NCBI GenBank assembly: GCA_030386875.1
Contig: CM059562.1
Coordinates: 65,346,201-65,410,200 of the forward strand
Direction of reading: 5' to 3'
Source of the DNA: Morinoia aosen
Lineage: Eukaryota; Arthropoda; Malacostraca; Amphipoda; Talitridae
DNA: 64,000 nt
The position numbers were made by a program, and so were the translations under genes. Below, in pieces: positions 1 through 64,000 of the stretch (its first letter is position 1; each line of letters starts with the position of its first letter). The notes beneath the pieces are model-generated. The model did not search any database. It was not told the DNA's origin and worked only from the letters and a program-made list of their open reading frames with translations.

Positions 1-2086
1 ATACCATGAAGAGTTATGTATTAAATATCACTCTCCTAAAACAAGCAGAAAATAAAGATGACGTAAGTTATTGCCAGCTCGGTTCAGTATTCGCTAAGCG
101 AGATCAGCGAACAGTATAAGACGCTCACGGGCGAGTACCGAGTGAGAAATAATAATTTATTTCTGCAAGGCCTGGTAACTTCGAAACAACATACTCGTTT
201 GCACCTCATGAATGCTTTGCTCAATGCGAATACACGTAGTGTGAGGCGCTTGTGTAGACTTGACGACAATTTAGATGACAGATTTTAAATAAAAAAGCTA
301 TGGTTCACAACGATATCAACTGAGATAAGTGCATGTTTTTTTGTGGGTGATGATCGTTGAATATTGAGTTGGTGCCTTCTTATTTTTCTGTTGCATTCAT
401 TAGCTGTAATTTTCAAAAGCTACATTTATGATGAAGTTGAATTTTTCTGCGCCTCCCAAACAATTAAGAAAGGAGGAGAACTTATTGTTCCTTGTCCAAG
501 CATTTGAAAGTTCATCCAACTAGAAGGTTTCGCAGCATGAGATATGTGATTCGAAAGATTCCTCCGTCGTTTGAAATAGTTTCACAACAAAGGTAATATA
601 AGTCCCAACAATGTTTTACATGAATTGAAGCTTAGAACATGACAAAATACTCTATCTACAATTGATGTAGCATCATCGCAGGATTTATCGCGTATAGTTT
701 TCTCCCTTGTGTCTTTTATTGTACAGTTCAGAAATTTTACCAGAACTATTCTAAGTTCTAGTTATAAATTCTGCTCTCAGTGGTATAAGCATAACATTTT
801 TGTGTGTAGCATACGGCGTTAACGATTCTTTTCAAAAGATGCGCCACGGAGTAAATGCCCTCCACAAACGAATTCATATTTACTGAAATTGAACCCAAGT
901 ACGCTGTGTTAGAGGAGTTAGCCAAGTCACTCAAATTTCTGCTGTGGAACACATGTCTCTTCAATATATGTGCCACCCCGCTTCTTCTCACTACGTCCGA
1001 CCTGGCACTGGCATCAGCCGGGTGCTGCTGGGCGGAGTAGCGGCTCGTTCTTTGTTTAACAAATACGAATGTAAACAGCACCACACTTGTGTTGCTGGAG
1101 CTTGCTTAAGCCATGAAATAATTAGTAAGCTATGAAATAATAGAAGAAAGAGTTTGAAAAAACATCCCACGCGCAGTACCTGTGTTCATTTCACCACGGA
1201 AAGAAATAACAAATTGCGCAGTAATTCTTTTCCGCTTGGTACTCAAGCGAGTTAACTTGAGTCGTCAGTTCTAACTGTGGTAATGAATTTTTTGAGCAGA
1301 AAATTTCACTCTCCCATGAACTAAATATTAGTCCAATAAGATTCCGTCAGTGCGCTCTTTCGAAACAGGTACCGGGGATTTACCTTAAGTTTTGGTGATG
1401 CATTATTTATTGAATAATCGGTACTGACTTAGCCAAGAAAACGAACAGGCGCAAAGTGCGAGGTCACACCAGAGTGAGAGACTGCTTCGATACCCTCACA
1501 CTGCTTATACTGCTGCTGTGAATACTGCTTTCACTTGACTTTGAAAAAGGTGTGCTACGGCAGGACATTGTTCTGTGCACAGCGGATGAAGAAGGTCTAA
1601 TTCTTTTCCATGTTTCACTTCGTGCTGTACTTCTTCTTCAAGATGGGTACTCGCAAGTTTTGGATAGCAAACGCCAGTGCATGTAGGTTATATTAGTTCG
1701 AGTAGTGAGTAGAAAATATCCAGAATTTCAGTAAACGATACTTCTGGCGAGACACTAGAGACGCCATTTCTGAACAGCAAAATCTGAGCGATTATCAAGT
1801 TTCAGCTGAAACTCATTCCAAAAAACTATTTTAAATTAACACAGGAAATGTATCTCAGGTCACTCATACTAATTTACCTTTGCACGGATACAGATTAGTC
1901 AAAGTTACGGAGGTTATTTTGTGTTTTCAAAATATGACGGACGGATGTACCGACGGGCTCATATAAATTAAGAAACAATTCGAATTCCATATTACAGGGT
2001 GATCAAACATGAGTGACAATTTAGAATATTACAAAATCTGATGAACTAAACCAAAAAAGCTAACATCACCAACGTTTTCCAGCTCT
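1..2086. other. No gene seen
   Basis: AT-rich sequence with only short, mutually overlapping ORFs (the longest is 108 codons, minus strand, 758-1084) that show no domain. Near 1890-1945 is a TGACGGACGGATGT stretch of the kind seen at MITE ends, without a partner found. Confidence 0.6.
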
Positions 2087-2537
2087 CCACATACGAAGGC
2101 TTTATCATTCCGTAGATATATGATACCGGATGCTTGGATATATGTTGCTGTCTTGGTATTATTTAATACAACTCGACTTTGAAAATGGCTGACCCTGCAC
2201 ACCAGAAGTTCAGCTTTAGAAAAGATTCTCCGTACTAAGCAGAAGAATCTAAGTTCATGATTCATAAGGTTCCAAACTAAAATGTATTTCAACGAGTCAT
2301 CGACCGGTTCCTCGTGGCAGTTCCGATGACTCGTAGAAATGCCTTTTTGATTGCGAACCTTACGAGGATTTTTCGCGTACAACTTTGTTTCAAAAACCCT
2401 CTTCATCGCTGCAGTGTATTAGACTTCTCCATACTTCAGATTGATGAACTTAGATTCTTCGGCAGAGAGGGAAGAATCTTTCCTGAAGCTGAACTTCTGG
2501 TGTGCAGAGGCAGCCAGTTTCAAGTCGAGTTGAATTA

Positions 2538-3913
2538 CAGTCATTTGCAAAAGTTTTAGACCACTCACCAAATTTCACATATTTCAAGAAATATCACTTT
2601 TTGGTAGAGTTTGGTACAAGTTATGAAAGTGTGGCGGATGTAAGGATTGGCAGGCGGTCAGAGAAGTGCGTTAATGCTTTAGCTACCTCACGGCATTTAC
2701 AGGGAATGGTTGCAGCTGAATGAGAGCTGAAAATTTATTTCTCAGAAAGGGGCAGGAAAGCCTCCCTCTCCGAAACCAAGGGGGCTCCAATTGTGCTTTT
2801 ACATGACGAAGGTTATTCTGAACGCGAGATTTCTCTTAGGATGAGCTTCAGCTAGACTGCTGTTAACAGTGCAATACGCAAGTTTGAAAATGCTGGCCGG
2901 TATTCAGACAAGAAGAGGTCGGGGCGTCCAAGGAAATCAACTATCCGTGATGACAACATGATGAAGCTGACTGTTGTAAGATCTCCAACAAGTTCATGCA
3001 AGAAAATTCAAGCAAGGTTACTTCAAAAAGGATGTGAGTTGAGCATCAGTACTATTTCACGCCGTTAAAGCAAAGAATTTTACCTAAATTGTCAAAAGCC
3101 TGCCAAAAAAACAAAGTTGACTCCTGCCATGAAAATGAAGAGATTGAACTTCGCTCGGAGCCATCAAAATTAGACGGTTGTTGACTGGACAAGGTGTTGT
3201 TCTCAGATTAAAGTACCTTTCAGCAGTTTGGGTCACGTCATCAACACATAAGGCGGCCTGCAGCAAAAGATTTGACGAGAAGTATACGATTCCTACCATG
3301 AAACATCCACCGGTGTCATGGTTTGGGGAGCATTTAGTCAAAATGGGACAGCTGGTTTGTACTTTTTACCTCAAAAAAACTACCATGAATGGAGAAAGGT
3401 AGGTACCTCGAGCTGCTTCAAGAAAAGCTTGTAATACACATGGGAAAAAAACAGTGTACTATTTTCATGCAGGATGGCGCTCCATGCTATCGGGCCCGAC
3501 GGGTGAAAGATTTTCCGACCACAAACCACATTGAATTGCTAGACTGGCCTGGAAACGGCCCAGACTTGAATCCCATTGAGAATTTGTCGGCAGTCTTGAA
3601 GAATAAGGTAGCGGAGAAGCAGCCATCAAGTTTGAAGACATTATAGGAATGTATCAAGCAAGTATGGGGCCAAGAATTCTGCAAGGAGTGTTGTCAACAA
3701 CTCATCAGCAGTATGCCACGACGAATCCAGGATGTTATTGACAATAAAGGGGGCCACACTAAGTACTGAATATTTCAAATGCATCTTAAATTGTTTTTTA
3801 TTTCTTTACTTTATCACAATAAACACAAACAGCATGAATATTTTGCAATATTATCCTTTTGTTATGCTAAAACATAAATTTGGAGGTTGGTCTTAAACTT
3901 TTGCAAATGACAG
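2538..3913 (+). mobile_element. Tc1-like DNA transposon, decayed, 1376 bp
   Basis: The element is bounded by TA on both sides (2536-2537 and 3914-3915) and has terminal inverted repeats of about 39 bp. The left end reads CAGTCATTTGCAAAAGTTTT; the right end is its near-perfect complement, with one difference at the fourth-base region (CTGTCATTTG). The size matches full-length Tc1-family elements. It encloses a broken transposase on the plus strand and no other gene. Confidence 0.93.
2735..3770 (+). pseudogene. Tc1-like transposase pseudogene
   Basis: Conceptual translation gives a Tc1 transposase with several stops and frameshifts. The N-terminal paired-type helix-turn-helix region reads LLHDEGYSEREISLRM, followed by a GRPRKST hook. 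The DDE part includes FMQDGAPCYRARRVKDF (second aspartate) and LLDWPGNGPDLNPIENL (final glutamate), typical of the DD34E group. The longest intact piece is about 85 residues at 3389-3646. Stop codons interrupt the region between the two DNA-binding motifs and again before the catalytic core, so no active enzyme can be made from this copy. It would have catalysed cut-and-paste transposition at TA dinucleotides. Confidence 0.9.
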
Positions 3914-4540
3914 TAAATGACAAAAAGGCTGCAACATATATTGCATCCGGTATCATATTTACGGAATTTTACAACGTCCGTATGTGTGTGTCTGCCAACC
4001 CTATTCTCTTCAAATTTACTAGTCCAACAAATATCTTCGCACTGAAGTAAATGAAATGTTTACCTGGCGTAGTCAGATGCATGAACTTTGAGTGTTGTTC
4101 CAATAAATGAAAAAAATTGTTCACGTCAGAATATGAAAGCTTCATTTGTTTGATTAAAACATAATATCAATTTGGTCGAGTAAGGGTGAATTATACGATT
4201 CATGAAATAATGAATAGTAGAGGACATTTCTTAACATAGGGGAACCGTACGTAATTTGGATCAAGCAACAAATAAATTTTTCAATACCTGAAGCTAGATG
4301 ATTTGCTAGATGTACTAAATCACGTCAGAAGGCTCAAGCCTTGGCGAAACAAATTCAAAGAAAATTCAGCAACAAATAACTGCGACCCCAAAGTATTGCT
4401 GTCAGGACGCATATCCAACTGTGTTTGAAAAATAATTTCTAGATAAAATTTGGAGAGCCGAATAATTGTGTGGGATGACCAACTGTTCTTATAGTCTCAA
4501 TTGTTAAAATAAAGGACGTCTTGGTAGTGAAGTTTCCATT

Positions 4541-4695
4541 TTTCAAAATTTTGAGATCAGCAAAGACAAATTCAATTTTTTGACCAAAGCTTTCGGCTAG
4601 ATTAGCTCGTTCCCCTGATGACGGCTAGAGCTAATCTAGCCGAAAGCTTGGGTCAAAAAATTGAATTTGTCTTTGCTGATCTCAAAATTTTGAAA
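4541..4695. repeat. Long hairpin: 67-bp arms, 21-bp loop
   Basis: Positions 4541-4607 and 4629-4695 are near-perfect reverse complements (TTTCAAAATTTTGAGATCAG in the left arm). The loop holds CCCCTGATGACGG. The high arm identity and lack of coding potential suggest a palindromic MITE or a recent inverted duplication. Transcription would give a long double-stranded stem. Confidence 0.9.
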
Positions 4696-6753
4696 AAATG
4701 AAAATGTTTTTATAGTGTACAGTCTACCACTACTGACTATTCTGCATACAGTTTCGAAACAAATGGTCAGCTGACTTTGCATAAATCAATTATTCCGTAC
4801 TTCTGCTCTCAAACTTCGCACTATGAAGTTAAAAACGCTCGGGTGATCGATGAATTTGATAGTTTTGTAGTTAATGATCTTGATGGTTTCATGCTCGTTT
4901 TGAGCTACAATGTTTGATCACATTCTCAAGAGTCGACATTGATTGTCGCAATAGATAAAGTGTTAGTAACAGGTTGGGGAACCAGGAGAGTGGGTAAAGC
5001 AATGCTTTGCTTCCGAGTAAAAGTAGCCCCTTATTACTGTGTTATTATAACTTCAAGCTCGCTGAAATCAAATTCTTTCCGTACATTCGTCTACCTCGGC
5101 ATGATGAAAAACGGTGGGCGCTTGTAGCATGTCGTAGGTGCTGTTGGAGCTGCTCTTCGAATCCATCTCTAAGTTCGCTTGCTCGCCCCTGTTTTCATTA
5201 CGAACTGCCTTGAATTTCTTTCCCATTTTTTCTTTCTCCTTGAAACTTGAGTTATGCTGGGAGAAGGCCTTAATTTCTTTTGAAACAGATGACGGGGTCA
5301 CACTTTTTCAAACAACTGTTGTGAAAGTACATAATCGGAACGTTATTAAAGTCTTCCTTTTAGCTGACCATTCAAGCAGCAATTTCATCGCAATTTCGGT
5401 TCATGGCCCAATCGATCGGAACTCAACAACTGGGCTAATTTACGGAAGTTATTTTCAGATCATCAGTGGAGAAAATGAAAATAGTGCTCGCGGGAAAATG
5501 AACTAGGTTTTTTCTCTGTGAGGAAATACCTCCTCACCTTTAGAACCTCAGTTCTATTATATTCATTTGTCCAAAATAAAGAAAGTAATAACTAAAATCA
5601 AAAGAAATACGGCCATTTGCATTTCAGCTGGGAAATATGAAATTTATTTGTGTACGTTCTGAATTCTTGATATATTTATGCGTAGGTGCTTATTGATAGG
5701 TTTGCGAGTGCGTACCGTCGCAGGGAGATCCAAACAACCATCATGAAAATATAGTTCTAGACACACTTTGAGGCCTACGAAGTATTTCGATGAATTATCG
5801 GGGTTGCGCTTCAATCTAATTCTCTTTTGCTGAAATAAGACCAGTCTGCATGAGGCAACCTGTTGACGGATGACGACGCGTCAAGGAGGTACGCTGCAGA
5901 GAAAAGTTACATGGCCTTAATTTATAATCGCAGAGCAAGTTTCAAAAACACGTACTCATCAGAGACTTTTTCTGAAGTCCGTTTATAAAGAAAGTGAGCT
6001 TAAAAGGTAAAAAAACGGCGAACATGTGCGACTTCAGCTGCATAAATTCCCTTGTTTGCCCAAGTGTCACCTTCCGTCTAGCGCCTTCTATATAATGTTT
6101 CGTGATGATGGTGGCATTTGTAGACTCAGTATATTGTACAGATGTTCCCAAATATACTGCCGGCTACCAGCAAATCTTTGTTCGTTGAACTCGCGCTGAA
6201 ACTTCACCAAGCTTATCGCACAAAAGTAGTTGATTTAACCCCTTCAAACTCATGAGAATTTGTTCAGCCTGTTCTGGCTACAGAGCTCTGTGTGTAAAAA
6301 GATGCCAACTCAAACAGCAAAGGATACTTCGCTAGCCTGAGGCATACATAACTTCAGGCGTTGAACAACTTCTCTTTCATCCTTATCAATTTCTTTGTTG
6401 CATTCCTTCAGTTTAATTTCGTAATGACTGTCCGAGATGAGCTGTTTAATAGAGACACAGAGTTCAATCCACTACTAAATGAAGGAAAATTATTTCATCT
6501 ATTAGTGTGCACGACCCGTCAAAAATAATGGAATTCAATACCTTTCTTGATCTAATTTTCCAGATCTAGATGGCAAACAAATACTTCCATCCTAACAGCA
6601 CCCGTGATGAAAAATATTCTTGTACTTGTGTACTGGTGAAACTCGAATCACAGATTCTGTTATTATACTGTAACTATCCCTACAAGCGTGATATTATTAG
6701 GTAATTGCAGGACCCGTGGGAATTACACGGGCAATATAATCGTTAATTAAACT
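4696..6753. other. No gene seen
   Basis: AT-rich. Overlapping ORFs on both strands at 5068-5506 have no recognisable domain and no credible splice context. Confidence 0.55.
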
Positions 6754-6769
6754 ACACCTTTTTCACTTC

Positions 6770-7012
6770 AAATTAATCTAAGTCAAGTTCAATTTAATCC
6801 AAGTCAAGTTCAAGTTAATCCGAGTCAAGTTCAAATTAATATGAGTTAAGTTCAAATTAATCCAAGTCAAGTTCAATTTAATCCAAGTCAAGTTCAAGTT
6901 AATCCGAGTCAAGTTCAAATTAATCCAAGTCAAGTTCAAATAAATCCAAGTCAAGTTCAAATTAATCCGAGTCAAGTTCAAATTAATCAGAGTCAAGTTC
7001 AAATTAATAAAA
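6770..7012 (-). repeat. 21-bp minisatellite, left arm of the foldback element
   Basis: About 11-12 units of AAGTCAAGTTCAAATTAATCC with scattered substitutions. On the minus strand the unit reads as a heptapeptide of the INLNLTW type. The array is the mirror image of the one in the right arm. Confidence 0.93.
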
Positions 7013-7917
7013 AATGACATAATAATTTGTTAATATGAGTTTTTTGTGTTAAATATGTCTCTACAGGATGTGATGAGCAGAACTTGTTTCAAGGATTTAT
7101 TTACACTCATAGATATTTCTGTACGTGAAATTCCACTTTACCATATATATGAAATCATATACATGCAAGTATAAAATATTATCATTGGAGGATATGTAGA
7201 TTCAATCTTTAAAAGAAATATACAAGTGCGATTCACTGAGTACTAATGTACATTCCGTTTAATTACAATTTATATTCGTACATTATTACTCAGATACATT
7301 CACGCATTAGCAATATAAATGCTGCCATCCATTCTAATTCCGTGTTAGTCAATGTGAAGAAATGTAGGATCCACTTACAATACACAATAATAATACAAGA
7401 AACAATGTTTCTAATTCAGTACTGATTTTATTTTTGTGTGTTTATAATTCAATATAAAATACTTTTAAGACTTCAATAACTTTTATAATAATCATTTTAT
7501 GAATATTCAAGTCTTGAAAGTATTATATAGTGAATTGTGAACTCACACAAATAAAATCAGTATTAAGTTAGAAACATTGTTTCTTGTATTATTATTGTGT
7601 ATTGTGGGTGGATCCTACATTTCTTCACATTGACTAAAACGGAATTAGAATTGATGGCAACATTTATATTGCTAATGCAAGAATGTATCTGGGTAGTAAT
7701 GTACAAATATAAATTGTAATTAAACGGAATCGTACATTAGTACTCAGTGAATCGCATTTGTATATTTCTTTTAAAGGTTAAATCTACATATCGTCCAATG
7801 ATAATATTTTGTACTTGCATGTATTTGATTTCATATATGTGGTAAAGTGGAATTTCACGTATATAAATATCCATGAGTGTAAATGAATCTTCGAAACAAG
7901 TTTTGTTCATCACATCC

Positions 7918-7952
7918 AAAACATCACATCACATCACATCACAACCACATCC
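7918..7952. repeat. CACAT pentanucleotide microsatellite
   Basis: Four or more tandem CACAT/ATCAC units in the right arm of the foldback element. The matching place in the left arm lacks the expansion, so the array grew after the palindrome formed. Confidence 0.8.
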
Positions 7953-8015
7953 AATATTTAACACAAAAAACTCAAATTAACAAATTATTATGTCATTTTA
8001 TAACTCAACTGAGGG

Positions 8016-8240
8016 TTGGATTAATATGAACTTGACTCGGATTAATTTGAACTTGACTTGGATTAAATTGAACTTGACTTGGATTAATTTGAACTTGTCT
8101 TGGATTAATTTAAACTTGACTTGGATTAATTTGAACTTGACTCAGATTAATTTGAACTTGACTCGGATTAATTTGAACTTGACTTGGATTAATTTGAACT
8201 TGACTTGGATTAAATTGAACTTGACTTAGATTAATTTGAA
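8016..8240 (+). repeat. 21-bp minisatellite, right arm of the foldback element
   Basis: About 10-11 units of the same 21-bp repeat in the opposite orientation (GGATTAATTTGAACTTGACTT). Unit variants (TGGATTAAATTG, CTCGG) occur in both arms in mirrored order, which fits descent from one palindromic element. Confidence 0.93.
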
Positions 8241-8280
8241 GTGAAAAAGGTGTTGATAGACCCTTGAATATATTCCGTCA

Positions 8281-8760
8281 ACATAACCTAACCTATGCTA
8301 ACCTAACGTATCTTAACCTAACATATCCTAACCTTTCCTATCCTAGCCGGACCTATCCTGATAAATTGTAAAGTCGATCTGTTAATGCTACACTGAGGTA
8401 TTCGGTATCCATGATTCCGCAAACTCAGACGAAAGCCGACACCAAACTAATACATGAATAAATAAGGAAATAAATATCTATATAATATTCCGCTTGTTCC
8501 TTCCTTAGTTAGCTAGTTAAGTTAGTCAGTTAGTCTGTCCGTTACGCTGTCATCCGAGTTAGCGGTATCATGGATACCGACCGAATTGCTGAGTGTTACA
8601 TCAAAAGATCGCCTTTACATGCATTGATATGTTTGACATTTTATCAGGATAGTTTAGGTTATGATGGGTTAAGTTAGGTTAGGACAGATTAGGTTTGGGT
8701 AGGATAGGTTAGGATATGTTAGGCTAGGATCGGTGAGGTTAGCATAGATTAGGTAGATTG
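8281..8760. repeat. Inverted repeat with degenerate CCTAA / TTAGG arms
   Basis: The left arm (8281-8350) is a run of degenerate CCTAACCTA-type units and the right arm (8645-8760) the complementary TTAGG type. Inside them, GGTATCCATGATTCCGC (left) mirrors GCGGTATCATGGATACC (right). The internal CTATCCTGATAAA mirrors TTTATCAGGATAG. Further TTAGG-like units extend to about 8890. TTAGG is the usual insect telomere repeat, but the degenerate units and inverted layout suit a non-autonomous transposon better than an old telomere. Confidence 0.75.
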
Positions 8761-10349
8761 ATGAAATTTTTTCACGGGTTCACTTTTTTTATGTTTGACT
8801 TATTATTAGGATAGCTTCGGTTAAGATAGGCTAGTATATTTGTATTAGGTAAGAATGGGGTAGGTTAGAATATGTTAGGTAATGGTAATGTTGACCGAAT
8901 TGTGTTTATTAGGTGATGTTGACCGAATTTTTCTCGTGACACAAGCACCCCTTACAATCTTTCGTCTTTTGAACTAAACTCGAAAAACGACGAAATGAGT
9001 ATATTGTAGAAAACAGATATTTCTTCAAAATATTTTTAAAATCCTTGTAAGCATTTCATGCTGAAAATGTAGTCTGTAAATTAAACTTTTTCGGTTTTCT
9101 CTTTTAAATTTGTATATAAAGCACAATTTCGACATTCAAAACGTACAAAGTATTTTAAGTGCGGGAACAGGATTGAGGGTCGAATATTTTTCAAACTACA
9201 ACTTATGGAAAATGTTGCGAAATAACTTTGCTATCGATACATTTTTTATGCGAAACGCCGACAAATTTGAGCTGATGAGCACTAACGCATGAAGTGCAAT
9301 TTCGCTTTTTCCCTGAACTTGTAGTTTTCTATTGCAAGGTTTTTCGACTGTCACTCTAGAGCCTGAATTCTTATATGTTTTTCTTGCATTGGATTTTAAG
9401 CCAAAATTAAACATCGAGGAAGGCAAATAGCACAGCCATCCTTCAGGTGGGACAACGTCCCGGCAGCCGAAGCTTTCTTGTCAGGTGCATCCATAAAATT
9501 GTGCACTAGTTGATCTGGTCTGCGAGCAGTGGTATGTGAAATAAGGAGCCACTCTAGCTGATTTATATATTTCGTATTAGGAAATCGTGTGCAAGTTGAG
9601 AGCACTTTTCTTACGATGCCAATTCGTAACGATGTTGCTAGGAATTAGTATCGAATAAAGCATTCAAATTAAGAGGAACGTTTTGTGGTGTAATTTTGTT
9701 TTTAACTGGATATCAGGGAATGACGAAGTTGAAGTCAGTATATTTTTCAAATAAGATCATAACATATATTACATTACATTACAAATAAGATCATTACATC
9801 GGTGCAGTAAAAAATTGAGAATGTGAATCTTTTAAAGGCGTTTAAAATTGATCTGTTGATTTTCATAGCTGAACTTAAAGAGCCGTAAGACAGATGTGTG
9901 TTGACAGATTCGGACACGGGATCATCTGTACATAAATCGTACTTCTTTAAACAACAGATGGAAAATTGCGGACATTTTTGTGAATGGATTTACAATTATC
10001 GATGCTTGATCAAATAATTAATCAATATTTGAATTATGTTTATCTATTATCAATGCTCAAAAACGAAGGATAAAGGATAGTCAAGGAACTCCACTGAATT
10101 TTACTTCGAATCACAGGCCACTCCGACTACACCCTTTAGGCACCTTCTATTCAGCGCACACTTCTATGCCTTGAGAGGAAAAAGTTTCACTAAGTTACAC
10201 ATCATATGAATGATTAAAAAAACTAAATTTGCAAATAAATAAATATTTACGTTAGGCTTAGATTTGTATCAATACCCATCGCAGACAACGAAAGTGAATA
10301 ATGTAACGGTTCTTCCCTAGAAGACCAGAACCTTACCTACATGTTCTTT

Positions 10350-10690
10350 AATTGATTGAGAGCAAGTGCCCCTGAGACAGTCCACGCATACCCAATCTGG
10401 ACCACAAATGCAACGGTTCGAGCCATTCCCACACGTCCACGGGTCCCTCCGGACACTCATTCAACTGAGGCAGTGGGGCAGCTCAAGCGCGCAGCAATGT
10501 TAGACACCGCGTTATGCAAGCACCGTGCGCGAAATTGGGCCCAAGTGTTACCGTCACGTCACCAGTCGTAACCTAATCGCATTTGTGCAGCTGTGTAGAT
10601 CCGATAATGTGACCAGGTGATTGTGAATACGGAATATGACGCTCAGACTTGCGTACTGAGGTCAGCTGCGGTCACGTATTATTGAAGTTC
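10350..10690. other. GC-rich island of unknown nature
   Basis: A stretch with clearly higher G+C and many CpG, including a 71-codon plus-strand ORF rich in T, A, P and R. It has no recognisable motif or boundary repeat. It is probably a remnant of a mobile element, but the assignment is open. Confidence 0.35.
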
Positions 10691-12119
10691 TTAAAGCTAA
10701 ACATGCTGGCGAGTGTAGGCTACAGATTCAAAATTTGACATTAAAAAAAATTAAATTGACTTGTCTTTCTGTGAAAAAACTATTGATACAGATGAATTGA
10801 TTCTAATGATAATTAAAATTAAAACTATATATTATTTGTGGCCTGATGGAACGCTGTGAAATTAATCAACAAAGAAAGCGTGTAAAAATTGGTCTGGCAG
10901 GAAACTTTGTTGCAACGTTAAGTTTGAGAATTTTCGACACACCATTTAAAATGACACCACAATACTAGTAGCACTGGACCAGTTATATCTCAAGCCGGCG
11001 GGCCTCTTACTTAACTAATTTGTGCCTTTAACAGGAAAACTACAAAATAATACTTAGTGCATTTATGGCATAAATTTTCTGGATTTTACATTTCTGCATT
11101 TTTTATAAATGCGGTCACCATTTGAGCACTTTTCTGCATAAAAAACATTGTTAACTGATATGTGTGCTTTTTCCTCCAAATCTATGATCAAATTGGTCGA
11201 AAAAATATTTTTTCTACTGTTCTCTGTTGTTCCTCCATCAACATGGCTATCTCATGACGATGAATGACACTACCAACCGAGGACACTATTTTACTATAGT
11301 TTTAAATCCAGTGTGTTGAATTGAACGAAATTAATTCAAAGTTTTCTTTTTTGATGAGCGTGGGTCATTGCATACAGTGGGTTCAGCACGCAGAGCTCGT
11401 CATGGGAGGGTTGCTGCATGGACTTCCCCGTCGCTGTCAACGATCTGATCGCTTCCTTACAAAAGGTTGCTCACAGCGTGCTGATAATTGCCAACATTGC
11501 ACATATGTCACACGTGTCCGCTTCATTTTGGAATTTAAATTCAAAATTCTGTTTTGGAGCTCAGTTAAATAATTGTTCAGTACTTTAAAAGAGATTTTAT
11601 CTCTCAAAATTTTAACCTTGACTAAAAATACAAAGCGCATTCCCTTTGAAGTGAAGAATTTTTACATTTTTTATTCATTTGTTTCACTATTGTTGTTTGT
11701 TCATTTTTTTTTCCTGATGCTGCAACAATTTTAACTGATTTTATTTCAATAAAGAGCTGATAACATTTGTTTATAGTTTTCATATATCCTCTTAATACTG
11801 AGTCACGCAAGCGCTCCAAACGATTACATATTATTTTCACCTCGCTCAAAAGCTGGAGGCGGAAAGTGAACAGGTACGAGAGAGCAGTTTAACTGACACA
11901 CTGCTTTTCAAATTTCATTCAGGTTTTCAAGATTTTCTCCCCTCTTTATAGTAAGAAATAACTGCAATATCCTCCTTGGTGAACCTTAATAGTAATTTCA
12001 ACAGCCGTAACTACAAATGAGTAGTTGCGATCTGTTTTTTGTTTCGTAACGGCCAACTTTCAGTGCTAAAGGGGACGTTAACAATAAATTTTTCTTGCAG
12101 TAAAAGAAGATAAAAGTTC

Positions 12120-12330
12120 AAAAATGTATTCTATTCCTACCGCATCCACGCTCCGATCCCCTGTTAGGAGAACAAGGAAATAAAAGCATGCAAGGCTGCT
12201 GGCTGCATGAGGGGCTAACGAGGTGAGGTGTAGCCGCTCTAGAGTAATGGCAGCGCCATCTATGGCAACTGCTAAACATGTTCCATATTCATAGCTCATT
12301 TCATGGCATGCTTCAAGTAGTCGTGATTCC
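12120..12330. repeat. Possible dispersed repeat remnant
   Basis: Moderately GC-rich sequence with GGCAGCGCCATCTATGG, a style of motif that recurs in insect repeats, and a 106-codon minus-strand ORF without a domain. No second copy was found in this window, so the repeat status is an impression only. Confidence 0.2.
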
Positions 12331-13073
12331 AGTTTCCAATTATTTGTTAATTCATTCTTTGTGCTTGAAAAATAGCCGGTACGAATACCTTGAAACAATT
12401 TAGACCGTCTTTAACCGAGTATTGCATTCCGTTTTCCTTTTATATTCTTATTTTGAAATTAGAATATTGAATGCCTGGGTAAGGACTCCCACCATCTGAG
12501 CCTTTTTCTCCAATCTTTGGGCAAATTTATCGATGTTCGTAGAAATAAACTAGTACTGAGCAATCGTTAGTGTCGAGTAACGTCGGCAAACTGCAAGCAA
12601 TAATGGTTCCGAGATTTAATCATAGAGTTAAATAATGTAATTCAACTAGACAAAGCGAATTTTGGGTGCCAGCTGTTGAGTTTATTTGACAGCATATAAG
12701 CTCGTTTTTGAGTTCATCATCAATAACAGAGTTCGTGGTTATAGTAGCGGCGAAATTAGCGTAGAAATATTCATTCTCAACATGGAATCAAAAGATTTAT
12801 TTACATATACACAGGTTTGTTTATATATTTATGTCATTTATGCAGGGATTTGAAAAATTTGTTAATACAAGCCTTGACAACTAATAGAAAATATTGATAT
12901 AAGCACTATTTCTTCAATGAAAACCGTTCAAAAACGCTTCGTTTTTGTGATAACCTGAAATGTAAAATAAGAACGCTAATTATTAGCTCTACTCTGTTTA
13001 TTAATACTCAAGAGGGTAACTCAAAAACCAATTAACCGCAAATAATTTATTAGTAGCGAGGACCTCATTACAG

Positions 13074-14079
13074 TTATTGTCCAAAATGTCTATCATGAAC
13101 ATCAATACATGTGCGACACCTTCGTCGGAGGGAGTTGCGTTCGTTGCCATAGACTCCAGGCATCCCAGCAATATCTCCAGCAGCGACTACAATTCTGGCG
13201 ACTAGATCTTCTCCCGAGTCGACAGGTGTTTCATACACAAGACTTTTCATGTATCCTCGCCAGATAAGGAGATTTTGGCGACTTGGACATAGAACCATAA
13301 CGATCAGTCAATCGATTTGGAAATTGAAGGTCAAGAAAACGTCACAGCAAAATGTGACGGAGCTCCATCATGCTGAAGCCGCATTCATTTACGAATATCC
13401 AATGGAACATCGGCCAATAAATCCGGACGAACTCATTCAAGAAAGATTCTGTAAACATTCCCAATGAGACTCCCTGGTTGAGTGTTAGGGCCAACGATTT
13501 GATTATGAACGAAACCTGCTCAGATATTGACAGTGTAGCCATTTTCATGGATGACATGAGGGTTGTGCGTTTGCCATTCATGAAAATTATGGAAAATGAA
13601 CATTCCATCCCGGTTGAGGGTAGCTTCATCAGTGAACAACACGTGTTCTGCGAAATGGGCATCGCTCTGATTCAAAAACCACTGCGCAAATCTTCCCGAG
13701 GAGCATAATCTAAAGCAAGTAGCCCTTGGACTCTCCGGAAGTGATACGAATGATAATTATTCCGATTCAATATTCACCACACTGCAGTGTGATCTTGAAT
13801 TCCCATAGATGCTACTGCGCCACGAGTGCTCGCACGTGGGTTTTGACGGAAGTTTTTCAGTACACCTTCCTCATGATCCAGATCAAGCTTTCTTGGGCGA
13901 CCAGCATTCACTTTGTTTGGACTGAAACATCCGTTCTCACACAATCTTCGATGTAAAGCTGTAAATAATCGATGAGCAAGCACCTATCTATTGGGGTAAC
14001 GTTCTTGGCACATTTTTGCACCAGCAGAACCATTGACGAAATGCAAATCAGTCATTTCTGCATTTTTTAGGCGGTTCAT
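13074..14079 (-). pseudogene. Mariner-type (IS630/Tc1 superfamily) transposase pseudogene
   Basis: Read on the minus strand from an ATG at 14079. The DNA-binding part holds CQERYPNR, then ALHRRLCENGCFSPN and AGRPRKLDL. The catalytic part holds LFTDEATLNRDGMF (first aspartate), IVGPNTQPGSL, and LQHDGAPSHFA (second aspartate). The C-terminus is YMKSLVYETPVDSGEDL to CIDVHDRHFGQ, ending at TAA (13074-13076). Stop codons and frameshifts break it in at least five places, including before the tail, so it is dead. The family is very common in insect genomes. Target-site and terminal repeats are not clear; GTAACTC near 13017 and GTAACCTC near 14140 (minus strand) may be remnants. Confidence 0.88.
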
Positions 14080-17000
14080 CTTACCAGTACAGTGTCACGG
14101 TGCTAACTAACAAATAATAACGCTTTAAACTAGAGGTTACTAACGTTGACTGGAAAGGTCTAAAAATTTCTTAAATCCGGACATTTTTTTAAATTTGTGA
14201 ATAGTAAGTTTTTAGACATCTTACAATTAAGAATAAATGGGTATGGCGTCAATCCTTCTCAAATTTATCACTTCAAATTCTCCTCATTGCTCTGTTCTTG
14301 TGTTGTGAATTCGCCGTCGTGTTGAAAAAATGCGTCTTAAAAATTTATAAGCAAAATATCTCATCAACGAAAGCTTTTTGAGCTATGTTTATTGATGAAA
14401 TAGTGCTTATATCAATATCTTAAATTAAAAACCGAAGCTTGTACCAACAATTTTATAATACCATATATATTTATGTCAAAATAAATACCCGATACTTTCG
14501 TTTAGTTCGGCCAACACATAGAACGTTTTGCCAAAAGTTGGTTTGACTGTATCTTTTTTAATGGCTTCAATGAATTTCGAAAATGATTGGTCGAATTTAA
14601 AGATTCCACGCGGAACGATAGTGTGCGAAGCACTGACACCAAAATATATTAAACGCGTCCATGTGGTCAGTATTGAATGTATTTCATTATATTTCTCAAT
14701 GCTGTCTTATGTGAAAGCTGCTAACGTACCTCTAGTGCCTCAAAGGTATTATTAGGTGGTATAATTGTGCTTGTCCGCTGATAGTTCAGCATTTTCTATT
14801 CGAAAAAACAGTAAACGAGGAAAATTACAATTAAAATTTTTTTACCTCCTCCAAGAAGATTTCACTCATAAGCAAGAGTAAGATGGAAGTACCATTTTAG
14901 CTATGAACTTAAAGTTTCAAATCGAAACACAATTTTTGCATAAAATTTTCAACAACGTGACGTTATTCAAAAGGTGTCATTGCAAGCAATTCTGCTGCAT
15001 GGCACCAAACAATTATGAGACTTTCAAGCAGAAATCCAAGGATTTCAATTTTTTTAATGAAGACACTAGGTTAAGGTTTATGCAGCGCTCCCTTGTACCT
15101 GGTCACCTTCTTCGCCTTGGAATATTTTTGAGACATACTTCTTAACGAGAGTAGAATAATGTAGTGAAAATACAGCATTGCTTGAAGTCAGGTTTGCAAT
15201 AATGCAGACGTTAGAACGGGCATTCATTCTAATCTACAATAAAATTTTGCTCTTCTGCTTTAAGCTCTTAGATTAGGGATTAAAAAAGCAGCACCTAAAG
15301 TTTATATTTTGAAATGACGTGAAAACTCACTTTTTTACGTTCAGTTATGAATACCTCAAATTTGGTTCAAGATGTATTGAAAGACTTTTTGCACCTAGTC
15401 GTAGACTCATTAGGTCTTTCGAATAGACAAAGACTTGTATGAACATCACGAACACGATTTGACGCGATAGATGTAAGCCACCGGGTGAGGGTGTCGTAGT
15501 ATTTGAAGAATGTTATTTAGTCAACGCTGTTATTCTCATGGCACCTAATACTGTAACTTCAAATTGATATATAAATGTCCTAAAATGTCGTCGCTTTAGC
15601 AATTCTAGTAGCACGACGAACGAATTTTGAACGGGTAAACATTATCAGGAACATCCCTTTACTTTGATTCTTCCTCGGGTGTTTCGACTGGGGTTTGGTG
15701 TGTGGGGAGAATATCCCCCTTAAATAGACATTTTTTATTTCAAAATGCGCAGCATCGATAATCATCGGGTATCTAACTTCATTTTTCTGGAGTTGTTGCT
15801 GATTTGTGACATGTCATTAATTTTATTGCTTTGCAGTCTGAGCTATAGATGACATACAAAAGGCTAAAGCAACGATATGATTCTTAGACAAATACAAAGT
15901 TATATCGCAGGAAGTGACGAAGAGTATTTGCGCCTAAAAAATTGTCTACGAGTTCAACTCGGTGCGGTTGCAGTGTTATTGGGGAGAATCAATTGATTGA
16001 TCTGAAATTTAACTTCATTTGCTACCAGTGAGTGAAGATAACTGCAGTGAGATTCAACCTAAAACCCACACGCAAAGCAATGAATCGCTCTTAAGTTTCG
16101 ATTACCTCTTGAAGAAGAATTTAATTCTGAAATTTTGTCACTCAGTATACGAATGAGTAATTTGTTCTGAATCTCATAAAAATCGAAATCACTTGAAACC
16201 ATTTGTCGCACAATAAAACACACGATTCAAGTATTGTACTGCAGTTATGGATGTTGATTTGAGGTTTCTCGGTAACTTCCCTAGTAATCATGACCAGCCT
16301 GCATTGAGATGTGAGTATCGATATTGAACTCGCCCTAATATAATGCTGAGTTAACACCCGTCTTTTTTCTTGAGTGAGTTCGCTCCATCTTAAATTCATG
16401 CGTGCTTCATATAATAAACTATCTCCGATTCTATTGGTCTTGGTCTTGACATTGAAACTCCTCAAAACTTGAGGTCGAACTCTGTGAATTTACTCAGCGC
16501 ATCTCTCACTGTTCGACAAACGTCACCAGCTTGTGGACTGTCGAATAATTTGTTACACTGATTGTATCGAAAAGCGAGACCGCTCACGTCTATCCCAACC
16601 GATCGATGACCATTCAACACTTTGCTTTCAAAGCCTCCAAACTTGATCATCAATCGGAGAGCATTGCCGCTGGTGATTGAGATGATGAATAATACTTGAA
16701 TGGGCTTACTAGTTATCTGTGCCCTACGACAATTGGGAACGAATGTACGTACATCCTATCAATTACTGTTTCGCATTTTCATGTTTTTCAGTCAATGCTG
16801 TCCATCACATTGTCCCCAATACATAATAACGGTGAAATGTCCCGAAGTGCTCAATGCAGAAAAAGCCATAGAAATGTGGTTACAGTTCATGAAATCGAAT
16901 TCCAATAAGGTGTTTCATAAAAGCGTTGTAAAATTGCTCTGCCCGCACGACGTACTTTTCCTATTTATATCAAAACTTATCATATTTTCCTCTCCATGGC

Positions 17001-19200
17001 TTTACAAAATGCTTCATGATAGCATAGGCACTTAATGGCAATGAAGTATCGTACTGTTCGCATTGTAACAGTTTCAATAAATTTCGCATGCAGGGATTTG
17101 GATAAGGAATCTCTTTCTCTGGCCCAACTGCACTGATACCCTGTGCAGTTGAATAAAATAGTATAGTGGAGACGGCACGGCAAAGTAAGACTACATCAAA
17201 ATAAGTCTTCTGTTTACAGTATTTCGAGCACAAAATAGAGTTTACTTGAACGTTATAATCATGTATAATCTGGCGGCTTAAGATGGTAAATTTCGGAGAG
17301 CTAATGAAATAGTTTCATTTGAAAAAGTAGCTCAGCATTTTAATCAGTAGTATTTGTAGCTTTTAATTGAGGGAAATAAAATGCGCAACAAAATATAGCG
17401 TGTGAAAATCTAAATCATTGCAGAGGTTTTTCTGTAGCTCAGTACTGAAGCTTACAGACAGTATTTTATTTTACGCTTGTCGTTCCTTATATATTTATGA
17501 CGTTGCTTCTGTAGAACAAAGCTAATGATCAGCTCTCAGGTATCGTAGGTTTAGGTTTATTGTATTACATTTCTCACATCTCAACGAAAAGCTCTTTCGT
17601 GAGAGGACTAAAATTCGTTAATAGAGGTTTAAAAATGCGTTCATATGGGCGTGTTAAAACCAAGAAGTGCCCGAAACCGTTTCGCGAAGAAGTAATTATT
17701 GCAGCAGCATATCTATATGGTTTTATGAACACAAATCCTTTTACTGCTCTATTGTCGGTATGTTTCTCTGCGCTCAGAATTCTACTATCGATTCTCGTTT
17801 GCAGTATTTGAAGTAACGTTCTTGGAACAATTTAATGAACACCATTACAAAGATTTGATTTCACTGATTGAGTGGTATATGAAAGACACTGGGTGAAACT
17901 GCATCTTGTGACCCGGAAAACTGTGCGGATATACGAGTACACCGCACCTCTTTCTCACTAATGTTTCCTTCCGTGGGATGAATAAGTACGGTGATATTTT
18001 CTCTAGCAGAGCACGTGAATGTAAACGCAATCGGCATTGATATGAATTCTGATCAATACTTATATAAATTTGTTTTTCGATTGGGTAAGTTATACTGGAA
18101 AGGTCAGGCATGAAAGATATTATTAACGAAGTAAAGCATCGGACTGAAGTAAAAGCAGTCCATCACTAGAGTGGTATTGGTTCCTTCTAATTTTGCAAAT
18201 ATTGGGTCAGAATTGAAATTTATATTGTTAAAAATCAGAGTTGTGCGGAGTGATTTGTGCCATATGGAAGTTCGCTGTTGCGTTGGCTATTTTGTACAAT
18301 TAATATTTCAATAAAAATAACTGGCACATCCGGCTATTGGCCAGGAATAGCTGGAAAGCATACTTTGTTCAGCCATTTCAGAATTATTTCAATTTCAAAA
18401 ATTTTTTGGAGGAAATCGTCGTTTTTTAGCGTTGACAACCATGAGCGAATTACATGAGTGTCTCTTGGACAGGACTTTTTCATCTAGGAGATCAGATATT
18501 CTAGGTAGTGTAATACTTTGGAAGAAAAAATTGTTCAACAACCAAGTAGTTTTTGTCCTGTAATTAGTTTACCCTGCAATGTATGGGAGCATTCCAGTAG
18601 TTATTCAAACCGAATGTATCTAGATGATCCTTTTCATATTGAAATTGCTAAAAATCGACGCTATTATTGCGTACGCGGGGCTTCTGCAAGAATAACATTA
18701 ATTTTATTGTGATTCATAGAAATCGTTCACCACCCAAATTTGTTGTTAAGTGAAATAAAGATTAGAATTAAATGAAGCTCTTACATTTAGCATAAAAAAT
18801 GTAAAACAAAATTATTCAACACAAGCAATGCAGAAGTAGATTGTTTTTGTTTTATACATGAAATTACGTATGGAGATTTTGTAGAGATCCAGAAGTTTAA
18901 GTATTTTTAAACTTTTGAATGAATCATCAGTGTGTGATGATTCAATGTAAGATCTCATGATATCAATGTACAATTAATGAACTCACACGTCTTCGTGGAG
19001 GATTGCACTCTCCAGAATATCAGAACTAAAAAATGAAGTAAGGGTTTTAATCTCACCGTGATGAGAGATTTTATCGTTCTACCAGTTTCTTTGCTCGGGT
19101 AGTATTGATGCGTAGATTGATTTAGATATAAATGAACGTTAATTAATGGAAGCTGGAAATGCATGATGAGAGCTTCTTATCATTTTAAGAAACTAAATAT

Positions 19201-19608
19201 GTGAAATTTATCTCTTTCCAGTACATTGCCGAGCTACATGAGAAACGAAGACTTTTCCTGGACACGAATAAGCGAAGCTCCAAAGACAGTGCTTCGATTT
19301 TTGCAGAATTTTTGGTCAGTCGATACGTCATGCAGAAGTGTCTTCAACGAGAAACCCGGACACGTTCTTTTGTCCTGAAATCATTTCTCTTTTGTTGTAT
19401 TCCAGAATTTGTAAGATTATCAATTCAATTTTCTCAGCTCGTGTTCAGCTTTAAAGCTGTCTGGCTGTTCTCAATTGGAAAATATAGTTCCAAGAATCGA
19501 GCAAAAACGCGTGTTTGTCACGCAGCGAGACACGTTATTTGCTACGTTAGTAAGGAACCAAATAATTACACACTTCCTGTTCTTCAAAGATTTACGATTT
19601 TTCAGTAG
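19201..19608 (+). CDS. Unrecognised ORF, 135 codons
   Basis: One of the longest ORFs in the window outside known exons and repeats. An acceptor-like tctctttccag precedes TACATTGCCGAGC at 19220, and the following peptide IAELHEKRRLFLDTNKRSSK is charged and exon-like, whereas the later part is hydrophobic and less convincing. I recognise no domain. It could be an exon of an unknown plus-strand gene, or chance. Confidence 0.15.
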   Translation: MKFISFQYIAELHEKRRLFLDTNKRSSKDSASIFAEFLVSRYVMQKCLQRETRTRSFVLKSFLFCCIPEFVRLSIQFSQLVFSFKAVWLFSIGKYSSKNRAKTRVCHAARHVICYVSKEPNNYTLPVLQRFTIFQ

Positions 19609-20698
19609 AAAAGTTTCTGCAATTTAATTGCACTTCGACTGCGCTGCCATCTGCATTAGAATTGACTTAATACAATTAGATATATATTCGAAGGTTTGAA
19701 TTTAGCCAATTTTTTAAGTAAACTTAATCTAAAAACTTACCTGCAAATAATTCCAGGTGCCTAAATAGAAATACGAGAAAAATTTAGAGCTAAAATTTAT
19801 CAAATATCGAACCCGAAATGAGAACAATCTCATCAGTCGAGTTCAGTATTATCAGTGGATTTTCACAGTTCAATTTGAAATGTGTTCTAAGAACGAGTAA
19901 AGCCTTTATTTTATTGTGGTAAGAAATGAACATTTTCTGATACGCTCAAAATCTTATTGTTTGTAAAGTAGTTGCACAAACTTCATGATATTCATCATGG
20001 TAAGGTTTTGAATCAAACGAAAATTAATTAAGCAGGATTTTTAATTTTTGACTATTACTGGCACACATCACTGATTTCACATTAACTGTAGCTCAGGGCG
20101 TCCGAGGAAATTAAATGAAACCGTCTATACAATAAGAAATAAATTTAAATTGGGATAGTTAGATTGCAAGCTTGGATTAACCTTTTATGGGAGACGTTTT
20201 TCATCTATGAACATGAAAATAAATTATAAGCCTGTAATGCATGCTGGACGAATGTATTACCGTGTTTCAGCCGCCTGCTGAAAGCATGTCTCTTAAACGC
20301 AGGATTTTATTTCACACATGTAAAAAATATGTTTGTAAAGTAAAATTTGCGCTGTAAAACTCCGTAAATCGTCCCGCAGTAGCACCTAACGTTTCGATAA
20401 ACGGTGATTTTCTTGAAGGTTAACTCTTAATTCGGTTTGATTCTACTGAAAGCCTCTAACCTCTTTCGCCCAAACATGTTTTAAATCTATGCACGAGCTA
20501 GATGTAGTCGAACAGTATTTTTGAAACACAAATGATTTGGGAGCCCTATTATTGTCTACTACTAGAGAGAGATCAAGAGTCATAAGATAATAAAACACAA
20601 GAGATGTATGCTGATCTCCTCGCATGTATCAGTATCAATCACCATCCCATTATAATATTAGCTCGTAAAGATTAACCCAGAGCATGAACAATTGCAGC

Positions 20699-20772
20699 CA
20701 GGATTTAAAGGGAATACACTCTGTACTTTAAAGAGAATACACTTTAAGGGGAATACAATTTGAAGGGAATAC
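20699..20772. repeat. Short GGGAATACA-type tandem repeat
   Basis: Four imperfect units of about 16-19 bp sharing (A/G)GGGAATACA followed by a TTTAA/TTTGAA stretch. Confidence 0.6.
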
Positions 20773-23700
20773 AAAGCTCTGATTTGACCCACATTGGTAC
20801 CTCGAATTTCTTATTACACGAAAGATGTACATCAATTTTCTGCAATTATCGGGAAGCGTTTGTAGCGTTCTTTTCAGAAGAATCCAGTTGAATAGAAAGT
20901 TTGGTCGAAATTGAAGATTTCAAGAATTAGGTTAATCATACGAAATGTACGTTGAAACTTTTGGCAATCACAGCTCTATGTAGAGTGTGAGTACTACTGC
21001 GCACTTAATAATTTAACAACTTATTTATCGAGTTTTATACGCTCCCATTAATGTTACGCACTTGTTTGTGTGAGTCGGCCATCGCCACCTTCTTTTTGAC
21101 TAATTGTTAGCCATACATTATGCAATGCATTATTAAGGGGACCTTCCTTGGTCCCATAGTATCTCAATGAGGTTGAAGAAATCAACAACTCTGATTTAAG
21201 GACGTACTGTTCCTTTGTTGCCGCTGTTGACCAGACATAAGAGATTCTTCCTAATTAATTGAAGCTCTGATTAGCCCTAAGCGGGTTTTGATTCTATGAG
21301 GAAGTGTTTTTTTTGCAGGAATGCATGAGTTTTTCTGGAAAGATAATGTTAATCATGGGATGGAAGCAGTGCATTTGAACTGAACTCAAAACTTGAAATA
21401 ATTTGTATTGACTCCGGTGCTTTTAAATATTTAACAGAACTCGGCGACAAAAATCTCATTTAATGTATATAGTAGTGGAAATGTTATCGTCGAAGGATAG
21501 ATCATCGTCAAAGCAAAATATTATTCATAAACACGCAATACATCAGATTAAATAAAATATTCTTCAATTGTTCGCCTGTTTCGGGAAAGACGACTCTTTT
21601 TATTGCCATGTTAATTTGATTCGTTACTGTACAACTGATAAATTGTGATTTGACTTTATTTTTGGTTTACTGTCACTACTATCAATCAGGAAATGATACC
21701 AGCACATGTTGTAACTCAACGAAAATGTTTTGATCGTAGCATGGTAACAGCAATTTGATAGACACGGTCTCATGACTTTAGTATGAATCATCATGCATAA
21801 TATCAAATCTTAGCACTTTAACACATTTCGATCACTTTAAATTCATTATCAAAGCTTTGATAGTGCAGCTGCGATCAAAAAATTTCCCTTTGGATCATTG
21901 GAGGCGGACGATAATGCAAACAAATTCAGAAGCACGCTTCACAGATATTTTATGCGAGTCTTTCTGGATGTATTTGGGGGAAAACTTCAGGAGGCATTTT
22001 AATGGAACCAAGACGCTCTTCCAATGCATAAATAAGTAATGCATGAAAAACATCATGATATAGAAAATATACATTGCTCAGGTGCTCTAGAAGCGGGTAT
22101 ATTTCTGAAAAATAATGTAATCCGATAATGTGGGACATGAGAAGTAAAGATCTTTCTCCGAAAACTCTTCGTAATTCTCAAATGCAATCATCAGTATTGA
22201 AGTAAAATTATACGTGATGGGTTAGTTAAAACAAAATAAAGAAAGTTACGTAAGTTGAATACCATATTAATCACCATAACCAACATTTGTCACCTAGGAG
22301 CCACCAATTCAAATCACACATTCACATGCTCGTTAATTCAACATTACGCACAACTACAGAGTTTGATGGAGCGTTATTTATTGCCGATGCATTTTATCCG
22401 TGATTTATGAAAATGCGACTTGCTGATGTGTGAAAATTAATTGCGAATCAAAATACGTTGGTAAACTTCATCAACCTTACTATAAAAAATATAGATAAAT
22501 TGAAAACTTTGAAAGAGTGATCAAACTATCTTTTGTAATGAAATCACATGACAGGAGATGCACGTGGACAGCCCGATCTGTGGGAAATACTGAAGTATTG
22601 GGCATGACTTAAGAATTTATTAGAGAGTTGTGCACACAGCGTGCGACTGCAGGTAGCAATCCCACTTAAAGAAACATGCAACCACTACCCAGGCACTTAT
22701 CCAGCAGTTCTTTGGTACGAAAAATGAAGCAATCTTGAAACTGGTCCCATGCAACACGTGTACGTCAACAAGAGTAAAGCAAGAGCGAATTTGGGAAGGT
22801 AGTTCTTCCTCTAATTCTGGGTTCAAATAACCCATGAACAAAGGGAAACTTTCAGCTTTGTAGTCGACAGAGCCGAGTGAGAAACTTTTTGTTTAAAATT
22901 TTTGAACTATTCAATTCACAAGATGCCAATGAAAATAATCTTGTCTGAGGTATTTTGTCACGTACCTCATTTCTGGTATTTCTGACGGAACAGGCCTTCA
23001 ACATGCACCTTTATCTCGATCAGCTACGCTTGACTGTTGAAGTTTATATCAACCTTTCAAATTTTCTAGTTTCTCTACAATTTACTATAAAGTTTATGAG
23101 CCTGCCCTCCGTGTTTTGAAACTTCAACTCACAGGTACCCAAGGTCTTACTTAAGCTACGGTGAATGAGCGTTAAAATTAAACATTGATCTTTCAATTTA
23201 ATATAAACCCAACATGCAGATGTGTAAATTATTCGATTAGAGTGATTGTGAACAAATGAATTTACGTTTAAAGTTAATGCCTGCAAGATGCTCGGTGTGC
23301 TTACTTGTAAAGTTTTTAGATTTTTTACATTGTATTTATGCATTAATTTCAAATTTTTGTTTGGTTTAACGTCAGCACTAACGATGAAATAAGACAGCGC
23401 CGAAGCGTACACAAGTACGTATATATACTCATTTTTTGCTGGGTCGTCTTTTCATTCACTATCCGTGACTTATAAAAATCGGTCAATAAATAACAATATG
23501 TCAACAATTAATTACTCAATTACTCCAAGTTTACATCCTAATCGATGATATCTGAGTAATTACATGTAATTATGAATTTTCTCACTGGAAAGCAGTGACT
23601 TTACTTCATAAATATAAAACCTGAGTAAAATGAGGAGTAAGGGAAATATTACACACCATAAAATACGACGCTATTACTTTCTGTCCCCGAAAAGATGCTG

Positions 23701-24584
23701 CCAACTTGCTTCTGTTTTTCAACGCTTCGGATTTGTAACAGATTTTCCTCGGAAATTACGAGCGAGTTAAACGAGGGTGATATTTATTGACTGTTTTTGA
23801 ATTTTCCGAACAATTGGCCGGAATTTACGTATTATGTGGTCCCGTATACTTTTTCAATACTCAGTTTCTCTAATTGAAAACATTTTTCTTTGTCAGAATG
23901 ACTTCAATTGAACAGCGTCAAGCTCAAATAGAAATTTTGCATTCTATATGAGCTAGAAGTTAGGTACCGGGATACCTACTAATATCATAGTGGTACAAAT
24001 ATATTTATTAGCTCGAAAATATGTCCATAAATATCTTCATTCGAAGTCGAAAAGTTGACGTTTGAGCTTAGTAAAGCTAGACTAATAGTTATCATTTAAA
24101 ATTTCAAATGATAGCTATTAATCAGATACATATACATACACTACATATATTATCCCGATACACGCGAAGTACTTCTCTGCTTAATGAAAGCAAAGCGTCA
24201 AAATAAAAACGACATTTCTTTCCATAAAATTTGATACAAATTCACGGAACCGCAAGAACGAAAGTTAACCTGGTTTTAATCAAATTCTGCACTTCAAAAT
24301 GACATTTTAGGATGAGGCGCAAACGCACAATAATCTATGCATTACATGAGAAGAAGGGAATTTAAAGTCATGCACTGCTGATATTCGCAGGCTGTATTTT
24401 ATGTTTCTGTCAATTTTTCTTTTGTTTTGCTTTGAATCTTTTTTTTAGTTCAAAAATAATTTTCGAAACACCATAGCACGGTTCAGAAGGTATCGAAAAC
24501 TGATTTTCTGTGCTATAACTATCACAGGTTTTCTTTTAGCAAAAAATGGTGTCATGGTCAAGAGACCTATCAGCATTGCATTAG

Positions 24585-24930
24585 ATTAGATGTTAGTTTA
24601 AGACTCCTTAACCGCTAAAAAAACGTTCCGAAGAGACGAAGGAGGAAAGAACCATTTAATTTAGAGATGAGGGAATGTGGAATCTATGCAGAAAGGACAT
24701 AGAAACAGTACGTTGAGAAAGAAGTTTATGAAACATGATAAATGTTGAAGAAGAAAGTAGTAGGTGCTGAAAAAAGGACAGCAGTGAACAAAAAAGATGT
24801 TCTCAACATAACAAAAACATTTTATTTCAACATAAAGAAGGCCTAATTAACTCTCAGCTCGGGCCCTCACACATTTTCCTACTTGGAGTGTTAATTCCCA
24901 TAGATACAACGGTTGTTTCCCTCAGAGGGG
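24585..24930 (-). mobile_element. SINE-like retroposon, copy A (346 bp, 16-bp target duplication)
   Basis: Flanked by the perfect 16-bp direct repeat ATCAGCATTGCATTAG (24569-24584 and 24931-24946). The body is shared with copies at 34.9 and 63.1 kb, including CTCAGCTCGGGCCCTCACA and AGATACAACGGTTGT. A variable-length target duplication and no coding capacity indicate a non-autonomous retroposon. Orientation is inferred from the ATT-rich tail of copy C, which would make it minus strand. Confidence 0.85.
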
Positions 24931-26270
24931 ATCAGCATTGCATTAGTCTTTCTCGCTTACGAAGAGTGAAAAATTTACTCGAGACGCCCGTACAGTAACT
25001 GGTTAGTATACAGTACATTGGCATGGGAATGATTGAATTCTGATTGAATAATGTTGATTGAAATAGAGAAGCTCTGTGAACCACAATGGTAATTTTGAAT
25101 AAAAAATTAATGACAATTGTACTTCGACATTCAGCCGTTAGATGAGAGTCTCGCAGATGAAATTTAAGTCATCCGACCTGATGACTGAAGACTTTGGCCC
25201 ACGCGGCAGTTCAAAACTTTCATTGCAAAATTTTCATTTGTAGGATGAGTATCTCTAACAAAGATCTTCAGGCATTCAAAAGGTATTGCTAATGTGAGAA
25301 TTTAAGATGAGTTTATTCCCCGCCAACTGAATGTCACTCTGAAAAATATCAAGAAATTTGTGCTCACCATGCAAGGACGGGTACGTGAAAACGAGTAATT
25401 TTACCAAAAAGCTCGCATTATGGTGATGAAATCAGGCTGTATAATAAACCATAGAGATTCTTCGGTAAAGGTGAGAGAACAGGTTGGTGCTTAAATGCGA
25501 GGTGACTTCCAATCCTCGTGGTCGAGCCAACCCAAAGGAAATAATTCGCGAAAAATTCGCGTAAAATTGTCGAGATTTATTTCGGAAACATACAATCTTT
25601 ATGATATTCTAAGGAGGAAAAGAAGCGAAGATAGTTACGATTTAGCCTAGACTAAGAAACTGACTCTGCGCTACCCTATGTTATAGCGCTCGCCGAACAC
25701 TTGTTGCCCTTCTTTACTGGAGTTGTCGAGCGTGAATTTCATTGGGTGTATTATGATTTGTTGTCTCTTGATTAGAAATATTTTCAGCTGGTGATTCAAT
25801 AGTTATTCGTTCTAGGTTTTCCTTATTTCTGCTCTAGCAAATTTTTACTAGAATTTATATGTTGAACCACAAAAATATTTGAATGGAGTATTGTGAAAAA
25901 GCAAAATTACAATGGAACAAATTTCAAGGAGTGATAGAAACGATTAGGTTAGGAATAGTCCAATTTTCTCAAGGTTTCCGTCATCTTAAAATTATTTTTT
26001 TCCAGAGGAAACTTCATTTATATACGTGACATCCACTTATGCTTAATATTATTTATGGAAACAATTATAGACATCAATATTACAGATGGTATAAGCATAT
26101 TTTAACAAAGAACATCACAAAAAGGAAACAATAAATTTTAATTCACGTCCACTGATAAGTAAAAACAATACGCACCGTTAATAAACATTATATACAAGAT
26201 GAGAGCTCGACGAAAAACATATTCAACGTATAAACAGTTTGCTCATGTACAAAGCCTTCTTTTACAGATA

Positions 26271-26313
26271 GTTGGTTAGCCATGCAAGCAGATATTTGGT
26301 TAGCCATGCAAGA
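26271..26313. repeat. Tandem duplication of about 23 bp
   Basis: TTGGTTAGCCATGCAAG occurs twice, 23 bp apart. Confidence 0.8.
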
Positions 26314-26518
26314 GGGGATGATTCCACGGAATGAAGCACGAGTTCATACAAGGTTGGAATCAGGTTTACGTTGCGCTATGGTACGAACACATCTTCCCTG
26401 TATTGCTAAAGAAAATTCTTGCAGCTTTGATGAAACAAGCATGAATATTATTTGTATATGAACACACAAGCGAATGAGGTAGGCCCGGACAACAGGGTAG
26501 ACAGAAGCGAATAAGACT

Positions 26519-26565
26519 TATGTCTTTTGCAATGGGAGTAATGTCTTTCGTAATGAGAGTAATCG
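26519..26565. repeat. Tandem duplication of about 23 bp
   Basis: ATGTCTTTTGCAATGGGAGTA is followed directly by a copy with three substitutions. Confidence 0.75.
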
Positions 26566-27273
26566 ACCGCGAGACCCTACTTAATGGGATACGTGAATGC
26601 AGCGGACGGCATCTTGGAATTCAGTTTCAGTGAACGTGCTCCACTTCGAATGTTTAAATGCAAGGCCGGAAGGGGAGAAATGAATTTCATGTACCAAGGT
26701 CGCGTAAAAATTTCCCAAAGTTCACTGCCGGTGCCATAGTTGATCTGGTCGATTACCTCAGTTATTTTTCTACATAAGATCTAAATGAATTATGGGTAAA
26801 CGACGTCGTGTTTATCACTTTGAAGGGCCAAAAGATTTTAGACATATTACCTCAAAAATATTACTTGACATAATTATGAAACTGGGTTCAATGATACTCA
26901 GTCGTCATGATTTATAACTAACTAGACAACCTACTTCAGTGTTTACAATAATAAATGCTCACTAGATTCAATCATCTCGAGGGTCACTGGTGGAGAATGC
27001 TAATTCTGGACGAAACGGTAATTATTCAAGGCGTCAGCAAGATCATGATTACGAATAAATATATTCTATTGATAATACAAACACACTATGTACACATAGT
27101 TAGGTACGGAGGATTATGAACACGGATATAATTATTAGATGTGTGAAATGAAAATTGTTGTCCATCTAATGCCATTTTCGCCTTTAATTTAAAAACAATT
27201 AGGTGTGGTCGATAATAAATGAAACTCGAATTGTCGGCAATAATCTATGAGACACATGAACAAAACACGATAA

Positions 27274-27279
27274 TTTATT
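27274..27279 (-). terminator. Candidate poly(A) signal of the GPCR gene
   Basis: AATAAA on the minus strand, 42 bases beyond the stop codon of the terminal GPCR exon. AT-rich sequence makes chance matches common, but this is the first canonical hexamer after the stop. Confidence 0.4.
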
Positions 27280-27320
27280 ATTTCCTGAGCATTTGCAAAT
27301 TGTTTTTTTTAAGCTAAAAT

Positions 27321-27794
27321 TTACTTCAACAGCTGTTCTGCGTTTTCTTCTCCTCTGACGTCATTTAGTGATCCATGATCGATTTTAGTGACAGTGTTAC
27401 CATTATTCGTAATAATTTTGTAATCAAAAGGTGTTATTTCATCTGGTCGGTCAGGATCAGTATTAATACTTCGGCCCTTTCCATCGTGACTCATTTCGAT
27501 ATCGTTGAGTTTCACGGTATTTTCAGTAGGGCGTGTCTTGAGTGGCACGTCAGTAACACTGAAGTCGACAGTTTGTATCTTCACGATATCTGGAATGTCG
27601 TCATTGGAATGCCGATGAGTAGGTGTGAACTTTCTGCCTCGCTTTGGTTTATGACAACTGCCACTGCAACATCCGCAGCCAGCCATGCTAGAGGCGCTCG
27701 AGTCGACAGAGAAGGCGCTGGAGTTGCGCTCCAGCACCTTGCGGCGGTGGCGGGGTGTGTCCGCGACCGTCACTTCTATGGGCACCCGGTGATC
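27321..27794 (-). CDS. GPCR terminal exon: long cytoplasmic C-tail
   Basis: The acceptor is ttttttatgccgtgccag|GAT; the exon is 474 nt, phase 0, ending in TAA at 27321-27323. It encodes 157 residues of hydrophilic tail with no membrane segment. Features are a basic start (DTPRHRRKVLERNSS), a serine cluster (SAFSVDSSASS) suitable for kinase/arrestin regulation, a cysteine-rich patch (AGCGCCSGSC) that could be palmitoylated, a basic KPKRGRK stretch, and an acidic/asparagine-rich end. The ORF extends upstream to an ATG at 27836, but that part is intronic. Membership in the GPCR gene rests on strand, phase agreement with the 88-nt exon and tail-like composition. A separate gene is less likely because the ORF starts at a splice acceptor. 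Confidence 0.75.
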   Translation of the reverse strand, partial: DHRVPIEVTVADTPRHRRKVLERNSSAFSVDSSASSMAGCGCCSGSCHKPKRGRKFTPTHRHSNDDIPDIVKIQTVDFSVTDVPLKTRPTENTVKLNDIEMSHDGKGRSINTDPDRPDEITPFDYKIITNNGNTVTKIDHGSLNDVRGEENAEQLLK

Positions 27795-28739
27795 CTGGCA
27801 CGGCATAAAAAAGGCACAACTATTAATTTGAATCATTGTAGTGTAAATTGATTATCAAAAATACGAATGGGTCACGGTTCACGGGACGTAGGATTTTTGA
27901 AGTCATCAGCGCGCTGTTTTTTTTTACTGAAAATTATGAATTATGATTATAGCTTTTGTTTTGAATGAAAATTCTTAAGTTTAATTACAAAAGTTGAGCC
28001 GTTGAGTTTGTAAATTCTTCAAAATACAGTGCGCTATGGGTGACTACGCATTTAGTAAGGTTCGCTAAATGATTCAATATGAACGAATTAATGGTGCAGT
28101 ATATTTTTTTTATAATTTTGTGGTCATTGGAGGCGCACAACGTTCTTTCGACGCATGGTCAAATTTATTATGGGCCCTAGAAATTGCGTAACGACCCTTC
28201 ATTCTAAACACCTAATTTCGTTACCAAGAGAGTGGTTCTGAAAGCGTAAAATCTTGAGCATGTAAAATATATTCCAAATAAACTTTCAAACCTCTCTCTA
28301 ATGTATGAACGTAAATAAAAACTACCGGTGTTCCGCGGAAGTAATTAGGACCAGTACCTGGCTTGACTATTTGGATAGGAAATAAAAAGAACCTGTTTAC
28401 AGTGAAAGCGTTCATATAGCAATACTATGGCTTCAACACTTTTAAATTTTTCTCGCTATTGATGCCTCATGGCAACTTTATGCCACTGAACTGCCCCACA
28501 GTTGAAAGCATGATATTCGTTCTGGGTATTGGGTATGAAATTTGCGTGAAAGTGATATATTCACGAGTATAACCAATGAGGAGGATTCAGTAAGAACATC
28601 AGACTACGAGGCATAAGCTCAGTATCTATTCTTAATGATCACTTAGGTTTTCTGAAAAATGAACTGAGTTTTTATTGCGCTCAGTTATTGCAAAAATTTT
28701 GATATCACATGATCACCGAATTGAAGGTGTGCGAGAATA

Positions 28740-29016
28740 ATATTTTTTTTCGGTAACCGTGTGATTTCAAGATTTATAAACGTCCCCTGGCCACCTTGAT
28801 TGCCAGATTTGTCTGTTCGTGATTTTCTTGTGGGGCTATCTCATGAGTAAAGTATACACGACTCTCCCTAGAACAGTACTGGGTGAGTTAAAACAGAGAA
28901 TTCATGAAGAGATTCTCAGCATCCCAGCTGAGATGCTCCAGTGGTCAAAGAGGAATCTTAACAGCAGATTTCAAGAATGCGTTCTTACAGGAGTAATTGA
29001 AAAATTAAAGCAATAA
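28740..29016 (+). pseudogene. Transposase C-terminal fragment (mariner-type)
   Basis: The plus-strand translation gives GNRVISRFINVPWPP, a stop, LPDLSVRDF, a frameshift, then an intact 60-residue run FLWGYLMSKVY to IPAEMLQWSKRNLNSRFQEC. This matches the end of the catalytic domain and tail of insect IS630/Tc1-type transposases (PDLS-x-CDFFLWGYLKSKVY pattern). The upstream two thirds of the gene are not recognisable. It belongs to a different subfamily from the copy at 13-14 kb and lies in the last GPCR intron in the opposite orientation. Confidence 0.8.
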
Positions 29017-30359
29017 AAAAAATTAAAATTCCATCACTGTTTCTTCATTGCATATTTCAAGGTTTCAATTACCATGAATAGAAAACTTCTCTTCCATCAC
29101 TATTGGCTTTATTGGTTTGTTAAAAAGTTCTCGTTGTTAGTGTCACCCGTTATATAGCACAACAAAATTCCTACTTTACCAGTTCAAATAGATGAAAACT
29201 TGTGACATTTTATGCTACGTTCTAATGAAGTGAGATTCGTGAGCGCCAACATCTCATCGGCGACGTTCGACATCGATCATTTTGCTTGCTTAGGTCAAAG
29301 CCTTTTTATATCACCATCTCCAAATCCTCTCTATACAAGTATTTTACTATAAAAAGGTACCTCAGTATGTCACTTTTTTGTAGCTGCTTTACTGATGCGC
29401 GCTTTTTAGCAGGCATCGGTTTGCATTTTTGAATTCGAGCTTTCCCGAACTATTGCTGGAAAGCCCGATCTAAATTTCAAGCATTTAACTGATTATATCA
29501 ATGACATACGGGAGCATTTTCACATCGACGAAAACACTGCTACACGATAATGAAAGAACTGAAACACACATTCCTACAGATATTCTAAGAAATACAATTT
29601 CTGCACGTTTTCAACGAAAACAGTGAAGAGATTAAGAACACGCAGGATAGAGAAAGCATCACTCACACAATATTGATAACTTGTGATCGGATACTATACT
29701 AAAGTGTACATACAAGCGAGGGAAAGTGTAATATGGTAGAGAGAGTCGAAAGGGTTGATGACAATGAAGGTAATGCTAATGAAATTTTCATACGTTTTAA
29801 ACAATGAAATGAATAATGTACGGTTATACGAAAAATTTCACCTAAGGTTGTTGATTATAGAAAATAACACCCGAGATAAGCGAGGGTCGACTGCATATCG
29901 TCAATTAATTGGAGAGTCCTCTTTCACTCAGAAAATTTGCCATCATAAATTAATATATGTTCACAGCCTCTACGTTCTTGGAACTAGTCGGTGAGTGTTT
30001 ACTGCTGTCTCTGGTTTCGATTGTCATGTTGTAACAGTGTGTAAAGAATGCTGGTGAAATGTCCGGAACAGTCAGCTTTGGAGAACTATAATAATGGAAT
30101 TGCAGTGTCAGTGAACTAGAAGTCTACCGAGAAGGGCGATCTCTTTAGCTTTTGCCGTGATGAATTTGAGTTTTCTTTGTCTGCGTACCATGTCTACTAT
30201 TTTTCAACGAAATTTTACTTCAGAAAAAATGTCTGCTAAATTTATTTCAACGTCCAGCTACTATGTACCTAACAATAGTATCTTATTAACAATTTTAATT
30301 ATCACAGAAGTTTTTCTGACATTCAAATTATCAAAAGCTGTCGCTGAATTTTAAATACG

Positions 30360-30690
30360 TCGTGGGGATGAAAGTTGTCCCAGTGAAAGACCTCCACTTT
30401 CATTGGCGTCTAAAACCGCAAAATGTTTCGCGACAAAACGAATTCTCATCCGGATTTTGGGCAGCTGCTGGCTACCTGGATGTGCGGCTGCGCCAGTAAG
30501 CTTTGTTTGCCGAATGCTGCTTATATCTCGGGGATGTAGAAGGCATTGGTCAGATTTCCGGGAGCTCACTGAGCTTTCGGGTACGCGTCTCGACGCCGTG
30601 AACATAGCACTTCGAGGGCTCCGCTAGAGCGATGTCATCTTCGTAAATGTTGCGATGACGTGCTGTCGAGGGTTGCGTTATGCAGTGATT
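30360..30690. other. GC-rich island of unknown nature
   Basis: About 300 bp are visibly richer in G+C and CpG than the AT-rich intron around them, with open frames on both strands (30403-30627 plus, 30351-30605 minus). No domain, splice pair or terminal repeat was recognised. It could be an exon of an unknown gene, a fragment of a foreign or mobile sequence, or a regulatory element. Confidence 0.4.
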
Positions 30691-32036
30691 TTTGGGGCAC
30701 TGTTTTTTTAGTCACAGTTTGACACGATTTAACCATTGTATACTCACACATTTTTTTGAAAATAAGGTAGTCAGAACTATTGAACAGACGCTGTTATTTT
30801 TCAATTATAATTGAAAATGCGTTAGATCTCAAACATTGCTACACGTATTTTCTTGTTTACAACGTTACACGCAGAAGTGAATGTTATACCTCCCCTCGAT
30901 AACCAAACTTAAATGTAACTGGGTGAACTTTGCTTTGACAATGAATAATGTTTTGATCAGTAACTTCGTTTTGGCACTATTTCATATATTCTTATGCCTA
31001 TGTATGCCACACCTTGTGCCATAGATATTTCCATTAAATGTAGCGTTCTTAACATCACCCCTAGTGGAGAACACTAAAAATATTTTTATGTTTCAATTAA
31101 TGTTAAATTTTATGAACACAACGTAAGAATGACTTGATTTATGAGATTTTTCACTCTAAGTGCAAAGCACTATCCAGAGATGACATTCGATTTTGATGGT
31201 ATACATGTGACATGAATGTTAAGTGTTCGAATAAAGGCTCATGAGATCCTGTTGTCAGAATGACACACTTGACTTTCCTTTCGATTTTGCTGCCCTCGTT
31301 GATTTTTCAGTACTTTAAAATAGTACATCATGTACTGAAATTATTGTTTTTATTTCAGTTTTGAAATGGATGGGATAGAATTTAACAGGAAAATTGTGTA
31401 GAAACATTGGATAACGTTATTGCGAACCAAGAAAATACCTTGGTATCACAATTAGCAAATATTAGCGAGTATCCTGTTGTACACTTACTGAAATATAACT
31501 TCCACTGCATTACTCATAATAATTCGATTATTCATGCATACCATTTTTGAACTGCTTAAGGTGCATAATGAAAGATGATAGAAGTGTGAAATACAAAATT
31601 GAATTCGGATTGTTCCAATAATTCGAGGAAGGAGCATTCAGAGTTTTTAAATTAGCCGTGCTAAAAAAGCAACTACGCTCATATATAAAGAAAATATATT
31701 TCAGTTAGAGATGGATAGCAAAGCTAAAATCAAATAAAGCAGTGGAAAATTCGTAAATAATTTTTAACGCTTGTATGCTTTATATTCGTAAAGAACAAAA
31801 TGTGATTACTTCGAAAGGTCTAGAAAAATGAAAAATTTCTTGAATCCCACACTAAAATCACGGAAACCCATCTTAGGTGATATTCCGTGAAATTCCAAAC
31901 TATAACGCTCAGTAGAAAGCAAATCATGCAAGATCAAAACCTGAACGTAATTGTTTGCGAAACCATATAGCAAATAAATCTTTAGAACAGTGCAAGCGGT
32001 AGAGTGAAGTTATAAGCTAGAGAATTACAAACTCAC

Positions 32037-32124
32037 GTTGTGAACAAGGAGCAACTCTTGTGGTGTTCCGTGGTGGTTAGTCGACCTCACAGAGCCGTTA
32101 ATGTTGCCTGACCGCAGTACCACT
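32037..32124 (-). CDS. GPCR exon: short C-tail exon (88 nt)
   Basis: This small exon was found from its splice sites and phase. The acceptor is ttttacattgccag|AGTGG and the donor CACAAC|gtgagt. Only one frame is open across it, entering in phase 2 and leaving in phase 0. That is exactly what is needed between the TM7 exon (about 14.7 kb upstream) and the terminal exon (4.2 kb downstream). It encodes 29 residues after the shared codon, starting VVLRSGNINGSVRSTNHHG and ending ELLLVHN. The tail is hydrophilic and rich in S, N, T and H, as expected for a receptor C-terminus. There is no homology evidence beyond the splice fit. Confidence 0.68.
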
Positions 32125-34874
32125 CTGGCAATGTAAAATTTCCAGTAAGAATATTTAATGTGTGTAAATAGGATGAAGAAGTTACCATTCCCACAGTCGT
32201 TTCTCTCACAGACTCTGAGACTAATTTAATAAAATATTATTACTTGCATGTAGCTCAACTTCTCAGTCGAAATGAGGGGCGTGAGTATGTCGGGCAAATG
32301 CCTTGCGACGCCCTGTTAAATAGATCCGACTTGTGGAATGGCAGTGGGAATTCAAGCCACAAAAAAAATTACGTTTTAATACGTGAAACCAGCGTTTCAT
32401 TTTCAAATTTCAGTTCGGAGATGTTGCTCAAGGAATTTTAAATGGAAATGAGTGTTTATCATGTTTTCGATCATCACATTGACGCTGGCTAATAATTAGA
32501 AGCATGAAAAAGAATGCAAATAGAGTTTTACATATTAAACAGTAGATGAGCAAGCTCTGTTTCCGAGCAACCAGTTGGCATTTGAAACACAAGATAAAAA
32601 AAATCGCTGGAATTGAACACGGAAAAAATCCTGTATTGGTTTTGTTTCAAAACAAACACAGCCGAAGTTAATTACCTCTAAAATGATACAAGTGAAACAT
32701 TTTAGAACTAGTTGAAGCTCCTGAGATTAATGGGCTAAATAATGAAATCCTTGTTGAAATTCAAATAATGGAACTTCTTATCAATGTTAGCATGAGAATA
32801 ACTGAAAAAACACGAAAAATGATACTTATACTACAACAAACATAATTTTATTAAGAAAAAGAGGAATTATCTTATGAATTCTGTTTTTTTTTCAAATCGA
32901 TAGTTTTCACAGCCCATTTATTCCTAGCGTATATCGGAACCATGCATTTGCTCATTGTAAGCTCCGTGACATGTTTTGCTGTCATTTTTGGGCCAAGGAT
33001 GACGCACGTTTATTGCTGTATGTTGAACTAAATTTATTTTAACGTCCATTCCGAATTATTTTTCCCGCCATTTTGGTTGGTAAATAGCATTCCAACAATA
33101 TATTTCAAATACTGAAGCATCGAAGATTTTGATTTGCATATTAATTTTCATTTGACGGCGTCAAATTTAACGGAAACACATTCAATAGGTTACTCAAAGA
33201 TACAATTTCATTCAAAGTCAATATTTCCCGAGTTATTTACAGTCACCTTCAAAGTTGTGGTTGAATTAAAACCAGGGGAAGTGATTACTTTGAGGTATAA
33301 CCATATATTATCGCGTCCCAATATGTTTGGAATTCAATTTCTTTCCTTCATATGCGTATCATTGGTAGGTGTAGGCACATAATCAGCGTCAGGGGCTAAA
33401 AAACGATTACTGCCAGTTCTTTAAAATAAGCAGTTTATTATATTTTAACTTGCATAGTCACTTCTTTTTCAATTATTTTAATAATTAATCAACCTGAGTC
33501 AAATGACTAGGGGAATAGTCTAGTCAAGAGGGGAAGTTGCTGACAGGATTTTTATGTTATGGTTCTTCAAAGGTAGAAATACTCAGATTCTAATGCATCT
33601 GTTCAAATTGTCTATTTCGCCACCTACTCTTAAAGTGAAGAGAAGTCTCAGCTCGATTTTTAATTTGATCTAGACTAATTAGTATATGACCTAAAATTTT
33701 CAGTAAGTTGTGAAGCCAATAAAGCGCAGTCATCTGTCACTTCTTCTTACGTGAAAAGAGAAGTAGATTTGACAACATATCCACAGTTCTATGGGTTCTT
33801 AAAGTTAGCGATAGGTTGCTATGATCAATCTTGCACTGCCTACGGGTCTAGATTGGGCCGTAAGAACAAGGCGTCCTTGTAAAAAATCTCGTAACGGATA
33901 CAAAGCATGTCGTTCAGGTCGCTTGAGTGGTTCATTAGGCAGAGATCGATGCGAAATTAGGGAGAAAAGTTTTTCGGAGTTTCTTTTCCCCCTCACAATT
34001 TGGGTGATTGCGAAGGAATGATGAAGGAAACCGTATCGACAAATCTTAGTTCGATGTACACAGGGGGCTATGCAAATGAATAAGTTCAAGTTAATAGGTA
34101 TTTTATACTTCGAGAAAGCATGAATTTTGTACGACTATACCCTCTAAACTATAATCACCTTAGCCTTCAAATTTAATTCTGATGGTCAGGCTAAAACAGA
34201 ATATTCAATTAAAATATTTCATACTATTTCTGATTGTGCGCTACCGTACGCGACTCGCAAATATTCTGATGTTGGGAGCTGCAAGTACTGCAGACATGGA
34301 TTTTGGCTTTTCATCGTCTTATAAAGTGACGAATATAAGGTCTAGAATTACCAGTGGTAACGCACTGGCTCACTCTAGTAGTAAGAATTATTTAAATTAA
34401 GTACTAGAAATTGACTTCATGAGTTTGCACAGCAATAAAATATCATGAGCTGCTATGTTCGACTAAAAGAAAGTTAGGATCTTTTCGGCCGTAAGTTCTG
34501 CACGACCATTAAAAGGCCAAAAATTCGGGGATGTCCACAGGATTTACATCGTCGTAGCCTCAACAAAACAAAAGTTCTTCTGCCAACTGCTCTTGGTTAC
34601 ATTCTGCTTTCAGGTAGGAAAAATACGAGCTTGATGATTTTGGCCAGAAATAACACCGTGAAGCGTGTCTAAGTCGATTGAGGAACTTCCGTTTTCGGCC
34701 GTGCCTTGCCATCGACTTGAACATTTCTTTAAATTTTGGTCCATTATGCAATCTTGACCATTGAACGTCCCAGTCAAATCAACCTTAACGGCATAAATTC
34801 ATTGACTATGCTATTTTTTGAATCTCTATTACCTTTAACTTAGGGTACATTGTATGATTAGATAAGTTTAAGCC

Positions 34875-35215
34875 TCAATATCTACAACAAAGGACTTTCA
34901 AAGAGAACAAGGAGGAAAGCAAAATTTGGTATCAAGTTAAAAGAAACGGGAATCTATGCACTAGGTGTTTTCTCAAAAACGTTCCCCTGCGCATATAAGC
35001 AGCAAGTGAAGAAGTGAGTTTATATAACAATATATAGTAGAAAAGAAAGTGGTTGGTCCTGAAAAAAGGACAAGAGCAAAACTGAAAGATGATCCATAAA
35101 AAGTGAAAAATATAAATTATATTTCAGCAAAAGGTAGGTCTACCTAACCTTCAGCTCGGGACCTCACAAAATCCCTGTAGGACTAGGAACTGTGTGTGTT
35201 GTTTTACCGCTCTAT
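34875..35215 (-). mobile_element. SINE-like retroposon, copy B (diverged)
   Basis: Shares with copy A an internal GGTCCTGAAAAAAGGACA-type segment, and shares with both other copies the segment CTACCTAACCTTCAGCTCGG followed by GACCTCACAAAATCCCTG. The head region beyond 35180 has diverged and no target duplication was found, so this is the oldest of the three. Ends are approximate. Confidence 0.7.
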
Positions 35216-35960
35216 AGGGTTCATTTTCCAATTTTGAAGGATTATTGAAAAGATTTTAGACACAATGAATCAATATTTTTCCTGTATCTTTGCCTCATAA
35301 GTTCTGTGTTTTGCTCAATTAATAAATAATTCTATAGTGAAATATTTTTTCGTTTAAAATTGCGGAAATCACTCTAGAGAATGGAAAGCAAACCCTCAGC
35401 TCAGCTTGGAAAAAGTATGAAGTAGTATCAATTTATATTTTCGTTTGCTATTGTTGGGAACGGTGATCTTTGACCTAGCTTATGTACTAAAATATTGAAG
35501 CTGGAACGTTCCCCAGCCCGATCTGTACTTTTACGTAGTCCATAATACAGTCTCATGGAGACTCGTCCCTGCGAGTGTTTTCTGAAGCTCCTGAGATAAC
35601 TGAACGTCTGCACTTACGTGGTACTCCTAGCGCAATCTGTCGGGAGTATCTTTGCTTTTACAGTAACCAAAAACTCACTGGGCATAGTGTGCTTTCAAAC
35701 AGAGAGCGCAGATAGATATCGGTGTTCACCACATCTGGAGCTATAAAAATTATTCAGAAAACGAAAAACTGCTAGAAAAATCATTTCACTGAACTCTCTT
35801 ACCCAATATTTGCAACTATTTCCCCACTATTTAAAAAAATACAGCCCCTAATCTGTCATTCAAAATTAGGAATGGCGGATTTTTGTATATTAGGAAGAGC
35901 TTCGGTACTCCATCGGTAGCTCGCTTTGACTTATGTAGCGGTAAACCAACGATAGTCCAG
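35216..35960 (+). repeat. Unclassified dispersed repeat, copy 1
   Basis: The first part (35216-35500) is similar in direct orientation to 37312-37606, with shared blocks TTCATTTTCCAAT, CTCAGCTCAG and TTTTTGACCTA-like sequence. The later part (35530-35960) is the reverse complement of 38840-39310, including CACATCTGGAGCTA and GAAGAGCTTC. It has no ORF of note. It may be an old retroelement or a segmental duplication. Confidence 0.65.
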
Positions 35961-37311
35961 TGACTTGACATCGCTTTTAATCAAGTTGAGTCCAATGTGA
36001 CACTGTAGATTTCAAACAAGATTTTTAACAAAAATCCCCCTAATATTACTACCAGTTTGTGCTGGCAAAAGTACATTGAACAGCTTCTTGTAAGATATGT
36101 TTTGCGAAGGATTAGCATCTACGTAAAAACTGAATAGAAAAGTTATCGATCGAAGTTACTGTATATGTGTGGTCGAAACACAAACGATTATTTTCCTTGG
36201 AGCCGTTGACCTCGTGAAACTTCCATCACTTCCGATTAGGTGCATTTGTCGACGCACAAGTTTCCGTTGCAATAACGTCTAATTTATTTATCTTCTCGAT
36301 ACAACAGTTCAATAATTACCAATTAAGTAGGCAAAGTGCATGTAAAAAAATACATCAACTTGTAATTCGTGTTTTACCTAATTTTTTTTACCCGTTGTAT
36401 GCGGTTTTGAACATCTTAATCACCTATACATGGATCCAGTGTACATTTATTTTATCGTGTTGTGTGCATTTTTAGAGATAGGAAATCATTTGAATTTCGA
36501 ATATGACCTACGATGTTTCTGCGCATTTTTGCAGCTAGTAATGCTTTGAATACATGGCCTTCAAAAAAGTTTGTGCTCACCGCATCGTATCACTCAGAAA
36601 ATGCTGAACTAAAAATAACATTTTTTATTCGCCTTGTGCATACAGATAACGGGACTATAAGGTTTTGCGCTTTTCGTTTTAATTTTACCTTACTTATACA
36701 CAACTCACCCATTTTGCCGCTCGAGGTGCTACTAATTTTCAAGTACTATAAATCTGTTTGCCCATTTTTTCTTGTTATTTTGCTTGTGCTAACCTTCTGT
36801 CTCTGACGTCATACTTACATTCTTTATAACATGATTTGTTTTTGCCAGCCATGGCGGACCGTACCTATAACGCTCCTGCCAATGTTAGAAATTCTCTCAA
36901 CAACTGAGCAGGAACCCCAAACTACTGTACTCGATTACATATCGGCCATCTCGTTTTTCTTCGTAATTTTCTGATTTTCGTCAAAACTCTCACTAAACAG
37001 TTCTTGAATGGTATAGAAAATAATATTAATGCCAAAGATTCATGGAAAACATACTGCATTAATATAAAAGGGCAGAATCAATGGAGAATAGTTTTATGTA
37101 TTTTATAGTATTCATTGAGGTTTAAGTGTTTCCTGAAGTCCTGAAATATTATTAGAGTTGATCACGTTTGGGATTTTTTATACGTTTTTAAGATTACATG
37201 AAAGCATGCATAAGTCATTTTCAAAATAACAATTTACAGTTTTGTTAAAATTCGTCCTTTCTTCCGTACCTAAAAGTGTGCCGCTGATCCTTTCTATCGT
37301 TCTCATTTGAT

Positions 37312-37606
37312 ATTGGGTTCATTTTCCAATATATAAAAGATTATTGATAAAATTTGGAGCACTGTGAATCCAAATTTTTCCTATTTTGATCTTCTTTGCT
37401 TCTTGAGCTCTGTGCTTTACTCTGTTATTAATTAATTTTATTCCCGAGTATAATTGTACATTTGAAAGTGCGTAAGTTATTCTCGAAAATGACAAGGAAG
37501 CTCTCAGCTCAGATTGAGGAAAGGATCATACCGAACGATTTTAATTTTCAATGTTTTTAGTCGGAAACGATAATTTTTGACCTATCTGTCTGTATTAAAA
37601 TATTGT
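37312..37606 (+). repeat. Unclassified dispersed repeat, copy 2 (partial)
   Basis: A direct partial copy of the first 290 bp of the repeat at 35216. Matches include GGTTCATTTTCCAAT, AGATTATTGA-AAAATTT and CTCAGCTCAG. Divergence is substantial, with several small indels. Confidence 0.65.
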
Positions 37607-38067
37607 CGTTATGAGCGTTCAGCTACATAAAATAAAATGGTTAACTATGAATGTAGATGGACTTCATAGAAGTTATATACGGATGTGTAGTTCAGATAAT
37701 TGTTTTTATGTTCTAGATTTTCGTCAGACAATGAATTTTATTTGCGTGTTATCTTCCAAAAGTGTTCAGTAAACGACGATAAACCTATTTTGGGATACTA
37801 TTTGCCTTTGCTGGAGCTAGCAATGATGGTCAAATAAATTTTCTGTGTTTTACATTTTTATATGAGATATTTGAGAAGAATTATTTACTGAAGAGATTGT
37901 ATTGAACACACATTTACTATACAGAATTACCGCCTGAAGAAATGCGAAGAAACATCAAAGGTTACATGTGAAATAATATGTAAATGATTTCCCATCACAA
38001 AACCTTGCGATATTTTCTCTCATCAAAGTAACAGCAAACACTAACAATTGCATGAACATTAAAAATG

Positions 38068-38354
38068 CACACAGCCACACGCTGGACTACACGTACACTG
38101 GGTGTATGAACACAGCCACACGCTGGACTACACGTACACTGGGTGTATGCACACAGCCACACGCTGGACTACATGTACACTGGGTGTATGCACACAGCCA
38201 CACGCTGGACTACATGTGCACTGGGTGTATGCACTCAGCCACACGCTGGACTACACGTACACTGAACGTATGCACACAGCAACACGCTGGACTACACGTA
38301 CACTGGTTGTACGCACACAGCTACAAGCTGGACTACACGTACACTGGGTGTATG
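38068..38354. repeat. 41-bp minisatellite, 7 units
   Basis: Seven head-to-tail 41-bp units with CACGCTGGACTACACGTACA as the core and ACTGGGTGTATG between. The first three units are almost identical; the last three carry substitutions. Because 41 is not a multiple of three, the repeat cycles through all frames and gives overlapping artefact ORFs of about 105 codons. Confidence 0.95.
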
Positions 38355-38839
38355 CATACAGTAAATATTTGAGATGCTCAAAACCGCATACATGTAACTG
38401 GTGTAGTAAAATTACGTAAACACGAATTAAAAGTTAGTTTTTCCAACGTTTACTTAATTTGTTATGGTTCTACTTTTTCTTCGAGTTGGTGAATTATGTA
38501 GGTCTTCATGCAATGGAAACTTGGACACCAACAAATGCACTCAATTCGATGTGAATAATTGAGGAAATTTCAAAAAGGGGAAGGGCATCAGGTAGAATAA
38601 CCGTTTGTACTTCGAGCATACATCTAACTTCGATCGATGACTTTCCTATTCAATATTTTTCGTAAATATAAAAGCTTTGCTAAACATATTTCACAGGAAG
38701 TTTTTACAGTGAACCTATGAAAGCTCAAGCTGCTTGTAGTTCTGCTGGAATTTTTGTACCAGATCTTATTCGGAATCTATATTGTCGCGCCGAACTCAAC
38801 TTAATAAGAAGTGACGATAAGTCACATGACCAACGTTAT

Positions 38840-39310
38840 TTTACCGTAACATAGATCGGAGTGAGGTACCGATGGAATACAGAAGCTCTTCCTGACATAT
38901 AAAAATCTGGCATTCGTAATAAAATGACCGAATAGGAACTGTATTTCCTAAATATTGGGGAAATGCTTGCGAATATTGTGTATACATCGCAGTGAAATAC
39001 GATCGTGTCTCCTCCAAAACCATTAGTGGGTAGCTAGTTTTCTGAGAAAACCTTCACGATTTATCTAGCTCCAGATGTGGTGAAAACCGATATCTATCTG
39101 CGTTCTCTGTTTGAAAGCACACTTAGCTTAGATAGTTTTTGGTTACTATGCAAAAAAAGATACTGTCGTCAGGTTGCATTATAAATACCCCGTAACTGCA
39201 GACGTTTAGTGATCTCAGCAACCTTCAGAAAACACTCGCTGAGTCTAGTCTCCATGAGAATGTATTGTGGACTGCGTAAAAATACAGATGGATATTTACT
39301 GAGCCGAGAG
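38840..39310 (-). repeat. Unclassified dispersed repeat, copy 3 (inverted)
   Basis: The reverse complement of 35530-35960: the block TAGCTCCAGATGTGGTGAAA at 39066 mirrors the block at 35733-35752, and AGAAGCTCTTCCTGACATAT mirrors 35890-35912. The two copies form a diverged inverted pair 3-4 kb apart. Confidence 0.65.
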
Positions 39311-40992
39311 TGGTTCCTGACGTTCTAAGCTTAGAAAATCGATGCCATTGTTTAAGCAATTTCATTTAGTTTCTCCGAATACCATTGTTGAACATTTAGA
39401 TAACAAATGTTATTTTGATTTGAATGGTAGAATAAGTGATGCTAATCAAAGACTAATAATTTGTGCACTTCAGCAGGTGTTTGAAGCGTAAAGTGGAGAG
39501 TGAATTCATTCCTAGTTGATGGCTACCATGAAATTCTATAGGAACAGAATTACGTAACGTGACTTAACAATGGGACATAATTGATTATGTTGTTACTCGT
39601 TTGTAGGACAATAATTATGGAGACCAAGCAGAAATTAAATCAGAAGAATGTTGTTAAAATGCACTCCCATTTAAAAATCTTAGTTTATGACACGGAGTCC
39701 AAGAAATTTCTGAGTAAATTATCCCATGAAGCATTTTCGCTACACTAAACATGAAGCCTAATTTCTAAGCGGTGTGTTGTGCTGCATTCGTAATGAATTG
39801 CGTCCAGGGGCCGGATTTTCGAACAATATACGTAGTCGAGCGGTACAGGTTACAGTGAAACTTCTGCCGTCTGCTCAGTTCTTTGTTCTATTTTGAACAA
39901 TGGGGCTATGCTTCTTCCTTCGTTATAACTGAAGCTCGTACTTACTTCCTCAAAAACACGTGAGAAAATATCTAAATATTTTTTCTATAAGAAGCAGGGG
40001 AAATAAGCTGTTTATGTAAGGGCAAGGACGACATAGGCTGCATAAACAACAAGGATAAAATAAACTGTATAAAGAGCACGGGGTTCCAACTGCAAAATCG
40101 AGTTAGTGATTTAAATTAGGGAGAAGACGAGAACAGTTATGATGTATATGAAATTATTCAAATAGGGTGATAATAATCATTATATTGATCTCACTCATTT
40201 ATGAATTTGATAAAATTTAAATTCCTTATCTTGTGTACCGTTCAATTCTTATCTCAGCAAAAAATATATTAGCCGTTGGCTGAGTATAGAGACTCCGTTA
40301 ACACGTATAAATTATACACTTATATAAATCTTAATGGTTCAATCGAATCTTGTCATCGTTGGAAAAAAGAAGTTATAATTTTTTTAAAAATCTGAAGAAG
40401 CAACAACAAGCAATTGTAGCACCACCTAATTCAAGTGGACAATATGCAAGCAGTTGACAGAATGTGAAGCGATTATAAGACTAATTTAGGTGTTTAGGTG
40501 TTTCTCAAAATTGGAAAGCCAGTTAAAATCATGAAATACGGTGCTTGAAATTCAGGCCAGCTGCTTAGTTTAGTAGTAATTTGCCTGGCACAAATTTGAG
40601 GTATTTACTTCAGTTGTCATACTTTGACCAACTCAAACACCTATACTGTATAGTAATCAGGCGATGCTTAATTTCAACACATCAGCAGATTGGCTAACAC
40701 CGAGAGCAGTGTCGAATACTCTAGGCTGTAATACTCAGAAATAGAACTGTGGAACGTAATTTTCCTTCATCATGACCCATTATCTTCATAAACCTCTCAA
40801 AAATACCTTTCATCAAGCCACTATGACTATGCCTTTTAATTATCTCGTCAAAAAGGAAAGCCTGGTGAAAGAGAAGTCAATTTTTCAAGCTGGGTGGAAG
40901 CTCAAGAGGACTTTTGTTAAGACTAATGGTAGCCAAGACACGGCAATAAATTTGACTGGAACGCCAGGCAACACGGCACCGGGACAACCTGT

Positions 40993-41207
40993 TTTCGTGA
41001 GTTTCGGCATAACATCACTGAAGGTTAGATTTTACTTTCGTGAGTTTCGGCATAACATCACTGAAGGTTAGATTTTACTTTCGTGAGTTTCGGCATAACA
41101 TCACTGAAGGTTAGATTTTACTTTCGTGAGTTTCGGCATAACATCACTGAAGGTTAGATTTTACTTTCGTGAGTTTCGGCATAACATCACTGAAGGTTAG
41201 ATTTTAC
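40993..41207. repeat. 43-bp minisatellite, 5 identical units
   Basis: Five consecutive 43-bp units that read TTTCGTGAGTTTCGGCATAA and then on to GGTTAGATTTTAC, without a difference that I can see between units. Perfect identity implies very recent expansion or an assembly artefact. It lies in the large GPCR intron between the TM7 exon and the 88-nt exon. Confidence 0.96.
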
Positions 41208-44200
41208 TTTCCATCACTAAGGTTGTTGTACGGCTATCGTGTCTATTATACATATGTTGATAATGATCACTACGAACGTAACATAATAAGACAAAAATAG
41301 AAATTCGTCAATTTGACTGTCATTGAAAAAGAACAAATAAGCGTTTGTTGAACCAGGTCTAGAACCTCTCACTCAGTAATACTGTGAATACGAAAATGTT
41401 ACGCTTTTACTAAAGAGTTCTTCACAATTCATCAGAAGTCGCGCAACACGTGTACATGGAATACAAGCGAAGGCCCACCGAGGTAAAACTTTCTTCTTCA
41501 TAGTCATCAGTCTTTCATGGGAAGATAGGTTATTATTTTCTTTAGCCTTTATTAGTCACTCCTTTTTTTCGATGAATCGATGTATAGAAAGTGTTTGACC
41601 AACTTGCCTTATGGTATTTTTTTCAAAAAGTAATCTTGGTTTATTGGTTTATAATTATTGGTTTTGAAAGAGTTCGGATTTTTAGCTGTTTCCGGGTAAT
41701 ACAAACCGTGCTGGATATTTTTTATTGGCTTACACAGAAGTCATGCAGCGTCTGACCCGACTGTCAGAGTTCAATTCCTACTAGACAGACTGACGGGATG
41801 CGGAAATTTGTTATTTGCCTCACTTGGGCCGACGGACGCCAGACTGAGAATCTTTGATCAACGTCTTTGATATGTGCGTCAGAACGCACATATTTCATCA
41901 GGTCTGCGAGATACCTGAATCATAGATGGAAATAAATAGTTTGCTAGTCTATTTCTGCGGAGCGACTGCATTGAAATTTTGTTGAGTAGCGAGTTGCTTC
42001 TCTCCTTTGGGGAATGGATTTGGTTGAAAGTGAACACTCGTTATTATTGAATAGCCTGAAAAAAGTTTTAGCAGGAAAACTACTCACCCTCAGAAAACCA
42101 GTGTGAGGCCTATAATTGATTTTTTTTACTTCATGAATTTAAAATTTGTTGCGTTCTTATCCACGGATAAGAACTAATGCTTTTTATTGACCTAGGATGA
42201 TTTCAAATTCTACACTTATAGCAATTCCTTTATAATTGGATGGATTAATTCCAATGCGTTCGTTGTCAGAGAACAGATCCGATGTTCTAACGTGCTGAGT
42301 CTTTTCCTTTTATCCAAAGACGGCCCTTGCTGCATGAGCCCAGTTGACATTTTCATGACCCGATCACTTGTGAAACTTTTGATATCTATTCTCTGACAGG
42401 GATCAGTGTCCCGATGACTGTCGAAATTTTGATATACCTCAAATAGAAATGCGTATGGTCGAATGTAACCAATTTTGTTTTCATGTGGTTCCGACAGGCT
42501 AGACATCAGTGGCCGCGAATTTCTCTTCTGAAATTACGAATAGTTTGAGTCCTAGTTAAAGAAAATGCGATGCCCCGAGCTGGTTAGGTTGGTTACTAGG
42601 TTGGTTACGAGCTAGTTACTATTAGAGCAAACGTGTTTTTTAGGGTTGATGCTTACATCAAAATTTTGATACAAGGTAGCATGTTGAAAGTTTAAGCTAC
42701 ATGTTGTCACTGGCAGTACGTTTTGTAAGAAAATTTCTGATATAATCCAGCAAGAGAAGAAAGCTACTTAAGTTGACAATTATTTTCCATTTTTTGTCAG
42801 TAGCGGAACATGGCTTTCTACAACTCTTTGGCTGTTATATTTATAACATTCTAGGGGTAGAAGAGACTGTACTCGAAGAATGCTTCATCATTAACGTCTG
42901 CCTTAAACAAAGATGAAAATTTCCTGTCTGATTTTCCACGCTATTTGCAAATCGCTTTCAAGACTCGTAAATCTATTGACGCCTGAGCAGTAACCATAAT
43001 GAAAGTCACCATCAAACATCGCTGATATTCTTTTTGCGAAAACTTTGACGAAAATCTTGAGCTATTTTTTCACTTTGCTTTCGGAATAACGCATTTAAGT
43101 TTTAATCTTCGTTAAATAACTTAGCCTCAGACTTAATTTAATTCAAAATTATTTTTAGCCAAACGAAAGCTGCAAAATTACAATTTCCATCTTCATTTGT
43201 AAGGTTTTTCCAAACGCGTTTTTCTGTTTCTAGTGCATAGTTCTGTAATTGACGAAATGTTCACCAATTATTAAGTTTCATTCGTTTCCCTGTTCCTCGC
43301 CTGCTGCAATTTCAGACATAAATTGGCTCAAGAGAATTTTTGTTTTTGTATTCAGGTTTTATTTCATACCATTATCAATAATCTGTTATTTATTAAAAAT
43401 CATATCCTAGAAACAATATCCAAGTACGAGAAACAAAGAGGCGCCAGGGCCGAATGTAAACAAGGATTCTTACGAGGCTGAAAATTTTATTTCGTGTTTT
43501 TTGTGAATCATGGAAGGGATAGGGTTTGAAACCAAGAAGTTAAAAAATACTCTTATGCACAAAACTAAAAATAACTCTCAGGCTAAAACTAAATTGATCC
43601 TAGTGTTTTAGCTATAGCTTCATTTTTAGAACTACAATCTACCATGTGCATGCAAATAATTCACTCACAATATATAATGCTACACACATACCTGTTGTAA
43701 AAAGCTGCCCAATCGAGCCCTATATTTCTGGTGTAATTCTTCACTGAGTGTGCGCGTTTTCACTCCTAAAGCAAACCGAGCACAACACGAGCAAAAATGC
43801 ATCGTACATTGCAGCACATTTCTAAGCTATGAAGAACAAACACACACTGCATCGTAACTAACAATGTGCTAATACCTGACACGTCATAGGAGTATCTTCA
43901 TGAAGCATAATAGCCTACACACGAATAATGCGCACATTTTGGAACATCTTCGATTTTGTTCGTGAATATGAATGATCATCAAAATTTGTGTCAATGAGAA
44001 AAATTTCCTTCATTTCCAGAAGTGACATTACTGTATCTGATGTAATCATTTTGAGAAGCAAACCTCGATTGATACTTTTTCCCCAACATCGAGCCTCTAC
44101 AGAACACAAGTATGGAATAGCTTCATAATTAATGAACAAATTCTCGTCCATCCTTCTCCGCGGTATTCTGCATGTCCACTGTATACAAATCATTACTCTG

Positions 44201-45265
44201 TTCTTTGTGAAGCTCTAATTGTTCTTTATAGTTATTTAACTTGATATACGGTAGCAACTTGCTTGCTTCTGCTAGCCGACTGTTTTCTTTCATGCTGCAA
44301 TTGAGATGCAACGTTCCTATGAAAATTGTGCTTTGTTCAAGGGTTAAGTTTACACAAGTCTGAGGTTGCCTACTTCTGCATTGGTGGGAACGAATAGTTC
44401 CAGTTGTGCCCTAGAAATGAAAGCCAATTTCAAATGGTGTAAAATGGCTTTTGAAAAACCAGTTGCAAAGTTTAGAAGCGTTCATTCATTTATTCATTCG
44501 TTCGAATTGCTCACCTGGCATTGCCTTTCCGCAATGATGGATTTGAGTGAGTTAAAGCTCCTGGCTCGATGGCAGAGGCACCGAAAGTCGTTTCTCTAGT
44601 GCCTGCAGTCATGCCTCTCCATTTCATCCCTGGGATCGAAAGAGAAGCAATTTAGAAGGCATTTTAGAGTTTGAAATACGCGAGATTCTACTGTAAACGA
44701 GTTGAAAATAATCGAAGGAATTTGATTACCTACCTCAGAAGTACGTGCAAGAATTTCTGTCTATCTTTAGTTTTTGAATGACAGCGCTACTAATTCTCCA
44801 TATTTTTTTGTACTTGTTCGCCTGCTACTTGTTCTTTGTCACAAATACTGCCTTATAGTTGAATCGGAGAGCGCTATAGAATTATGCATGTACAAGTTCG
44901 CAACTGAAATCATTTCCTAGTTAAAACGAAAAAAGGCTATGAAAATATTTTTCAATGCTCTCAATAATTTGGTCCGTTATAAAAGTAGTTTCATGAAACC
45001 TTGAAAAAAAACATTAGCTCGGTTAGTTTCACCCGAGGCCATAATACGAAAACTTTTCTTATGCATTAAGATGACAATTCTGAACTGTAGCAAGAAAACT
45101 ACACAAGCTACGTAGACAATTTCTGGGAGTGAGCGAAAAATTTTCTCCAGATTCGTAGCAATGCACTGTGTCTGCAAATATATCATAGTAGGTATCTCCT
45201 CTCTTTCTGACTGAGACGTGATCAAGTTTTGCGTCAGATCGCACCATTAACGATCGAACATTGTT

Positions 45266-45395
45266 CGACCAAAAAATAGCGAAAAACTGCTCACTGCTAT
45301 GCAGAATTCTGCCTTAGCAACAGTTATGACGTGACTGTTGTTAAGGCAGAATTCTGCATAGCCGTGGTGAGCAGTTTTTCGCTATTCTTTGGTCG
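45266..45395. repeat. Long hairpin: about 60-bp arms, 9-bp loop
   Basis: CGACCAAAAAATAGCGAAAA at 45266 is mirrored by the complement ending at 45395. The arms meet around 45325-45333 (TATGACGTG). Identity is near-perfect with two or three mismatches, including a one-base length difference in an A/T run. It may be a palindromic MITE, and if transcribed could be a hairpin small-RNA source. Confidence 0.9.
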
Positions 45396-46570
45396 TACAA
45401 AGTGTGTTAGACCGGGAAATGCGTCTACCTTTTCCACTCAACCAAAATTTTTTCCGCCACAGAGTAGAAGGGTATTATGGAAAACGTTGAAATGATGCTC
45501 GTGGGTAGCAGAGACATCATACCATAAAAAGTTATGCTTTGATGTACTAGAAACCTTCCATTTGGTTAAATTTCATTTTTGTCCTTCAAATATCTCAGAC
45601 ATGTTCATTTCGGCTGGCTATGTCCTATAAATAAATTTTAGAAACGCGATATTAACGGTACAAGAGTACAAGAATCGCATCAAGATCGTTTCAGTACTAA
45701 TAGTCATGCACTTAGACCTATTTATGTTTGCAGACAACATAAAAATCCACTCAGTAATTAATATACTTTTTAGCTGTGTTTATGAAAATAAATAAAAAAT
45801 AGGAATATACTAGTCAAATCTTCGTGTATTTGTTGTTTGACTGATATATGAACATACTTAGTACATGAAGCACCGCATAAGCGATTCGTCTACATGAATT
45901 TCCACCAAGAAAGCGTGATCGAATTTCGATAGAAATAGTGGTTTTATTTGGTAACCGTTCAAAAAAAATGATTGAGTCTATTACATAATTTTATCGTACT
46001 TTTTGTATTAGTTCTTTCATATCCTCCGTCTCAGCCCTCTTCTGTTAAGAGTTAACCAGATTGTTACAGGTTTGAATTTTTTTTTACCAATCGGTCAAGA
46101 ATCGTTCATTCTGTATAGCAAATTGCTATTGTTCCATCGTCATTTAAGCATCGTTGAATTTTCGAGAACCTTGATGCATAATTTACATCAATTTAAACTA
46201 AGTTTAATATGAATAAACAATGCATTTAACAATGCTTCACCACCTTCATCACATTATATTTTTTAGTTACTGCTGGTGTAAAGTCATTTGGGAATATTTT
46301 ACACAGAACATTTATTAATTAACCCACATTCCTACGAAAATTGAAACTCGACTGTGTAGTGAAAATTGGTGTATCGCAGTATCTGAAGGACAAGACCGAC
46401 AGGATCAAGATAAAAAATATACAGATGACCCTTGAACAAGACAACATCGTTGTATGTGAGCCTCAACTATACAGAGGACATTTTACCCCAGCAATTTATA
46501 ATTATTCATCCCTTAAATCAGTCATCGAATTAGTTATGGAACTAGCGTTGAATTTCACAAATTCGACTCG

Positions 46571-46838
46571 TAGAGTATTTCTCAAATATGACTCACTCCT
46601 GTGGTAGAACATGATGATTGACTATACTAGAGTATTTCACAAATTAAACTCACATCTATGGTACAAGGCGATAATTTACTGTACTAGAGTATATCACAAA
46701 TCAGACTCACTCCTGGGGTACAACGCGATGATCGAGTGTTCTAGAGTATTTCATAAATTAGACTCACTTCTATGGTACAAGGCGATAATTTACTGTACTA
46801 GAGTATATCACAAATCAGACTCACTCCTGTGGTACAAC
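46571..46838. repeat. 57-bp tandem array at the 3' edge of the TM7 exon
   Basis: TAGAGTAT recurs at 46571, 46628, 46685, 46742 and 46799, exactly 57 bp apart, giving about 4.7 units. Alternate units resemble each other more, so a 114-bp higher-order unit is likely. The unit is 19 codons, so a plus-strand frame stays open with a repeated [TS]RV-x-HK peptide; I do not regard that as a gene. On the minus strand the array meets the coding end of the TM7 exon and brings several GT-containing donor look-alikes. Confidence 0.92.
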
Positions 46839-46990
46839 GAGCTCCTCCGACTGTGCCTGCAGGTGAGCAGCGCCAGCAGGCCCCTCCTGAGGCTGCTGTT
46901 GAAGCTGCAGTAAATGATGGGGTTGATGGCGCTGTTGGCGTGGGCGATGAAGTACGACACGTATTCTACCGTCCCAAACCATTCCGGTAA
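46812..46990 (-). CDS. GPCR exon: TM7 and proximal C-tail (3' end uncertain)
   Basis: The acceptor cttgtcacgcag|TTA opens a phase-0 exon encoding LPEWFGTVEYVSYFIAHANS, then AINPIIYCSFNSS (the NPxxY motif), LRRGLLALLTC with a possible palmitoylated cysteine, and a basic serine-rich tail. The 3' end is not settled. The next exon needs a phase-2 donor. Three candidates exist: after 46812 (TTT|gtgata, used here), after 46839 (CTC|gttgta) and after 46857 (CAG|gcacag, a GC donor). The textbook-looking GA|gtgagt nearby is in phase 1 and does not fit. A 57-bp tandem array begins at this exon edge, so repeat expansion may have altered the original donor. Confidence 0.82.
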
Positions 46991-48835
46991 CTGCGTGACA
47001 AGCATTGTTAATGGAGCAGGACTAACTCTTCGAGTTTGGGCTCTAACTCATATTAAGGCCAGCCATTAAGATATTTCAGCTGCTGGTAACCCTATAGCTT
47101 CTAAGTTGTCAGATACTGCATACTCCAAAGTATCTAAATAAAATGAAAATTTCCAGTTCGAAAACTGTAGAAAAATCTTTTTTTTTGCAGCAAGATGACA
47201 CAAAAATCAATCATTTTTGTCCCGAGAGGCTCACCAATCGTAAATTATTAGGGTGACTCTGTAATTGTCCACTCTTGCCTTTTAATCTGTAACAATGGTG
47301 TGAAAGTTACAGCTACCTTACGAATATTAGTGAGAAAAATAATGAAAATGTTGTCAAGAGAAATGCAATGATTTATTCCAGCCAATAGAAATGGTAATCG
47401 TCTTTTATAGATAAGAAAAAGTGATCCAGTTCTGATATTTCTTAGTTACTCACTTCCAGAACTGACTTTATCCTTCTATGAAACTGTATTAAAAAATTAA
47501 AATCTACCCTATGGGAACTGTTTGTTACTAAGGTTCTCATTTAAACGATTCAGATGCACAGTAAAATTCCTAATACTGGAACAAGTTCTAACTGGGACTT
47601 TCCGTTATTTATAATCTTCAAACGTATAGACATTCTACTAGGACTCGAACATTTTTATAATCTGAACTTCACAATTTTCAAGATGCCTTGCATTGATATT
47701 CTATAAATTACCCTTCTCGCTGTGTGTCCTGTAAATAGCATCATTTCCTTTACATTAAAGAATAGGTTTAAAACTTCGTACATTTAATTTCCTTAGCGTA
47801 TCCCTAATTATGGCTAATGATATAAAACGAAAACCAGTCAATTTAACAGTGCTTGATAAACGCCAAAAAAATGAAAGGGCGAATGTCAACGTCCTATTGG
47901 GTGACTATAAGGGCAAGAGGACTGCTTTCTTAAAGAAAGCAGCAATCACGAGACAAAAGGGCAGACTATGGAAATTTTTGCGCTTTCACTCATGAACGAA
48001 AGAAAAAGGTAATTTGTTAGAGAATTGCTTAAAATGCAATATCACACATATAATACATAGAATACAAACATACCTGTTTAATATAGAAAATCTTTCTTTG
48101 GTCCGGCTCAAGGTTCTTCCTTAAATTAAAACACACTAACGGAAACACCGCGTGTGTTCCAGCGGCAGGCGTTTTTGTGTACTATCAGGTGAGTTATGCG
48201 GAAATTTTACTGTATTAACGAGTGCTCCCGATACCAGAACTATACGGAGATTTCCAAGGCAATTGTTCAAGAGTTCAAGTCTCGCGAAGCTCTAGGGAAA
48301 TAGAAGTGAGCGCTCTCAGTAGAGTAATGAATGTAGCGCTTCTAAGCTAGCTATTTCGGCGGGACAAATTTCTTTCGGTTTCGTGCTGTGATAATAATTA
48401 TTGCTTAATGGGGTTGTTCTTAGTTAGTTAAAGAAATATTTTTCGGAATATTGTAGAACTTATAAATTATTTGTTGGTTCCGCTAATTGAATGTTTAAAT
48501 TATTAATGAATACATTGACGTTTCTGAAAACGCCTTATCATTTCGAAAAATTGCTCTTCTCGTATTTCACAATCAGCGAAACAAAATAATTGAATATGAA
48601 GAGAACGCTTCACCGCCAATGGTGTTACAAAAAACGTGGTGATGAAATATCATCGAAATTATTAAATATCTGTTTATTGGTAGACTTCTACGATTAAGTT
48701 TGATGGCAGCTATTTTAACTTATAATGCGAATGGATTTAACGTTTGTTAATTATTGATAGACAAGATCCTTTCATCAAAAAACGTTTGGTTACAAGCATT
48801 GAGTTTAAACAAGAGGGAGATTACCCTGTGGTTAC

Positions 48836-49022
48836 CTGGACATCTTTGTTGACATTCGTGTAGAGTATGAGCGATTGCAACGGTGTCCAGCAGATGACGA
48901 AGACGACCACTACTACAGTGACCATCTTCACGACTTTTTTCTTGCTCCTGCTGACCGTCAGACGCGATTCAGCGCAGTGTTCCCCCGGCAGCTGCGACGC
49001 CCACAGCCGCCACACGACCAGG
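48836..49022 (-). CDS. GPCR exon: intracellular loop 3 and TM6
   Basis: The acceptor is tatgatcccag|CC and the donor GTCCAG|gtaacc; the exon is 187 nt, phase 2 to phase 0. The first base completes a serine codon, giving SYS-LVVWRLWASQLPGEHC. The basic stretch SRSKKKVVKM leads into TM6 (VTVVVVVFVICWTPLQSLIL) with the CWxP switch, then the third extracellular loop YTNVNKDVQ. LW-x3-LPG at the cytoplasmic end of TM5 matches the pattern in orexin receptors. A 91-bp tandem array starts immediately upstream of the acceptor, so the array makes up the 3' end of the preceding intron. Confidence 0.92.
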
Positions 49023-49440
49023 CTGGGATCATAAAGTCACATTTACAACTGCGTGACATGCACCTCAAATACCCCAAATAGTCTATACTTTCTATTTTAA
49101 GCCGATACTGAATGTGGGTTCATAAAATCATATTTTCCACTGCGTGACTTGCGGGTAAAATACCCAAAGAGATCCGCCCTTTCCATTTCAAATTGATACT
49201 GAATAGGGGATCTTTAAGTCACATTTGCAGCTGCGTGGCGTGCAGCTTAAGTACTGCAAAAGATCCATACTTTCTATTTGAAGCCGATACTGAATGGGGA
49301 ATCATAAAATTAGATTTATCAATGTGTGACATATACACCCTAAGTGTCCCAAAGGACCCATACTTTAAGATTCCATCTGAAACTAAACGTGAGATCATAG
49401 AGCCAGATCATCGCATGGGTGACAAGCATTTTGAATTTCT
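49023..49440. repeat. 91-bp tandem array next to the TM6 exon acceptor
   Basis: About four and a half diverged units with a period of 91 bp: the landmark GATACT recurs at 49104, 49195 and 49286, with a weaker match near 49378. The first unit abuts the exon boundary, so the splice acceptor tatgatcccag belongs to the repeat. Other units hold similar minus-strand motifs such as cccacattcag and ccccattcag, which are weak acceptor look-alikes. Divergence between units is clearly higher than in the 69-bp array. Confidence 0.85.
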
Positions 49441-52400
49441 AAAATAATCCATGCATTCCAGAGTAGAACTATTATAGAGACAACAATGCTCGAATACCCA
49501 TAACGCAACTTGTCCGAGTACTTTTGATTTCTCTAAAGATTGACAAATTTCATAGCAGATTCGAAATGTGTGGGAAAATACTTTCATAACATATGTGATA
49601 ATTAGTTCTTGTGAAATGGATCCCACTCAATGGTGAAATGGCACAGCAAACAACACACTATAGAGTCTCAACCGCAAAAAGCTATGTGGGTTTTCTTTCT
49701 CTTAAAAACACTGTATTAATAAATACACCATTGCCATGTGCCAAGATGTTTAGCACTCAAAGTAATACATGCTTTCGCTTAGTGAAACTATTCACCAGTT
49801 CTGTACCTTAAAATGTGACCTGAAATATGTACTGTATATGTGAATTTTTTCAGTGAAATGTATGATGGAATTTTCTATAATTGGTGAAACATTTCGGGAT
49901 CGAACCGTCACAATGTCGGATATATGTATAAGAAAACTTTTTTTAGAGCTCATCCTAACTTGCCACTGGTACAATTACTGAATCCTTGCAGCTGTTATTT
50001 AGGAAACATATTTTACAAATATACTTTGCTACAGTGACTCAGGTATTTTTTATTAAGTTCAACTCATCTATAAAATTTTCTAGAGATGGATGCGTGATAC
50101 TTCTGTAGCATTTTCTAAAAAAAACACAGTCGTTTTCCAGCGATGTTTAATTTGGTAGTTATTTCATCTATAATTTATTTCAAATTCCAGTTTGATAATT
50201 GATCTTGAATGGCCTAACTGCACTTTGCCTATAAAAGATTGCAACCTATGGAGCTTTGATAGAAAATTTCGGGATTAAATTATTATTAAATCGAAGGCGA
50301 ACAACTCGCTTATTGGAGTAGCCGTCTGCGTTCATTGATTGGCAAAAATTGCACCAATTTTAAATTTATGTACGAATAACCCGTAAATAAAACGGCCAAC
50401 AGAGAGTCAGGGCTTTGATTTCGAAACTGGGTTCAAAACTACGCGTGGTAACACGTCAGAAAGATGACCTAGTGAAACATGTGAAGTTAGCATACCTTCC
50501 CTACACATGCAGCTTATATGTGCGTGTAACGGCACAATTTATTCTCATATCTTCAAATGAACGTTAAATTCATTTCTGACTTTTAATTACCGAAATTATT
50601 CTTTTCCTTTAAATGTCCACCAATATCTACAATTTTGAGACATTTTACCATCACATTTTGAGCGAAACGTTTTTGATTGATTTTATATGAACGATGTGTT
50701 TCCGCTTATTTTCCCTGTAACGGGTTTCGTTGATCTTGGAATATTTACATACCTAAATTTTCGAAGAAAATAAATTTAAGTCCATCAATATCATATTAGT
50801 TCGGCGAGTTGGTCCGTATTTTCAGCTTAAAGCCTGAATTTGATACAAATTTCAGATTTCCCCTATCAATTAATTAGACGAGAACGTAGTACTGTAACGG
50901 TTCTTTGAAGCCAATGCAATCACTGTGATAATTCAGGTGTGGGGGTCGATCTCGTTTTTCTAAAACAATTCGAATAAATGTTTGGGTTTGGTACTTGGGC
51001 TTAGTAATTTTATTACATGGAGCAGTCTCATACAAGAATCACTTAGATGTTCAAACGTCTCATCAAGCAAGTGAATGAAGAAATTATTCTCGAATTGTGT
51101 ATTGAGTTTTGATGTCATGAAACGACAAAAGTTCAAGACATCCGAACTACAAAAAAAATCACATTATTCATATTAAATTATTGGAAGAAAACAGACTTGA
51201 CTATTTGTGATCAAAAAAGACCTATTGAAAATTTCTATCAATTATATACCTGACTTATATCGACGTTAGAACTCAATGTCCGTTTTCTTCAAAGATATTA
51301 AACTTAAAAATTGTAAAGGCAAATTCAGTGCATGAACCTTCAAAACTTAACGTTTACATTTTTGCAGAAATATTTAAAGTTTGGTTGGAAACGCCAACCC
51401 AATGGACGAACACATTTTCTCGGAGATAAATTTAGCCCTCGTGTATAGTGAACTTTTGCTTTCCTTAATTGTTTATTGACATACAACCCGAAAGCTCACT
51501 TTCCTTCCTCGAAATACTTCAGAATTTTACAATTTAAACTCGGACGCTTAACTTTGTAGTTTCGAGATCAGAACTTTCACTCCAGCTTTCAGAAAATGGA
51601 ATGCGGCCGCCTGTGCCGCGCTCACTCGATCGTGGCTTCCTACGGAGCTGTTGCAGGGAAACAGAGTCTCGAATGCTGAAACGCAATGTGTTATCAAGAG
51701 GGCTAGATCACAAACTCTGTCGTTGAAAAAAGTTTTACTGAATTGCTTCAACGAAAGGGATTGTGCTGATAGTTTCATAAAATAGATTTATTTTGAAAAT
51801 CATCAGCTCATCCTGAAAAGTGAGATCTTATTTCAGTCAATGAAGAATATGCATATCTTTGGTAATATATGTTGATAATATTCCTTTGGTAAAAATCCCA
51901 GTACACGTTGCTGGCTAAGTCTGCTTTACATGAATGCCTCTATAGCGCACAGTGTATAACTCTGTAGTCAAAGTATTTCTGCACAAGACCAAAAACGGAT
52001 ATTGAAGTATGTTAGCCGCAGACGTTTCAGTGTACACGAATCGAATTGTCTTCACAGAATACTGCAATGAACGGTGTGCTTACCACTACTTCTCGCTAGC
52101 TATTACCACAGCATGGTTGTTTTTTTGTGATTCATAATTATTGGTGTATAAATTGTATATTGCATCTTGAATATTAGCTGTATACTTGCGTAGTCCAATT
52201 TTTAATATTAACTGCAAAACATTTTCTCCAAGAGAAGTGAAGCAAAAATATATGATTATACCTCCGCACTCCGATATATGCTGCCACCTCGGTGTAGTAA
52301 ACGATGAAACAAGGTACGTCACGTCTTTTCGTTTGTAGTCCTAGCTTGATCATGTGTTGGATATAGTCATTGTAAACTTGATCAATCAACGACGAAATTT

Positions 52401-53446
52401 TTTTTTTTCAGGGCAATATCATTCTCCGCCACGAGTAACAAACCTATTCTGATTCCGAAACCCTTGAACAACGACATGAGGGCGTTTCTTCATATGCTTT
52501 CACCATCTTCTCCCTCAAAATAAGTTGACTATTATAATGAAGCTGTGTTGTTCTCACGCTCTTTTGTAATATTTGTGAACAATAATTGTCATTAAGCCCT
52601 AACGTACAACTACGTTTTTGTCGGCTCTATATAAGCTCGGATGTTGGTTGGCTGCGGCTGCATTGATAACCAGTGTTTCGTTCAACTGCAGATTTTTGGA
52701 AGATCTAGCTAAGATTGTTCATTTTAATGTGTTTAAAGTGTCTTAGTGGAGCTAATTGTATACGAAATTTATTCTTGGAATTAAAATTTTGCTATTTAAT
52801 AAGATCATTGCTAGTTTCTTTTTGGCGTCAAATCATAGTTCTATATTTTGTTTCAGAGCCAGGAACATTTGCATTCAAAGACTAAATTAACGGCAGCAGG
52901 TCTTGAACATTGAATGAATTTCCCACCAGTGTGGATCAGTTAGGCTTGGCCAATCCTGATACTGATGTAAGTGTTTTTCTTAATTGAATTTTTAGTCTAG
53001 CTTACATTCGTGCAACTCTACTGTGTTTTCATAATTCTGAATTAAAATTTGAAATTTAATTGAACTGAAGGTTTTTGTCATCTATTGAGAATTGTTTGGT
53101 TTTTGCTTACAGGTTTACAAGTAATAAGAAGATGCTTGAAACGTCTGTTTATATCCTTCTTCTGTACTGTACTGCCACCGGACACGAGAAAACTCGAGGC
53201 TCGTTACAGAAGCACAGTATGAATTATAGTATAGGAAACTTGATATGTAGTAATATTTTACCTACATGTAGAACAGCTAAGTAAAAATTTACTTATACAA
53301 TTTGCGACTGTCTTTCAGCATTACAAAGCCTAAAAATTAGAGTTAATTGTAGGTATTTGCAAATAAAAAACAAAAACTAGAGAACAAGCAATTAATTTTT
53401 TTATCTAAAGTATTCTAAAATGTTATAAAACGAACTCAGAGCTCAC
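49441..53446. other. GPCR intron between TM5 and TM6 exons (remainder)
   Basis: AT-rich. Apart from the 91-bp array at its end and the candidate antisense promoter/exon at 52.6 kb, nothing was recognised. Confidence 0.6.
52626..52969 (+). promoter_or_regulatory. Candidate TATA promoter plus exon, antisense within a GPCR intron
   Basis: TCTATATAAGCTCGG at about 52626 resembles a TATA box with a GC-rich stretch after it. Downstream, 52857-52969 is bounded by a very good acceptor (tattttgtttcag) and a very good donor (GAT|gtaagtg). A further acceptor (ttttgcttacag) lies just before 53113. Joining the two gives LGLANPDTD-VYK and a stop, but the upstream part of that frame has a TGA and no ATG. 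A non-coding or decayed transcript is therefore as likely as a coding one. Confidence 0.3.
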
Positions 53447-53616
53447 CTGTAACTGGCGACCATGACGGTGACAGGCATGAAGTAAATAGCGATGATAAAG
53501 AATGTGTAGAAGAGCTTCTTGGGATCGGACGTAACGATGCATGACATTTTCTCGACGTCAAAGTACCCTTCAACTGGCCAGAATTCATCGCAGTGCCACA
53601 CACGCATGTCTTTCCA
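53447..53616 (-). CDS. GPCR exon: extracellular loop 2 and TM5
   Basis: This 170-nt exon lies between the acceptor cctgtctgcag|TGG and the donor TACAG|gtgagc, going from phase 0 to phase 2. It encodes WKDMRVWHCDEFWPVEGYF and onward through MSCIVTSDPKK. The HC of WHCDEFWP is the probable disulfide partner of the TM3 cysteine. TM5 follows (FYTFFIIAIYFMPVTVMVAS) with the conserved proline. The CDE-x-WP motif is shared with the orexin/allatotropin receptor group. A second cysteine (MSC) in the loop is unusual and could form another disulfide. The exon is clearly more GC-rich than the introns around it. Confidence 0.92.
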
Positions 53617-53825
53617 CTGCAGACAGGGAAAGAAAAGTATTGGAGCTTTTTTCTTCGAAAACGATGGGATTTCAGTGGCTTCTACAGTAATACGTTCTGA
53701 GAAAAACAGATACTAAGTACTTTTAAACTGGTCTCAAAATAAAAGCTTCACACTCCAACCCTTTGAGTACGAAAATTCAAATGGTTCAGGGAAAAATTTC
53801 CCGGGGAAAAAGTGGTCAGGACCCT

Positions 53826-53912
53826 GAAATATCAATAAGGTAATATCAATATCAATAAGAAATATCAATAAGAAATATCAGTAATTATCGATATCAATAA
53901 GATAATAAGTGT
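53826..53912. repeat. Degenerate ATATCAATAAG tandem repeat
   Basis: Seven or so imperfect units of an 11-12 bp ATATCAATAAG motif in the intron upstream of the TM5 exon. Confidence 0.85.
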
Positions 53913-54119
53913 GGGTGTTTTTCCCTTTAAGCAAGCGCCTACTTTTTCAATTTAGTTAAAAAATTATTAATCTATCAAGCTCGATACTTGGCGAGAAAAT
54001 TTTTCGATATCAAAAGTATAGCTTTTTAATTTTCGAATTTATAAGTTTTTGGCGAAACTTGTCAGTAAAAAAATGTCACATAAAACTTGCTCAAGTTAAA
54101 TAGAAATATTGAATATTCA

Positions 54120-54284
54120 ATTTCTTCACGTGTAAGTTGGTTTAGGAATGCACCTAGCATTTTTTTACTATAATACAGCAATTCATTTAAATTTATATTT
54201 CTGTCTAATTATAAAATGCAACGTTTCGACGTATCAAACATCATCCTCAGGCTGAATAAAGCAACCAACTTACATGTGAAGAAA
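54120..54284. repeat. Inverted repeat with 23-bp arms
   Basis: ATTTCTTCACGTGTAAGTTGG at 54120 mirrors CCAACTTACATGTGAAGAAAT ending at 54284. Between them lies AACGTTTCGACG with CATCATCCTCAGG. Read on the minus strand this is a CCTGAGGATG...CGAAACGTT arrangement, a sequence style often seen at ends of Penelope-type or related retroelements in arthropods. No ORF is associated. Confidence 0.6.
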
Positions 54285-55753
54285 TGGAACTATTTCGTAA
54301 GGCTGAAAAGTTAGAAAAGAAAGATTGAATATGTTACACGGGCTCTGTGGCGTGAACTTAGATGTAATCAATGGTAATGTACGCAAGCAGGCTTCTGAAA
54401 TGTCTAAAATATAGTTTCATTAAAGTCATTAATTTCCCTAAATTTGTTGATTTATTTCAAAATATTTCCTCACAGGTTAAATCACTTTAAAATTATTTTA
54501 GATGCTCTACGCTAGAAGCACTAGCCATCTTGGCACTAGAGTAACCGTCAGTAACCAAAGGGCTCAAATAGAAACGCTCTGAGAGATTTTCCTCGCGTGG
54601 ACTGCGTACACGTGTTTCTCGTGGGCGTTCCAAGAAAACACATTAATTAAGTGCGATAGGAAAACTCCGCGCCGCCACCTGAAACGCAATCTTCTCAAAT
54701 GTACAAGGCGGATAGGAACGGAGTTAAAAGGCTATTTTTATACGTTGTATTCACTGTCTTAGAATTAACTCAGTAATGAGGCACTCGGTTTTCTCTAGTT
54801 CCTGGAATCAGAGCTTTAGATAAGAAGACCTGTTCTGTAAACATTCCCACAGTTCACTCATTAATGTAGCTCTATAATTTTATTTTTTCCCTTTGCAACG
54901 AGTACGTGAAAAGAGAAACTGCTGTCACTGATGAAGCTAAACATAAATACATTCTAAAAATAGGTAAGATTTCAAAATGATAAAAAATTGGAAACCTTAT
55001 GCAAATACAACCAAAATTCCCTCGCGAAGGCAGACCAAGCAACGCGTGAGGTCACGCATTGATACTTAGCGAGTCCGGCCTGAGCTCGCTCCATAAAAAG
55101 TAAGAAGAAGGAAACCCTGCCATCTATTTCACTAGCATCTTTATTTTTCCATGTTCTGGAAATACGCTACACACTGTTTCTGCTCTTGTAACGAACTTGA
55201 ATTTCCTGATGAGTAACTCTCTTTCTTGAGTGGTCCATTACTATTTATGTCATCTGCGGTGCCTGCGCGTGATTGCCGTCAGAAGGAATGAGACGGAACG
55301 AGGGTCGTTCCCAAAGAATGGGCAACTCTGTTCATTCCTGTTTGCCATATTGTAATTTATTCACTTCCGCATTTCATCAACTTTGCAAATACTGCATTTG
55401 CAGAGCAAGTACAGAAAAACTATTAGCCCTGCACTTCCCCTAACAGTTACAAGTTTATTTATGATGAATGGCAAAGGGAGAAAAAGCAGTTGAAGGCAAT
55501 AGAGGCAGCATTTAGCCAACCCTAAATCGTCCGGATTTTTCACTCATTCTATCATTGTTACAAAATCTACCAAACGATTGCCACTAGTATAAGGTCATTT
55601 TGATATCAGACTGGGGATTGAACTGGCACTCGGAGTGAACTCCGAAGAACACCAGCACAAATTTGTCAAGAAACATTATGCACACCAGTTGTTTATAAAA
55701 ATGGGTTGTGAAATCCAATTGAACAGTGAGGGAATCATGGCGAGCAATGCATA

Positions 55754-56394
55754 CATGTATTCTGTAGAGCTGCCTGTAGAGCAGCGAGGGCGAGGCGAGC
55801 AGGGCAGAAGCAAGCACACAGACCTGTATGCTGTAGAGCTGCCTGTAGAGCAGTGAGGGCGAGGCGAGCAGGGCAGAAGCAAGCACACAGACCTGTATGC
55901 TGTAGAGCTGCCTGTAGAGCAGTGAGGACGAGGGGAGCAAGGCAGAAGCAAGCACACAGACCTGTATGCTCTAGAGCAGTGAGGACGAGGCGAGCAGGGC
56001 AGAAGCGAGTGCACAGACCTGTATGCTGTAGACTGCCTGTAGAGCAGTGAGGACGAGGCGAGCAGGGCAGAAGCGAGTGCACAGACCTGTATGCTGTAGA
56101 GCTGCCTGTAGAGCAGCGAGGGCGAGGCGAGCAGGGCGGAAGCGAGTGCACAGACCTGTATGCTGTAGAGCTGCCTGTAGAGCAGTGAGGACGAGGCGAG
56201 CAGGGCAGAAGCGAGTGCACAGACCTGTATGCTGTAGAGCTGCCTGTAGAGCAGTGAGGGCGAGGCGAGCAAGGCAGAAGCGAGTGCACAGACCTGTATG
56301 CTGTAAAGCTGCCTGTAGAGCAGCGAGGGCGAGGAGAGCAGGGCGGAAGCGAGTGCACAGACCTGTATGCTGTAGAGCTGCCTCTACCCAGGTG
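55754..56394. repeat. 69-bp minisatellite derived from the TM4 exon, main block
   Basis: About nine and a half head-to-tail units of 69 bp fill this part of the GPCR intron. Each is a copy of the last 60 nt of the TM4 exon plus 9 nt of intron, including the donor ATACAG|gtctgt read on the minus strand. Units differ by single substitutions. One unit (near 55962) has lost 12 bp and the next has lost 1 bp. The leftmost units carry their own shared variants (aagcacac in place of gagtgcac), which suggests growth in steps. Long open frames on both strands are a by-product of a unit that is a multiple of three, and are not independent genes. Confidence 0.95.
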
Positions 56395-56555
56395 TCTGAA
56401 ATGGGTACCGGTCTCGACCGGGGGAAAGCGTCATGGCGTCCTGGCGTTAGTTATAAGGCATTTGAAAATCCAATGTACAAGGTGATATGTATTAGGCTTG
56501 ATTGGAAATAAAGCATCCGTAGATGCCTTCATTATTCATTATTATATTCATTATT

Positions 56556-56800
56556 AGAGCAGCGAGGGCGAGGAGAGCAGGGCGGAAGCGAGTGCACAGA
56601 CCTGTATGCTGTAGAGCTGCCTGTAGAGCAGTGAGGGCGAGGCGAGCAGGGCGGAAGCGAGTGCACAGACCTGTATGCTGTAGAGCTGCCTGTAGAGCAG
56701 CGAGGGCGAGGAGAGCAGGGCGGAAGCGAGTGCACAGACCTGTATGCTGTAGAGCTGCCTGTAGAGCAGCGAGGGCGAGGCGAGCAGGGCAGAAGCGAGC
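56556..56800. repeat. 69-bp minisatellite, exon-proximal block
   Basis: About three and a half units continue the same array and run into the authentic TM4 exon, whose end is the rightmost unit. The receptor frame stays open on the minus strand through these units until a TAA at 56554-56556. Donor copies at 56740, 56671 and 56602 are exactly 69 bp apart. About 160 bp of unrelated sequence (56395-56555), ending in an ATT-rich stretch, separates this block from the main one and looks like a later insertion or deletion scar. Confidence 0.95.
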
Positions 56801-56927
56801 CAGATGAGCAGGATGACTCGACATGCGCGGTCAGGGGACGTGTGGGCGCGCAGAGGGAACATGACCGCCACGAACCTCCCGACGCTGATTGCCGTCAGGG
56901 TCAGCACGCTGGCCGACAGAGCCGTCG
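56740..56927 (-). CDS. GPCR exon: TM3 and TM4
   Basis: The acceptor is tcttttgatag|CG and the donor ATACAG|gtctgt; the exon is 188 nt and runs from phase 1 to phase 0. With the preceding exon it reads FLQ-A-TALSASVLTLTAIS, a typical TM3, then SVGRFVAVMFPL. The DRY/DRF position therefore holds G instead of D or E. TM4 follows (ILLIWLASALLASPSLLY), ending at QLYSIQ. The last 60 nt of the exon plus the first 9 nt of the intron form the unit of a 69-bp tandem array that fills the adjoining intron. The donor at 56740 is repeated at 56671 and 56602 with the frame still open, so longer in-frame isoforms are possible. I chose the first donor because it gives a normal TM4 and loop 2 when joined to the next exon. 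Confidence 0.9.
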
Positions 56928-59750
56928 CTATCAAAAGATGCATAAAAAATCAAGCGAAGGCCTTTATTTCATCATGTGGTTTGAAGTTTGGTCCAAAAGC
57001 GTCTTGTAAGATATTTTGGTAAACGAGCTGAGTCAGCGAATGAAGTCGATGGATTCAGTTCGTCACCCAAAATCAGTTGAATGAGGTACGCTCTGGAATG
57101 TGAATATCTTTCGACACACATTGCGTGTTAACGCTAAAGATTTAATTCGTGATGATAATGATGTCAATGAAATACGAGCATTTACTAATAGTTAAACTGG
57201 GGACACTACTGCTCGAGTTTGTAGGATGTTTAGAAAATGAAAACGCATTTTCAAACCACTTAAGAGCAGTAGATTAGAATTGGTAATTATTTCCTGGTTG
57301 AGTGTATGTGCGAAAAATTATTGATTGAATTTAGCACATCGGTGTTTGAATTTCAGTACTTCGTTTTTATGGAATTCCTACCATATCAAGGCGAGAGTAC
57401 ATTAGTGTACTTTTAATTTTCGATAAGGCCCTAACTATTTTACATTTACTCATGATGGTGTCTTGTGTTCCTTGATTTTTGAGACTTCTAGCGTGCAGAG
57501 AAACTGCAGTACTCAAAGTTAAGTCTTGCCTTGCTCACGACGTTCTCCGGCAAATATGCTCCACATTCTTTGTGGTTGCCAAGCGTCGTGGCGAGGTGCG
57601 AGTTTGCTGCTCCGTTTGTTTGTCACACAGTTGATGCAGTAAACTAGCCCAAAGATCGGAGGTATTTCCATGGTAACAGAGGTTTGGGCTGCATTTCGCT
57701 AAGAACACCAGTTGGAATGAATAAATGCTTATTTTTTTGCTAACTCGATAATCCAGCGATTGTTCCGCCGACAAAATTCGTACATGAATGACGTATTAAT
57801 TGTATTATAGGTTTGGTAAAATATTAGTACCGTATTTGTTTTAAGGCTTTAGAATTTTACTCATGGAAGGTTTGACGACGTGATATCTTTAAGTTCACAA
57901 AACTATAGGTGGTTCACTTTTAATACTATTCCACAACGTAACAAATATTTTCTAGGTATATTTTCTCACATCATGCATAGCTAATACCAACCGTACAATT
58001 AACAAACTTCCCTATTATAGAGGAATTTTGAGACACAAATCAAAGGATAGAAACGTAAAGGATGGTTCGTTGAAATTATTGACCCCTGAAACAGATTCAG
58101 GAAGTATATGAATTCAAATACTGCTATTATCAAGCATCGATCCCGAGTGTTGATGTGCTGTGATAGATGAAACAATTCACTCAGAATGCATTGCGTCAAT
58201 ATTGATTAAATGTATCACTTCAGTAATTGTGATTTTTCATAATATGCTTACTCGTGCTGTTTTTCAGGCACAGCCGTCCAAGTACGGTTTTTGGTTGATC
58301 GTATTCCTCGGCCAAACTAAAAACTGTACACGAGCAAATTTTTCCAGTTGTTGAGGAAGTGCGTGAAATACAAATTAAACCCGTTAGATTTTGCTGATTT
58401 TTAAATTGAGAAATTATTTACGATGAACAGAGAAGTTAGGATTTCACTCATTGCACTAGCAAACAGGCTGCAATAATTACACTGTTCAATCTTTTCTGTC
58501 ACGTATTTTTCATTCAAAATTTGTCGTCATTGAGAATTGCATAAATCTACAAGTTCATTAACACTTTCCAAGTAATAGAATAAGTGCAGAGATAAGTCTT
58601 TACAACACTATTCATATGTGTGCATCTAAAAATTGCGTGGCTTAAATTTCGAGCTTCAGATGCCAGAAGATACTCCGAAGAACACAATCTATTCTAAAAT
58701 TAATGCATTGACAAGCACAACATGAAAAACTACTCTTCAACACTCTGTGCGTAGCTCTGCTGATATCTGTACGGCTGTGGAATACAGAAAATATATTTTT
58801 TTCCGTGCGTTAACTACCCACAGTGTCGAGATATTCGGCGTAATGCTGATGCCTGTGATCGTGCTCCGTGGTAAGATCTATACCCGTTTTGTTCATGGAA
58901 GTTGAAGCCCAAATCCTTCAAATCATTTACTTACTTGAACAAATATTTGAGAACCTTGTCACGAAAATGAGAATATTTCCTCAGGATTGATATCGGAAGC
59001 CTTCCCATTCTGGTAGTGAAAAATTCGAGGTCATTTCTTCACCCTAAAATTTCCGGGATTGCATGGTTTCCAGAAAATGATTCGAGTCTAGGAGAGCTCA
59101 AAAATTAGTAAATTTGAAGAGAAAAACTGTGCAATTTGACTCTCATTCTGTGCGTTACTGAATTTTACTCAAAATTTCCGAAGCTTATTTTGGAATAACT
59201 TGAACTTAATTGTTCTAAATTATTGTCTTAAGTTTTATTTAGATGAAATGAGATGATTAATTGACTATCTGGAAATTTTCATTAATAAACGTTTACTGAA
59301 AATTCCTCGTGGGCCTAATGGATACCAAGTCGGTGAAATGAACTACAAATGAACACAGTAATTAGTATGCAAACAGACTCTCTAGGCTGTTAAGAAAATT
59401 GGTTCGTAATTTCACAAAGCTTGGGTCTTAATCGTTAATAAAAATCAATATACCTCGGTCACACAACGGTGGCTGCGCCTCACAAGAAGCGTGCTTGCCC
59501 GATAAAGCACCACGTGATCTCCTTGTTTACGAACTTTCAAGCAGGATGATGACAAACAAACAGGTGACTCACAAAAGATGATGAACATTGAACCACCGCA
59601 TGAAGGTACGTTACTGAACTGAGGTGTGAGTTATAAAACCGAATATACAAATAGTTAGACACCACATGTCGTCTGAGAGTGATCACAACCGTGTCTCAGC
59701 TTCCGAGTATAGCATTCGAGAAAACAGACTAGGGTCAATTAGGAATTTAC
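56928..59750. other. GPCR intron between TM2 and TM3-4 exons
   Basis: A 2.8-kb AT-rich intron with no repeat or nested gene recognised. Confidence 0.65.
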
Positions 59751-59985
59751 CTTGTAAGAAGCTATCGAGTCTGCAGACGAAGGCGGGCAGAACGTAGTGA
59801 GGAGAAGAGAGATGCCGCACTAGGTGCACCCACGTGCAGCACATGGCCACCAGCAGGTCGGCCACGGCCAAATTGACGAGGTAGCGGTTCGTGGAACTCC
59901 ATAAATTGGCGTTGCAGAAAACCACGAGGATAACCAGGAGGTTGCCCGCCACGGCCACCAGGAACACGAACACGTACATGCAAAT
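59751..59985 (-). CDS. GPCR exon: TM1, TM2 and start of TM3
   Basis: This 235-nt exon has a pyrimidine-rich acceptor (ttactttcctccag) just above 59985 and the donor CAAG|gtaaat below 59751. It enters in phase 0 and leaves in phase 1. It encodes about 78 residues: TM1 with the GN signature (FLVAVAGNLLVIL), intracellular loop 1, TM2 with NLAVADLL, extracellular loop 1, and the conserved TM3 cysteine in VCRLDSFLQ. The open frame continues upstream into the intron (to an ATG at 60102), but the good acceptor and the position of TM1 show that this extension is intronic. An upstream exon carrying the start codon and extracellular N-terminus must exist. No convincing phase-0 exon was found between 59986 and 64000. 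Confidence 0.92.
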
Positions 59986-62900
59986 CTGGAGGAAAGTAAG
60001 ATCAATGTTGAGGTACAAAGCAACTGGAATATATGGTGAGAAATTACTTCGTGACGATAGGGTTATTGATCTGTAAATAGATTTCGAGTCAGCTGGTAAC
60101 AAATGATGAGTTGTAGTTTGAAACTTTGTGATGAGTTAAGTTCATCACGTTTTATTTTTAATCTATGATTTAGGTAAATTGTTGCAATCAACAAATGATT
60201 CGATCGCTGAAAAACGCAATTTGTTCTATTTTAATATGAGCATATCGTGCGCCCTTCAATGTCTTTTCATCTTCAGAATAAATAGGTAACCAATGACACA
60301 ACTTCAGAGCTTTGTCTGAGGAGGTGCTCTACTCAGTGCATCCCGTTCTTCTGCGCAAGAGAAAAGAACAATTCCTGTAAGAATTTTTTTTCTCGTGGCT
60401 CTATCAGAAATCTGTTCACAAAAGTTCCTTTGAGAATTTGCTAAAATATTCGTAAAAACTCAAATTCATGAGCCATCCATTCTAGTCATAGGTTTAAGCA
60501 GCAAAATATCAGAATTTGATCGCTAACAAATGTAAAGAATCTAAACAGACTTCAATATTCGCATTTGTTATTTTTTAACAGATTTTTCTACACGCAGACT
60601 GGAAGTATTTACACTTCGGATTTATTTATGATGTAGGTAAGCTTTGGCGAACACATTAATTCGCCCACACGAAATGACTCGAGTAAAAAAAATCGCACTA
60701 CAAAATTTAGAACACTTTTATCCTGTTCTCACGGTATAAGCAGTATTGATACGTTTGACTTTATCGAACATAAACCTTGCATAATTCAACCATGAAGGAG
60801 ATACTCTTCGCCATCAAAATCCCTTCGAAATTGAACCGTGAAAATGCTTGAATATTAATTTCGAGCTGTCATCGGCTCACTGTGTAAATTTCACGCATTG
60901 GTTTTTTGAATTGGATACTCGTTCTTTTTTTGTTCCTATTGGATACTCTTTTTAGGATAGGAACCAGCAATTTTTCTTACAATTTGAACTGAGAAGCATG
61001 CAGACCCAATTTGTAGATTTCTGCGTTCGTAAAGTATACGCTACCTACGCAATAAATTCACAAAGAACTTGCTTTCATTTTCATCACATTTTTGAAAGTG
61101 CATCAAACATCATTTTTACTCACTGAATTCATTTTTATGGTGTTATTTACAAAACTTACTAAATTGGTCTTGGCATAGAAGTTAAAATATTGATTCTTTT
61201 TCTATTCTGAAATTGAAAAAAAGTTTTAACTGTGTCAAAAAAATTTTCCGTTTATATCCGCATATTATCTCCTCAAATGCGTTCCCTATTTGTATATTTC
61301 TTCGTTTCAGAGATGCGCAACCGAAGGACAGGCAATCTTCTCATATCTACATACAGCCTTGGTATATGGAGTGCTTTCCTCAGAAGTTTGCTGGGCACTC
61401 TGGTCAGTGACAGTCATCCTACTGGTGATTTCGTAACGTTACTTAGATGGGGTCAACGAATTGAAAAACTGTCTCAATTCTGATATCAAAATTTCAGAGC
61501 TCTTTTGCATTCATAAATTTAAACTACTCATAATGATTTGCACAGTAAAATCCACCGTATAATGATAATTTTTTAACCATTTCTTTATTCATTTTTCTAT
61601 TACTCATTTAATCAACTGATTTCAAACACTGCTTTGAGCAAGGTTTATTGAAAAAAATTAAAAATGGCATGAACCTATACGTATGTCAATTTTCCGCAAA
61701 AAATACAGCAAATTTCAACTTAGACTTCCAACTGGCTTTCTCCATATCAGATTTGCACTGATCAGTTTTTATCTACAGTAGATCATTTTCACTCTACGCA
61801 CTGACCCTTTGTCTGTTATGAGATCTAACATCACGCATTCGACCCACGAGGTCAAATTGCCGACAAGCATTATTATGAAGATTTATAAACGTTTATTGGA
61901 AATTGTGCGTGGGAAGAGAACTGATGTATCGAACATCAACTGTCTTTTTGCTGCACGGAAACATCCCTGCTTTTCCAGGAATTTTACGCCAAATGCGGAA
62001 CAGTCGTCATTTAAGGCCAAGATTTCTTGTTTTCTCAGCTCAAAAATTCATAGAAAGAAGGTCGGTTCTAAATTGAAGAAGGGCTTCAACAGAAATCGCG
62101 AGCATGGCTTTGACCCATCATTAATACGAGTTTCACGGTGAAGACGTTGCGGAGCAGCGAGGAGGACTTCAAAGCGGATGAGCGTTTGTGTGGTTACAAG
62201 TTCGTTAGTAAAAATTTTTTACCAAATGTTCGGTCATTACTTTGACAAACCCTCATAACTCTGTTCTATGTTTTAATAATTTCCAAATTCAGACACGTTA
62301 TTACGAACAAGCTTGGTTCCAAAAACGTTGTAATGAAACGTTTAAAGCATTATTTCCCCACTGCATTTTTTGTCAATTTACTCCGTAAATTATTAGTTAT
62401 TAGGTTGACAAACCGACATTGAGCGTAAACATTATGCGTGTGTGCCTTAACTCTCTGGAGCTGGGGACTGAAGTTGGAAGTGACTTCAAAAACAGAATAA
62501 TTAAATTCTTCTGAACCTAAATTTATTTCGAAGGGGCTATACAACTTTCTCCTAAAGTTATGTGAATGTAAATTGCTTTTTATAAGAATTAATTTTTTTT
62601 GGAGGAGGGGGAGAAGAAAAGATGATTTAAAAAAGGTCAAGCATTATGTGTACTGACGCTGTGCGCAAAGGTGATTACTACAACACGTCCCTATTTAGGA
62701 GCAATTAAAAGATAAGACATTGAATATATCTAAATCCTAAATTCGTAAATTGATCCGTTCTTTATTTTCACAAAACAATATTTTAATACCTAAACCAATT
62801 TATCTCCACAGGGTACTCATTTTTATTGGATCATGGTCTAAATATTGTTACATGGATTATTCACGTATAATTTCTTTGTTGAAATTTCACACAAATCAAA

Positions 62901-63097
62901 ATGAAATGGCAGGAAACTCGATCAACCTCGATCAACAGTTGAACCAAAACGATTAATTGTATAGCAATATTGTTTGCTATTTAACGTTTTTCTCTAAAAT
63001 GAATCATTGTATCTACTCGTGGATAAAAAAAAACAGAACGCAAAACAATTAACCAATTTCTAGTCTTTTACGCGCTACCATCCCTGTGAGCGACTAT
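59986..63097. other. Upstream GPCR intron or flank
   Basis: Searched on the minus strand for an exon with a phase-0 donor. ATG AAT TCA|gtgagt near 61128 and ATGCGTGAAATTTACACA|gtgagc near 60880 have good donors, but encode only 3-6 residues and lack support. No signal peptide or N-glycosylated N-terminus was found. Confidence 0.5.
61809..62141 (+). CDS. Unrecognised ORF, 110 codons
   Basis: A basic, lysine/serine/arginine-rich peptide with no recognised domain, membrane segment or signal peptide. It has no neighbouring splice-linked exon that I can see. Chance ORF is the simplest reading. Confidence 0.12.
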   Translation: MSVMRSNITHSTHEVKLPTSIIMKIYKRLLEIVRGKRTDVSNINCLFAARKHPCFSRNFTPNAEQSSFKAKISCFLSSKIHRKKVGSKLKKGFNRNREHGFDPSLIRVSR

Positions 63098-63110
63098 TTG
63101 CACCCATGCA

Positions 63111-63455
63111 TTATTATTATTATATAAGAAAGTTTCAGCCTCCCATAACCAAGACAAAGATGTTCCAAGAAAGGAAGGATGAAGGCACCAGTTGAGGGAA
63201 CGTGGAATCTATGCATAAGGTGCATAGAAACAGTAAGCTAAGAAGTTAATGAAACAAGAAAAAGTTGAAGAAGAAAGTAATAGGCGCTGAAAAACCAGAC
63301 AGAAGTGAACCGAAAAAATATAGTCTGTAACAAAACAAAAACCTATTTTATTTTAACAAAAAAAGAGCCTACCTAACCTTTAGCTCGGGCCCTCACATAG
63401 TCCCCCTTGGAGCGCTAATTCCCATAGATACAATAGTTGTATCCCCCTGAGGGAA
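63111..63455 (-). mobile_element. SINE-like retroposon, copy C (345 bp, 13-bp target duplication)
   Basis: Flanked by TTGCACCCATGCA at 63098-63110 and 63456-63468. The left end is an ATT/TTA microsatellite (TTATTATTATTATA), which read on the minus strand forms a 3' tail. The head on the minus strand starts TCCCTCAGGGGGATACAAC and contains GAGGGCCCGAGCTAAAGG. I could not make a convincing tRNA-type A/B box pair, so the promoter ancestry is open. Confidence 0.87.
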
Positions 63456-63468
63456 TTGCACCCATGCA

Positions 63469-64000
63469 GTAAAATTATCCTGAGGTCCCCAAAAAACTAG
63501 TAAATGATGTTCCTGAAATGCACAAAATGTGGGTATATATTTTTTCCCATTGTTGCTCCTACTGAAACAATAATGCTAGTTTACCTGTGCAGCAATCTGA
63601 TTTCGTTAAAAATCCCATCGCAGGAAGGTGAGCATGAACAGAAAAAGGATTCTGAATATGAGGTGAACTCCTGAATAGCTCTGTATCAACTATTTTATAA
63701 CAAAATCAACGTTTACGGAGGAATAACATTCAAATCTTGCTGCTTACCTTTAATGCATTGTAATAACTAAGAATTCATACTAAAAATAATTGATTGAGAC
63801 TACATTCAAATATCGCTCGAAAGAGGACCATGAGTTTCATGCAGATAAAAACGCGATCATTATAAAAGCCCGCAGAGTTTGGAGCCCGCCCCATCTGGCA
63901 GCGGATGAAATAAGTGCCAATTAGGAAGGGCCGACACAATAAAAATGTTATAACCCGTTATAAAAGTTCGGCAAATAGCCTGGAGAAATCATGGCAAAAA
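63469..64000. other. Right end of window, no gene seen
   Basis: TATAAAAGCCCGCAGAG near 63861 looks like a TATA box followed by a GC-richer stretch on the plus strand. A strong minus-strand donor (AAAG|gtaagc) near 63746 has no matching coding exon. Neither can be tied to a gene here. Confidence 0.35.

Follow-up and report, generated by a model that had tools for sequence, protein, structure and literature searches.

A minisatellite made of an exon end and its splice donor in a class A receptor gene of the amphipod Morinoia aosen

The closest described counterpart of the array presented here is the VNTR of the human CBS gene. The original paper on this VNTR, by Lievers in 2001, is said to have also observed alternative splicing. 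In the entry that names it c.1444_1467+7(16_21), the CBS repeat has units of 31 bp, each made of 24 exonic and 7 intronic nt, in 16–21 copies (PMC2630376), and a table locates it at exon 13–intron 13 (PMC1395315). A higher number of units goes with a lower CBS activity according to a review, which terms the repeat non-coding where it discusses it (PMC5188458). Another variant of the same gene, c.844_845ins68, is listed as a 68-bp duplication across an intron/exon junction with a normal mRNA (PMC2630376). Intron gain by tandem duplication, as summarised for a potato RdRp gene, also involves duplicated exonic sequence that brings extra splice sites (PMC4974935). Among the matches listed when the literature was searched by title and abstract, the CBS repeats are the only arrays recognised as having this anatomy.

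The array that we describe lies in a receptor gene, within a stretch of 64,000 nt of M. aosen DNA that was analysed as a whole (hereafter the window). Like in the CBS VNTR as described, each of its units consists of an exon end and an intron start, and thus contains a copy of a 5' splice site. The number of copies varies between CBS alleles, from 16 to 21 in the published notation; it is 13 versus 2 in the two probable alleles found here. The gene and the sequence are unrelated to CBS, the unit of 69 bp amounts to 23 codons whereas the 31 bp of CBS are not a multiple of three, and the array is interrupted by a SINE-like insert, unlike the CBS repeat. An effect on enzyme activity is reported for CBS. 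The resemblance to c.844_845ins68 is that of a short tandem duplication over a splice junction of a coding gene, but the latter is a single duplication on the intron 7/exon 8 side, whereas here the exon end and then its donor are repeated in many units. In the potato case, as summarised, a new intron arises, while no new intron is shown for the receptor array. A first-pass annotation of the window had presented such an amplified exon–intron junction as rare; the human CBS VNTR, as described in the sources above, and a second array in this genome are precedents. The kind is already known; the new element is a receptor gene whose repeated unit is 23 codons long and whose two copies differ as 13 versus 2.

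The receptor gene is encoded on the minus strand. Five exons with in-phase joins give an open 320-aa protein with seven TM segments: the TM1-2 exon (59985..59751, donor AAG|GTAAAT, the bar marking the exon end), the TM3-4 exon (56927..56740, 188 nt, acceptor ...TTTTGATAG), the TM5 exon (53616..53447, acceptor CTGTCTGCAG|TGG, phase 0), which is the next exon past the array, the TM6 exon (49022..48836) and the TM7 exon, including the stop codon as modelled (46990..46808). The TM3-4 exon, which was placed by its Pfam match and by the in-phase joins, matches Pfam 7tm_1 with an E value of 3.5e-12; this match and the reading frame that is open across seven TM segments assign the gene to the rhodopsin-family (class A) GPCRs. 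A search for relatives gave 808 distinct sequences at E≤0.001, and the nearest solved relatives by sequence, taken from the best 60 of the 808, are the receptors of neurokinin and of neuropeptide FF (E 3.1e-36 for the neuromedin-K receptor). The 320-aa model has no start codon, therefore one or more first exons, which were not found, are absent from it.

On the minus strand, the TM3-4 exon terminates at ATACAG|GTCTGT. Splitting the sequence at ATACAG, with an alignment of the units, defines an exon-side copy of 60 nt (56799..56740) and, in the intron, an array of 985 bp (55755..56739) which holds 12 further units on the same strand and which TRF, exon-side copy included, calls as two blocks (55756-56383 and 56555-56799). 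Of the 12 units, nine are 69 bp long, two are shorter (68 and 57 bp), and unit 4 is split by an insert. An intact unit is made of 9 intronic nt (GTCTGTGCA, or GTCTGTGTG in the last three units) and of 60 exon-like nt. The similarity to the exon begins 60 nt before the exon end, in agreement with the unit alignment, which bears out the unit proposed in the first-pass annotation (the last 60 nt of the TM4 exon followed by 9 intronic nt). The unit therefore crosses the exon end and the first intron bases, including the 5' splice site, and it is present in multiple head-to-tail copies (the exon copy and 12 units), as in an exon–intron junction VNTR. Donor 1, at the exon end, is CAG|GTCTGT; 11 more donors of this sequence follow in the intronic array, whose far-end donor is CAT|GTATGC. 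The ladder of near-identical donors that had been claimed is thus observed, with 12 exact donors and one variant in a row of 13; the estimate of about 13 units, each with a 5' splice site, stands in so far as there are 13 donors, except that the last is this variant. The span initially given for the array, 55754-56927, includes the rest of the exon; only 55755-56739 is array, and 56740-56799 is its exonic source.

When the genome was queried with the DNA of two units, only the best candidates being scored, eight pieces were recovered, seven in the array itself and one elsewhere on the same contig, at C7:62804661-62804789. The junction 55-mer, compared to its downstream 1 kb, outscores all of the 616 other window positions that were sampled.

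The gene had been described as a single-copy receptor gene, but it is present at two sites in this assembly, the second site being collinear with the window and having one extra unit. Indeed, a protein query of the genome, in which only the best candidates were scored, found each of the five exons at two sites with 73–98% identity, all other matches being at 42% or less. The second copy is on the same contig as the window copy, about 2.6 Mb upstream; its segments are 88.6–97.6% identical to the window, the neighbouring segments 92.7–99.2%, and part of the 63.00 Mb region has a 90% partner at 65.645 Mb. The coding sequences differ at 8 of 963 nt, all 8 differences being synonymous and none nonsynonymous, so that the 320-aa protein is identical. 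At the array site, the second copy has 70 bp instead of the 985 bp of the window, between flanks that are 97.7% and 95.7% identical. Its lone extra unit is decayed overall and 1 nt longer than 69, and it matches units 2 and 5 of the window over its first 33 nt (9 of the 12 units were compared). In this second copy, the score of the junction is reached at 9 of 425 positions.

We believe that the two copies are quite probably unmerged haplotypes, that is, alleles, because they are collinear, share patches of 99% identity and show no amino-acid change, and because other 7tm_1 matches come in pairs of equal score. At least eight other such pairs were counted by eye, each on one contig with equal or near-equal scores and some of them inverted, which suggests that the assembly contains unmerged haplotypes. 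In another presumed copy pair (L004/L005), a 26-bp array has 4.2 copies on one side and 16.2 on the other. If the copies of the receptor gene are haplotypes, then a single animal has alleles with 13 and 2 repeats, the exon copy being counted in both; these numbers hold for the two gene copies, which are probably, not certainly, alleles. The less likely reading, to which we give a minor but real weight, is that of a true segmental duplication, in which case the difference in array length is one between paralogues and not between alleles. The location of both copies on one contig, 2.6 Mb apart, and an intronic identity that goes down to 88.6% in one segment are in its favor; the collinearity from 62.60 to 63.00 Mb, the 99% patches, the unchanged protein and the eight or more same-contig 7tm_1 pairs, as with unmerged haplotypes, argue against it but are not decisive.

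The insert that interrupts unit 4 (56384..56554, about 171 bp, plus strand) belongs to a dispersed family and has in-frame stops at its edge. Of the 41 family matches listed, including the insert itself, 39 others are 95–99% identical to it (from 924 first-look candidates), and on this account the insertion is probably recent. It arrived once unit 4 already existed. ARAGORN detected no tRNA gene in the whole window, and Rfam gave no match in 55000-57500 at E values up to 0.1, so the insert is called SINE-like only from its size, its A/T-rich tail and its dispersion.

The consequences of using each donor were obtained by modelling its splicing to the TM5 exon. Donor 1 gives the unaltered 320-aa receptor. 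Donors 2 and 3 give full-length products with 23 or 46 additional residues after TM4, and from donors 4 to 13 the frame closes at the border of the insert, 202 modelled residues having been read. Donor 2 of the second copy causes a frame shift, and donor 1 is thus the only one that yields the unaltered receptor in both copies. The rightmost, exon-side donor is accordingly predicted to be the exon end, and it is the best-supported one: the earlier proposal that the rightmost unit is the authentic exon end agrees with the in-phase join to TM5 and the open 320-aa 7TM protein, and is further supported by the identical protein of the second copy and by the frame shift from its donor 2. Donor 1 deviates from the 5' splice donor consensus, with C at +3 and T at +4. 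Its computed pairing with the 5' end of U1 is −8.5 kcal/mol, compared to −6.8, −8.3 and −11.6 kcal/mol for the other donors of the gene and −1.9 kcal/mol for the variant far-end donor CAT|GTATGC.

We argue that the array is most likely a near-neutral exon-junction minisatellite (a VNTR) that is anchored on a constrained exon end, and that entails a risk of mis-splicing on the long copy. It would have begun as a tandem duplication that spanned the TM4 exon end together with the 9 bases at the start of the intron, and slippage or unequal exchange would then have expanded it into the intron. Selection on the receptor would keep the exonic copy, while the intronic copies would drift and gain indels, and would have taken up the SINE-like insert. 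Splicing would most likely still occur from donor 1, the dominant site in this scheme, the other donors being mostly passive passengers; the risk for the long copy would be that of in-frame additions of 23 or 46 aa (donors 2 and 3) or of truncation (donors 4–13), and the effects on fitness would be small. We favor this explanation because of the anatomy of the array, the phase of donor 1 and the identity of the protein in both copies, because 70 bp face 985 bp between well-matched flanks and the units vary in ways that the exon copies do not, and because arrays are common in this DNA and also differ in length in the L004/L005 pair. Counted against it are that donor 1 is off consensus and identical to 11 others, that the copies may instead stem from a true segmental duplication, and that three arrays are found at the edges of this gene (see below).

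The average difference among the nine ungapped units is 6.7%, a value within the range of 2.4–11.4% found between aligned segments of the two gene copies; by this loose dating, the array and the split of the copies may have about the same age. Either the window copy may have expanded or the second copy may have contracted. The only difference between the exon copies inside the unit is a synonymous one, TCG/TCA, and TCA is present in 7 of the 12 intronic units; that TCG and TCA segregate in both exon and units would be expected under an exchange of sequence between exon and array. The intronic units also contain indels and variants that alter the protein, and both exon copies are free of these. 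In the 9 units of the 12 that were counted (the interrupted one and two with deletions were left out), five of ten variant types are synonymous and five are protein-changing, where 50 of the 180 possible single changes would be synonymous (21 of 60 for transitions), and these are too few to decide. All 12 exact donors are unchanged, which may be read as a constraint and also counts against a near-neutral array, though most other positions of the unit are unchanged too.

Past the last unit, a weak similarity to the unit has a score that is reached by 0 of 500 shuffles in the second copy and by 16 of 500 in the window (2 and 24 of 500, respectively, when the same region is compared to the exon end alone); it may correspond to an older, decayed unit. 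The motif GCTCGC occurs twice, in the exon 1 nt ahead of the unit start and, past the last unit, 10 nt inside its flank; an origin of the array by microhomology at this motif is a lead only.

It may instead be that the donor ladder is functional, the repeated U1 sites acting as decoys or producing a graded set of isoforms in which TM4 is followed by 0, 23 or 46 additional residues, so that the output of receptor would depend on the number of copies. The 12 exact donors with their equal predicted U1 pairing of −8.5 kcal/mol, the 23 stop-free codons of the unit, which let donors 2 and 3 hold the frame, and the lower enzyme activity reported in the CBS review for higher unit numbers (PMC5188458) are compatible with such a function. 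We find it unlikely, since the second copy encodes the same protein without a ladder, 10 of the 13 donors of the long copy lead to truncated products in the model, and the 68- and 57-bp units break the frame.

A broader proposal is that exon ends are preserved master copies which repeatedly seed donor-bearing minisatellites into the next intron, the variable ladder modulating the splicing of receptors between haplotypes. It draws on the TM4-region exons, whose ends carry arrays in two of the five receptor genes (the window gene with its second copy, and L021), and we regard it as rather improbable. In L021 (C9:37961000-37970999), the TM4-region exon of another receptor, on the minus strand and ending at 5040, is associated with a decayed 52-bp array at 4550-4887, whose units copy the last 20 nt of the exon, the donor CAG|GTAAAT and the intron start. 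Like in the window, the units thus carry an exon end, its donor and the start of the intron, but this array is an older one at a more advanced stage of decay (68% matches in TRF), with more intron than exon per unit. The junction copies have a best local score of 52, for a maximum of 36 in 500 shuffles. Since the locus is full of arrays, 23 of its 155 background positions scoring as high as the junction, the placement of the array is not beyond chance; the junction copies are clear nonetheless. At the TM4-region exons of the L019/L020 pair, L022 and L023, no exon-end array was detected, as each score falls short of the average background of its locus.

The share of tandem arrays is 4.3% in the window and 4.8% in 159.5 kb over 16 other loci, a count that leaves out the small receptor loci L001–L008, the second copy of the gene with its neighbours, L020 (the partner of L019) and L039–L040. 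With arrays at about 4–5% of the sampled sequence, an occasional array across an exon end is therefore expected. That three of the nine arrays of the window, namely the 69-bp array and the 91-bp and 57-bp arrays described below, touch exon edges of this one gene is more than neutral turnover alone predicts: three are reached in 71 of 20,000 random placements, for a pattern that was noticed after the fact and with a choice of edges that was our own. In the genome, three CAGGTAAGT at gaps of 25–55 give 930 matches (431 + 499), versus 541 (353 + 188) for the pattern read backward, where multiple hits per array and repeat families at several places are all counted.

That the array is coding, the exon continuing through one or more units and adding 23-residue repeats after TM4, is very unlikely, even though, past the exon, the frame stays open for another two and a half units. 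We considered an exon that runs on through the array as the main form of the gene, and rejected it: the frame meets stops at the insert in unit 4, and in the second copy it is shifted by the additional unit. The additional residues would be repeated TM4 sequence without counterpart in the alignment to solved receptors, and five of the ten variant types, again too few to decide, are protein-changing. As for an assembly error, to which tandem arrays are prone, either in the array or in its absence from the second copy, it is very unlikely, as the units have distinct substitutions, indels and an insert, and the second copy has its own diverged unit at the same site.

With the near-neutral VNTR as the preferred explanation, the two copies look like a natural pair that encodes the same protein, one with 12 identical donors and a variant, the other with one such donor and a variant; this pair could reveal how one of several identical 5' splice sites in tandem is selected by the spliceosome. 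Automatic gene models may also insert 23-residue repeats of TM4 into such receptors.

Other arrays are present in this gene and elsewhere. A 57-bp array (46571-46839, 4.7 copies) has as its unit the last codons and the stop of the modelled TM7 exon (...YHRSESDL, then stop), and is 99.4% identical, without gaps, in the second copy. A 91-bp array (49025-49332, 3.4 copies, 70% matches) starts 3 nt outside the TM6 acceptor. Genome-wide, both match at this gene pair only, and between the copies there is no gap in one and a 15-bp difference in length in the other. At C1:39390554-39390642 and C2:21059092-21059656, there are minisatellites of about 40 bp that resemble each other and whose units each contain a consensus donor (CAGGTAAGT...GGAGCAGCGTG...).

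Last, the rest of the window contains a 41-bp array (38065-38361, 7.2 copies) and a 43-bp array (40993-41211, 5.1 copies, 100% matches). At 6733-8274, a foldback includes 21-bp arrays (6767-7008 and 8016-8240) that are mutual reverse complements; its arms of 256 nt are 90% complementary and enclose nested inverted repeats, and it looks like a foldback element of the transposon type. Next to it, two inverted TAACC/TTAGG-like arrays (8284-8359 and 8655-8754) lie about 300 bp apart, with units that resemble the arthropod telomere repeat.
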